Assembly: GCA_030537195.1 (NCBI GenBank)
Contig: JAUNOK010000021.1
Location: forward strand, 1-44,320
Direction: 5' to 3'
DNA from: Eubacteriales bacterium
GTDB lineage: Bacteria; Bacillota; Clostridia; Lachnospirales; Lachnospiraceae
DNA length: 44,320 nt
Below are positions 1 to 44,320 of the stretch, one piece after another. A model generated the notes under the pieces. The model had not been told where the DNA came from and searched no databases. It worked only from the letters and a program-made list of their open reading frames with translations. Numbering within the stretch: the first letter of the stretch is position 1; each line of letters begins with the position of its first letter. Position numbers and translations under genes: made by a program.

Positions 1-1
1 A

Positions 2-73
2 TCTGATATGATTGAGAAATATGTAGCATTTGTAGACCAAGTCGACAAATCAAAATTCATGAAATCCTTTTGA
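2..73 (+). CDS. hsdS: 3' end of a type I restriction specificity subunit (HsdS), cut by the window edge
   Basis: Only the last 23 codons are inside the window. They are open from the left edge and end at TGA (71-73). The visible C-terminus contains VDQVDKSKF, the coiled-coil ending typical of HsdS subunits, which choose the DNA target of type I restriction-modification enzymes. The complete hsdR gene downstream on the same strand supports the reading, since hsdM-hsdS-hsdR is a usual order. The piece could also be an hsdS fragment or silent cassette, which the window cannot settle. Confidence 0.6.
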   Translation, partial: SDMIEKYVAFVDQVDKSKFMKSF

Positions 74-118
74 AGCCATTTCACACGGAATTTTGGGGAA
101 AACAATAACATCGTGATA

Positions 119-310
119 CCTATAAGTAGTCACATTTTTAAAATATTTATAGGACGAAAACAGCACTTGACTATGATGATAGTTGAAAATAAACCCATAA
201 AATGAAAATATTAAGGTGATTTATAGGAATTTTAATTGAGAAATATGAAGATACATGAGAAAAAGGTCAGAATAAGCCTATAAGGGAAAAGATATTTCTT
301 AATTTATAGG
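119..310. repeat. three spaced 34-35-nt imperfect inverted units between hsdS and hsdR
   Basis: The 380-bp spacer (74-453) has no convincing gene. It holds three units with the layout CCTATAA-N19/20-TTTATAGG: 119-153, 194-227 (left arm CCCATAA) and 277-310. Their starts are 75 and 83 bp apart. Only the arms are conserved and the middles differ, so this is not a CRISPR-like repeat. The layout fits sites for a dimeric DNA-binding protein or a recombinase, or hairpins in a long leader. Function is unknown. Confidence 0.5.
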
Positions 311-393
311 AAACCAACAAGATTTTAAGCAAAAATTTCATTCAAGCAGGATTTCAACTAAACAGCTATTATTCTAGAAAGCAGATTTTTGCG

Positions 394-421
394 TTTCATT
401 GAGTTTATATTATGATATAAT
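394..421 (+). promoter_or_regulatory. candidate promoter for hsdR
   Basis: A perfect -10 TATAAT lies at 416-421. The best upstream match is a weak TTTCAT (394-399), 16 bp away. The hsdR ribosome binding site AGGGGG (441-446) follows, 7 nt before the ATG. The -10 is convincing and the -35 is not. Confidence 0.4.
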
Positions 422-453
422 GCAATAAATAGAATGAATCAGGGGGATAAGGA

Positions 454-3400
454 ATGGTTACTAATTTTGATTATCTAAAAAAAGAACCTAAGTTTTCAGG
501 ATTTGCAAATGTGGCTATTTCTGCCGAAAGAATAATTCTTATGGACCCGGAGGCTAGTATTATTAACAGTCGAAGGGCAATGGAGTTTGCAATAAAGTGG
601 ATGTATTCAGTTGATTCTGCATTGGAGATGCCTTATCAGGATAATTTGTATAGTTTGATGTATACGGATGAATACAGACAGATAGTGGGTCCGGATATAT
701 TAAGAAGAATGGAGTATATCCGCAAATGTGGAAATAACGCAGCGCATGGCACCAAGAAACTAGGAAGAGATGAAGCCATGCTTTGTCTTGAAAATCTGTT
801 TATATTTATAGATTTTATTGCATGTTGTTATTCTGCTGGATATGAAGAACACACATTTGATAAGAATCTGATTAATGCAAGAATAGAAAAAGTTAAGGCT
901 TCAAAAGCAGCAGCTGATACTGTTAATGAAGAACTTGCCAAGATACAGGAAAAGACTGCACAGCAGGAAGTTGACCTTAAGAAATTAATAGAAGAAAATG
1001 CTTCACTTAAAGAGGAATTGTCTGCACGCAGGCGTGAACAGCAACAGACATATGTGCCTAAGCCGCTGGATTTATCTGAATATAAGACAAGAAAATTGTA
1101 TATTGATGCTATGCTTGCTGATGCCGGATGGACAGAGGGCGAAGACTGGCTTAATGAAGTTGAACTTGATGGAATGCCGAATAAATCAGGAACTGGATAT
1201 GCAGATTATGTTCTCTATGATGATATGTATCGGCCATTGGCTGTTATTGAGGCAAAGAGAACCTGTGTAGATGTATCAAAAGGGCGCCAGCAGGCTAAAT
1301 TATATGCAGATATATTAGAAAGAAAATATAAAAGAAGACCAGTGATTTTTCTCACAAATGGTTTTGAAACACATATTATTGATGGACAGTATCCAGAAAG
1401 AAAATGTTCAGTTATTTATTCAAAAAGAGACTTGGAGAAATGGTTCAATCTGTTGACCATGAGGACAAGTCTTAAACACATAACTATAGATAAGAATATT
1501 GCTGGACGATATTATCAGGAGTCAGCAATTAAAGCGGTATGTGATAGTTTTGATGAAAAGAACCGTAGGAAGGCTCTGCTTGTTATGGCAACAGGTTCAG
1601 GTAAAACAAGAACGGTAATTGCGTTGTGTGATGTTTTATTAAAAGCAGGATGGGTAAAGAATATTCTTTTTCTTGCAGACAGGAATTCATTAGTAACCCA
1701 GGCAAAGAGAAGCTTTGTAAATATGCTTCCTAATCTGTCATGCACTAATCTTGTAGAAGAGAAAGACAATTATTCAGCACATTGTGTTTTTTCTACATAT
1801 CAGACAATGATTAGATGTATAGACACAATTAATGACGATAAAGGTAAGCTGTTTACATGTGGACATTTTGACCTTGTTATATGTGATGAAGCACACAGGT
1901 CAATTTATAATAAATATAAAGACATATTTACATATTTTGATGCACCGCTTGTAGGTCTTACGGCGACTCCTAAAGATGAAATAGATAAGAATACTTATGA
2001 AGTATTTGAATTGGAAAAAGGAGTACCTACATATGGGTATGATTTAGCACAGGCAGTTAAAGATGGTTATCTGGTTGATTATGTTTCAGTTGAATCTAAG
2101 TTAAAATTCATTGAACAGGGAATTGTGTATGATGAATTGTCAGAAGAAGACAGAGAAGCATATGAGGAAACATTTGAAGATGAAAACGGAAGACTGCCAG
2201 AGGCAATTGGTTCATCAGCTTTGAATACATGGATATTTAATGAAGATACAATTAAAAAGGTGTTAAATGTCTTAATGGCTGATGGTATTAAGATTGACTA
2301 TGGACAGAAGCTTGGAAAGACTATTATATTTGCAAAGAATCATGATCATGCGGAGAAGATACTGGAGATATTTAATAAAGAATATCCACATTTGCCTGAT
2401 TATGCAAAGGTTATTGATAATTATATGACTTACGCACAGAGTGCTATTGATGAATTTTCTGATGCAAAGAAGATGCCGCAGATAGCAATATCTGTTGATA
2501 TGCTTGATACTGGAATAGATGTGCCAGAGGTAGTTAATCTGGTATTTTTTAAGAAAGTTATGAGTAAAGCCAAATTCTGGCAGATGATAGGAAGAGGCAC
2601 AAGACTTTGTCCCGGACTTTTAGATGGAGAAGATAAGAATAAGTTTTACATATTTGACTTCTGTGGTAATTTTGAGTTTTTCAGAATGAACAATGGAAAA
2701 GCTACAGCTAATATGATTGCATTACAAGGGGCAGTCTTTAATCTGAAATTCGAGATATCATATAAACTTCAGGATATTAAGTATCAGGATGACAGACTGA
2801 TAATGTATAGAAATGCATTAGTTAAGCAGATGAGCGAGAAGGTAAAAGAACTTCCAAGAGATAATTTTGCGGTAAAACAACATTTAAAATATGTTGAATT
2901 ATATTCCGTAGAATCTAATTATCAGACACTTACATATGAGGATACATTAATTGTAAGAGAAGAAGTTGCACCTCTTATATTACCAGAAGAAGATGAGGCA
3001 AGTGCAGTGAGATTTGATGCACTCATGTATGGTATTGAACTGGCACATTTATTAGGAAACAAATATTCAAGAGCACGCAATGACTTATTAAAGAAGACAG
3101 CAGGCGTTGCAGGAGTAGCCAATATTCCAGAGATTCAGGCACAGTCAGATATTATTAATAAAATTCTTAACACCGACTATGTTGATAATGCCGATATTAA
3201 TGATTTTGAAGAAATCAGACAAAGACTTCGTTCATTAATGAAATATCTGCCTCGTGGACCTGTACAGAAATATGAAACTAATTTTACAGACGAGTTACTT
3301 TCAACGGAATGGAGAGAGTCAGAGTTAGAGAATGATGAGTTAAAGAATTACAAAGCTAAGGCTGAGTATTATATCAGACAGCATCAGGATAATATTGTTA

Positions 3401-3801
3401 TTGCAAAGCTTAGGTCTAACAAGCCGTTGACATCAGATGATGTGAAGGCGTTAGAGAATATTCTTTGGGAAGAAGTTGGAACAAAGACTGATTATGAGCA
3501 TGAGGTTGGAACTAAACCTCTGGGAGAATTTGTCCGTGAGATTGTTGGACTTGACATGAATGCAGCAAAGGAAGCATTTTCAGAATATCTGACTAATACT
3601 AATCTTGATAGCAGACAGATATATTTTGTGAATCAGATAGTAGAATATATTGTGCATAATGGAATGATGAAAGATTTCTCAGTATTGCAGGAATCTCCAT
3701 TTACTGATTACGGAAGTATAGTAGATATCTTTACGGACATGACAGTATGGATGGGAATAAAGAAAGTAATTGATACAATAAATGCTAATGCAGCAGCTTA
3801 A
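454..3801 (+). CDS. hsdR: type I restriction-modification enzyme, R (restriction/translocation) subunit
   Basis: This 1115-residue protein is the motor and nuclease subunit of a type I restriction enzyme, which pumps unmodified DNA and cleaves it. An N-terminal DUF4145-like helical region (about 1-135) and a coiled coil (about 140-200) precede the HSDR_N nuclease. Its PD-(D/E)xK signature is visible as D251 and E266-A-K268. The SF2 helicase motor shows Walker A GSGKT (381-385), DEAH (478-481), TAT (503-505) and the motif VI region QMIGRGTR (710-717). The remainder matches the EcoEI-type C-terminal region. AGGGGG 7 nt upstream supports the start. All key residues are intact, so the subunit looks functional. 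The hsdS end just upstream and a probable hsdM outside the window would complete the system. The next gene starts only 28 nt downstream. Confidence 0.93.
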   Translation: MVTNFDYLKKEPKFSGFANVAISAERIILMDPEASIINSRRAMEFAIKWMYSVDSALEMPYQDNLYSLMYTDEYRQIVGPDILRRMEYIRKCGNNAAHGTKKLGRDEAMLCLENLFIFIDFIACCYSAGYEEHTFDKNLINARIEKVKASKAAADTVNEELAKIQEKTAQQEVDLKKLIEENASLKEELSARRREQQQTYVPKPLDLSEYKTRKLYIDAMLADAGWTEGEDWLNEVELDGMPNKSGTGYADYVLYDDMYRPLAVIEAKRTCVDVSKGRQQAKLYADILERKYKRRPVIFLTNGFETHIIDGQYPERKCSVIYSKRDLEKWFNLLTMRTSLKHITIDKNIAGRYYQESAIKAVCDSFDEKNRRKALLVMATGSGKTRTVIALCDVLLKAGWVKNILFLADRNSLVTQAKRSFVNMLPNLSCTNLVEEKDNYSAHCVFSTYQTMIRCIDTINDDKGKLFTCGHFDLVICDEAHRSIYNKYKDIFTYFDAPLVGLTATPKDEIDKNTYEVFELEKGVPTYGYDLAQAVKDGYLVDYVSVESKLKFIEQGIVYDELSEEDREAYEETFEDENGRLPEAIGSSALNTWIFNEDTIKKVLNVLMADGIKIDYGQKLGKTIIFAKNHDHAEKILEIFNKEYPHLPDYAKVIDNYMTYAQSAIDEFSDAKKMPQIAISVDMLDTGIDVPEVVNLVFFKKVMSKAKFWQMIGRGTRLCPGLLDGEDKNKFYIFDFCGNFEFFRMNNGKATANMIALQGAVFNLKFEISYKLQDIKYQDDRLIMYRNALVKQMSEKVKELPRDNFAVKQHLKYVELYSVESNYQTLTYEDTLIVREEVAPLILPEEDEASAVRFDALMYGIELAHLLGNKYSRARNDLLKKTAGVAGVANIPEIQAQSDIINKILNTDYVDNADINDFEEIRQRLRSLMKYLPRGPVQKYETNFTDELLSTEWRESELENDELKNYKAKAEYYIRQHQDNIVIAKLRSNKPLTSDDVKALENILWEEVGTKTDYEHEVGTKPLGEFVREIVGLDMNAAKEAFSEYLTNTNLDSRQIYFVNQIVEYIVHNGMMKDFSVLQESPFTDYGSIVDIFTDMTVWMGIKKVIDTINANAAA

Positions 3802-3829
3802 GCAATTGGACTAGAAGGAGCAGAGACAT

Positions 3830-6607
3830 ATGAATAAAGTGATAAATAAAACAGGAAGATATATCAGCTTTTTAATATGTCTTTCTCTGTTGATTGCAAT
3901 ATTTATACCGGTTAATACATCAGCTGATGAGTCAGGGGGTCAGACAACCGAAACAGTAAAAGCTGCCTGGTATGAAGATTCGTATCATATTTCTGGAGAG
4001 AATGGTGAAAGAAGAGGATATGCTTATGAATATGAGCAGGCTTTATCTGCTTATACAGGCTGGAACTATGATTACATAAAAGGTGACTGGGGTGAACTGC
4101 TTAAAAAACTCCAGAATGGTGAAATTGACATGATGGCCGCCATATCTTATACAGATGAACGTGCAGAAACAATGTTATTTTCTGAACTTCCAATGGGGAA
4201 TGAGAAGTATTACCTGTATCTTAATCTTGCAAATGTAGATTTTTCTATGGCAGATTTATCAGATCTTAATGGAAAACGAATTGCAGTAATGGAAGAAAGT
4301 ATTCAGGGGACACAGTTTGCACAATGGGAGAACGAGCATAATGTACAGACCCAGCACATTGATGTAGACAGCTTTACACGAGCCAAAGAAATGTCTGATA
4401 ATAAAGAGATTGACGGCGTTATATCAACAGAAACTCCGGCATGGGTAGAAGCTGGAATGTCGGCAGTTGTAAGTATAGGTGGTTCAGATATTTATTATGC
4501 AATTAATAAAAACAGACCGGATTTAAAGAACAAGATTGATAATGCCATGCGTTCAATGGAAAATGATAAACCATTTTATGCGGATGAATTATATGAGCGC
4601 TATCTTGCTACACAGTCTGTTGCAGTTCTTTCAAGTAAGGAAAAGGAATGGATTAAACAGCATGGTGTAATCAGAATAGGATATATTAATAATGATCCGG
4701 GATTTAGTGTCATTAATGATAAAAATGGAAAACCTGAGGGCGTAATAAAAGATTATATTGAACATGCGCAAAACTGTCTTGGCAATCATACACTGGATTT
4801 TGAACTGATTGGATTTGACTCAGAAGCAGAACAGATTCAGGCAATAAAAGATGACAGAATAGATATGATTTTTCATGTCAGCTATAATCCGTATTATGCA
4901 GAGATGAAAGGCTTATCATTGTCTAATATCGTACTTACAATGCCATTGTCAGTTGTTACTTCACATGATTCATTTGACGAAAGTGCAAAAAACAAAGTGG
5001 CAATAGCAAAGAATGACACTGTTTTAAAATCTTATGTTGCATATAATTATCCAACATGGGAAATTGTTGAATGCGATTCGCTTAATGCTGCAAAGAAAAT
5101 GGTATTAAACGGAGAGACAGATTGTTTTGTTGCAAGGTCTGGACAGTCTGCAAAGTATATTAATAACAGAAAGCTTCATACTACATATCTTACACAGGCG
5201 TGCGATGCAGTATTTGCAGTTAATAATGGGGATGAAACTCTGTTATCTATTTTAAATAAGACATTAAAGACAATACAGACATCTAAATTGTCTGGTGCAG
5301 TAAGTGCATATGAAGATTCCTTGCAAAAGGTAACAATTGAGGATTTTATAAAGGATAATATGTTTACGGCTGTAGCGGTATTTATGATATTAGTTATTCT
5401 TATTATGGGAATAATAATTGCTTTATTGAGAAAAGCGCAGAAGGCCATGCAGCTTGCGGAGAATGCAAATGCTGCAAAATCCAATTTCTTATTTAATATG
5501 AGCCATGATATCAGAACGCCAATGAATGCTATATTAGGATATAATGAGTTAATGAAAGAAAATCTTACAGATCCTAAAATGCTAGATTATCAGGAAAAGA
5601 TAGAACAATCAGGGAATCTGTTATTATCAATTATTAATAATGTACTTGATATGGCGCGAATTGAAAGTGGAAAACTATCATTAGATGAGAATTATTCGGA
5701 AGTTGGAGCAGTATTAAATGAAGTATGTGAAGTGTTTGAGATGGAGGCCAGAAAAAAAGGCATATCACTTACATATGAGACAGATGTTAAACACATGCAT
5801 ATTTTATGTGATGATACAAAGGTAAAAGAAATATTTACTAATCTTATAAGTAATGCCGTTAAATATACGTCTTCAGGAGGAAAGGTTGTTTTAAGGACCA
5901 AGGAATTACCTTGCAATAAAGAAGGCTATGTAAGGCTTAAAACAGAGATTACAGATACCGGAATAGGAATGAGTAAAGAGTATCTTCCGTATTTATTTGA
6001 ATCATTTACAAGAGAGCGCAATACTACTACGGGTAAAATAGCGGGAACAGGCCTCGGAATGCCTATTGTGAAAAGGCTGGTTGAACTGATGGGTGGAAGT
6101 ATTGACGTAGAGAGTGAGTTAGGAAAAGGAACTAAATTCACAGTAATTCTCCAGCATAAAATTGCGGATGAAGCCTATTATATAAAGCCAGCAGAAATCT
6201 CAGACGTGACTAAGAAGGAGTTAATCAGAGGAAAGCATGTTCTGCTTGCTGAGGATAATGAGTTAAATGCTGAAATTGCAGTAGCAATATTACAAAATAT
6301 GGGAATAGCTGTTGATTGCGTTGAAGACGGAGTACAATGTGTGGCAAAGATAGAGCAGATGCCAGCAGGTAGTTATGATTTGATTCTTATGGATATTCAG
6401 ATGCCTAATATGGATGGATATAAGGCTACACAGGCGATAAGGCGCTTTTCGGACAAAGATAAGGCGGATATTCCGATTATTGCCATGACGGCTAATGCAT
6501 TTGAAGAGGACAAAAAGATGGCACTTTCTAAGGGCATGAATGGTCATATTGCAAAGCCGATAGATGTTCATAAAATTGAAAAAGTGATTGTTTCGGTTTT
6601 GAAATAG
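3830..6607 (+). CDS. hybrid sensor histidine kinase with two periplasmic solute-binding domains (BvgS/EvgS-like)
   Basis: This 925-residue membrane sensor starts with a signal-anchor segment (about 10-31). Two tandem SBP_bac_3-type domains (about 40-260 and 275-495) would sit outside the cell and bind a small ligand such as an amino acid. A transmembrane helix (about 510-533) leads to a HisKA domain with the phospho-accepting H559 in SHDIRTPMN. A HATPase_c domain follows with DTGIGMS and GTGLGMP boxes. A C-terminal receiver domain carries the phospho-accepting D855 in LMDIQMPNMDG and a late AKP lysine. AGAAGGAG 9 nt upstream supports the start. No separate response regulator is adjacent, so the output partner is unknown. 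The spacing to hsdR (28 nt) and to the nitroreductase (42 nt) suggests shared transcription, although the functions look unrelated. Confidence 0.88.
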   Translation: MNKVINKTGRYISFLICLSLLIAIFIPVNTSADESGGQTTETVKAAWYEDSYHISGENGERRGYAYEYEQALSAYTGWNYDYIKGDWGELLKKLQNGEIDMMAAISYTDERAETMLFSELPMGNEKYYLYLNLANVDFSMADLSDLNGKRIAVMEESIQGTQFAQWENEHNVQTQHIDVDSFTRAKEMSDNKEIDGVISTETPAWVEAGMSAVVSIGGSDIYYAINKNRPDLKNKIDNAMRSMENDKPFYADELYERYLATQSVAVLSSKEKEWIKQHGVIRIGYINNDPGFSVINDKNGKPEGVIKDYIEHAQNCLGNHTLDFELIGFDSEAEQIQAIKDDRIDMIFHVSYNPYYAEMKGLSLSNIVLTMPLSVVTSHDSFDESAKNKVAIAKNDTVLKSYVAYNYPTWEIVECDSLNAAKKMVLNGETDCFVARSGQSAKYINNRKLHTTYLTQACDAVFAVNNGDETLLSILNKTLKTIQTSKLSGAVSAYEDSLQKVTIEDFIKDNMFTAVAVFMILVILIMGIIIALLRKAQKAMQLAENANAAKSNFLFNMSHDIRTPMNAILGYNELMKENLTDPKMLDYQEKIEQSGNLLLSIINNVLDMARIESGKLSLDENYSEVGAVLNEVCEVFEMEARKKGISLTYETDVKHMHILCDDTKVKEIFTNLISNAVKYTSSGGKVVLRTKELPCNKEGYVRLKTEITDTGIGMSKEYLPYLFESFTRERNTTTGKIAGTGLGMPIVKRLVELMGGSIDVESELGKGTKFTVILQHKIADEAYYIKPAEISDVTKKELIRGKHVLLAEDNELNAEIAVAILQNMGIAVDCVEDGVQCVAKIEQMPAGSYDLILMDIQMPNMDGYKATQAIRRFSDKDKADIPIIAMTANAFEEDKKMALSKGMNGHIAKPIDVHKIEKVIVSVLK

Positions 6608-6649
6608 GATAATTAGATCTAATAATAAGAAAGGAAAAGAGGTATACAT

Positions 6650-7195
6650 ATGGAATTACAGTCAGTAATTGAGAAAAGAAGAAGCATAAGAAATTATAAC
6701 CCAGAGAGAAAAGTTACTAAGGAGCAGCTTGAGGAACTGATTAAAGCAGCGTCATATGCGCCTTCATGGAAGAATTTGCAGACATCAAGATATTACTGTG
6801 TCTTATCTGAAAATGCAGTAAAAGAACTTAGAGAAAAATGTCTTCCTGAATTCAATCAGGCTAATTCAGATGGAGCAGGTGCATATATAGTCACAACATT
6901 TGTAAAAGGAATGGTTGGTTTCGACAAGAATACGGGCAGTCCGGTTAATGAAGCTGGTGACGGCTGGGGTTATTATGACCTTGGTCTGCAGAATGAGAAT
7001 CTGCTTCTTAAAGCTACAGAACTGGGGCTTGATACTCTGGTAATGGGTATAAGAGATAGTGAGGCGTTAAGAGAATTGCTTAATATTCCAGATAGTGAGA
7101 ATGTTGTGTCTGTTATTGCTGTCGGTTATAGGGGACAGGAGCCACCTGAAAGACCTAAGAGAAAAGAGATTGATGTTGTAGCAAAGTTTGTGTAA
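6650..7195 (+). CDS. nitroreductase-family FMN oxidoreductase
   Basis: The protein has 181 residues, normal for short nitroreductase-fold enzymes that reduce substrates with NAD(P)H through FMN. The N-terminus has the family phosphate-binding pattern EKRRSIRNY and then YAPSWKNLQ. The C-terminal half has the hydrophobic core and the VIAVGYRGQEP segment usual in this family. A purine-rich AAAGGAAAAGAGG lies upstream of the ATG. The gene follows the hybrid kinase at 42 nt and is closed by a terminator at 7231, so it looks like the last gene of this run. The physiological substrate cannot be read from the sequence. Confidence 0.85.
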   Translation: MELQSVIEKRRSIRNYNPERKVTKEQLEELIKAASYAPSWKNLQTSRYYCVLSENAVKELREKCLPEFNQANSDGAGAYIVTTFVKGMVGFDKNTGSPVNEAGDGWGYYDLGLQNENLLLKATELGLDTLVMGIRDSEALRELLNIPDSENVVSVIAVGYRGQEPPERPKRKEIDVVAKFV

Positions 7196-7230
7196 TGGTT
7201 GTAAATGACTTAAATTGAATAAAATAAGAG

Positions 7231-7266
7231 CCCAGGGAAGATAAAACTTCTCTGGGTTTATTTTTT
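7231..7266 (+). terminator. rho-independent terminator after the nitroreductase gene
   Basis: CCCAGGGAAG (7231-7240) pairs with CTTCTCTGGG (7247-7256) with one G-U pair, followed by a T-rich tail to 7266. This closes the hsdR-kinase-nitroreductase run. Confidence 0.85.
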
Positions 7267-7462
7267 ATACGGCTGATTACACTGAGTTCCTATTAACGGA
7301 ACAAAAACAAGCAATTACAAAAGATAAACAAGCTATATATGCGTCGTATGTATATAAAAATAGGAACAAAAATTATATTTTTTTGAGCCTATTTTTTCTT
7401 AAGCAAAAAGCGCATAATATAGATAAGTTAAGGGAAACAATAGAGGATATATAATGGGTATG

Positions 7463-7522
7463 ACGCAGGATGATGAGCAGATCACCAAATTTTTTGGTGA
7501 GGGCTCGGAATCCTGCGTTTTT
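7463..7522 (+). ncRNA. nested hairpin ending in a T run: structured RNA or attenuator of unknown class
   Basis: Three arm pairs nest inside each other: ACGCAGGAT (7463-7471) with ATCCTGCGT (7510-7518), GAGC (7475-7478) with GCTC (7503-7506), and TCACCAAA (7482-7489) with TTTGGTGA (7493-7500). A run of five T ends at 7522. The result is one long bulged stem that could terminate transcription. It lies in the 515-bp gene-free stretch 7196-7711, upstream of a broken gene. I do not recognise it as a known riboswitch. A 59-codon frame also crosses it but looks incidental. Confidence 0.5.
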
Positions 7523-7592
7523 AATTGTGTGATAAGAAAATATTTATTATCCCATAATAGGTACATACAGTGTAATATTATTTACATTGATG

Positions 7593-7621
7593 TTTGTGTA
7601 TACATAAAAATAGTGTATAAT
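7593..7621 (+). promoter_or_regulatory. candidate promoter for the AlbA_2-type pseudogene
   Basis: TATAAT at 7616-7621 has TTTGTG 17 bp upstream (7593-7598). It lies after the nested hairpin and about 90 bp before the start codon at 7712, in otherwise gene-free DNA. Confidence 0.4.
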
Positions 7622-7711
7622 AAAAACAAATAAATGTTCGATAGTATGTCTGGGATAATAAAGAGCAGATATCAGTTTTAGAAGAATTTGAATTGTGCTA
7701 GGGGGTAAAAG

Positions 7712-8675
7712 ATGAAGCAGGAAACATTAAATAAATTGAACCTTTGCGAAGATAATGAACGAGAGTGCAAGCTGGCTAATGGAGGACTTCCTGAGAGTAT
7801 ATGGGAGACATATTCGTCTTTTGCTAATACCAATGGAGGAACTATTCTGCTTGGAATTAGGGAACATAGGGATTCTTTTACGATTGAGGGATTGACAGAT
7901 AAGCAGATTATTAAATATCAGAAGGATTTCTGGAGTACCCTAAATGATAGAAATAAGATATCAAAAAATATTCTGTTGAAAGGCACTTATAAAAGAGATT
8001 ACGAAGGAGACTTTCTTTGTACTGAAGAGGCAGTCAAAGCTATGTTTGCAGATCAGAGAGATGTATCTGGAGATGTGGAAGTACTGGATGAGTTTGGATT
8101 GGATGCTTTGAATCAGGATACAATAAAGGGCTATAGAATAGTATTTGAGCAGCTTCATAGTGGACATCCCTGGAATGCACTTGAGAATGATGAGTTTCTT
8201 ATGAAATTAAGGGCAGCAGCGAAGAATAAGATGGGAACATTATCACCAACGATAGCATGACTATTATTCTTTGGAGAAGCTTATCATATTACTGAAGTTT
8301 TTCCTAATTATTTTCTGGATTATCGTGAGGAATGTGATGGTAAAGCCGTGCGTTGGTTGTTCCGTACACATTCTAATGAATGACAGAGTAACATTAAAAC
8401 TTGAAGTTGGGCAGGTAGTATATATTCCAGGAGCAGCTGATATAAGGAATTCAACTGACAATAGCGAAACAGAGACTGCAAAAGCTATGTCAAAAGAAGA
8501 TAAGATACTTGCTTACATTGGGGAGAATGGAAGTGTTTCTATGCAGAAAGTAGTGGAAATCTGTAATTATAAATCTAGAACGGGAGCAAGAAAGCTAATA
8601 GATAAAATGATGAAAGCAGGTTTGATACAAAAAGTTGGAGAAAGAAATAATACTCTTTATAAAATAATAAAATAG
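7712..8675 (+). pseudogene. decayed AlbA_2-domain protein (RecG-like putative transcriptional regulator/ATP-binding family)
   Basis: The N-terminal part has the AlbA_2 (Schlafen-like) signature NERECKLANGGLPESIWETY and FANTNGGTILLGI. Intact relatives are around 450-500 residues. Several lesions are visible. A piece of about 40 residues that should lie between KNILL and KGTYKRDYEGDF is missing, including the usual PRA-R-RPVY stretch. An in-frame TGA (8258-8260) stands where relatives have a glycine, and the same frame continues past it as LLFFGEAYHITEVFPNYFLD. Near 8376 the reading shifts frame and a large middle section is gone. The C-terminal winged-helix part (from DRVTLKLEVGQ to the stop at 8675) is readable in the third frame. 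A strong start region (GGGGG before 7712) remains. The gene is almost certainly not functional. Confidence 0.8.
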
Positions 8676-8734
8676 AAAATTAGTATTTACCTTAAATATC
8701 AGAGTGACCAGCATATACATACAAGGAGGCACAC

Positions 8735-9238
8735 ATGACACAGGAACAATTTAAGAAAGCAGCACAATACTGGAATAACAAAGAGCAGATACCAGTGCCA
8801 CAAGAAGAATTAAAGAGGATAGTAGAAGAATATATTAGTTCGAATAATACATGTGCGCTTGCAACAGGAACAGGAAATTATGTGAGATGTACGCCAATAG
8901 AGTACAGTTTCCATGATGGTAAGTTCTGGATGTTTTCAGAAGGTGGAGAGAAGTTTATCGGACTTGAAAAGAACGATAATGTATGTCTTGCCATTTATGA
9001 TAAATATGATGGCTTTGGCAATCTGAAGAGTCTGCAAGTAATGGGAAAGGCCCAGATAATTGAGCCGCTTTCAGACATTTATAATGCACATGCAGAATAT
9101 AAGAAAATTCCTCTTGCAGCTTTGAAAAAACTTGAGTCACCAATGAATCTTATCTGTGTGACTCCTGTAAAGATAGAAGCTTTATTTTCAGATTTCAAGA
9201 AGAATGGTTATACTAGCAGGCAGACATTGCATTTTTAG
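8735..9238 (+). CDS. pyridoxamine 5'-phosphate oxidase-fold (flavin-binding) family protein
   Basis: The 167-residue protein has the split-barrel pattern of PNPOx-like flavoproteins: CALATGTGNYVRCTPIEY, then a FWMFSEGGEK segment and a VMGKAQIIEP strand. Such proteins bind FMN or related flavins and carry out poorly defined redox steps, and some are linked to nitroimidazole resistance. The N-terminal extension with QYWNNKEQIPVP is common in the Clostridia members. AAGGAGG lies just upstream of the ATG. The MATE exporter gene follows 55 nt after the stop, so the two may be co-expressed. The substrate is unknown. Confidence 0.75.
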   Translation: MTQEQFKKAAQYWNNKEQIPVPQEELKRIVEEYISSNNTCALATGTGNYVRCTPIEYSFHDGKFWMFSEGGEKFIGLEKNDNVCLAIYDKYDGFGNLKSLQVMGKAQIIEPLSDIYNAHAEYKKIPLAALKKLESPMNLICVTPVKIEALFSDFKKNGYTSRQTLHF

Positions 9239-9293
9239 AGGAATTCATTCTACTTTAAAGATAATAAATGAAAAAGAAAGAGATACATTTAGA

Positions 9294-10640
9294 ATGTCAG
9301 ATAATGGAAAAATATTCAGCAGACAGAGTCTAATTAAACTTATATTGCCACTTCTTGCAGAACAATTGCTTGCTGTGAGCGTAGGACTTGTTGACACCCT
9401 TATGGTATCGCAGGCAGGAGATGCAGCGATTTCCGGGGTGGCTTTAGTGGATAATATAAACAGGCTTATAATACAGGTTCTGGCAGCGATTGCGACGGGA
9501 GGTGCAGTTATATGCAGCCAGTATATAGGCAAGAAAGATAGAACCAATGCTAAAAAGGCAAGTGCACAGCTTCATATGGTTATGGTTTTATTTGCTCTTA
9601 TTGTTGTGGCGTTATCACTTATATTTACCGGAAATATCATAAGAGCAGTATTCGGAAGCGTAGAAGAAGCAGTATCAAGGAGTGCAACCATTTACTTCAC
9701 TGTGACTTCTTTATCATATCCTTTCCTTGCAGTATACAACGCGGGAGCTGCGGTATATAGAAGTGAGGGAAACAGCAGTATAAGCATGCGTATCAGCATT
9801 ATCATGAACATAATTAATATCGTAGGAAATGCAGTATTTGTATTTGGATTTAATATGAGTGTTCTCGGAGTGGCACTTGCAACAGATATATCAAGAGTTG
9901 TTGCAGCAGTAGTTATGTTTATGTTTGTAATGTCGAAAAAACATGAGCTTGCTTTTGATAATATAAAGGAGTTCAGGCCTGACACATCAATGATTGGCAA
10001 GATACTTAAGATTGGAATTCCAAGCGGAATAGAAAATGGCATGTTTCAGATTGGCAAACTGCTGGTTGTAAGCATGGTAGCAACATTTGGAACAGCTTCC
10101 ATTGCGGCAAATGCGGTTGGATATACAATTATTGATTTTGCTAATATTCCAGGTACATCGATGGGACTTGCACTTATTACACTTGTGGGACAGTGCATAG
10201 GAGCAGGTAAGAAAGACCAGGCTCGTTATTACACAAAGCTATCTCTTAAGATTGCATATGTGGGTGATTGGAGCTCCAAAGCAGTACTATTTATATTTGC
10301 AGGATTTTTTGCATCATGTTTTAACCTTTCGCCAGAAGCATATGTGATAGCTGTTAGAATATTAAGATGTTTCTGTATTGCATCAATACCAGTATGGCCT
10401 TTGTCATTTACTTTGCCAAATGCGTTGAGAGCTGCAGGAGATGTTAATTTTACCATGCTTGTAAGCATTATATCCATGTGGGTATTCCGTGTGGGAAGCA
10501 GTTATCTGCTCGGTGTATTTTTAAATATGGGGGTACTTGGAGTATGGTTTGGTATGTTTGTTGACTGGTTTGCAAGGTCGGTATGTTTTGTTACAAGATA
10601 TGTAAGTGGAAAATGGATAAGAAAGAAGGCTTTAGTATAA
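9294..10640 (+). CDS. MATE-family multidrug/metabolite exporter
   Basis: This inner-membrane antiporter of 448 residues has about twelve hydrophobic helices in two homologous halves, the usual MATE size and layout. The first half starts with KLILPLLAEQLLAVSVGLVDTLMVS, written here as two joined motifs around LLAEQLLA and GLVDTLMVS. The second half contains IGIPSGIENGMFQIGKLLV-like sequence after a charged loop. I place the start at 9294 (MSDNGKIF). An in-frame ATG at 9204 would overlap the previous gene by 35 nt and add an atypical Cys/Arg-rich leader. The ribosome binding site at 9294 is weak, so the start is not certain. Substrate cannot be inferred. Confidence 0.85.
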   Translation: MSDNGKIFSRQSLIKLILPLLAEQLLAVSVGLVDTLMVSQAGDAAISGVALVDNINRLIIQVLAAIATGGAVICSQYIGKKDRTNAKKASAQLHMVMVLFALIVVALSLIFTGNIIRAVFGSVEEAVSRSATIYFTVTSLSYPFLAVYNAGAAVYRSEGNSSISMRISIIMNIINIVGNAVFVFGFNMSVLGVALATDISRVVAAVVMFMFVMSKKHELAFDNIKEFRPDTSMIGKILKIGIPSGIENGMFQIGKLLVVSMVATFGTASIAANAVGYTIIDFANIPGTSMGLALITLVGQCIGAGKKDQARYYTKLSLKIAYVGDWSSKAVLFIFAGFFASCFNLSPEAYVIAVRILRCFCIASIPVWPLSFTLPNALRAAGDVNFTMLVSIISMWVFRVGSSYLLGVFLNMGVLGVWFGMFVDWFARSVCFVTRYVSGKWIRKKALV

Positions 10641-10714
10641 AAATCATGAGCATATGTATGGAATTGAAGGAGAGATACCAAAGGTATACTAAATATTAAC
10701 AGGTAAAGAGGACT

Positions 10715-12820
10715 ATGAACATACCAGAAAGAGCAACGAAGGAACAGACAGAGGCAATAACACAGACAGAAGGCAACATAAGGGTTGCGTCAGTTCCGGG
10801 TTCGGGAAAAACATTTGTACTTACATATAGAATAGCATATCTCATAACAGAACTGTTTGTTGAGCCGTCATCTATTGTGGCGCTCACATTCACGAACAAG
10901 GCAGCTTCGCAGATGAAGCACAGGTTAAGGGATATTGTTGGTGATAACGCTAACTGTTTTACAGGAACATTTCACGGATATTGTAACATGTTTCTTAAGG
11001 AGGAGATTCACAGGCTGACATTTCCCAAGACATTCACGATTCTTGATAAGAAGGCTGAGCTGGAGATGATTAAGAATGTGGCTGAGGATATGGGAATATC
11101 GCTCAAGGACAATACAGCGAAGAAGATAATGAGTGATATAGACATAGCCAAGCAGGATATGTCCTATGTTGAGCTGATGGCAGGAGTTGATAAGACAGAG
11201 CTTAAGAGAAGGGCTTCCAGCGAGAAAAATGTGGATAAAAAGGTTTTCTATAATTATCTTAAGAGACAGTGCGACAATTATGCACTGGATTTTGAAGATC
11301 TTATTAATTTTACTTTATACATTTTGAACAGGAATGAAGATGTGCGGATTCGCTGGCAGGAAAAGTGCCAGTATGTACTGTGCGATGAGTATCAGGATGT
11401 CAATATGAAACAGGACATGCTGCTACACATTCTAAGCGGTTTGTATCAGAATCTGTTCGTTGTAGGTGATGACGACCAGAATATATATACATGGCGCGGT
11501 TCTGACCCTGAGTACATGATTAATTTTGACAAAACACATGAGAATGTGCAGGATTATTCACTAACGGAGAATTTCAGAAGTACTCCTCAGATTGTAAATG
11601 CAGCGAAATCCCTAATATCTGCTAATCAAAACAGGCTTGAAAAGCAGATGATTTCTAAAAGGCCAGATGGCAATAAGCCGGTATTCAATGCTCCTGACAC
11701 CGAGGAGAATGAGTCGTTGTGGATAGCTGATACCATTCTTGATAATGTTGCTAAGAACATGAAGTACAGCGATCATACTATACTGGTGCGGGCTGCGTCA
11801 CAGACAAGGTCGTTAGAGGAAGCATTTATAAAAAGAAAAGTCCCTTACAAGATACTAAGCGGTGCGAAATTCTATGAAAGCGAAGAGATAAGGACAGTGC
11901 TTTCATACATGAGAATGGTGTACAGCCTTACGGACATGGATTTGCTGTATACTATATCAAGACCGAGAAGGGGCTTTGGCAAGAAGTCGGTTGAGAAGCT
12001 TAAAAATGTAGCTGCACAGAACAACTGCAGTCTTTTCAAGGCACTTGGAAAGCAGATTGAAGATGGCGATATAACACAGAAACATGTGATAGAATATTAC
12101 AATGCGATTAATGAATTGCACGACACTTATGTTGCATACAGTTGTACGGATGTTGTCAATAAATGTTTAGACATGGGCTATCGTCAGGCGTTGGAGCAGG
12201 ATATTGACCAGACCAGACTTGATAATGTGTCGGAGCTTATCAGGACTATCACAGCATTGGAAGAAGATAATCAGGAGAAGGTTGAGCTGGCTGATCTGTT
12301 AAGTCATTTTGCATTATTTTCAGCGCAGGATGAGGACGGCGAGTACAATGTTGTAAAAGTAATGACAATTCATACAGCAAAGGGACTTGAGTTCGATACA
12401 GTATTTGTACCAGGACTGGTTGAAGGACAGTTCCCAAGCAGCAGGCTTCGTAATGAAGATGAATACGAAGAAGAAAGAAGATTGTTGTATGTTGCGATGA
12501 CGAGGGCTGAGAATACGCTTTACCTCAGCACTTACAGAAAGAAAGACGGGCGTTTTGGTGCAAGACCATCAGCATTCTTAAGTGACATTGATACTAATCT
12601 TCTTGAATGTATCAACAACAGCAGAATATTAATCAGAGGTGAGACTGAGCAGATGCTGCCAAAGGTTGTATTTGATGTTGGAGATAAAGTCAGACATAAG
12701 GTATTTGGAATTGGCGAGATTGTTAAGGTTGATAAGGTTACACAGACATATGAAATCCAGTTTGAGAATATCAGGGGAACGAGAAGGCTGATGTTTCGGG
12801 CAGAGCTGGTAAAATGTTGA
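10715..12820 (+). CDS. UvrD/PcrA-like superfamily 1 DNA helicase
   Basis: The protein has 701 residues, close to PcrA/UvrD size, and unwinds DNA 3'-5' with ATP in repair or removal of nucleoprotein blocks. Motifs are in order: Q-motif region QTEAI, Walker A GSGKT (29-33), motif Ia TFTNKAA, DEYQD (224-228), GDDDQNIYTWRG, motif IV ENFRSTPQI, VMTIHTAKGLEFD and VAMTRA. The C-terminal 50 residues (FDVGDKVRHKVFGIGEIVKV) form the tudor-like RNA-polymerase-binding module of PcrA. It is shorter than the chromosomal PcrA of many Firmicutes, so it may be a paralogue. AAAGAGG precedes the ATG. It converges on the ftsZ-like gene, with a shared terminator. Confidence 0.9.
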   Translation: MNIPERATKEQTEAITQTEGNIRVASVPGSGKTFVLTYRIAYLITELFVEPSSIVALTFTNKAASQMKHRLRDIVGDNANCFTGTFHGYCNMFLKEEIHRLTFPKTFTILDKKAELEMIKNVAEDMGISLKDNTAKKIMSDIDIAKQDMSYVELMAGVDKTELKRRASSEKNVDKKVFYNYLKRQCDNYALDFEDLINFTLYILNRNEDVRIRWQEKCQYVLCDEYQDVNMKQDMLLHILSGLYQNLFVVGDDDQNIYTWRGSDPEYMINFDKTHENVQDYSLTENFRSTPQIVNAAKSLISANQNRLEKQMISKRPDGNKPVFNAPDTEENESLWIADTILDNVAKNMKYSDHTILVRAASQTRSLEEAFIKRKVPYKILSGAKFYESEEIRTVLSYMRMVYSLTDMDLLYTISRPRRGFGKKSVEKLKNVAAQNNCSLFKALGKQIEDGDITQKHVIEYYNAINELHDTYVAYSCTDVVNKCLDMGYRQALEQDIDQTRLDNVSELIRTITALEEDNQEKVELADLLSHFALFSAQDEDGEYNVVKVMTIHTAKGLEFDTVFVPGLVEGQFPSSRLRNEDEYEEERRLLYVAMTRAENTLYLSTYRKKDGRFGARPSAFLSDIDTNLLECINNSRILIRGETEQMLPKVVFDVGDKVRHKVFGIGEIVKVDKVTQTYEIQFENIRGTRRLMFRAELVKC

Positions 12821-12840
12821 TAATTAAATCAGATTAGAGA

Positions 12841-12867
12841 AAAAATAGGGGATAACCCCTATTTTTT
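12841..12867. terminator. bidirectional terminator between the helicase and ftsZ-like genes
   Basis: AAAAATAGGGG (12841-12851) and CCCCTATTTTT (12856-12866) form a perfect 11-bp stem with loop ATAA, flanked by A and T runs, so it works on both strands. Its right arm includes the TAG stop of the ftsZ-like gene. Confidence 0.9.
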
Positions 12868-13980
12868 CATTCTTGATTGCAGAAAAGCTGGAATAACCAG
12901 TTCATTTTCTTTCTTTTCTGACTTAGCTAAAAGATTATTTATATCAGATGTTTTAACGACTTTATGAGTATTTTGTATAGGAATGTTGTTCAGACTGCCT
13001 TTATTATTGTCACAGGAATCATTAAGTCCGGTTGCAATAATGGTTATGAGGGAATTCTTATTATCATCAAGCTGTTCTTTAGAAGAAACAGTACCCCACA
13101 TTATCTTAGCTTCAGTTCCAACAATTTCCTGAATATACTGTATTGCACTATTAAGCTCAATAAGGTTAACATCACCAGAGGAATTTATCATAACGTACTT
13201 TGCACCTGAAAGATTAGTACTTAATAAAGGTGAATTAACAGCTTGTTTAACAGCGTCAGTAATAGAGGTATTCTCATCAGCATAACCTATTCCTAAGTGT
13301 CCGTATCCTTTATCTCCCAGAACAGTTTTTAAATCATTAAAGTCAAGATTTACAGTACCGCAGTTAAACACAATATTAGTAATAGTGTCAATTGAGTTCT
13401 TCAGTACAGAGTCTGCAAGAGTAAATGCAGATGACATAGTTACAATTTTTTCATTAGATGTAAGCAGTTTATCATTTGATATAACAAGCAGAGTATCAAC
13501 ACATTTTTCAAGATTCTGTATGCCTGCATGTGCAATATCAGAGCGGTTAGGATTTTCAAAGCTGAATGGTGTCGTAACGACGGCAACAGTGAGTATTCCT
13601 GAGTCCTTACATAACTTAGCAATATATGGAAGCGCACCTGTTCCGGTTCCACCGCCCATACCGGCAGTGAGAATTACCATATTTGCATCATTTATAATCT
13701 CTTTAATTTCGTCTGCACTTTCTTCAGCGGCAGCGTACGCAACTTCTGGATTTCCACCAGCACCAAATCCGCCAGTCAGTTTTTTCCCAATAGTAATGCA
13801 GATGTCCGCCTCGGATTTATCAAGGACCATCTGATCTGTATTAATTGCAATGAATTGAATAGGATAGGGAGTCTGGTGTGCAAGCCTGTTAATTGCATTA
13901 TTACCGCAGCCTCCGACACCAATAACTTTAATTGTCGGCATATTTGATGATTGATAATCTGTATCTATTATTTCAAGCAT
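12859..13980 (-). CDS. divergent FtsZ paralogue (tubulin-like GTPase)
   Basis: The protein has 373 residues and the complete FtsZ plan. The Rossmann start is KVIGVGGCGNNAINRL. The nucleotide phosphate loop is GMGGGTGTG (107-115). The T7 loop is N211-L-D213-F-N-D216, which keeps both acidic residues needed for GTP hydrolysis in a polymer. The C-terminal tail VIPAFLQS (362-369) resembles the peptide that binds FtsA or SepF. It differs from housekeeping FtsZ in the segment after TPFSFEN, which lacks the usual arginine-rich RRR stretch, and in the C-terminal domain. I place the start at 13980, because AAGGAGG precedes it; an upstream in-frame ATG adds a non-FtsZ hydrophobic leader. The gene stands alone, divergent from an XRE-ImmA-WYL run, which is not a division-cluster context. 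It is probably a second FtsZ, but I cannot exclude that it is the only one. Confidence 0.85.
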   Translation of the reverse strand: MLEIIDTDYQSSNMPTIKVIGVGGCGNNAINRLAHQTPYPIQFIAINTDQMVLDKSEADICITIGKKLTGGFGAGGNPEVAYAAAEESADEIKEIINDANMVILTAGMGGGTGTGALPYIAKLCKDSGILTVAVVTTPFSFENPNRSDIAHAGIQNLEKCVDTLLVISNDKLLTSNEKIVTMSSAFTLADSVLKNSIDTITNIVFNCGTVNLDFNDLKTVLGDKGYGHLGIGYADENTSITDAVKQAVNSPLLSTNLSGAKYVMINSSGDVNLIELNSAIQYIQEIVGTEAKIMWGTVSSKEQLDDNKNSLITIIATGLNDSCDNNKGSLNNIPIQNTHKVVKTSDINNLLAKSEKKENELVIPAFLQSRMKK

Positions 13981-13997
13981 TTTTATCCTCCTTATAC

Positions 13998-14095
13998 TTG
14001 CATAAATGCGAATTATAAAAGAAATATAATGCAATAATGCTAATAAGTCAATATAAAATTCGCAAATATGCAATAAATGCTTGCGAAAATGCGAA
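13998..14095. promoter_or_regulatory. three 15-bp operator-like sites in the ftsZ-like/XRE divergent region
   Basis: The site TTGCATAAATGCGAA occurs at 13998-14012. TTGCGAAAATGCGAA lies at 14081-14095, and on the minus strand TTGCATATTTGCGAA lies at 14059-14073. Each variant differs from the first by two bases. The sites are weak dyads (TTGCA/TGCGAA). One overlaps the XRE -35, one is just upstream of the ftsZ-like -35, and one is near its transcription start. This fits shared repression by the adjacent XRE protein, which is an inference. Confidence 0.6.
14023..14051 (-). promoter_or_regulatory. promoter of the ftsZ-like gene
   Basis: On the minus strand TTGACT (14046-14051) and TATATT (14023-14028) are 17 bp apart. 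The start codon at 13980 follows at a normal leader distance. Confidence 0.65.
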
Positions 14096-14108
14096 AAAAG
14101 AGTACAAT
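14081..14108 (+). promoter_or_regulatory. promoter of the XRE-ImmA-WYL run
   Basis: TTGCGA (14081-14086) and TACAAT (14103-14108) are 16 bp apart. The -35 lies inside one of the 15-bp operator-like sites, which suggests autoregulation. Confidence 0.6.
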
Positions 14109-14150
14109 AAAATTAACATATAAATAGAGTATTCAGGAGATTGCTTAGAT

Positions 14151-14558
14151 ATGGAATTAGGGCAGAGATTAAAAGCAAAAAGAAAAGAAAAGAAAATATC
14201 AGCAGAATATATTGCAAAGGAATTAGGCGTGTCAGTATCTACAGTTTACAGATATGAGGATTCAAGTATAGTTAAGATTCCTGTTTCAACATTTGAAAAA
14301 ATGTGTAGTATTCTTGGAACTACGCCAGCAGAGATGATGGGTAATGTACCAGAAATGTCACATGAAAAAAGTGATAATGAGAACAAGCTACCAGGAACAT
14401 TTGAAGATCCGAAGGAAGCAATGGAATTCCTGCTTAAGCTTCCGACAATTGCTGCGTATGGAGGATATGATCCATCTAAGATGGATGATGAAACAATGGT
14501 TGCATTTGCGAATGAAATCTTACAGCAGTTACAGCTTGTGAGTTATAAGTACAGGTAG
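14151..14558 (+). CDS. XRE-family helix-turn-helix regulator
   Basis: The 135-residue protein has a Cro/CI-type HTH at its N-terminus (about 1-60): LGQRLKAKRKEKKISAEYIA, then LGVSVSTVYRYE as turn and recognition helix, then VSTFEKMCSILGTTPAEMM. The remaining part (about 80-135) is an acidic region without a recognised domain, possibly for dimerisation or for recognition by the peptidase encoded next. An ImmA/IrrE gene starts 8 nt downstream, the classic pair in which the peptidase inactivates the repressor. Its promoter overlaps an operator-like site, so autorepression is likely. Confidence 0.85.
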   Translation: MELGQRLKAKRKEKKISAEYIAKELGVSVSTVYRYEDSSIVKIPVSTFEKMCSILGTTPAEMMGNVPEMSHEKSDNENKLPGTFEDPKEAMEFLLKLPTIAAYGGYDPSKMDDETMVAFANEILQQLQLVSYKYR

Positions 14559-14566
14559 GTGACAGT

Positions 14567-14995
14567 ATGAAAGCCAAAGATATAAAGAAGCTGGCAGAAG
14601 ATTTAAGGGAGAATTATAATACAAGGAATCCTTTTGAATTAGCGGAAAAGTACGGAATAAGGGTGGTTGTAAGTAAAATGCTTCCGATTGACAGAAAAGC
14701 ATATACCATAAGGTCAGACAATTATCCAACAATTATAATTATTAATGGCAGATATGAGCATAGAAGCCAGCTGGCATTGTGTGCACATGAACTGGGGCAT
14801 GCACTGCTTCATTCAGATGATATTAATAATTTCGCAGTAACAAGTAAAAATGCATTTAAAAATGTTGAATATGAGGCTAATCTTTTTGCTGTATCGCTGT
14901 TATTTAATGAGAGTGATTTTAATATGAAATTGTTAAATATGAGCAATTATCTGCTTAAGCAGGTACTTGATTATAATATTGTAGTTGAAGATTAG
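14567..14995 (+). CDS. ImmA/IrrE-family zinc metallopeptidase
   Basis: The 142-residue protein carries the zinc-binding HExxH motif as H74-E-L-G-H78 in CAHELGHALLH. The downstream acidic region YEANLFAVSLLF supplies the usual third-ligand glutamate context. ImmA-type enzymes cleave a partner XRE repressor after a damage or stress signal, which derepresses mobile or defence genes. The partner here is most likely the XRE protein encoded 8 nt upstream. The next gene begins 10 nt after the stop, so the three genes form one transcript. Confidence 0.85.
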   Translation: MKAKDIKKLAEDLRENYNTRNPFELAEKYGIRVVVSKMLPIDRKAYTIRSDNYPTIIIINGRYEHRSQLALCAHELGHALLHSDDINNFAVTSKNAFKNVEYEANLFAVSLLFNESDFNMKLLNMSNYLLKQVLDYNIVVED

Positions 14996-15005
14996 GGGAA
15001 GATAT

Positions 15006-16043
15006 ATGTATGAGGTAATGCCGAAAAAACTGCTGGTTGTTAATATACTTGATATTCTTAACAAATATTCAGATGCAGACCACAGATTGAAACAGAAAGA
15101 TTTTATTGATATTCTTAGAAAAGAATATGGTATGGAAGTAGACAGGAAAGCTGTAAGAAGGAATCTGTCGTATCTGCTGGAATGTGGTTATGATATTGAA
15201 TATACAGAACAGGTAAGAACTAAAAAGAATGGGGAGCAGGAAACTATATATACAGACTGGTATATAGAGAGAACATTTAGTAATTCAGAGTTGAGGCTTC
15301 TCATAGACAGCCTCCTTTTTTCAAAATCAATTCCATATAAACAGTGCACTGAACTTATTGAGAAACTGGAAAGCCTGTCAAACTGTTATTTTAAGTCAAG
15401 TGTGAAGCATATATGTAATCTGCAGGAAAATCCACTTGTTAATAAACAGTTATTTTACAATATAGAGATATTGGATGAAGCAATAAGCAAAGGAAAACAG
15501 GTAAAGTTTCGTTATAACTATTATGACATGGATTATAAGCTTCATAACAGATGTAATAGTGAAGGGGTACCAAGGGAATATATAATTAATCCATATCAGA
15601 TGGTTGCGACAAACGGAAGATATTATCTTATATGTAATTATGACAAATATGATAACTATGCTAATTACAGGATTGACTGGATAACAGATATTGAACTTCT
15701 TGGTACTAAGAGAAAATCAATGAAGAAGGTTAAAGGGCTGGAGAATGGTCTGAATTTGTCAAAGCATATGGCGGATCATATATACATGTTCTCAGGTGAT
15801 AGCGGGATAGTCCGTTTCAGGGCATATCGTTATATTATATCTGAGCTTCTGGACTGGTTTGGTAAAGATATCAAATTTGCTGATTATTCAGAAGATGAGG
15901 TAATGGTAACGGTTCATGCTAATCTTATGGCTATGAGATGCTTTGCAACACAATATGCAAGACATATTAGAATTGTAAGCCCTGAGAATCTGGTCGAACA
16001 GGTTGTTGATGACTTGAGACATGCGTTAAAGCGATATGAATAG
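15006..16043 (+). CDS. WYL-domain transcriptional regulator (YafY/CapW/BrxR-type architecture)
   Basis: The protein has 345 residues. A winged-helix N-terminus (LLVVNILDILNKYSDADHRL, then a recognition region VDRKAVRRNLSYLL) is followed by a WYL domain (about 165-250: EAISKGKQVKFRYN, INPYQMVATNGRYYLI, NYRIDWITDIELL) and a WCX-like C-terminal region. Proteins of this layout often repress defence operons and sense nucleic-acid or nucleotide ligands through WYL. I chose 15006 because AGGGG lies 7-8 nt upstream; an ATG at 14985 overlaps immA, and MPKKL at 15018 is another option. It is followed at 19 nt by the EVE/nuclease-like gene, a likely target of its control. Confidence 0.82.
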   Translation: MYEVMPKKLLVVNILDILNKYSDADHRLKQKDFIDILRKEYGMEVDRKAVRRNLSYLLECGYDIEYTEQVRTKKNGEQETIYTDWYIERTFSNSELRLLIDSLLFSKSIPYKQCTELIEKLESLSNCYFKSSVKHICNLQENPLVNKQLFYNIEILDEAISKGKQVKFRYNYYDMDYKLHNRCNSEGVPREYIINPYQMVATNGRYYLICNYDKYDNYANYRIDWITDIELLGTKRKSMKKVKGLENGLNLSKHMADHIYMFSGDSGIVRFRAYRYIISELLDWFGKDIKFADYSEDEVMVTVHANLMAMRCFATQYARHIRIVSPENLVEQVVDDLRHALKRYE

Positions 16044-16062
16044 AATACAGGAGGATTAAGTT

Positions 16063-17073
16063 ATGGAAGTATGGAGATTGCAGGTGAATACAGGAGAAGA
16101 TAACATTGCAGATTATTGTATAGAAAATAATGTTGCTGCAATGGGATGGAGTTTAAAAGAGTTACCCGAAAGTGAAAGAAAAAACATAAAAAATATAAAA
16201 ACTTTTGAGGATTATTGTAAATATGCGGATAAGGTATACAAAAGTTATGCGAGTGTCAAAAGATTAAAAGAGCAGGTTAAAGAGAATGATATTATATGGA
16301 TGCATTCTAGGAAAGAAGGAAAGTATTATTTTGGAAGGGTAAAAAAGGAAAGCAAATGGATCTTTAATAGTGAAGCTGCTGAAAAAAAGGACGCAGGTAA
16401 CCAATTAACAAATATAGATTGGTATGAAGCATCAACAAGAGCCGATGAAGAATCTGTGCCGGGAGCTATAGCAACTGCGTTCATAAAGGGTTCAACTTTA
16501 CAAAGAATTAATAAAGATGGCGTAAAAGAGTATAGCCAGATGCTATATAACAAAATACATGACCCGGAAAAAGAACAATTTACATATGAAAAACCTAATT
16601 TATGTTTAGATAAACATTTTTATATGTTATTGAGTCCATCAGATGTGGAGGATTTGCTGGCACTGTGGCTTTATGCTGAAAAGGGATATGTTTGTATTCC
16701 ATCAACCAATAAAATTGCAACAGCTAAATATGAGTGTGTTCTTGTTGACCCTGACAAGAAAATAAAGAAAAGAAAACATATATATATTCAGGTAAAGAAG
16801 GGAAAAGTGGATTTGAAAGCATCTGAATATGTAAATCTGGCAAAGGATGGAAATGAAGTATATCTGCTGACAACAGAAGGTATAGTAGAAGATGCAGATA
16901 AGTACAAAAATATTACTGCAGTTAATCCGGATAAGATATATAAGTTTGCAACAGCTCCTGAATATAATGGAGTTAATGAAGTTATTCCAAAAAATATTAT
17001 TCCAGAACATGTATTGTATTGGATAGAATTTTTATCGGAAATTGAAGAATCTAATAAAACTGATAATAACTAA
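16063..17073 (+). CDS. putative modification-dependent nuclease: EVE/PUA-like N-terminus plus PD-(D/E)xK-like C-terminus
   Basis: I do not recognise a named family for all 336 residues. The N-terminus (MEVWRLQVNTGEDNIADYC, then NVAAMGWSL) looks like the EVE/PUA-related module found at the front of Mrr- and McrB-type restriction proteins, which recognises altered bases. KENDIIWMHSRKEGKYYFGRV continues that fold as two motifs around IIWMH and YYFGRV. The C-terminal part (about 190-300) resembles an Mrr-like nuclease: ALWLYAEKGYVCIPST, E224, D229 and the Q243-V-K245 strand, with Q in place of the acidic residue as in Mrr. AGGAGG lies upstream. The gene sits between a WYL regulator and an AAA+ ATPase. 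Domain calls are pattern reading and need a profile search. Confidence 0.5.
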   Translation: MEVWRLQVNTGEDNIADYCIENNVAAMGWSLKELPESERKNIKNIKTFEDYCKYADKVYKSYASVKRLKEQVKENDIIWMHSRKEGKYYFGRVKKESKWIFNSEAAEKKDAGNQLTNIDWYEASTRADEESVPGAIATAFIKGSTLQRINKDGVKEYSQMLYNKIHDPEKEQFTYEKPNLCLDKHFYMLLSPSDVEDLLALWLYAEKGYVCIPSTNKIATAKYECVLVDPDKKIKKRKHIYIQVKKGKVDLKASEYVNLAKDGNEVYLLTTEGIVEDADKYKNITAVNPDKIYKFATAPEYNGVNEVIPKNIIPEHVLYWIEFLSEIEESNKTDNN

Positions 17074-17096
17074 GAAAGATTCATGTACCAATATAG

Positions 17097-17160
17097 TCCC
17101 ACACCTTTTATATAATTAATAATAGATACGAAAGTTATTAACTATGGGAAAGGTGTGGGA
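17097..17160 (+). promoter_or_regulatory. long hairpin enclosing the ribosome binding site of the AAA+ gene
   Basis: TCCCACACCTTT (17097-17108) is the perfect complement of AAAGGTGTGGGA (17149-17160), and an inner pair TTAATAA (17116-17122)/TTATTAA (17135-17141) extends the fold. The right arm ends 2 nt before the ATG at 17163, and the only good ribosome binding site (AAAGG, 17149-17153) lies in that arm. In RNA the site would be sealed; on DNA the repeat could instead be an operator. Confidence 0.65.
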
Positions 17161-17162
17161 TT

Positions 17163-19190
17163 ATGTTATTTTATGAGGCATCTGCCAGAATTCAAAGTTG
17201 TAGAATTGTAGAAAAATATCTGAAAAATAGTAATGGTGAACGAAGCAGCCATGAACAGGATGAAAGAATCTGGTGTGAGCTTGAGGATTGTGCAATAGAG
17301 TATTCGGGTGAGCATGAGTATAAGATTGTTGTATTTGTGTGTTATATAGATACGGATATATCTAATGGAAGAGTAGAATTCAGGGTTATTTCTAATAATT
17401 ATAAGGAAAATGCAGCGGAGCACATATATGGCTATATCGAAAAATGCGGTATGAAAATATATGATTTTAATATTCGAGAGACTACATATGACCGGGTTAA
17501 TAAGATGGAAGACAGACTATTTCATCTGGATTATGAAGTTGTAGACAGATTTTTTAGCTGCGATTTTATGAAGAGCGGAGAAAGAAGAAAGAAATGTTGT
17601 GAAATATATGTAGACACCAACATTTTAAAGAAACAGCTATATGACAGGGCAGTAAAGCTTAATTGTTCAGAAACACTGCTTCCGGAATTGGAAAGGATAT
17701 TTGTTAACAGGAATACTACTAATTATCTGGGAAATCCGGTGCAATACATAATAACCTGCAGCAGGAACAGTGTCGGATATGAAATCGCGAAAGTCATAAT
17801 AGCAGCATTGTATAAGCAAAACAGGTTAAGAAGCAGCCGAATATGGATATCGGGATTGCTGTCAGACCAGAATGAATCGTATGGATATTCGTATTGTGAG
17901 GCATCAAGTGTAGGAATTGTTATTCCTGATATGAAAGATGTTGATGATGAATACGATAAGAACAGATTGCGCAAGGCAGCAGATAGAATTGGGCTGATGA
18001 TAGAAGAGTATTCGTCAAATGTACTGACATTTGTATTTGTCAGACGAGGCAATGAACGAATTAAGGAATTGATAAAAGATAGTGCCCACAACATTAATTT
18101 TTGTGAAATAAGACAGAACACATATATTGGAGCCCAAGCCAGAGAATATATAAAAAGAGATTTAATAGATAAAGGTATAGATGAATCTGTTGCAGATAAA
18201 ATAGATTTAGCGGACGACATAGAATATTATCCGGATGAACTAAATGCAAGAATACATAAATGCCTGGGAAATATTCTGTGTACAGATATATATTCACAGT
18301 ATGCAGATTATGAGATAAAGCATGTGGAACGGATTAAGGAAAGAGAAGGAAATGCATATCTTGAACTTAAATCTATGATAGGTCTTAATAACCCTAAAAA
18401 CATTATAGATAAGATTATAAGTTATTATAATACAAGAAAAATATATCGTGCGAATGGAATCGAACCACCGTTGAGTGCTGTACATATGGTATTTACAGGT
18501 AATCCGGGTACTGCAAAGACAACAGTTGCGAGGTTATTTGCAGACATTTTAAGAGACAATAAAATACTGCCAGAGGGAACTTTAATAGAGGCTGGGAGAA
18601 GTGATCTTGTCGGGGAATATGTAGGACAGACAGCTCCCAAGGTCAAAAGTCTTTTCAGAAGGGCTAAGGGAAATGTGTTGTTTATAGATGAAGCCTATTC
18701 TCTTGTAGATGGCAGAAGAGGATTATATGGAGATGAGGCAATTAATACTCTCGTTCAGGAGATGGAGAATAACAGGGAGGATACTATTGTTATTCTTGCC
18801 GGATACCCTGATAAAATGCAGCAATTTCTTGATACCAATCCAGGGCTTACGAGCAGGATAGCATTTCATATTAATTTTGATGATTATACGGAAGAAGAAT
18901 TATATGAAATACTGATATCTATGGCATCAAAATCAGGGGTGAGATTATCTGATGAAGTGCATGAAAAAGTTATTGAAATATTCGGACATGCATGTAAGCA
19001 TAAGGATTTTGGAAATGGCCGTTTTGTAAGAAATATATATGAACAGGCATTAATGAATCAGACATTAAGAATAGCAAAAAGTACAGGACAGCCTTCGGAA
19101 AAAGAGCTGAGAACATTAGAAGCCGAGGATTTTAATAATCTGGAAGTTAAAGAAACATCCGAGAAAGAAGGCAGAGTAATTGGATTTTAA
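17163..19190 (+). CDS. CbxX/CfqX (SpoVK)-type AAA+ ATPase with a large variant N-terminal half
   Basis: The C-terminal 280 residues of this 675-residue protein are a CbbX/SpoVK-type AAA+ module: MIGLNNPKNIIDKI, Walker A G446-NPGTAKT453, the LVGEYVGQTAPKV pore-loop region, Walker B FIDEAYSL with D509-E510, and GLTSRIAFH holding the arginine-finger region. Such ATPases remodel protein partners. The first 400 residues have no domain I can name. Residues around 195-270 (VQYIITCSRNSVGYEIAKVI, then GIVIPDMKDVDDE) look like a second AAA module that lost its nucleotide loop. The next gene overlaps by 11 nt, so the two products probably act together. An inverted repeat covers its ribosome binding site. 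Confidence 0.75.
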   Translation: MLFYEASARIQSCRIVEKYLKNSNGERSSHEQDERIWCELEDCAIEYSGEHEYKIVVFVCYIDTDISNGRVEFRVISNNYKENAAEHIYGYIEKCGMKIYDFNIRETTYDRVNKMEDRLFHLDYEVVDRFFSCDFMKSGERRKKCCEIYVDTNILKKQLYDRAVKLNCSETLLPELERIFVNRNTTNYLGNPVQYIITCSRNSVGYEIAKVIIAALYKQNRLRSSRIWISGLLSDQNESYGYSYCEASSVGIVIPDMKDVDDEYDKNRLRKAADRIGLMIEEYSSNVLTFVFVRRGNERIKELIKDSAHNINFCEIRQNTYIGAQAREYIKRDLIDKGIDESVADKIDLADDIEYYPDELNARIHKCLGNILCTDIYSQYADYEIKHVERIKEREGNAYLELKSMIGLNNPKNIIDKIISYYNTRKIYRANGIEPPLSAVHMVFTGNPGTAKTTVARLFADILRDNKILPEGTLIEAGRSDLVGEYVGQTAPKVKSLFRRAKGNVLFIDEAYSLVDGRRGLYGDEAINTLVQEMENNREDTIVILAGYPDKMQQFLDTNPGLTSRIAFHINFDDYTEEELYEILISMASKSGVRLSDEVHEKVIEIFGHACKHKDFGNGRFVRNIYEQALMNQTLRIAKSTGQPSEKELRTLEAEDFNNLEVKETSEKEGRVIGF

Positions 19191-19800
19191 TGTAATGGAT
19201 AATGTTATGGAAGCATATAACTGGCAATTAGCACAAATGTGGTTAGGTAAAATCAAAGACATTATTGAACCGGGAAAGATATATGTAACCAATAATATTA
19301 AGGGATATGGACGATATGATACATTTGGAATGCTGGCGGATTATTTGATAATGAAAGGGCATAAGGCTGTGCTATATATGTGTTCAAATCATAAAGCAAA
19401 GGAGGTGCAAAACAACATATTACAAAGAATAGAAACACATATGTATGAACAGGCTTTTGCATGTGATAATGAAGAAAGGAGGTTTGACGAGATATGTGAA
19501 AAGGCTCATAAATTATTAGAATCACAATATAAAGATATTCATTTTAAAGCTATAGATGATAGAGATGTTGAACTGTTATCAGATGACAACGGGCATAATA
19601 AATATAATGTTATTCTAATAGAACATTTCAGGCTTTTGCAGGGCAGACACACCACATGCAAAAGCATGAGTCAGGAGTTGTATAAATATTGTGTACAGTA
19701 TCTTCATGATATGGCAAAAAAATATGGATATGTGGTTATTGTTGGCATGAACATTAATAACACGGAAGAATGGCTGAATAACTGGCTGGAAAAGATTTAA
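19180..19800 (+). CDS. unknown protein resembling a DnaB/RecA-like ATPase without Walker A
   Basis: The 206-residue protein has no family I can name. Its layout follows a DnaB C-terminal ATPase: PGKIYVTNNIKGYGRYDTF stands where GDLIVIAGRPSMGKT-type P-loops lie, but the GKT/S is absent. VILIEHFRLLQG matches the Walker B style VIDYLQLM, and MAKKYGYVVIVGMNIN matches the strand before the DnaB L-loop. It would then be a non-hydrolysing partner of the AAA+ ATPase, whose gene it overlaps by 11 nt. I chose a TTG start at 19180, because AAGAAGG lies 8 nt upstream; an ATG at 19195 is the alternative. The function is inferred only from fold resemblance. Confidence 0.5.
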   Translation: MDFNVMDNVMEAYNWQLAQMWLGKIKDIIEPGKIYVTNNIKGYGRYDTFGMLADYLIMKGHKAVLYMCSNHKAKEVQNNILQRIETHMYEQAFACDNEERRFDEICEKAHKLLESQYKDIHFKAIDDRDVELLSDDNGHNKYNVILIEHFRLLQGRHTTCKSMSQELYKYCVQYLHDMAKKYGYVVIVGMNINNTEEWLNNWLEKI

Positions 19801-19916
19801 GCAGAATTATATTCACAACTATATGCATATTCTCAGATTCCATGTATAATAGAAGGAGCAAATTCAGAGATTTTTGAAGTTTCAACAGTAATTGCATAGC
19901 ATTTAAGGAGTACACA

Positions 19917-20153
19917 ATGAAAAGCACATTAATTAAAGACACAACCAAATCAGAGCGAATCCAGTTAATAAAGGAGTGGGAAGAAACAGAAGGCTGCGAG
20001 AGTAGCGGAATAGATCTGATGACATATTTTAAAGACTACATTGACGGGGTGAAAGAGATATCAGAAGTCAATGCAGCCTTTAATGCAAGATATGTCTCAG
20101 AAATACCAGACAATGACTCATCAATGAGCTGTGGTATGGGTATGAGAAGATAG
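19917..20153 (+). CDS. small conserved-looking protein of unknown function
   Basis: The 78-residue, acidic protein shows no transmembrane segment and no motif I recognise. A helical middle (DLMTYFKDYIDGVKEISEVN) is followed by a flexible tail ending in SCGMGMRR. TTAAGGAG lies 9 nt upstream of the ATG, and codon use matches the neighbours, so it looks like a real gene. It follows the AAA+ pair after a 116-nt gap containing TATAAT (19845-19850), so it may be transcribed on its own. It converges on the MATE gene only 10 nt away. Confidence 0.6.
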   Translation: MKSTLIKDTTKSERIQLIKEWEETEGCESSGIDLMTYFKDYIDGVKEISEVNAAFNARYVSEIPDNDSSMSCGMGMRR

Positions 20154-20163
20154 GGGTTATATA

Positions 20164-21531
20164 TTATTTATTCTCAAACCGCTTTGCTGGGTGATAAATC
20201 AGCAGAGCGATAAGTATAAGCACGGCTGTAACTGACAGACTTATCGGGTAAGCCATCAGCAGTGTATGGAACGTGCGGTTTTGTGGAAATGCGGTGTACA
20301 CCCATGCAATTCGTATACCGCATACGCCGATTATCGTAAGGATTGCGGGTACGAGCGATATGCCGAAACCACGCATATATCCTGACATTACCTCATAAAG
20401 CATGCTGAATATGTATGCGGTAAATATCATAACAAGGCGCGTATATCCTAAAGAGATTACCTGTGGGTCTCTGTTAAAGAGAGACAGCAGGAATCTGCCA
20501 CTGCTAAGAATTATTATGATAGCAGCAATTGATGTAATTGTGTCTTCAATAAGGCATAAGAACAGAGTGCGTCTGCAGCGTTTTATCTGTCCTGCACCAT
20601 AGTTTTGTCCTACAAATGTGGTGCATGCCTGACTGAATGAGTTGAATATATAATATACAAGAATCTCAATATTATATCCGGCACTTGAAGCAGCAATTAC
20701 AACAGTTCCAAGGCTGTTTATTGCAGCCTGAATTACAAGGTTTGCAAGGTTGAAAACAGCACTCTGGATTCCGGCAGGAAGTCCGATTTTAAGTATTCTG
20801 GATAAGCATTTTCCGTCAATCTTAAGTTTTCTTACATCAAGATGAATCCATTGTTTTGCATGGGTCAGTTTGATAAGAAGAATAGTTGAGCTGACGACAT
20901 TGGCAATAACAGTAGCAATCGCTACACCATTTACCGACATTTTAAATATTACAACAAATACAAGGTTAAGAATAACATTTAACACACCTGACAGAGCCAG
21001 TGCCAGCAGCGGCGTACGCGTATCACCGGTACTCCTGAATATTGCAGCTTCAAAGTTGTACAGGAATATGACCGGCATGCCGAGCAGATATATTCTTATG
21101 TACAGAAGCGCGTAAGGAAATACATCAGTTGGTACATTGAGAAGTGTCAGCACATTTTTAATAAAAAGCTCGCCAAGCAGGGTTACAAGCAGTCCGCCGA
21201 TTATGGCAGCAAGTATTGATGTGTGGACAGCCTGACTTGTGGCTTTCTCATCTTTTCTTCCGATTGCGTTCGCAATAACAACATTAGTTCCAAGTGAAAT
21301 CCCAATGAACAGATTAAGGATAACGCCGATTACGGGACTGTTTGCGCCGACAGCGGCTATCGCGACAGTACGGTCAGTGCTTGCAAAGTTGCCGACAATA
21401 GCAATATCAGAAGCGTTGAAGAGCTGTTCAAGGATTCCGGTTGCTGCAACAGGAAGTGCGTATAGAGGCAGCTTGTTCCATATAGAGCCATTGAGAATAT
21501 CCATTCTGGAAGCATTTTTTCCTGAATTCAT
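20164..21531 (-). CDS. MATE-family efflux protein (second copy in the window)
   Basis: The 455-residue membrane protein has about twelve hydrophobic helices in two halves (GSIWNKLPLYALPVAATGIL, then LKIGLPAGIQSAVFNLANL), typical of Na+- or H+-driven MATE exporters. I place the start at 21531 (MNSGKN), because GGAG lies 6 nt upstream; an ATG at 21543 has no usable ribosome binding site. A small palindrome CGCAGAGAGTCTGCG lies just upstream of the start. The gene is divergent from a LysR regulator, which probably controls it in response to the exported compound. It is only distantly similar to the MATE at 9294-10640. Confidence 0.87.
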   Translation of the reverse strand: MNSGKNASRMDILNGSIWNKLPLYALPVAATGILEQLFNASDIAIVGNFASTDRTVAIAAVGANSPVIGVILNLFIGISLGTNVVIANAIGRKDEKATSQAVHTSILAAIIGGLLVTLLGELFIKNVLTLLNVPTDVFPYALLYIRIYLLGMPVIFLYNFEAAIFRSTGDTRTPLLALALSGVLNVILNLVFVVIFKMSVNGVAIATVIANVVSSTILLIKLTHAKQWIHLDVRKLKIDGKCLSRILKIGLPAGIQSAVFNLANLVIQAAINSLGTVVIAASSAGYNIEILVYYIFNSFSQACTTFVGQNYGAGQIKRCRRTLFLCLIEDTITSIAAIIIILSSGRFLLSLFNRDPQVISLGYTRLVMIFTAYIFSMLYEVMSGYMRGFGISLVPAILTIIGVCGIRIAWVYTAFPQNRTFHTLLMAYPISLSVTAVLILIALLIYHPAKRFENK

Positions 21532-21628
21532 ATTAATCTCCATTCCGCAGAGAGTCTGCGTTAATACATGTAATTATCATTTTTTCAAATGTAGTATACT
21601 TTTAATTCAAAATGATAGCAAATATCTA

Positions 21629-21652
21629 TTAACTATGATAAATTATAGTTAA
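21629..21652. promoter_or_regulatory. dyad operator between the MATE and LysR genes
   Basis: TTAACTAT (21629-21636) and ATAGTTAA (21645-21652) form a perfect 8-bp inverted repeat with an 8-bp spacer in the divergent intergenic region. Placement and size fit a LysR-type recognition site. Confidence 0.5.
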
Positions 21653-21693
21653 AAGGAATGATAAAAAGAAATGCTAAAAGGACGGGAATATAT

Positions 21694-22581
21694 ATGGAAG
21701 TAAGAGAATTGCGATATTTTCTTGCAGTTGCAAGAGAGGAGAATATTACAAGGGCGGCTGAGAGTCTTCATATTGCACAGCCGTCATTATCAAAACAGCT
21801 GATGGATCTTGAGAGTAAGCTTGGGAAACAGCTTCTCGTTCGTGGAAAGAAAAAGATTACACTTACGGAAGAAGGTGTTCTTTTAAGAAAGAGAGCAGAA
21901 GAAATCATAGAGCTTGTGGAGAAAACAGAACAGGAAATCAGTTCTGACACGGAAGATATAATCGGAGATATCTATATGGGTGGAAGTACACCAGCAGTAG
22001 TGCTTAAGGCAGCGGCAAAACTTCGGGAAGAACATCCTGATATAAGATTTCATTTTTACAGTGGTGATGCGGTAGATGTGTCGGAGCGCTTAGACCATGG
22101 AAGCATTGATTTTGCGGTTATGCTTGAGCCTGTCGACATTGTAAAATATGATTTCTATTCACTGCCTGAATACTCAGAATGGGGTATTCTTATGAAGAAA
22201 AGTGACAGGCTGGCAAAGTGCAAAGGTATAACAAGGAAGCAGTTAAAATGTATGCCGTTAATTATGCACCAGCGAATCGGACTGCAATACGATATTGCAC
22301 ACTGGGCTGAAACAGATGTAGAACAGCTTAATATTGTGGCAACTTATAATGTTGTACATGGAAGCCCTGTTCCTTATGTTCAGGAAGGACTTGGGTATTT
22401 TCTTACAACGAAAGATATGGTAACACCGCTCCCAGAAGCTGATGTATGCTTTGTTCCGTTGAAGCCGGCGCTGCCAACAAGCGTTGCGCTTGTATGGAAG
22501 AAGCATGCTGTATTTGGAAAGGCTGCAGAAGCATTTATTAACAGCTTGAAACAGATGCAAACTTGTCAAGCTGCAGACTGA
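21694..22581 (+). CDS. LysR-family transcriptional regulator
   Basis: The 295-residue protein has the LysR winged HTH at 1-60 (LRYFLAVAREENITRAAESL, then IAQPSLSKQLMDLE) and a periplasmic-binding-protein-like effector domain (about 90-290: GDIYMGGSTPAVVLKAAAKL onwards). I chose 21694, because AAAAGGACGGG precedes it and the family begins at MEVRELRYF; an in-frame ATG at 21658 adds an atypical leader. It is divergent from the MATE exporter, with a perfect dyad between them, which suggests control of that exporter. Confidence 0.88.
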   Translation: MEVRELRYFLAVAREENITRAAESLHIAQPSLSKQLMDLESKLGKQLLVRGKKKITLTEEGVLLRKRAEEIIELVEKTEQEISSDTEDIIGDIYMGGSTPAVVLKAAAKLREEHPDIRFHFYSGDAVDVSERLDHGSIDFAVMLEPVDIVKYDFYSLPEYSEWGILMKKSDRLAKCKGITRKQLKCMPLIMHQRIGLQYDIAHWAETDVEQLNIVATYNVVHGSPVPYVQEGLGYFLTTKDMVTPLPEADVCFVPLKPALPTSVALVWKKHAVFGKAAEAFINSLKQMQTCQAAD

Positions 22582-22665
22582 ATCTGCGGAGTGGAAATTG
22601 TAAAAGATATGAAATTTATGAGTGACTTATTAATTTGTTAAGGTGTTCCAAAACATTTGCATAAA

Positions 22666-22703
22666 CATTAGTATGATTATAGAAAAAATATATTATACTA
22701 ATG
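22666..22703. promoter_or_regulatory. 9-bp inverted repeat before the small PNPOx gene
   Basis: CATTAGTAT (22666-22674) and ATACTAATG (22695-22703) are perfect arms around an AT-rich segment, ending next to the GGAGG ribosome binding site. This could be an operator or a leader hairpin. Confidence 0.35.
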
Positions 22704-22715
22704 GAGGTAATTATT

Positions 22716-23111
22716 ATGTTAAATGAATCAGTTATTAATGTGTTAAAGAATGGAATGTGGGATCTTGCTACATGTTCAGATGGAGAGCCAAATGTTGTGC
22801 CAGTTGCGTTCAAAGATGTGACAGCAGATGGAAAGCTTGTTGTTGGAGATGTATTTCTTGAAACAACATTAAACAACATAAAGAAGAATGGTGGGAAGAT
22901 TGCTATTTCAGCATATGATGCACAGAGCCTTGAAGGATATCAGATTAAGGGTGTTGCTGAATATGTTACAGAAGGTGAGCTTGTAGATACATTCAAGGCA
23001 ATGGTTGAGAAGATGTTTAACGGTGCAGCAACTGCTAAGGGAGCACTTATTATTTCGCCTGAGAAGGTTATTGTTACGACACCGGGAGCTGATAATAAAA
23101 AAGAAATTTAA
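22716..23111 (+). CDS. small PNPOx-fold flavin-binding protein
   Basis: The 131-residue protein follows the compact split-barrel pattern of pyridoxamine-5'-phosphate-oxidase-like proteins: GMWDLATCSDGEPNVVPVAF, GKLVVGDVFLETTLNNIKKN and a YQIKGVAEYVTEG strand. These proteins usually bind FMN or a related cofactor; the substrate is unknown. GGAGG lies 8 nt before the ATG at 22716, which excludes an upstream ATG that contains the Shine-Dalgarno itself. The NifX-like gene follows at 25 nt and is probably co-transcribed. Confidence 0.78.
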   Translation: MLNESVINVLKNGMWDLATCSDGEPNVVPVAFKDVTADGKLVVGDVFLETTLNNIKKNGGKIAISAYDAQSLEGYQIKGVAEYVTEGELVDTFKAMVEKMFNGAATAKGALIISPEKVIVTTPGADNKKEI

Positions 23112-23136
23112 TGCTACGTTGGAAAGGAAACTGAAA

Positions 23137-23544
23137 ATGAGAGTTGCAGTAACATATGAAAATGGGCATGTTTTTCAGCATTTTGGGCACACAGAACAAT
23201 TTAAGTTATATGATGTGGAAGATCATCAGATACAGAGAATGCAGATAATAAGCGCTAATGGACAAGGTCATGGAGCACTTGCTGAATTTCTGTCTGATTT
23301 GGATGTAAATGTACTTATATGTGGAGGAATTGGTGGCGGTGCACAGACGGCATTAAACCAGGCGAATATAAAGATATATGGTGGAGTATCAGGAAATGCT
23401 GATGATGTCGTGAATGCATATGTAAGAGGAGAACTTACATATAATCCTGATATTAAATGCTCACATCATGAACATGAAGAAGGACATACATGTGGAACAC
23501 ATAAGTGTAATGAAGATAAGCATGGTTGTGCAGGAAATAATTAA
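23137..23544 (+). CDS. NifX/NafY-like iron-molybdenum cofactor-binding fold protein with a His/Cys-rich tail
   Basis: The 135-residue protein starts with the typical domain order of the dinitrogenase iron-molybdenum cofactor family: MRVAVTYENGHVFQHFGHTE, YDVEDHQIQ and VLICGGIGGGAQTALNQANI. In non-nitrogen-fixing anaerobes such single-domain proteins are thought to handle metal clusters, with the client unknown. The last 25 residues hold many His and Cys (CSHHEHEE, then HTCGTHKC and HGCAGN), a likely metal-binding tail. I chose 23137, because GGAAAGGAAA precedes it and the family begins at MRVAVTYE. No nitrogenase genes are nearby. Confidence 0.8.
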   Translation: MRVAVTYENGHVFQHFGHTEQFKLYDVEDHQIQRMQIISANGQGHGALAEFLSDLDVNVLICGGIGGGAQTALNQANIKIYGGVSGNADDVVNAYVRGELTYNPDIKCSHHEHEEGHTCGTHKCNEDKHGCAGNN

Positions 23545-23566
23545 TATATAGAAGAATTGATAAAGT

Positions 23567-23610
23567 GGCATCAGGAGTTCTGGACATCAGAAGTTCTGAT
23601 GCCGTTTTTT
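23567..23610 (+). terminator. rho-independent terminator after the NifX-like gene
   Basis: GGCATCAG (23567-23574) and CTGATGCC (23596-23603) close a stem of about 16 bp that has one mismatch and loop GACAT, followed by a run of six T (23605-23610). Confidence 0.88.
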
Positions 23611-23731
23611 GTTGAAAGTTAGTGGTGTGGGGAGTAATATAGGGTATATTTTCAAAAAGACGAGTTTGATGTGTTGCATTATGCAGCAATGGTTGAATTG
23701 AAGAAATCGGACATTTGAGAGGAGAAACATT

Positions 23732-24286
23732 ATGGAAATTCAGAATGTGACAATTGAAGACGCAGAGGAGCTTCTTGAAATATATGCACCATATGTTAAA
23801 GATACAGCGATAACATTTGAATATGATGTGCCGTCTGCAGAAGAATTCAGACAAAGAATCGTGAATATTTCAGACAGATATCCATATATTAAGGCAGTAG
23901 ATAATGGAAAGATTGTTGGTTATGCATATGCCGGCTGTTTTAAGGACAGGCGGGCATATGACTGGTCTGTTGAGACAACTATTTATGTGCGACAGGATTG
24001 CAAAAGAATGGGGATTGGCAGACTTCTATATGACAGACTTGAACGGGAACTTAAGAGTATGGGAATACTTAATATGAATGCATGTATCGCATGCCCTGTA
24101 CAGGAAAGCAAGTATCTTAATGATGATAGTATTCGCTTCCACAGCAGATTGGGATTTTCTGAAGTTGGTCGTTTCCATGACAGTGGATATAAGTTTAACC
24201 AGTGGTTCGATATGGTGTGGATGGAGAAGATGATTGGGGAGCATGACGCAGAACCAGCGGAAGTCAGGTGGAGAAACCAGCCATAG
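23732..24286 (+). CDS. GNAT-family N-acetyltransferase (phosphinothricin-acetyltransferase-like)
   Basis: The 184-residue protein follows the Pat/Bar-like subgroup of GNAT enzymes, which move acetyl from acetyl-CoA to a small amine: VTIEDAEELLEIYAPYV at the start, TAITFEYDVPS, GYAYAGCFKDRRAYDWSVE, and the acetyl-CoA loop QDCKRMGIGRLLYDRLE (pattern R-x-x-G-x-G/A). The C-terminus has the family sequence RFHSRLGFSEVGRF. AGAGGAGA lies upstream of the ATG. The real substrate may be methionine sulfone/sulfoximine-like compounds or another amine, and cannot be decided from sequence. Confidence 0.83.
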   Translation: MEIQNVTIEDAEELLEIYAPYVKDTAITFEYDVPSAEEFRQRIVNISDRYPYIKAVDNGKIVGYAYAGCFKDRRAYDWSVETTIYVRQDCKRMGIGRLLYDRLERELKSMGILNMNACIACPVQESKYLNDDSIRFHSRLGFSEVGRFHDSGYKFNQWFDMVWMEKMIGEHDAEPAEVRWRNQP

Positions 24287-24355
24287 TCTGAAACTATAAC
24301 AAACACAACATTTTATGTATTATACAGAGCAATAACGAAATGATAGGATAACACA

Positions 24356-24374
24356 TGTCAGTAGCGGACTGACA
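24356..24374 (+). other. short leader hairpin before the MetE-like gene
   Basis: TGTCAGT (24356-24362) and ACTGACA (24368-24374) form a perfect 7-bp stem with a 5-nt loop, about 30 nt before the ATG. No SAM riboswitch sequence core is visible in 24287-24402. Confidence 0.4.
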
Positions 24375-24402
24375 CATGAATTATCAGGGAGGTTATCGGA
24401 AG

Positions 24403-25518
24403 ATGAGTACATTAAAGACACCATTTCGTTATGATTTTGTAGGAAGTTTCTTAAGACCAGAGAAGTTAAAGGAAGCTAAGAAGAATTTTGAAGAAGGAAA
24501 GATTACACAGGACGAGCTTAATCAGATTACTGATGATTGCGTCCGTGATGTTGTTGCAAAGCAGAAGGCAGCAGGTTTTCATGCTATAACTGATGGAGAG
24601 TTCAGAAGAAAGTTCTGGCATCTCGATTTCATGTGGGGATTTGAAGGCGTTGCGCATGAGAAAGAAGGCGGCGGAGTACAGTTTAATGGAGAGGTTGCTG
24701 ACCTTGAAGCAACTTACCTTGTTGGGAAGGTAAAGGCTAAGGCACACCCATTTGTAGAATACTTCAAGTTCTTAAAGCAGTTTGAAGATGACAATACAGT
24801 TGCCAAATATACAATCCCAGCACCAGCGCAGATGTATCAGCAGATGATTGTACCTCAGAACATTGAGCAGACAAGAAAGTTCTATGCCAGTGATGATGAG
24901 TTAATTCAGGATATCGGATTAGCATATCAGGATGTAATTAAACAGTTTTACGCAGCAGGATGCCGTAATCTTCAGTTAGATGATTGTACATGGGGCGCAA
25001 TAGTAGGTGATGCTGCAAAGCAAAGATATAAGTCTCTTGGGCTAGATATTGAAGAAGTAAAGGCACAGCTTCTTAAGGTAAATAATCTTGCATTAGAGGG
25101 AAGACCAGAAGACATGGTTATTACTTCACACATTTGCAGAGGTAATTATCATTCTACATATTTTACAAGTGGTCCATATGATTCTGTGGCAGATTATGTA
25201 TTTGCACAGGAAAATGTTGATGCACTTCTTCTTGAATATGATGATGAAAGATCAGGTGGATTCCTTCCACTTGCAAAGGTTTCACCAGATAAAAAGGTTG
25301 TGCTTGGACTTATTACAACTAAGAAAGCAGAACTTGAGAATAAGGAAGATGTTATTGCAAGAATTCATGATGCATCAAGATATATTCCTCTTGATAGATT
25401 ATGCCTAAGTCCACAGTGTGGATTTGCTTCATGTGAGATTGGAAATAAGCTTACAGAAGAACAGCAGTGGGCAAAGCTTGCATTAGTTAAGGAAATAGCT
25501 GAAGAAGTCTGGGGATAA
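24403..25518 (+). CDS. MetE C-terminal-like methyltransferase (cobalamin-independent methionine synthase family, YxjG type)
   Basis: The 371-residue protein corresponds to the catalytic half of cobalamin-independent methionine synthase: FRYDFVGSFLRPEKLKEAK at the start, AITDGEFRRKFWH, NLQLDDCTWG, HICRGNYH and LSPQCGFAS near the end. These contain the zinc-ligand His/Cys pattern (HxC and a late Cys). Stand-alone YxjG-type proteins move a methyl group onto a thiol such as homocysteine; the methyl donor is uncertain because the folate-binding N-half is missing. I chose 24403, because GGGAGG lies 10 nt upstream and an earlier ATG at 24376 precedes that site. A terminator follows. Confidence 0.82.
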   Translation: MSTLKTPFRYDFVGSFLRPEKLKEAKKNFEEGKITQDELNQITDDCVRDVVAKQKAAGFHAITDGEFRRKFWHLDFMWGFEGVAHEKEGGGVQFNGEVADLEATYLVGKVKAKAHPFVEYFKFLKQFEDDNTVAKYTIPAPAQMYQQMIVPQNIEQTRKFYASDDELIQDIGLAYQDVIKQFYAAGCRNLQLDDCTWGAIVGDAAKQRYKSLGLDIEEVKAQLLKVNNLALEGRPEDMVITSHICRGNYHSTYFTSGPYDSVADYVFAQENVDALLLEYDDERSGGFLPLAKVSPDKKVVLGLITTKKAELENKEDVIARIHDASRYIPLDRLCLSPQCGFASCEIGNKLTEEQQWAKLALVKEIAEEVWG

Positions 25519-25538
25519 CTATATAAAGATATGAAATT

Positions 25539-25578
25539 GCCATCCGTTTAACATTAAGTTTAGCGGATGGCAGTTTTT
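25539..25578. terminator. terminator between the MetE-like gene and pyrB (convergent)
   Basis: GCCATCCG (25539-25546) pairs with CGGATGGC (25564-25571), then AGTTTTT on the plus strand. On the minus strand a weaker T-rich tail follows, so it may serve pyrB too. Confidence 0.8.
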
Positions 25579-25593
25579 ATATGGAATGTTTAG

Positions 25594-26550
25594 TTATAGG
25601 CTGTGTGTATCAAGAGCTTTTCTGCCGGTCACAGGATCAGTAATACCAAGCAACGCCATAATAAGCGCCATTCTTATATATTTACCGTTTTGAACCTGAT
25701 CAAAATATGCAGCTCTTGGATCATCATCGACATCAAGAGCAATTTCATCAACTCGTGGGAGAGGGTGAAGAACAGGCATATCTTTATCAGCCAGCTTTAA
25801 TTTTTCTTCGTTCAGAATGTAGACATCTTTTAAACGGAGATATTCTTCTTCATTGAAAAATCTTTCTTTCTGAACTCTTGTCATGTATAGAACATCAAGC
25901 TTAGGGAGAGTATCTTCAAGACTGGATACTTCCTCATAAGCAGAATTGGATGGATCTAATACATCGTCTCTCAGATAATCCGGAATTCGTAATTCTTCGG
26001 GAGATATGAAGTAGAATTTATTATCAGAGAAACGGGTAAGGCTGCTTACAAGGGAGTGTACAGTCCGGCCAAATTTCAGATCACCACAGAAACCAATAGT
26101 CAGATTATTAAGCTTTCCTTTGCGTTGTCTTATAGTCATCATATCAATAAGTGTCTGTGTAGGGTGGGCATGACCGCCGTCCCCGGCGTTAATTATAGGA
26201 ATACGTGAATACATAGATGCCTGCAGGGGAGCACCTTCTTTTGGGTGTCTCATCGCAATTATATCTGCATAACAGCTTACAACTCTTACAGTGTCAGCAA
26301 CGGTTTCACCTTTAGAAGCACTAGACTGTGCTGCGCTGGAAAAGCCAAGTGTCTGTCCTCCAAGACTTAACATAGCGGATTCAAAAGATAAACGCGTTCT
26401 TGTGCTTGGTTCATAAAAAAGTGTAGCAAGTTGTCTGCCGTCAGCAACATGCTTATATAATTGTGGTCCGATGGATATCCTTTCTGCAAGATCTAATATT
26501 TTCATAGTCTCTTCAAGAGAAAGATCCATAGGGGTTATCAGATGTCTCAT
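25594..26550 (-). CDS. pyrB: aspartate carbamoyltransferase catalytic subunit
   Basis: The 318-residue enzyme makes N-carbamoyl-L-aspartate from aspartate and carbamoyl phosphate, the first committed step of pyrimidine synthesis. Family signatures are all present: FYEPSTRTR (45-53, carbamoyl-phosphate site), the SASKGE loop (77-82), MRHPKEGAP (100-108), HPTQTL (129-134), [12 protein letters not shown] (156-167) and HPLPRVDEI (262-270). I use the ATG at 26550, which overlaps the purA stop in ATGA and has AGGAG 7 nt upstream; a GTG at 26556 is too close to that site. No pyrI regulatory-chain gene follows, unlike many relatives. A tail after LLGITD extends about 14 residues. Confidence 0.93.
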
Positions 26551-27848
26551 AGCCACTCTCCTTTTAATAAATATTCATCTCTCTTAGCACCGACAGATAT
26601 AAAGTTGATTTCTGCATGGAGCATATCTTCAATTGTTGTAATGTAGTTACGCGCATTAGCAGGAAGCTCGTCAAATGTCCTGCAATGGGAGATGTCTTCT
26701 TCCCATCCGGGAACTTTGTATACAACAGGAGTACATAAATCAAGATTATCAGTCGGGTCAAATTCAACTAAAGAGCCGCTTGGGTCATTGTAGCCTGTAA
26801 TTATAGGAATTTCTTTCATAGAACTTAATACATCAAGCTTGGTAAGCGCGATTTTGTCTGCGCTCTGGCATCTGAGTCCGTATCTGCTTGCTACTGCATC
26901 AAAAGGGCCAACACGGCGAGGACGGCCTGTTGCAGCACCAAATTCGCCTCCGGCCGCTCTTAAGTCCTGCTGCCATTTTTCTGAAACAGCATTTTCAGCA
27001 ACAAAAGGTCCTGCACCAACGCATGTAGAATAAGCTTTAAGTACACCAACGACATGATCAGCGTGTCTGCCAGGAATTCCTGCACCGATAGGACCATAGG
27101 CAGATATAGTTGATGAACTTGAAGTGTAAGGGAAGATACCGTAATCAATATCTCTTAATGCACCAAGCTGTGCCTCAAGAATAACCTTTTTACCACAGGA
27201 TAATGCCTTGTCTATAAATGTGCCTGTATCACATATGTATTTGCTGAACTTTTCTGCCTGTTCCCTGCACCAGTCAAGAAGTGCCGGATATGACATAGGT
27301 TCTTGATGATAGCAGCCGGCAAGTTCGAGATTCTTTGATTCAAGAATAGTTTTAAGTCTTGCCTGTACAGCCGTATCATCCAGGTGAAGCAGGTCGCCAA
27401 GACGCAGAGTCTTTTTTCTGTATTTGTCACTGTAGGCATATGCTATGCCTCGCCTTGTAGAACCGAAAGCAGAACCAGTTCTTTCCAGTCTGTTTTCCTC
27501 AAGTTCGTCCTGTATCCTGTGCCATGGCATAGATATTGTAGCTTTTTTAGATAATTTCAAATGTTTTGGATTAATCTGTATTCCTCTGTCCTCAATCTGT
27601 TTTATTTCGTTGGCAAGATGTTCAAGGTCAACAACCATGCCATCACCAAGAATACATATAACATCAGGGTGAAGAATTCCTGATGGAAGCAGATTAAGAA
27701 CGAATTTTCCCTGATTAGTTACAACGGTGTGACCGGCGTTATTACCGCCCTGATATCTGACGACTATATCTGCATTTTCAGCAAGAAGGTCAATAACACG
27801 GCCTTTACCCTCGTCGCCCCAGTTAATACCTGTTACAGAAGTAAGCAT
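26547..27848 (-). CDS. purA: adenylosuccinate synthetase, divergent variant
   Basis: The 433-residue enzyme is the IMP + aspartate + GTP step to adenylosuccinate in AMP synthesis. GDEGKG (11-16) with the catalytic aspartate, NNAGHT with H40, and [11 protein letters not shown] are in place. Unlike most bacterial PurA, the EGAQG block reads E225-A-Q-L-G, followed by [12 protein letters not shown], and the region after TGRPRR is [13 protein letters not shown]. This suggests a separate subfamily or second copy. AAGGAGG lies 10 nt upstream. Its stop overlaps the pyrB start (ATGA), so translation is probably coupled, and it follows the threonine/serine exporter gene by 37 nt. Confidence 0.88.
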
Positions 27849-27885
27849 AATAAAAATTCCTCCTTATATAAATGTATAGTTAATA

Positions 27886-29226
27886 TTAAGTGCAATAACG
27901 GAATGTGCGGTCCGTAATAATTCTGGCAAATATAAGTCCAAGCGGAAGTGCAGTAATTATCATGATTGCAGATGTAAACCATGAGACGGCTTCTGTCAGG
28001 GACATTATGCCGAAATTGTATATTGCGCGGTATAAGTAAAGTCCGGGAACCATGATAACAATGGAAGGGACTGTAAGAGATATTCTTGGATATCCGTTAT
28101 ATTTTTTAATAAATGAGGCAAGGAGTCCGGCAGTAGCAGCACCAATAAATGCGGCAGCAGCGGCAGGCATGCCTGTAAAATCAACAAGCTCGAGACGCAG
28201 GGTGTTGGCAACACAACCAATAAGAGCAGCCATAGCCGCCATCGGAACGGAGCTGTTAAACATAATAGAGAATCCGAATACACCGCAGAAGCTTGCTATA
28301 AGCCTTAATATCAGATGCAACATTTTTCCAATATGTAATGTAGTGAATTCTTCTGGCTGCAAATGTAGTAACAAAGCCATAATCCATGCAAATACAGTAG
28401 CAACCAGTACAATAATTATCGAATATGTCAGCCTTTCAATACCAGACCGTAGGTCGAGCTTTGCAAGGTCAATTCCGCTGGTTATGAAAGGAAATCCAGG
28501 GATTATGAAAAGCATGGAACATATATAACCAGCTTCATGGACGGAAGGTATATTAAACATCAGGATAGCAAGTTTAAGCAGAACTGCATATATAAGGCAT
28601 GAGGCAGATATAGAAACTGCTATATTCATAAATAAAGTAAAATGATGTTTAATAAGCTTTGTTCTTATAAGGTTGCCTGCCCCGGCAGCAATGAATGCAA
28701 AAAGCATTTCTATAGGACCGCCACCAAGAAGGAATGTGAATCCGCAGCATGCAAGTGCGGCGGCAAGTCCAAGCTTGACAGGTGAATACAGGGTATGTAT
28801 CTGTTCAATTTCATCAAGCCTTTTATGAATCATTTCACCTGTAAGGTGAGCCTCTTCATTAGGGAAATTGTCAACAAACTGCTCCATTCTGTAAAGCTTT
28901 GAAGTATTCACACCGGTATTGGCAATGCTTAGTGACTGTGATACGCAGTCATTTCCATCAAAACAGTTAAATTCAATAGACATAAGACCAACATCTACTG
29001 TGCAGGTTACTCCGAGTTCCTTGGAGAGCTTATTCATAGATGTACGGACACGCCATGCACCAGTTCCACAGGAGAGCATAATCAGACCTACACGTCCGAT
29101 AACGGATGCCTTTTCAATAAGGTCCGCATTGGCAATTAGCGCATTGCTGTCTGCATTTGTGTAGTCGTGCCATGGAATTTCCATATGATTTTTTTCCATT
29201 ATGTCAATGTAATTAGTCCTTGGCAT
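27886..29226 (-). CDS. threonine/serine exporter family protein (ThrE-type, fused two-domain form)
   Basis: The 446-residue membrane protein has a soluble N-terminal ThrE domain (about 15-140: LIEKASVIGRVGLIMLSCGT, then ACTVDVGLMSIEF-like sequence) and about ten transmembrane helices ending in the second ThrE/DUF3815 half (VPSIVIMVPGLYLYRAIYNF). In many bacteria these halves are separate proteins (YjjP/YjjB); here they are one chain. Such carriers export threonine and serine. I chose 29226, where GAGG lies 9 nt upstream; the start overlaps the previous gene by 14 nt. It is the second gene of the minus-strand run. Confidence 0.82.
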   Translation of the reverse strand: MPRTNYIDIMEKNHMEIPWHDYTNADSNALIANADLIEKASVIGRVGLIMLSCGTGAWRVRTSMNKLSKELGVTCTVDVGLMSIEFNCFDGNDCVSQSLSIANTGVNTSKLYRMEQFVDNFPNEEAHLTGEMIHKRLDEIEQIHTLYSPVKLGLAAALACCGFTFLLGGGPIEMLFAFIAAGAGNLIRTKLIKHHFTLFMNIAVSISASCLIYAVLLKLAILMFNIPSVHEAGYICSMLFIIPGFPFITSGIDLAKLDLRSGIERLTYSIIIVLVATVFAWIMALLLHLQPEEFTTLHIGKMLHLILRLIASFCGVFGFSIMFNSSVPMAAMAALIGCVANTLRLELVDFTGMPAAAAAFIGAATAGLLASFIKKYNGYPRISLTVPSIVIMVPGLYLYRAIYNFGIMSLTEAVSWFTSAIMIITALPLGLIFARIITDRTFRYCT

Positions 29227-29974
29227 AGATAATCGCCTCTGCTTTCTTAACATGGTGTTCAAGGTTTCGTAAGAATATAGAATTAGGAAGAAAAATTCCC
29301 AGTTCATCGAATCGTTCATTATGTTCAACAAATGAGTCCTGACCGTAGAATATGTACGCCATTGGAAGATTCTTCTCAAGCTCAAGCATGAGATCCCACA
29401 CAGCACTGTACGCTTCCGCCTCTGTTTCTTTCATCTTGACAGTATCAGGCAGTTCACGGATAAGCAGTATACCAGTGCTTTTCTCAAGAATCTGCTGCTC
29501 CACTACAGACGGATCATCGCCATATGTGTGACTGTATCTGTAAGCCTCGGCAAGAAACATATTTTTATTATTATCAAGATTTTTATAAATGTTATAAAAA
29601 TGCTGATAGTCTTTTTCATGAACAGAGTCAGTAAATTCTGGAAGCAGCATGCCTTTATCATCTGTCATAATTATTGGATTACGTTTGCCGTCAGCATTGA
29701 AGCGGTATGGAATAAGAAATGAATTTCTCAGTAAATCAAACATGGTATTTTGTGTTATAGCCATTAGAAATGCGGATAAATCTTTATTAGAATAGCAGTT
29801 GAATAATGCTTCCGTGAATTGAAGCGGTGAAAGTATTGTTTCAGAATCATCATTGCAAAAAAGATTGTTGCAGAATGTCTGGAAAAGTTTGTTGTAAGCC
29901 CATGGGTCATTTAGAATTTTATCAAATAAAACCTCTGATTTTTCTTCTCTTGGAAAGATAGTTTTTTCTTTCAT
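29213..29974 (-). CDS. unknown protein, possibly SseB-like, first gene of the exporter-purA-pyrB run
   Basis: I do not recognise a family with certainty. The 253-residue soluble protein has ITQNTMFDLLRNSFLIPYRF, then ADGKRNPIIMTDDKGMLLPE FTD-type sequence, which loosely resembles SseB-like domains linked to serine sensitivity. That would fit the threonine/serine exporter encoded just downstream, but it is weak. The C-terminal half contains YSAVWDLMLELEKNLPMAYI. GGAG lies 9 nt upstream of the ATG at 29974; an earlier in-frame ATG has no such site. A clear promoter lies just upstream. Confidence 0.5.
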   Translation of the reverse strand: MKEKTIFPREEKSEVLFDKILNDPWAYNKLFQTFCNNLFCNDDSETILSPLQFTEALFNCYSNKDLSAFLMAITQNTMFDLLRNSFLIPYRFNADGKRNPIIMTDDKGMLLPEFTDSVHEKDYQHFYNIYKNLDNNKNMFLAEAYRYSHTYGDDPSVVEQQILEKSTGILLIRELPDTVKMKETEAEAYSAVWDLMLELEKNLPMAYIFYGQDSFVEHNERFDELGIFLPNSIFLRNLEHHVKKAEAIIYAKD

Positions 29975-30011
29975 AATCGTCTGCTCCTTCTTGTTTTTCA
30001 TTTTCGGCTAG

Positions 30012-30040
30012 ATTATACTATTGAGGTAGAAATAAGTAAA
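30012..30040 (-). promoter_or_regulatory. promoter of the four-gene exporter-purA-pyrB operon
   Basis: On the minus strand TTTACT (30035-30040) and TATAAT (30012-30017) are 17 bp apart, about 40 nt before the start at 29974. Confidence 0.65.
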
Positions 30041-30102
30041 AACTATAATTGATATAAATGCTATAACAATATGATATATCAGATGTTAAGGAGTAACAGA
30101 GT

Positions 30103-31014
30103 ATGGATGTCAATTTTGAGTATTACAAGATATTTTATTATGTAGCCAAATACAAGAATTTTACTAAGGCTGCGCAGGTATTAGGAAGCAGCCAGCCTAA
30201 TGTTACAAGGGCAATGAACTGTCTGGAACAGCAGATTAATACAACGCTTTTGGTAAGAAATAACCGTGGAATACAGCTTACACCAGAGGGAGAAAAGCTT
30301 TATATAAGGGTGACGGCGGCTATGACACAGCTTATGGCAGCAGAGGAAGAACTTGCGGATAGTGCGAGTCTTTCACATGGAAGCATTTCCATAGGTGCAA
30401 GTGAGACTGCGCTTAATATATTTCTTCTTGATAAGTTAAAATCATTTCACATGGTTAATCCCGGAATCAGGCTTAAGATATATAATCATTCAACGCCGGA
30501 GGCAGTTGAAGCAGTAAAAAATGGACTTGTAGATTTTGCGGTGGTATCATCACCTGTGTACACGGATTCATCATTAAAGACGGTGGTGCTTCATTCATTT
30601 CAGGAAATACTTGTCGGAGGGACTACATTTACAGCATTGGGAAGTCAGGAATTATCAATAAGGGAATTGACGGATTATCCGCTGATATGCCTTGGAAGAG
30701 AAACTATGACATTCAGATTCTATAAAGACTTATTTATGTCGCATGGGGTTGAATTAGAGCCTGATACGGAGGCGGCGACAACGGATCAGATACTTCCTCT
30801 TGTAAAATGCGAATTAGGACTTGCATTTTTACCAGAGACAATGGCACAGGAATCGATTGATAAGAAAGAGATTGTGAAGATATCTCTTAAGGATAATGTT
30901 CCAAAGAGAAATATATGTCTGGTATATGACAGCAGACACCCGGTGAGTTCGGCGGCAAGACAGTTGAGAAAAACGATAGGGGAGATTAATTATGGGGAGA
31001 ATCAAAGTATGTAA
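30103..31014 (+). CDS. LysR-family transcriptional regulator
   Basis: The 303-residue protein has a LysR winged HTH (1-60: YYKIFYYVAKYKNFTKAAQV, then SSQPNVTRAMNCLEQQ) and an effector domain from GSISIGASETALNIFLLDKL onwards. TTAAGGAG precedes the ATG. It is divergent from the exporter-purA-pyrB operon, so it may control that operon with an aspartate- or threonine-related effector; this is inference. A perfect 10-bp palindrome TGATATATCA (30072-30081) lies in the intergenic region and may be a site for it. The lipase-like gene overlaps its end by 23 nt. Confidence 0.88.
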   Translation: MDVNFEYYKIFYYVAKYKNFTKAAQVLGSSQPNVTRAMNCLEQQINTTLLVRNNRGIQLTPEGEKLYIRVTAAMTQLMAAEEELADSASLSHGSISIGASETALNIFLLDKLKSFHMVNPGIRLKIYNHSTPEAVEAVKNGLVDFAVVSSPVYTDSSLKTVVLHSFQEILVGGTTFTALGSQELSIRELTDYPLICLGRETMTFRFYKDLFMSHGVELEPDTEAATTDQILPLVKCELGLAFLPETMAQESIDKKEIVKISLKDNVPKRNICLVYDSRHPVSSAARQLRKTIGEINYGENQSM

Positions 31015-32185
31015 TTTCGGCAGAATTATGCTGAAAATATTCTGTTGGACGACAGTAATATTATCAATATATCTGATATTAGGGTTTACAGGATGTTATG
31101 CAAAATGGTTTGACGGTCCGGCAGGAATAGTAAATGCACCGTTTTACTGGCTTATCCGGGCAGGGATAGTGATTCTTGCTGAGAGCATTATATTCTGGAT
31201 AGGAATTATAACAGTGTATGTTACCTCAGAACAGCTTGGAATCAGGTGGAGAGTGCTTGGGATCGTGTGTGGCTGGATACCAGTTGCACATCTTGTCATG
31301 CTTCATATTATTATAAAGACAGTTGGTGAGGAAGTCCGCATGGAGAAAATGCGAGCTAAGAGAAATCAACAGCGCAAAGAACAGCAGATATGCAGTACAA
31401 AATATCCTATTCTTATGGTACATGGTGTATTTTTCAGGGATTTTGAACATCTTAATTACTGGGGAAGAATCCCGGCGGAGCTTCAGGCTAATGGTGCAGT
31501 AATTTACTATGGAAATCATAATAGTGCCGCGGCTGTGCGAGACAGTGCTAAAGAACTGGCAGAAAGGATTCACCAGATTGTCAGAGAGACAGGCTGTGAG
31601 AAAGTAAATGTAATTGCCCATTCAAAAGGCGGACTGGATATGAGGGCAGCGATAGCGCTTACAGATATTGCGCCTTATGTTGCTTCTCTTACAACAATAA
31701 ATACACCACACAGGGGCTGTCAGTTCGCTGATTACCTTCTTGGCAAAATTCCTGAAAAACAGCAGCAGATGGTTGCCAATACATATAACGCAGGCGCAGC
31801 CAAGCTTGGAGACATTAACCCTGATTTTCTTGCTGCTGTATATGATCTTACATCAGAAAAATGCCGTGAATTCAACAATGAGATAAAGGATAATCCAGAT
31901 ATTTATTATCAGTCAGTCGGTTCTAAACTAAACCACCCGGCTTCGGGAAGATTTCCACTTAATTTTACATATCCTCTGGTAAAATATTTTGACGGACCTA
32001 ATGACGGGCTTGTTGGAGAAGAATCCTTCAGATGGGGACAGAACTATCAGTTTCTTACAGTCAGCGGGAAAAGAGGCATATCGCATGGTGATATGATAGA
32101 CCTTAACAGGGAGAACATTAAAGGATTTGATGTTAGGGAATTTTATGTGCAGGTTGTTGCGGGGCATAAGAAGATGGGATTTTGA
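30992..32185 (+). CDS. membrane-anchored alpha/beta hydrolase, lipase-like
   Basis: The 397-residue protein has three hydrophobic segments in the first 120 residues, then a triacylglycerol-lipase-like alpha/beta hydrolase domain. MVHGVFFRD gives the oxyanion-hole HG, and AHSKGG carries the nucleophile S211 (Ala instead of the first Gly of GxSxG). FDGPNDGLVGE gives a likely acid and GISHGDM the histidine. Such enzymes cleave lipid esters; the real substrate is unknown. The start at 30992 has GGGGAGA 6 nt upstream and overlaps the LysR gene by 23 nt, so the two are probably transcribed together. Confidence 0.72.
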   Translation: MGRIKVCNFGRIMLKIFCWTTVILSIYLILGFTGCYAKWFDGPAGIVNAPFYWLIRAGIVILAESIIFWIGIITVYVTSEQLGIRWRVLGIVCGWIPVAHLVMLHIIIKTVGEEVRMEKMRAKRNQQRKEQQICSTKYPILMVHGVFFRDFEHLNYWGRIPAELQANGAVIYYGNHNSAAAVRDSAKELAERIHQIVRETGCEKVNVIAHSKGGLDMRAAIALTDIAPYVASLTTINTPHRGCQFADYLLGKIPEKQQQMVANTYNAGAAKLGDINPDFLAAVYDLTSEKCREFNNEIKDNPDIYYQSVGSKLNHPASGRFPLNFTYPLVKYFDGPNDGLVGEESFRWGQNYQFLTVSGKRGISHGDMIDLNRENIKGFDVREFYVQVVAGHKKMGF

Positions 32186-32233
32186 TTTTTAAAATACAAA
32201 TTATAAATTTTTAGTAAAACAAAATATTTGTAA

Positions 32234-32262
32234 TTGACATATTTCTTGAAGATAGGTAATAT
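32234..32262 (+). promoter_or_regulatory. strong promoter for the structured RNA
   Basis: A consensus TTGACA (32234-32239) lies 17 bp before TAATAT (32257-32262), which runs into TATAAT (32260-32265). No gene start follows before the terminator at 32406-32436, so it serves an RNA. Confidence 0.75.
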
Positions 32263-32269
32263 AATATTA

Positions 32270-32436
32270 AAGACAGGTAACTTGAGTACCTGCCAAGCTA
32301 AGAAGTAAGGTGTTGTGCCAGAGAGCAGTGCCTTATGAGCTTTATACGGGTTTGACATTTACCACAATCTGGCTAGAAACCATAGGTTTTGAAGGAAAAT
32401 GTCAGAGGCTCTGCTGATGTGAGGCAGAGCCTTTTT
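32270..32436 (+). ncRNA. stand-alone structured RNA of about 165 nt, class unknown
   Basis: The stretch between the lipase gene and the PBECR4-type gene holds a promoter, at least four stems and a terminator. Stems: CAGGTA/TACCTG (32274-32279/32287-32292); a longer arm with AAGCT/AGCTT, TAAGG/CCTTA and TGC/GCA (about 32295-32343); a stem TGACATTT/AAATGTCA (about 32354-32406) that encloses AAACC-ATA-GGTTT; and the terminator. It has no ribosome binding site plus frame of note. It does not match the cores of SRP, tmRNA, RNase P or riboswitches I know; a 6S-like RNA or a leader of the next gene is possible. Confidence 0.6.
32406..32436 (+). terminator. terminator of the structured RNA
   Basis: AGGCTCTGC (32406-32414) and GCAGAGCCT (32424-32432) form a perfect 9-bp stem with a 9-nt loop, followed by a T run to 32436. 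Confidence 0.88.
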
Positions 32437-32460
32437 AAATGTATAGGGGGATTGGAGTTT

Positions 32461-33138
32461 TTGCGAAATATTAAAGATTGTGTGAATGCATTTCTTTCGC
32501 TTTTAAATACGCAATATGAAATTGTGTTAGGGAGAAAAGGAGTTGCAGTAACACTTAGAATTACTTTCGATAAAAAGGATTGCTTTCATTTAATGGGATT
32601 GCAATATCTCATAGACAGACCAGAATTGAATAGGGATTGAGAGAAGATTTTTGATAAAATATTAATGGGAGATATTACTACTAATCGGGTTGAGTCATCA
32701 GATTTTTATGAGAGAATAAAAGAAAGAATTGATTATTTACCGTTATTAGAAATGTTAATAGATAGCAACGAGACGGTTTTTAAATATAATAAGAAAGCCA
32801 ATATATATTCAAAGATAGAGGCTGATTTCCTTATGAAGAATAATATGGAAAATAGAAATTTATATTTATTTTTGTCACAGGGAAAGAATGATAATTATTA
32901 TTGTAGGTCTTTTTTCCCAGAAGAGAGAAAAGATTATACTAAAAATCAGGCATTATGGACGATGTTGTATAAAAAGAAATGTAATATGTTAACAGGAAAA
33001 GAGATTATTTTATATGATAAATTAACAACCAGTAATAAACATAAATCACTGGAAGAACGGGCAATGGAATTTAATGGTGAGATGATGCTTGATGGGGAAT
33101 ATGATTGGGGAGAACCAGTTGGAAGAGAAAAAATATAA
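32461..33138 (+). pseudogene. PBECR4-type nuclease-like gene broken by one in-frame TGA
   Basis: The two readable parts lie in the same frame: 32461-32640 and, after the TGA (32638-32640), the frame continues without shift to 33138. The protein resembles the phage barnase-EndoU-colicin-RelE-like family PBECR4: YEIVLGRKGVAVTLRI, FHLMGLQYLIDRP, and after the stop EKIFDKILMGDI, SKIEADFLMKNN and CRSFFPEERKDYT. Relatives read straight through, so TGA probably replaced an arginine codon (AGA). TTG at 32461 is the likely start, with AGGGGG 10 nt upstream; a start further left would lie inside the RNA terminator. A later ATG (32665) could still make a C-terminal fragment. Confidence 0.7.
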
Positions 33139-33140
33139 AT

Positions 33141-33179
33141 ACACCCGGTTGTATTTTGCACAGCCGGGTGTATTTTTTT
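33141..33179 (+). terminator. terminator after the PBECR4-type gene
   Basis: ACACCCGGTTGT (33141-33152) pairs with ACAGCCGGGTGT (33160-33171) with one G-U pair, then a run of T to 33179. It touches the stop of the converging kinase-fusion gene. Confidence 0.88.
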
Positions 33180-34458
33180 ACATCGCATCTTCAATACATT
33201 TAACAATATAATCAGTGCCAAGTTCAGTATTCAGTGTAATATCAAAGCTGCCAGCAGCACCCCACATACGGTTAGTATAGTAGTGGTAGTTGTCGGCACG
33301 TCGCTTGTCCTCTTTGCGGATAGCCTGCTCAGCGTCTTTTTCAGAAAGGTTAAGTCTCTCCATTACTCGCTTTATACGCTGCTCAAGTGGTGCAGCAAAG
33401 AATACTTTAAGAACATTTTTATTGTCACGAAGAACATAGTCAGAACATCTTCCGATAATGACACAGCTGCCTTTAGCAGCAAGTTGCTTTATAGCGTCAG
33501 ATTCGGCTTCAAATATCTTATCTTTAGGCGCTTCCTCATCTCTGTTGCCATACAGGTACATCTGGTTTACGAAATCATACAGAAAACTGTTAGTCATTGA
33601 TTCTTCTCTCTGACGGATAAAGTCAGAAGTCATGCCGGTAGTTCCGGCAATCATCTTGATAATTTCATTATCGTAGAATTCATATCCAAGCTTTTCGGCA
33701 AGAGCCTTTCCTAAGTCATGACCGCCGCAGCCATATTGTCTGCCGATAACGATAACATTTTTGTGGTCTGAAGCTTCGGCTGAAGCAGCAGTTTCAGGTT
33801 CAGAAACTGCATTTTTATAATCTTCTGGGAACAAATGCGGCTTGATAAATTCAAGCTGTTTTCCAAAAAGTCTGGCAATAAAGCCTACAAGAAGGGCTGC
33901 AATTACAGTACCTTCCCTGACACCATTTAACTTTGCTGAGAATACGAAAGAAAGTACTCCGGCAATAATTGTCATTGATGAGTCAAATATAATCTTAGTT
34001 GTTCCGAAATTAGTGTTCCATGTCTGTACAATCGCGCGCACAAATGATTCGCCCGGAAGCATAACGACATCAGCCAGAACTTCAATATACACACCGAAGC
34101 CAAGCACGATACAGCCGATAAGCAGAGCAATTAACTTCATTAAATAATTCTGTGGATGTATCCACACGAGAAGGTACATTGTAAAATCAATGAAATAACC
34201 GAATACAATAGAAACCGGAATCTGCAGGATATTTTCCAGCTTGAAATTCTTCCTTAAAATAATAATCTGCAATATGATGAGCAGAAGACTGAATATAATT
34301 GTAAAGTTTCCGAGTGACAGCGGAAAGTTCAGGCTCAGTACATATGGAATCGAAGATATGGGTGATGTACCGAGGCTTGCTTTGGTTACAAGACTGACGC
34401 CCAGAGAATTGATAAATAATCCGATTAAAAATAATATGTAGCGTTTTAACTTATTCAT
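33178..34458 (-). CDS. YczE-type membrane protein fused to a cytidylate-kinase-like domain
   Basis: The 426-residue protein has two parts. Residues 1-195 are a five- or six-helix YczE/DUF6198 membrane domain (ILFLIGLFINSLGVSLVTKA, then LGTSPISSIPYVLSL). After an Ala/Glu/Ser-rich linker (about 210-235) comes a soluble cytidylate-kinase-like domain: VIGRQYGCGGHDLGKALAE with the phosphate-binding loop, CVIIGRCSDYVL and RRADNYHYYTNRMWG. The P-loop differs from GxxGxGKS but is the usual RQYGxGG form of this family. The fusion is seen in other Clostridia, but its role is unknown. It overlaps the upstream MarR gene by 8 nt. Confidence 0.78.
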   Translation of the reverse strand: MNKLKRYILFLIGLFINSLGVSLVTKASLGTSPISSIPYVLSLNFPLSLGNFTIIFSLLLIILQIIILRKNFKLENILQIPVSIVFGYFIDFTMYLLVWIHPQNYLMKLIALLIGCIVLGFGVYIEVLADVVMLPGESFVRAIVQTWNTNFGTTKIIFDSSMTIIAGVLSFVFSAKLNGVREGTVIAALLVGFIARLFGKQLEFIKPHLFPEDYKNAVSEPETAASAEASDHKNVIVIGRQYGCGGHDLGKALAEKLGYEFYDNEIIKMIAGTTGMTSDFIRQREESMTNSFLYDFVNQMYLYGNRDEEAPKDKIFEAESDAIKQLAAKGSCVIIGRCSDYVLRDNKNVLKVFFAAPLEQRIKRVMERLNLSEKDAEQAIRKEDKRRADNYHYYTNRMWGAAGSFDITLNTELGTDYIVKCIEDAM

Positions 34459-34897
34459 TAGCAGACTCCTTAGATGTTAATTCATTTTGTAAATTACGAT
34501 AGATTTTCTTGTATACAGCCATAAACATATCAAATTCTTCATCTGAAATATTCTGCAATGCATTTTTCTCAATTTCAGTGAACAGTTCATCGATTAGCTG
34601 CTGCTTTTTTCTGCCTTCCTCCGTCATAAAAATGTGGAAAGACCGCCGGTTGCCATTTAACGTCTGGCGGGTAATCAAGCCCTTTTCTTCCATCTTATTA
34701 AGGATGGTTGTAAGAGAACCAGCCTCAAGAAAGCAGGCTTTGGCAATATCCTTCTGGCTGCTTCCGTCATGGTCTTTCAGGTAATCAAGGATTTTAGGCT
34801 GACCGATTGTAAGACCGGTGTCCTTTAACTTATCAAGCAGAGCCTTCTGAACAAGCATCTGGTTTGCCATGATAAGGTAGTGCAGAGAATTATCCAT
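34451..34897 (-). CDS. MarR-family transcriptional regulator
   Basis: The 148-residue protein has the MarR winged HTH (about 30-100: GLTIGQPKILDYLKDHDGSS, QKDIAKACFLEAGSLTTILNK, EEKGLITRQTLNGNRRSFHI), presented here as separate pieces. AAAGGGG lies 8 nt upstream of the ATG. The gene is first in a two-gene operon with the kinase fusion and is preceded by a perfect 14-bp inverted repeat over its promoter, typical of MarR autorepression. Confidence 0.85.
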   Translation of the reverse strand: MDNSLHYLIMANQMLVQKALLDKLKDTGLTIGQPKILDYLKDHDGSSQKDIAKACFLEAGSLTTILNKMEEKGLITRQTLNGNRRSFHIFMTEEGRKKQQLIDELFTEIEKNALQNISDEEFDMFMAVYKKIYRNLQNELTSKESANE

Positions 34898-34916
34898 AGC
34901 ATTTCCCCTTTAATAT

Positions 34917-34953
34917 AATAGTTATAATTCAAACTGTTAGAATTATAACTATT
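34917..34953. promoter_or_regulatory. MarR operator: perfect 14-bp inverted repeat
   Basis: AATAGTTATAATTC (34917-34930) and GAATTATAACTATT (34940-34953) are perfect complements with a 9-bp spacer. The right arm contains the -10 of the marR promoter, so binding would block transcription. Confidence 0.75.
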
Positions 34954-34970
34954 CACTTCTATTATGTCAA
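34942..34970 (-). promoter_or_regulatory. promoter of the marR-kinase-fusion operon
   Basis: On the minus strand TTGACA (34965-34970) and TATAAT (34942-34947) are 17 bp apart, both consensus. The -10 lies inside the 14-bp operator arm. Confidence 0.8.
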
Positions 34971-35079
34971 ATGTGGTTATATTGGATACTTTATCTGCAA
35001 AAGTTGTCAGTTAAATAATAAAACGGTTAAAAAATGGAAATACACAACTCAAAACGGATATTTTTTGATTATTTTTAGG

Positions 35080-35108
35080 TTGACATATGGATATTTTATT
35101 ACTATTAT
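35080..35108 (+). promoter_or_regulatory. promoter of the XRE-Uma2 gene
   Basis: TTGACA (35080-35085) and TATTAT (35103-35108) are 17 bp apart, 43 nt before the ATG. AAGGAGG lies just before the start. Confidence 0.75.
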
Positions 35109-35151
35109 TATGTTAACAGATGTTCTTGGTTTTTCATAAGGAGGTATTGTT

Positions 35152-35916
35152 ATGACTATTCAGGAGATGAAGGATAAGAAGAAGGAAAAAGGTTATACAT
35201 ATGCGCAGATTGCTGATTTATCAGGTGTGCCATTAGGTACTGTGCAGAAGATTTTTTCTGGGGAGACGGTGAATCCAAGATATGACACTCTTCTTGCATT
35301 AGAGCATTTTTTTGAAGAGCCGCTTGAAGTAAGAGAGCCTGTATACAACAGATATGAGAGAAACGGAAGTTATACTGTAGACGATTACCGTGCTCTGCCT
35401 GATGAACAGAGGGTTGAGCTGATTGATGGATATTTCTATGATATGGCGTCACCAACCTTTGGACATCAGTCAATAGGCGGGGAGATTCATCGTCAGATTG
35501 CTAATTTTATTATGGAGAATGGTGGCAGCTGCCGTCCTTTTATAGCACCGGTAGATGTACAGCTTGATTGTGATGAGAAGACAATGGTACAGCCAGATGT
35601 TGGTATTGTATGTGATCCTTCTAAGATTCAGCGTTTTGGTGTATATGGTGCGCCGGATTTTCTTGTGGAAGTAATTTCTCCATCTACTAAGAAGAAGGAC
35701 TACACTTTGAAATTATCGAAGTATATTGAGGCTGGGGTGCGTGAATACTGGATAGTTGATTTTGTACAGGAGAAGGTTCTTGTATATTTCTTTGAGAGCG
35801 ATGTATATCCTGTTATTTATGGATTCGACAAGCCGGTTCCGGTGAATATATATGATGGCAGTCTAAAGATAGATTTCACTAATATTGCCAAGTGGATTAA
35901 GGAAGGAATGGAATAG
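35152..35916 (+). CDS. fusion of an XRE helix-turn-helix domain with a Uma2/DUF820 nuclease-fold domain
   Basis: The 254-residue protein starts with an XRE HTH (about 1-60: GYTYAQIADLSGVPLGTVQK and a typical loop). A Uma2-family PD-(D/E)xK-fold domain follows (about 80-250): RVELIDGYFYDMASPT, QPDVGIV with the acidic residue, PDFLVEVISPSTKK with the E-x-K pattern, and VREYWIVDF. Uma2 domains look like restriction endonucleases, but the cellular function is unproven. The DNA-binding domain would direct it to a site or make it a regulator. Strong promoter and AAGGAGG make it well expressed. Confidence 0.82.
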   Translation: MTIQEMKDKKKEKGYTYAQIADLSGVPLGTVQKIFSGETVNPRYDTLLALEHFFEEPLEVREPVYNRYERNGSYTVDDYRALPDEQRVELIDGYFYDMASPTFGHQSIGGEIHRQIANFIMENGGSCRPFIAPVDVQLDCDEKTMVQPDVGIVCDPSKIQRFGVYGAPDFLVEVISPSTKKKDYTLKLSKYIEAGVREYWIVDFVQEKVLVYFFESDVYPVIYGFDKPVPVNIYDGSLKIDFTNIAKWIKEGME

Positions 35917-36071
35917 GATAGTGTATTAATAAGACTATACGGAATGAATAAACCGCAAGATGAATAATTAATTAAATAAATTGACACCATACTGTAGAAC
36001 GCAATATACTAATAGTTAAATAGCATGTTGATATAATTATGAATTACAAATGTATATATGAGTGGGGAAAT

Positions 36072-38303
36072 ATGAATAAAGTTATAAGAAAGATTAAAGA
36101 AACATTTTTGTATGGCGGCTTGGAAAAGGAACAATATAAGGCTATCTCTGCAGATATTAATGAGTCTAACAGAAAGAGTATTATTACACTTTCGATAGTT
36201 GCAGCATTGATATTTGGAATGAGGCTGCTGCTTAAGTATTCAGAAGTTCCATATACCAATAAGGTTGTGTTTATAATCGCTATTGTTATATTTGCATTTA
36301 TGGCGGTGATTAATAAACTGGTAAAGACGAATACATATGTAATTCATTGTTCAGCGTATATGTTTATTGCAGTTTATTTACTGACGGGAATATTGTCATC
36401 TATAGGTGAGGGCAGCATACAGGAAAGAACTACATTGTATCTTGCATTTGTTATGTCCGCACCTATGCTTTTTGCGTTAAATGCTGTTGAACTGACATCT
36501 GTGGTCGGCTCAGCAGAAATATTGTATCTGTATCTCATTGGAAAATTTCAGGCAGAATATCCTGTTTATGCTACCAATAAGGGCAATTCGATAATCTTAT
36601 CAATAACAGGTATTGGACTTGGAATCTATATGGCTAACAGGAAGTTTTCAGGAATATATAATGCTTATATGAATTCACGTCTGCAGGAGATTAAGGAACT
36701 TAATAATGAACTCGCAGAGAACCGAAAAGAGTTACAGGCAGCGCTTGTATCTGCAGAGCATGCTAACCGTGCCAAGACTGTGTTCCTTAATAATATGTCA
36801 CATGATATCCGTACTCCAATGAATGCAATTATTGGATTTACCTCTCTTGCGGCAACCCACATTGATAATAAAGAGCAGGTGAAGGATTATTTAGGCAAGA
36901 TTATGACATCAAGCCAGCATTTACTTTCATTAATTAATGATGTGCTTGATATGAGCCGTATTGAAAGCGGAAAGGTTAAGATAGAAGAAAAGGCAATGCA
37001 TCTTCCAGAAGTTATTCATGATATCAGAACCATCATACAGGCGGGAATTTCTGCAAAACAGCTTGATTTCTTCATTGATATTGAAGATGTAGATAATGAA
37101 GATATTATTGGAGACAGCTTAAGACTTAATCAGATATTATTAAATATATTAGGCAATGCCATTAAATTTACTCCGACAGGAGGAATTGTAAGTCTTCGTG
37201 TTATTGAGACACATACTGCACCGAAAGGGTATGCAGATTATGAGTTCCGTGTCAAAGACAACGGAATAGGAATGAGCGAGGAATTCCAGAAGCATATATT
37301 TGAAGCATTCACAAGAGAAAAGACAGCGACAGTCAGCGGTATTCAGGGAACTGGTCTTGGAATGGCAATTACCAAGAATATTGTTGATATGATGAATGGT
37401 ACAATTGAAGTGAATAGTGAGGAAGGAAAGGGAACTGAATTCATAGTTTCTCTTCGTTTTAAGCTGAGTGGAGAGGTTGTCCGTTATGAGAAGATTCCTG
37501 AATTGCAGGGAATACGTGCGTTGGTGGCTGATGATGATACTAACGCCTGCCGTAGTGTGAGTAAGATGCTTCGTGAGATAGGTTTAAGACCTGAATGGAC
37601 AATTTCTGGCAAGGAAGCGGTTATTAGGGCAGAAGACGCCATGGAAATCGGAGATGAATTTGGTGTATACATAATTGACTGGCTTATGCCTGATATGAAT
37701 GGAATTGAGACAGTCAGAAGAATAAGAAGAGTGGTAGGCAATAATAAGCCGATCATTATACTTACCGCATATGACTGGGCGGATATTGAGCAGGAAGCCA
37801 GAGAAGCAGGCGTTACAGCGTTTTGTTCGAAGCCTCTGTTTATGTCTGAACTTCGTGATATCCTGTCACAGCCATTCCGTGTAAAGGAAGATTTAGAAAA
37901 AGAAAAGACATCGAAAAAGACAGGATTTAAATGTAAGCATATTCTTCTTGCAGAAGATAATGAACTTAATGCAGAGATTGCTAATGAGATTCTTGGCGAG
38001 AAGGGCTTTATAGTTGATACGGTAGGTGATGGTGCAGACGCAGTTGCCATTATGGAGAATGGAAATAAGGAGGGATATGATTTAATTCTTATGGATATCC
38101 AGATGCCGGTGATGGACGGTTATGAGGCTGCAAAGCGGATTCGTGCATTAAAGGATACACAGGCAGCCAATATACCGATTATTGCCATGACAGCCAATGC
38201 ATTTGAAGAAGATAAGAAGATGGCATTGTCTGTTGGAATGAACGGATACATTTTAAAGCCAATTGATGTGGACGGACTTGTTGAGATGATGACCAATATA
38301 TAA
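36072..38303 (+). CDS. hybrid sensor histidine kinase with two receiver domains
   Basis: The 743-residue protein starts with about six membrane helices (residues 45-200) without a recognisable ligand domain, then a short coiled coil (about 210-235). HisKA has the phospho-accepting H244 in SHDIRTPMN, followed by HATPase_c (NGIGMSEEF, GTGLGMAI). Receiver 1 has D536 in YIIDWLMPDMNG and receiver 2 has D675 in LILMDIQMPVMDG. The final receiver closely resembles that of the kinase at 3830-6607 (AEDNELNAEI, IPIIAMTANAFEEDKKMAL), so the two are paralogues. I use ATG 36072, preceded by GGGG, not 36039, which has no ribosome binding site. No separate response regulator is adjacent. Confidence 0.87.
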   Translation: MNKVIRKIKETFLYGGLEKEQYKAISADINESNRKSIITLSIVAALIFGMRLLLKYSEVPYTNKVVFIIAIVIFAFMAVINKLVKTNTYVIHCSAYMFIAVYLLTGILSSIGEGSIQERTTLYLAFVMSAPMLFALNAVELTSVVGSAEILYLYLIGKFQAEYPVYATNKGNSIILSITGIGLGIYMANRKFSGIYNAYMNSRLQEIKELNNELAENRKELQAALVSAEHANRAKTVFLNNMSHDIRTPMNAIIGFTSLAATHIDNKEQVKDYLGKIMTSSQHLLSLINDVLDMSRIESGKVKIEEKAMHLPEVIHDIRTIIQAGISAKQLDFFIDIEDVDNEDIIGDSLRLNQILLNILGNAIKFTPTGGIVSLRVIETHTAPKGYADYEFRVKDNGIGMSEEFQKHIFEAFTREKTATVSGIQGTGLGMAITKNIVDMMNGTIEVNSEEGKGTEFIVSLRFKLSGEVVRYEKIPELQGIRALVADDDTNACRSVSKMLREIGLRPEWTISGKEAVIRAEDAMEIGDEFGVYIIDWLMPDMNGIETVRRIRRVVGNNKPIIILTAYDWADIEQEAREAGVTAFCSKPLFMSELRDILSQPFRVKEDLEKEKTSKKTGFKCKHILLAEDNELNAEIANEILGEKGFIVDTVGDGADAVAIMENGNKEGYDLILMDIQMPVMDGYEAAKRIRALKDTQAANIPIIAMTANAFEEDKKMALSVGMNGYILKPIDVDGLVEMMTNI

Positions 38304-38350
38304 GAGCTATAATTATTAACATATTCTAAACAATCACATATATATATTGT

Positions 38351-38404
38351 AAATGCTTTGAAATCGTAGTACATTGAACCTTGCGGTTTTAAAGCATTTT
38401 TAAT
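38351..38404 (+). terminator. probable terminator after the second hybrid kinase
   Basis: AAATGCTTT (38351-38359) and AAAGCATTT (38391-38399) close a long-looped stem followed by a T run. The loop is large, so efficiency is uncertain. Confidence 0.5.
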
Positions 38405-38429
38405 ATGGGATAAGGGTAGGAATTAGGAT

Positions 38430-39092
38430 ATGAATATGAATGATGAGCAGAAAAAGGAGCAGTCTGCGTACATAACATACGATAAGCTTTTCTGGCTTTT
38501 CTTAATTGGAAGCGTGGCAGGCGTTATTATAGAAGGTGTTTTTACACTGGTAACAAAGGGACATTGGGAAAGCCATGTTGTTTCGGTTTTCGGAGCATTT
38601 AACATTCTTTACGGCTTTGGCGGAGTTCTGTATTATGTCGGAGCAGTTAAATTAAGGAATAAGCCTTTATATATGCGTGTTTTGGTCATGACACTGGCAG
38701 CTACGGTTCTTGAACTTATTAGCGGACTTCTGTTAAGATATGGGCTTGGAATGAGAGCATGGAATTATGAGAACAAGTTTCTTAATTACAAGGGACTGAT
38801 ATGTTTAAGCTTTTCGGCAATGTGGGGAGTAGCCGCATTTGTAATATGCAAGATATATCCATATATGAACAGAATGCTGGATAAAATGCATGGCAAATTC
38901 TGGCATGCGGCATGTGCAGTGCTTACTGTTGTTATGATAATAGATATGTCGCTGACGGCTGTATCTATTGCAAGATGGAGCGGCAGACATTATGGAATAG
39001 GTGCTAACTCCAACTTTATGAAGCAGATAGATATAGAAGCACCGGACGACTGGATGCAGTCGCGCTTTATGGAATGGAGATTCCTGCAATAG
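38430..39092 (+). CDS. CmpB-like integral membrane protein (putative ABC-transporter permease type IV family)
   Basis: The 220-residue protein has about five or six hydrophobic helices (FWLFLIGSVAGVIIEGVFTL, VVSVFGAFNILYGFGGVLYY and others) and the family pattern GHWESHVV-x-GAFNILYGFG, with YENKFLNYKGLICLSFSAMW in the later half. Members are named ABC-type permeases, but no ATPase gene is adjacent, and the function is unknown. The ribosome binding site TAGGAT is weak. The gene follows the hybrid kinase by 126 nt with a possible terminator between. Confidence 0.7.
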   Translation: MNMNDEQKKEQSAYITYDKLFWLFLIGSVAGVIIEGVFTLVTKGHWESHVVSVFGAFNILYGFGGVLYYVGAVKLRNKPLYMRVLVMTLAATVLELISGLLLRYGLGMRAWNYENKFLNYKGLICLSFSAMWGVAAFVICKIYPYMNRMLDKMHGKFWHAACAVLTVVMIIDMSLTAVSIARWSGRHYGIGANSNFMKQIDIEAPDDWMQSRFMEWRFLQ

Positions 39093-39209
39093 GAGAATCA
39101 TGATTTGTTAATGCTTATTCCATTAACAAAGGCTTGAATTAAGAAATTTACAGGTGTTTCACGGATATTGATAGTGAAAAATAGTGAAAAAATAATGGAA
39201 AATTAATGG

Positions 39210-39260
39210 AAAAAGCACTGACTTTTGCATATAATAATATGTGAAAGGAAGTGCTTTTTT
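39210..39260. promoter_or_regulatory. inverted repeat around the fic promoter and start
   Basis: AAAAAGCACT (39210-39219) and AGTGCTTTTT (39250-39259) are perfect 10-bp arms. A TATAAT (39230-39235) and the ribosome binding site AAAGGAAG lie between them, and the ATG follows the right arm at 39261. This could be an operator, or a hairpin if transcription starts further upstream. Confidence 0.5.
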
Positions 39261-40361
39261 ATGATGAAAGTTACATTAACCAATGACATATTAAAATATA
39301 TTACAGAAATTGATAAAAACAGATACAATGTTTCATCTCTTAAATTATCAAGAAGTGTTGCAAACAGGCTTCGTAAGAACTCAAAGAAGAAAAGCTCATA
39401 TGCGTCAAATAAAATAGAGGGTAATCCATTATCGGAAAAACAGGTTGACGAAGTAATTGAAAGTGATGATAGAAAGCATTTTTTAAAGCCAGAGCAGGAA
39501 GTACGAAATTATTTTCTGGCATTGAATTATTTAGAGGAAATGGCAGGTAAAAATGAACCATTTTCAAAAAAGCTGATATTAGATGTACAGAAGCTTGTTG
39601 AGAAAGGTGCATCAAAGGAGAAAATAGGTTTTAGAGGTCCTATGCCTCCGGGAATATTGTTTGCGGTATATGATTCCAAAACAGGAAATCCTGATTACAT
39701 TCCACCAGAATATTGCGATATTCCACAGTTAATAGATGAATTAGTAGATTATGTAAATACAACAGATGATCACCCGCTGATAGTAGCAGCAGTAGTTCAC
39801 TATCAGATGGTTACAATTCACCCTTTTGAAGATGGCAATGGAAGAACAGCAAGACTATTATCAGGGTATATAATGGATATTAATGGATATGGATTCAATG
39901 GAATTGGTTCACTGGAAGAATATTTTGCGTATGACATAGATGAATATTATGATTCTATTCAGATGGGACTTCCGGCATTATATTATTCTGGTAGGGAAAA
40001 TCCGCCTCACCCGGAAATATGGGTTAATTATTTTTTGAGAATGGTACAGTTATATTCGAGTAAGGTGTGTGATTTACAACATAGTTCTAATGAAGATGAT
40101 ATTACGGGAAGCATATCATATCTTAAGGGAAAAGAAAAAGAACTTCTGTTGTTATTAATAAGAAAATATAAAAGAGAATTTACACCAATAGAAGTTAGCA
40201 AAGAAATGTCTGTAACAAACAAAACAATCATAAATCGTCTGGCAGTTCTGGTAAAAAGTGGTTTTGTTGTTCCAATATTGGTAAATCAAAGAATAATGTC
40301 TTACCAATTAAGTGATTTTACAAAAAAGAATGAGAAGGCAATTGTAAATGCTATTAAATAA
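39261..40361 (+). CDS. class II Fic-family AMPylase-like protein with its own inhibitory motif
   Basis: The 366-residue protein has an N-terminal inhibitory helix with S49-x-x-x-E53-G54, which blocks the ATP site in class II Fic enzymes. The catalytic Fic motif HPFEDGNGRTAR begins at H187 (H187, D191, N193, R195 and R198 present). The C-terminal 70 residues form a winged helix (FTPIEVSKEMSVTNKTIINR), which could bind DNA. Fic enzymes move AMP or related groups onto protein side chains; substrate is unknown. I start at 39261, because AAAGGAAG lies 9 nt upstream. A 10-bp inverted repeat brackets its promoter, so autoregulation is possible. Confidence 0.85.
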   Translation: MMKVTLTNDILKYITEIDKNRYNVSSLKLSRSVANRLRKNSKKKSSYASNKIEGNPLSEKQVDEVIESDDRKHFLKPEQEVRNYFLALNYLEEMAGKNEPFSKKLILDVQKLVEKGASKEKIGFRGPMPPGILFAVYDSKTGNPDYIPPEYCDIPQLIDELVDYVNTTDDHPLIVAAVVHYQMVTIHPFEDGNGRTARLLSGYIMDINGYGFNGIGSLEEYFAYDIDEYYDSIQMGLPALYYSGRENPPHPEIWVNYFLRMVQLYSSKVCDLQHSSNEDDITGSISYLKGKEKELLLLLIRKYKREFTPIEVSKEMSVTNKTIINRLAVLVKSGFVVPILVNQRIMSYQLSDFTKKNEKAIVNAIK

Positions 40362-40377
40362 AAAACCCACAAACCCC

Positions 40378-40408
40378 TTGACCTAAAGTTAACTTCATGT
40401 ACTACAAT
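40378..40408 (+). promoter_or_regulatory. MerR-type promoter of the first aldo/keto reductase, 19-bp spacer
   Basis: TTGACC (40378-40383) and TACAAT (40403-40408) are 19 bp apart, the long spacing that MerR-family activators correct by bending DNA. A perfect palindrome AAGTTAACTT (40386-40395) lies in the spacer. Confidence 0.7.
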
Positions 40409-40473
40409 ATCATCACAGACAATAAAATAATACGAGACAGTAGAATGTTAGTTGTCAGGACAGGAGGTTCAAC

Positions 40474-41334
40474 ATGGAATTTATTACATTAAACACAGGA
40501 GCAAAAATGCCGCTTGAAGGATTTGGAGTGTTCCAGATACCGGACGCAGCAGAGTGCGAGAAAGTTACTTATGAAGCAATCAAAACAGGATACCGCCTTA
40601 TTGATACGGCAACAGCATATTTTAACGAAGAAGCTGTTGGAAAGGCTGTGGCAAGAGCAATCGCAGACGGAATCACAACAAGAGAAGAGCTTTTCATCAC
40701 AACTAAGGTATGGGTCAGCGACATGGGAACAGAGGAAAGCGCATATGAGGCAGTTAAGGCATGCTTAAAGAGACTTAACATGGATTACGCAGACCTGATT
40801 CTTATCCACCAGCCAATGAGCGATTATTTTGCAGCTTACCGCGGAATAACAAAGGCATACAAAGAAGGTCTTACAAAGGCAATCGGAGTAGCAAATTTTT
40901 ACCCGGCAGTACTTGCTAATCTGTGCGAAACAGTAGAAGTAATTCCGGCAGTTAATCAGGTAGAGCTTCACCCATATTTTGTGCAGCAGGCTGCTATTGA
41001 TAATATGAAAGCATATGGAGTTGTTCCACAGGCATGGGGTCCGCTTGCAGAAGGAAAGCATGGCATATTTACAGATCCTGAGCTTACGGCAATTGGTAAC
41101 AAATATGGCAAGACAGCCGCACAGGCAGCACTCAGATGGAATGTACAGAGAGGCGTTTCTATCATTCCAAAGTCAGTTCATGTAGACAGAATGGAGCAGA
41201 ATCTTGATATCTGGGATTTCACACTCACAGACGAAGAGATGGCAGTAATTGCAGCCAAAGATTTAGGTCACAGCGAGATTGTTAATCATGATGACCCAGC
41301 ATTTGTAAAATTTATTCACAATTATAATAAGTAG
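40474..41334 (+). CDS. aldo/keto reductase
   Basis: The 286-residue protein is an NADPH-dependent (beta/alpha)8-barrel carbonyl reductase. The catalytic tetrad can be read as D44, Y49, K78 and H112 in LIDTATAY, TTKVW and LILIHQP. The AKR5-like layout includes GYRLIDTATAYFNEEAVGK at the start and IIPKSVHVDRMEQNL near the end, the cofactor-binding region. AGGAGG precedes the ATG. A MerR-type promoter precedes it, and the flavin reductase gene follows at 34 nt. Substrate unknown; reactive aldehydes are plausible given the regulation. Confidence 0.87.
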   Translation: MEFITLNTGAKMPLEGFGVFQIPDAAECEKVTYEAIKTGYRLIDTATAYFNEEAVGKAVARAIADGITTREELFITTKVWVSDMGTEESAYEAVKACLKRLNMDYADLILIHQPMSDYFAAYRGITKAYKEGLTKAIGVANFYPAVLANLCETVEVIPAVNQVELHPYFVQQAAIDNMKAYGVVPQAWGPLAEGKHGIFTDPELTAIGNKYGKTAAQAALRWNVQRGVSIIPKSVHVDRMEQNLDIWDFTLTDEEMAVIAAKDLGHSEIVNHDDPAFVKFIHNYNK

Positions 41335-41368
41335 TTAATTCTAATAAGTAGTACAGGAGGCAGACGCG

Positions 41369-41953
41369 ATGAGAAAAGATTTAGGAGTTCAGCCGGCAGT
41401 ATTTCCAATGCCGGTATTAATGGTAGCTGCGTATAATGAGAATGGCGTTGTAAATGTTATGAATGCCGCATGGGGAATGGTGTGCGGCCATGATAAGATT
41501 GCATTATTCCTTGATGAAGACCACAAGACAACCAAGAATATTAAGGCTGTTAAAGCATTTACAGTAAGCATTGCTGATAAGGAGCATATGGACGCAGCGG
41601 ATTTCTTCGGAATTGCTACAGGCAACAAAATGCCTGATAAATTTGCTAAGACAGGTTATCATGCAGAAAAAAGCGCATATGTCAACGCACCTGTTATCAC
41701 AGAATTTCCAGCAGCACTTGAATGTGAGCTTGCAGAAATCATAGATACAGAGAATATGTATGCAATTGTTGGAATAATTAAAAATGTGAGCGCAGACGAG
41801 AAGGTTATTGCTGAGAATGGCAAGATTGACCCATTAAAGCTCAATGCACTTATATTCGATCAGTTCCAGTATGGATATTATGTGGCAACAGAAAAAGCTG
41901 GACAGGCGTGGGACGCTGGTAAGGCGTTAATGAAAGCCGCACAGGAAAAATAA
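41369..41953 (+). CDS. flavin reductase family protein (FMN-binding split barrel)
   Basis: The 194-residue protein has the DIM6/NTAB-like pattern of flavin reductases: VFPMPVLMVAAYNENGVVNV, NAAWGMVCGHDKIALFLD, then HKTTKNIKAVKAFTVSIA. It should bind FMN and may supply reduced flavin or reduce a substrate itself. AGGAGG lies upstream, and the gene follows the aldo/keto reductase by 34 nt, so the two are transcribed from the MerR-type promoter. A terminator follows. Confidence 0.82.
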   Translation: MRKDLGVQPAVFPMPVLMVAAYNENGVVNVMNAAWGMVCGHDKIALFLDEDHKTTKNIKAVKAFTVSIADKEHMDAADFFGIATGNKMPDKFAKTGYHAEKSAYVNAPVITEFPAALECELAEIIDTENMYAIVGIIKNVSADEKVIAENGKIDPLKLNALIFDQFQYGYYVATEKAGQAWDAGKALMKAAQEK

Positions 41954-41977
41954 CAAACAGATATTAAATAAAAGTCA

Positions 41978-42018
41978 GGGAGTAAATGTGGTATAGCAAC
42001 TACATTTACTCCCTTATT
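41978..42018. terminator. terminator between the flavin reductase and second aldo/keto reductase genes
   Basis: GGGAGTAAATGT (41978-41989) and ACATTTACTCCC (42002-42013) form a perfect 12-bp stem with a 12-nt loop, followed by a T-rich tail; the genes converge here. Confidence 0.85.
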
Positions 42019-42019
42019 G

Positions 42020-42853
42020 TTACCATGTAAGCGAGAATTCAACAAGCTCCGGTGTTTCCGGATTACCAATCAGGGCTGTTTTCTTATCAAGAGCAGAAAG
42101 TGTAGTCATTTCTTCATCAGTCAGTGAAAAATCAAAGATATTGATATTCTCTTTGATATGTTCTGGCTGAGTGCTTCTTGGAATTACAGCAATCTTTTTC
42201 TGAGTCAGGAAACGCAGCAGAATCTGTGCGGGGGTCTTGCCATATTTATCAGAAAGGGCATTAACAGCAGGTTCATGAAACATATCGTTGCGGTTTCCTT
42301 GTCCAAGCGGTGCATATGCCATGTGGCTAACCTCTTTTTTGTCAAGCCATATTCTCTCATCAGTACGCTGACAGTAAAGGTTAGTTTCAATCTGATTAAC
42401 CGCTGGAACAATTTTATTGTAGGCAATCAGGTCAAGAAGCTGGTCTGGTTCAAAGTTGGATACGTCGATTGCCTTAATCTTGCCATCAGCGTAAAGCTCT
42501 TCAAGACCGCGCCATGCAGCGTAATAATTAGCAAATGGCCAGTGAAGGAGCATCAAATCAATGTAATCTGTCCGCAGATTTTCAAGTGATTTCATCACAG
42601 TTTCTTTTGTATGTTCGTAAGATTTGAAATTCACCTTTGTAACAATGAACAAATCTTTTCTTTCAATTCCAGATTTCTTGATTCCGTCACCGACTTCTTT
42701 TTCATTTCCATATGCCTCGGCAGTATCAATCATGCGATAGCCCGCCTGAATTGCATTTGCAACAGAATTAGTGCATGTTTCGCCACTGAGCATAAAAGTT
42801 CCAAATCCAAGAATCGGCATATTTACGCCGTTGTTCAAAGTAAGATATTCCAT
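42020..42853 (-). CDS. aldo/keto reductase (second, divergent from merR)
   Basis: The 277-residue barrel enzyme has the AKR tetrad D43, Y48, K73 and H104 in MIDTAEAY, VTKVN and MLLHWP. The cofactor region reads VIPRSTQPEHIKENI. AAGGAGG precedes its ATG. It is clearly related to the enzyme at 40474-41334 but only moderately similar. Its promoter has a 19-bp spacer and overlaps a dyad next to the divergent merR gene, so MerR control is likely. Confidence 0.87.
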   Translation of the reverse strand: MEYLTLNNGVNMPILGFGTFMLSGETCTNSVANAIQAGYRMIDTAEAYGNEKEVGDGIKKSGIERKDLFIVTKVNFKSYEHTKETVMKSLENLRTDYIDLMLLHWPFANYYAAWRGLEELYADGKIKAIDVSNFEPDQLLDLIAYNKIVPAVNQIETNLYCQRTDERIWLDKKEVSHMAYAPLGQGNRNDMFHEPAVNALSDKYGKTPAQILLRFLTQKKIAVIPRSTQPEHIKENINIFDFSLTDEEMTTLSALDKKTALIGNPETPELVEFSLTW

Positions 42854-42905
42854 AATAAGTCCTCCTTAAATGTGATTGTGTAATTGATATTTTGATGTTA
42901 ATATG

Positions 42906-42936
42906 ATTTTAACAAGTTCGAGTTACACGAAGTCAA
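42906..42936 (-). promoter_or_regulatory. MerR-type promoter of the second aldo/keto reductase, 19-bp spacer
   Basis: On the minus strand TTGACT (42931-42936) and TAAAAT (42906-42911) are 19 bp apart. The spacer carries the dyad TTCGTGTAACTCGAA, the usual MerR site position. Confidence 0.7.
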
Positions 42937-42977
42937 TATGTTTTATATTTAATAAGGGGTTATGTCAGGAGGCAATT

Positions 42978-43409
42978 ATGTATTATACAATCAGACAGCT
43001 TGCAGATATGTTCAATATAACAGAACATACGATACGCTATTACACAGATATCGGGCTGCTTCCATGTCAGCGAGATGGTGGCAACCGCCGCGTTTTTGAT
43101 GATGAATCTGTCAACTGGCTTCAGGGAATTACCTGTCTGAAAGGCTGTGGAGCGTCTATTGAGGATATAAAAAAGTATTGTGAGCTTTGCAGACAGCCGG
43201 AATCACGACAGAATATGGAAGCGCGATATCAGATTATTCTGAATCAGCAGAAGGAAGCTTATAAGAGGCTTGAGGAAGCTAAGGCAACTGTTGACTACAT
43301 GGATAAAAAGGTGGAGCATTATCAGGCTATATTAAAAGGAATTGAACCAGATGATACGAATCCCGGAAACTGGACAGACGAGAACAGACCGGATAAGCAT
43401 GGGAGATAG
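42978..43409 (+). CDS. MerR-family transcriptional regulator
   Basis: The 143-residue protein has the N-terminal MerR HTH (TIRQLADMFNITEHTIRYYT, then IGLLPCQRDGGNRRVFDDE) and a coiled-coil dimerisation helix (about 85-125). No conserved cysteine set for metal binding is visible in the C-terminus, so an organic ligand or stress signal is more likely. I start at 42978 after AGGAGG; an upstream in-frame start has no site. It is divergent from the second aldo/keto reductase, and both aldo/keto reductase promoters have the MerR-type 19-bp spacing, so it probably regulates both. Confidence 0.87.
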   Translation: MYYTIRQLADMFNITEHTIRYYTDIGLLPCQRDGGNRRVFDDESVNWLQGITCLKGCGASIEDIKKYCELCRQPESRQNMEARYQIILNQQKEAYKRLEEAKATVDYMDKKVEHYQAILKGIEPDDTNPGNWTDENRPDKHGR

Positions 43410-43550
43410 GAGTTGGCAGCGGGAAGTAGAACGCTGAGTGAGTATGGTGGAAACAGGAAATAAGCATAATAGAAAAAAGAACCGTTACATAAGTAAACGG
43501 AAGTAATATAGATAAACATAGGATAATAAGAGAACTGAGAGGTGAAAAAC

Positions 43551-44084
43551 ATGAACATTACAGTATATCTTGGAGCATTGGAGGGAAACGACTCTGAACT
43601 TGCAAAGTCAGTAAGAGAGCTTGGAACATGGATTGGCGAAAGTGGCAATTCTCTTGTATATGGTGGCTCAAGGTCAGGACTTATGGGTGAGCTTGCAGAC
43701 AGTGTATTACAGGCTGGCGGACAGGTGACAGGTGTAGAACCGCAGTTTTTCATTGACAGAGATTTACAGCATGAAGGACTTACGGAATTGATTATTACAA
43801 AAGATATGTCAGAAAGAAAGGCAAGAATGATTGAGCTTGGCAATGCATTTATTGCATTTCCGGGAGGTACAGGCACTTTAGAAGAGATTGCAGAAGTCAT
43901 GTCTAAAGTATCACTAAAGCAATTATCAGCACCTTGTATTCTGTATAATCTTAATGGTTACTATGACAGCCTGAAAGAGCTTCTTAATCACATGATAGAT
44001 AAAGGGTTGTCATCAGAAGAACGGCAGCAGGGGATATATTTTGCCGGAAATCTTGAGGAGATAAAGAGCATAATCGGGGAATGA
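43551..44084 (+). CDS. LOG-family protein (TIGR00730, cytokinin riboside 5'-monophosphate phosphoribohydrolase-like)
   Basis: The 177-residue Rossmann-fold protein has the family signatures SLVYGGSRSGLMG, ERKARMIELGNAFIAFPGG and PGGTGTLEE. Related enzymes split nucleoside monophosphates to a base and ribose phosphate; in bacteria the true substrate is often not known, and older names call them lysine decarboxylases. I start at 43551, because GAGAGG lies 8 nt upstream; a GTG at 43542 overlaps that site. It lies 141 nt after merR. Confidence 0.85.
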   Translation: MNITVYLGALEGNDSELAKSVRELGTWIGESGNSLVYGGSRSGLMGELADSVLQAGGQVTGVEPQFFIDRDLQHEGLTELIITKDMSERKARMIELGNAFIAFPGGTGTLEEIAEVMSKVSLKQLSAPCILYNLNGYYDSLKELLNHMIDKGLSSEERQQGIYFAGNLEEIKSIIGE

Positions 44085-44107
44085 CAGAGTTGGGTGTGAT
44101 TAGTTAA

Positions 44108-44281
44108 TTCTTATGTGGCGTTGGATTTGTTTTATGGTGCATTGGACTTGTTGGACTTTGGAAGGGGCTTGATATGTGGCGAGGTCCAAAGAGTGCTGGA
44201 GCTGGTTGTGGATTGTACGCTGCAGGCAGTTTGATAGGTGAAAAGGTCAAAAAAATATCAGGGTTTGAAGTGGTAATCTAA
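44108..44281 (+). pseudogene. remnant of a small membrane protein
   Basis: A frame open between TAA (44105-44107) and TAA (44279-44281) reads as a hydrophobic helix (GVGFVLWCIGLVGLWKGLD) followed by WRGPKSAGAGCGLYAAGS and GEKVKKI. This looks like real protein, but the first ATG is after the helix, so it has no valid start. It may be a truncated gene next to an insertion point. Confidence 0.35.
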
Positions 44282-44283
44282 AA

Positions 44284-44311
44284 GTAGACACCAACCCAAT
44301 TATTGTAGACA
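44284..44311. repeat. two direct GTAGACA repeats at the right edge
   Basis: GTAGACA occurs at 44284-44290 and 44305-44311, 21 bp apart, about two helical turns. On the minus strand this is TGTCTAC. Multiple such repeats are usual at the ends of some insertion elements, but the element itself would lie outside the window. Confidence 0.3.
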
Positions 44312-44320
44312 TTATTTATA

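Follow-up and report, generated by a model that had tools for sequence, protein, structure and literature searches.

A divergent ftsZ paralog beside an XRE–ImmA gene pair in a probable two-unit locus of Lachnospira

FtsZ is the core of bacterial cell division and a known phage target, and in ICEBs1 the repressor ImmR is removed by ImmA. RosmerTA modules combine HTH–ImmA antitoxins (RmrA) with varied RmrT toxins, and toxFtsL, the toxin of a Panacea toxin–antitoxin (TA) module, is a divisome-protein relative shown experimentally to delocalise FtsZ (PMC10440598). NTP-dependent conflict systems, which the excerpted account presents as centred on MoxR–vWA or GTPases, include rare FtsZ/tubulin members (PMC7159879). 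No published set of FtsZ paralog, XRE and ImmA was found among the literature matches listed (titles and abstract starts, with subscription papers mostly outside their scope).

Here we analyse a locus in a 44,320-nucleotide stretch of DNA (the window; contig JAUNOK010000021.1, assembly GCA_030537195.1) from a gut bacterium of the genus Lachnospira (Lachnospiraceae). We read the locus as composed of two units, each conserved on its own: A (ftsZ2/xre–immA, in which ftsZ2 encodes an FtsZ paralog) and B (WYL/nuclease-like/AAA+), with XRE–ImmA holding FtsZ2 off until a signal, after which FtsZ2 would alter division; judging from gene anatomy, we give composite and mechanism together a probability of roughly 0.6. 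An FtsZ paralog kept next to a phage-style repressor and its peptidase would link immunity-type regulation directly to the division ring, and the ftsZ2 linkage would correct a grouping suggested by gene order alone.

Results

The six co-directional open reading frames that the initial annotation had joined into one candidate conflict module are all present (Table 1) and, as it had held, they have the look of conflict genes and match no named system. Their grouping was redrawn: XRE–ImmA pairs with the divergent ftsZ2, which had been omitted, and not with WYL. Family models bore out both the XRE-type HTH (Pfam HTH_3, 2.7e-10) and its ImmA/IrrE peptidase (M78, 1.3e-13). HELGH is present in all eight ImmA proteins, and the repressor and HExxH ImmA genes stand in tandem, the layout of an ImmR–ImmA switch.

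Table 1 Features of the locus and the evidence for each
Feature	Position in window	Strand	Basis
ftsZ2: FtsZ paralog, 373 aa	12859..13980	-	Pfam Tubulin + FtsZ_C, branch, motifs
Four TTGCANNNNTGCAA-like palindromes, candidate XRE operators	13998..14094	no strand	Pattern count vs shuffles
XRE-family repressor (predicted)	14151..14558	+	Pfam HTH_3
ImmA/IrrE-type (M78) metallopeptidase, HELGH	14567..14995	+	Family models
WYL-domain regulator	15006..16043	+	Family model; ATG 15006 preferred over TTG 14985
PDC-S02 protein: N-terminal domain + nuclease-like C-terminal part	16063..17073	+	PADLOC PDLC04816, motif, model
Inverted repeat CCACACC / GGTGTGG, upstream of AAA gene	17099..17158	no strand	Candidate operator or mRNA hairpin
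AAA+ protein: N-terminal, middle alpha/beta, CbbX/SpoVK-type AAA domains	17163..19190	+	Family + fold matches
206-aa accessory protein, weaker constraint	19180..19800	+	hhalign, dN/dS

A search for XRE at E ≤ 1e-15 found it in 5 of 397 family genomes, and at all five loci ImmA comes after it and an FtsZ paralog lies divergent alongside. The same arrangement occurs in the genomes G002 and G012 and on contig C23 of Butyrivibrio MB2005; apart from the latter, four genomes of other genera carry the three genes, with an FtsZ identity of 42–50% for these four and MB2005. Four of the eight FtsZ2 proteins were found via XRE, so the FtsZ2-to-XRE direction is based on an FtsZ search of 22 genus genomes plus one Butyrivibrio genome; the latter also has an additional FtsZ, outside the FtsZ2 clade and without XRE–ImmA. 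At the five loci outside Lachnospira (12–19.5 kb, one of them ending at a contig end only ~290 bp behind ImmA), none of WYL, PDC-S02, the AAA+ gene or an FtsH-like gene was found. XRE–ImmA occurs there without the genes over which it and WYL had been proposed to form two layers of repression, a view that finds no support, and a single six-gene system was rejected because XRE–ImmA accompanies ftsZ2 at loci elsewhere. A phage origin was likewise set aside: pattern scans of viral contigs for XRE, FtsZ2 and WYL, a narrow method in which FtsZ2 was represented by two short patterns, revealed no relative. Among phage records, 24 match FtsZ and 4 match XRE, with no record in common.

The ftsZ2 product matches Pfam Tubulin (5e-47) and FtsZ_C (1.5e-15) and contains the GTPase signature, the T7 loop NLDFND and the C-terminal peptide IPAFLQSRMKK. 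All eight FtsZ2 proteins retain the Tubulin/FtsZ GTPase domain with its signature (GGGTG[TS]G), the catalytic T7 loop (N.DFND) and an IPxFL-type peptide ([IV]P.FL). In the tree they form a single branch (support 100/99), separate from 19 main FtsZ proteins and spanning five genera by assigned labels plus one Butyrivibrio genome. The two groups are distinguished by 19 near-fixed differences (one being the start residue), 6 of which fall at residues 203–222, which we take to lie around H7/T7. FtsZ2 as the sole FtsZ of the window genome (G000) was ruled out by another copy on contig C36. Comparison of the window with G002 revealed purifying selection, with dN/dS values of 0.081 (FtsZ2), 0.086 (XRE), 0.059 (ImmA), 0.042 (WYL), 0.126 (PDC-S02) and 0.061 (AAA).

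The intact GTPase and C-terminal features are equally consistent with a working FtsZ and with a poison. If FtsZ2 were a protective spare, a block of the main FtsZ by a phage or stress protein would lead XRE–ImmA to free an inhibitor-proof variant or decoy, and division would resume or a guard would be triggered. We consider this rather unlikely, as it seems costly to keep a harmless spare under tight operator control and we know of no FtsZ inhibitor from Lachnospiraceae phages, although polymer and tail features intact in 8/8 proteins and held under purifying selection would suit it. A further point in its favour is that phage T7 Gp0.4 sequesters FtsZ and CapRel senses the Gp0.4–FtsZ complex (PMC13423816).

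The FtsZ search of the 22 genus genomes found an intact second copy of the FtsZ2 type in G000, G002 and G012 only; of the others, one has a 44-codon ftsZ2 remnant, one a 31% match at 6e-8 and one two fragments. No further clear member was found with an FtsZ2 profile in 201 class genomes, in which the window gene scored 634 bits and the other above-threshold matches 420–449, within or just below the 428–462 bits of main FtsZ proteins scored locally with the same profile. The FtsZ2 of G384, held out of the profile, scores like main FtsZ, which makes its membership less certain by profile. FtsZ relatives are also contained in 114 plasmid records.

The TTGCANNNNTGCAA-like palindromes in the window gap between ftsZ2 and xre (starts 13998, 14029, 14060 and 14081) overlie promoter-like sites on both strands, and 2–5 similar palindromes stand in seven of the eight ftsZ2–xre gaps, with one in that of G384. 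With a pattern that was derived from these same gap sequences before being counted in them, the four sites of the window were reached by 0 of 1,000 Markov-sampled shuffles, and the observed counts by 15/1,000 for G002 and 14/1,000 for G083 (moderate support) and by 123/1,000 for G384 (no support). Across the window as a whole the pattern is depleted, with 23 occurrences against an expected 42.6, and 4 of the 23 lie in this gap. Another operator pattern, WTKCRNNNNYGMAW, was discarded; it occurs no more often than in shuffled sequence and is absent from the ftsZ2–xre gap.

[Eubacterium] eligens carries a near-identical block on its 626,744-bp plasmid, and G002 has the same block as the window. 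In G012, FtsZ2–XRE–ImmA–WYL–AAA stands at a different site, between 460-bp direct repeats, 99.6% identical, with homology ending 3 bp beyond the ftsZ2 stop codon. This copy lacks PDC-S02 (window 16069–17062), which has thus been gained or lost, as well as the greater part of the last gene; downstream of it sits another, different nuclease-like gene. Recurrence of the whole block in G002 and of part of it in G012 makes the set more than a chance grouping. The plasmid copy, together with flanks that differ among G000, G002 and G012, would fit a housekeeping accident, in which a spare ftsZ on a plasmid, along with its regulator, ended up by chance in a variable region next to accessory genes that have nothing to do with it, but recurrence of the three genes in other genera and in Butyrivibrio, and of the set at a separate site in G012, makes this very improbable. 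Unit A (5/397 genomes) and the AAA+ gene at E ≤ 1e-100 (7/397) overlap in three genomes (P = 3.3e-5), or in two without the window genome (P = 0.0011); these P values depend on the threshold, since a weaker AAA+ relative stands beside WYL in at least four more family genomes.

The WYL regulator was confirmed by its family model (1e-10). Its reported overlap with immA probably stems from the choice of a TTG start; the E. eligens annotation begins the gene at the equivalent ATG, which leaves a 10-bp gap after immA. WYL, nuclease-like and AAA+ genes recur together at other loci, with swapped nucleases or with an FtsH-like protease replacing AAA+. Of 27 WYL-relative loci, all but the three weakest were examined. 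Among these 24, the AAA+ gene was present within 7 kb at 8, an FtsH-like AAA protease at 5 and only a Cas4-like/DUF2779 gene at 2. The remaining nine, five of them no more than 5 kb from a contig end, have no such partner and include the closest WYL relative in the sample (54–56%). No shared WYL operator was seen by eye in eight upstream stretches, and one arm of the inverted repeat upstream of the AAA gene is altered in G012.

PDC-S02, a PADLOC candidate, is a single-gene family, and its model PDLC04816 matches residues 1–326 of the window protein (9.8e-89). This is the strong match of a protein that the initial annotation had taken for an EVE-domain nuclease; no Pfam EVE (PF01878) match is listed up to E 1, which leaves the EVE domain unconfirmed. 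The nuclease part was retained on one conserved E...E-QVK motif, whose E224 and QVK are shared by 8 of the 11 sequences aligned, including that of the window, and from which we infer nuclease activity. The structure model has a mean pLDDT of 72.6, and the best match of the profile in the PDB, at E 0.18, is an antibody. The replacement nuclease-like gene of G012 has a weak Pfam EVE match (0.0093, below cut-off). These data bear on the notion that all six genes form a single defence operon under two layers of repression, with invading DNA being cut by an AAA+ pair and a nuclease that reads modified DNA. The genes lie side by side and point the same way in G000 and G002, and in part also in G012, and on a Lactiplantibacillus plasmid one PDC-S02 relative has a type I R-M system on one side and a SIR2 + DUF87 pair on the other. 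Nevertheless, such an operon appears improbable, given that XRE–ImmA is tied to ftsZ2 rather than WYL at the loci read elsewhere, that PDC-S02 is missing from G012 and stands without WYL or AAA+ in ~1.5-kb flanks in 6/6 other genomes of the phylum sample, and that EVE is without support.

The AAA+ protein contains AAA and AAA_lid_6 and has stage V sporulation protein K as its best NCBIfam match (1.5e-77); the label SpoVK-type holds in this respect but not as an equivalog, as its 260.2 bits fall below the 422.95 required by TIGR02881. The C-terminal AAA domain looks active and matches CbbX (3zuh, 1.9e-83; 39% identity in Foldseek), and the middle alpha/beta domain is without Walker A. Foldseek aligned 548–617 columns of the model to tandem AAA proteins at 25–33 Å rmsd, so that this alignment supports the CbbX domain only and not the middle-domain fold. 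Identity with IetAS was ruled out by weak scores (best IetA model 1.6e-09, on the AAA part; NF042959, 29.7 of 510 bits) and by the lack of a subtilisin (IetS) family among the family-model matches of the block. An AAA scan of viral contigs kept 80 of 83 loci, in most of which the match is confined to the C-terminal AAA part, and the three that were annotated contain no WYL and no FtsZ.

The proposed RecA/DnaB partner fared poorly: the last gene product has no DnaB match in Pfam, PADLOC or NCBIfam and no GK[TS], and hhalign to DnaB, the best of four profiles compared, reached E 0.021 at a probability of 2% in the Walker B region. Searched against the PDB, Sml had a best match of E 0.74. The 206-aa protein possibly has a DnaB/RecA-like fold without a P-loop, and its dN/dS against G002 is 0.47.

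Discussion

On the two-unit reading, XRE would bind the palindrome array and repress both directions until a signal, for example DNA damage or infection, activates ImmA, which would remove XRE by cleavage. FtsZ2 would then be made and would join or compete with the host Z-ring, using polymer interfaces and a C-terminal peptide that are both intact, thereby changing or stopping division as in toxin–antitoxin or abortive-infection modules. In unit B, WYL may regulate a remodelling ATPase of the AAA+ type, which would have an exchangeable nuclease, of predicted activity, as its partner and a putative role in defence. A wider reading, possible though tentative, is an immune or stress module of a new class in which a full, dedicated FtsZ paralog is the effector released by a phage-type XRE–ImmA switch, joined in Lachnospira to a WYL-controlled ATPase–nuclease module as a mobile two-stage defence cassette.

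Among known families, the nuclease-like protein of unit B matches the PADLOC candidate model, and differs in that it stands between WYL and AAA+ in some copies of the block and is missing from another. Its AAA+ partner has a C-terminal domain of the CbbX/SpoVK type, but differs from SpoVK, CbbX and EccA by ~390 extra residues with the Walker A-less middle domain and stays below all three curated cut-offs. With NTP-dependent conflict systems unit A shares an FtsZ/tubulin relative in a conflict locus, whereas the excerpted account mentions no XRE–ImmA pairing for them (PMC7159879). As with toxFtsL, a divisome-protein relative would be used as a toxin, the candidate role of FtsZ2, although FtsL and a Panacea antitoxin serve there and FtsZ here. 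RosmerTA is similar in placing an HTH and an ImmA peptidase beside a gene that could arrest growth, and the window ImmA scores 8.5e-17 to the PADLOC RmrA model; here, however, HTH and ImmA are two proteins and the partner is a whole, divergent FtsZ. In the ImmR–ImmA pair of the ICEBs1 type, repressor and ImmA peptidase are likewise encoded by two tandem genes, but in our locus it is an ftsZ paralog that adjoins them, rather than integrase or excision genes.

Composition of the block

All six open reading frames between 14151 and 19800, which the initial annotation had proposed as a candidate conflict module, were found, and Pfam and NCBIfam bore out the XRE, ImmA, WYL and AAA identities. The gene at 16063, described there as EVE/nuclease-like, matched no Pfam family above cut-off; the nuclease-like part of that description is suggested by residues E196, E224 and Q243-V-K245 (QVK) in the C-terminal part of its protein. 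It matches PADLOC PDC-S02 over nearly its full length (9.8e-89). Of 11 aligned sequences, 10 have E196 and 8 have E224 and QVK; the structure model (mean pLDDT 72.6) is better in the C-terminal half than in much of the N-terminal part. A scan of genome contigs with PDC-S02 returned two close relatives, and model PDLC04816 found it in 7 of 398 phylum genomes, the window genome counted. For the last gene, the proposed RecA/DnaB likeness narrowed to a DnaB resemblance at the Walker B side, with no family match; its dN/dS of 0.47 against the genus mate G002 indicates weak constraint. The window is a complete contig; the G002 counterpart of the block (87–98% protein identity) sits on a 626,744-base contig that agrees in length and hit position with plasmid NC_012780.1 of [Eubacterium] eligens (Lachnospira eligens) ATCC 27750. 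The inverted repeat upstream of the AAA gene is kept in G002 and has one altered arm in a second genus mate, G012.

Features of the window and of related loci (L, fetched locus)
Feature	Locus	Position (strand)
EcoEI-type HsdR-like gene	window	454-3801
Hybrid histidine kinase	window	3830-6607
Nitroreductase	window	6650-7195
ftsZ2	window	12859-13980 (-)
xre	window	14151-14558 (+)
immA	window	14567-14995 (+)
WYL	window	15006-16043 (+)
PDC-S02 gene	window	16063-17073 (+)
CCACACC/GGTGTGG inverted repeat	window	17099-17158
AAA+	window	17163-19190 (+)
Last gene	window	19180-19800 (+)
Next neighbours of the G012 set	L011	86-5487
Direct repeats, 3′ part of GNAT-hydrolase-like gene (named by eye)	L011	6494-6953; 13683-14142
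PDC-S02 proteins whose extra C-terminal domain is related (34-36%) to one in the nuclease-like replacement protein of G012	L013; L014	10001-11410; 9986-11377
Third FtsZ, Butyrivibrio MB2005	L014	13600-14568
NERD-to-DUF2779 row, pSRC1	L084	6588-13866
Uma2 putative nuclease near G083 FtsZ2 unit	L151	11269-12111
YobI-like P-loop NTPase near G384 FtsZ2 unit	L153	11632-15360

An FtsZ paralogue beside XRE–ImmA

The divergent neighbour of xre encodes FtsZ, a second copy in this genome (ftsZ2; with xre and immA, unit A). Searching 397 family genomes with xre gave five positives at E ≤ 1e-15, all with a divergent FtsZ paralogue beside xre and ImmA behind it (in G400 the xre frame was seen in the sequence search and is missing from that locus's ORF table); the reverse direction, from FtsZ2 to XRE, was tested on a small sample. 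Of the three FtsZ genes in Butyrivibrio MB2005, one lies with division genes (as judged by eye), another accompanies XRE–ImmA arranged as in the window, and the last adjoins a PDC-S02–WYL locus. This third FtsZ (322 aa) lacks the C-terminal peptide, falls outside the FtsZ2 clade and neighbours PDC-S02, WYL, a DEDDh exonuclease and an FtsH-like AAA protease. In the tree, a 100/99 branch separates eight FtsZ2 from 19 main FtsZ and the third Butyrivibrio copy, with the bootstrap not fully settled and several long end branches whose joins may be false.

The window ftsZ2–xre gap holds four TTGCANNNNTGCAA-like palindromes, spaced 31, 31 and 21 bp. Two to five palindromes occur in 7/8 such gaps; that of G384, with a single palindrome, does not exceed chance. 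The window palindromes lie near promoter-like sites on both strands, a placement that is suggestive only, since the region contains about as many of these sites (38) as its shuffles do (38.2).

WYL genes and their partners

Relatives of the WYL protein number 27, in 23/397 family genomes. Within 7 kb of WYL at the 24 loci examined, an AAA+ gene occurs at eight (in one case on the opposite strand), an FtsH-like AAA protease that looks soluble at five and a Cas4-like/DUF2779 gene alone at two; nine have none of these, five of them less than 5 kb from a contig end. The nuclease-like gene varies among PDC-S02, DUF2779, DEDDh exonuclease and metallophosphoesterase; that of G012 is PDC-S11-like with a weak EVE match. 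Three domains make up the AAA+ protein: one N-terminal, a middle one of alpha/beta type, and a CbbX-like AAA domain at the C-terminus. This last domain holds the sole Walker A match in 13/13 aligned sequences, the window's included. On Selenomonas ruminantium plasmid pSRC1, genes for a NERD protein, the same AAA+ family, a metallophosphoesterase, a hypothetical protein and DUF2779 stand in a row, with WYL ~3 kb beyond. From sequence, WYL, nuclease-like gene and AAA+ (unit B) read as a defence-like set of a WYL-controlled ATPase and an exchangeable nuclease.

Three genomes carry both unit A and the AAA+ gene, from 5 and 7 of 397 (P = 3.3e-5), or two, from 4 and 6 of 396, without the window genome (P = 0.0011), weaker AAA+ relatives being left out of the count. 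An abundance of such genes in the genomes concerned is another possible explanation of this overlap; in G083 and G400 the two lie on separate contigs.

Placement and possible exchange of the units

In G012, an FtsZ2–XRE–ImmA–WYL–AAA set occupies a different site, where it is flanked by 460-bp direct repeats that are 99.6% identical. Its homology with the window breaks off 3 bp after the ftsZ2 stop codon on one side and shortly into the last gene on the other, and PDC-S02 is absent as one block (994 bp of window sequence). The next neighbours, a 997-aa protein that partly resembles HsdR and, judged by eye, a MazG-like 106-aa and a helicase-like 621-aa protein, may form another defence-type cluster. 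In the genus mate G017, a remnant of the last gene directly adjoins the 3′ end of ftsZ2, located at the same UvrD-side site. Synonymous divergence between the window genome and G002 is 0.48 in ftsZ2, drops to 0.09 in PDC-S02 and is 0.13–0.15 beyond it, as expected if parts had been exchanged.

Proposed role of FtsZ2

By family knowledge, XRE would act as a repressor and ImmA would relieve repression. All eight FtsZ2 retain the GTPase signature, the T7 loop and the C-terminal peptide, and FtsZ2 appears to have what Z-ring entry requires. Of 19 near-fixed differences from main FtsZ, six fall in the vicinity of the T7 loop and helix H7, where filament subunits meet. No published match to the set was found in the literature searched. 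Precedents come from two papers: toxFtsL is a divisome-related toxin and RosmerTA has HTH–ImmA antitoxins (PMC10440598), and FtsZ is a phage target, with CapRel sensing via Gp0.4 (PMC13423816). Together, the retained Z-ring features, the H7/T7 differences and these precedents lead us to favour, over a spare copy, the reading of FtsZ2 as a putative effector that is inducible and would alter division.
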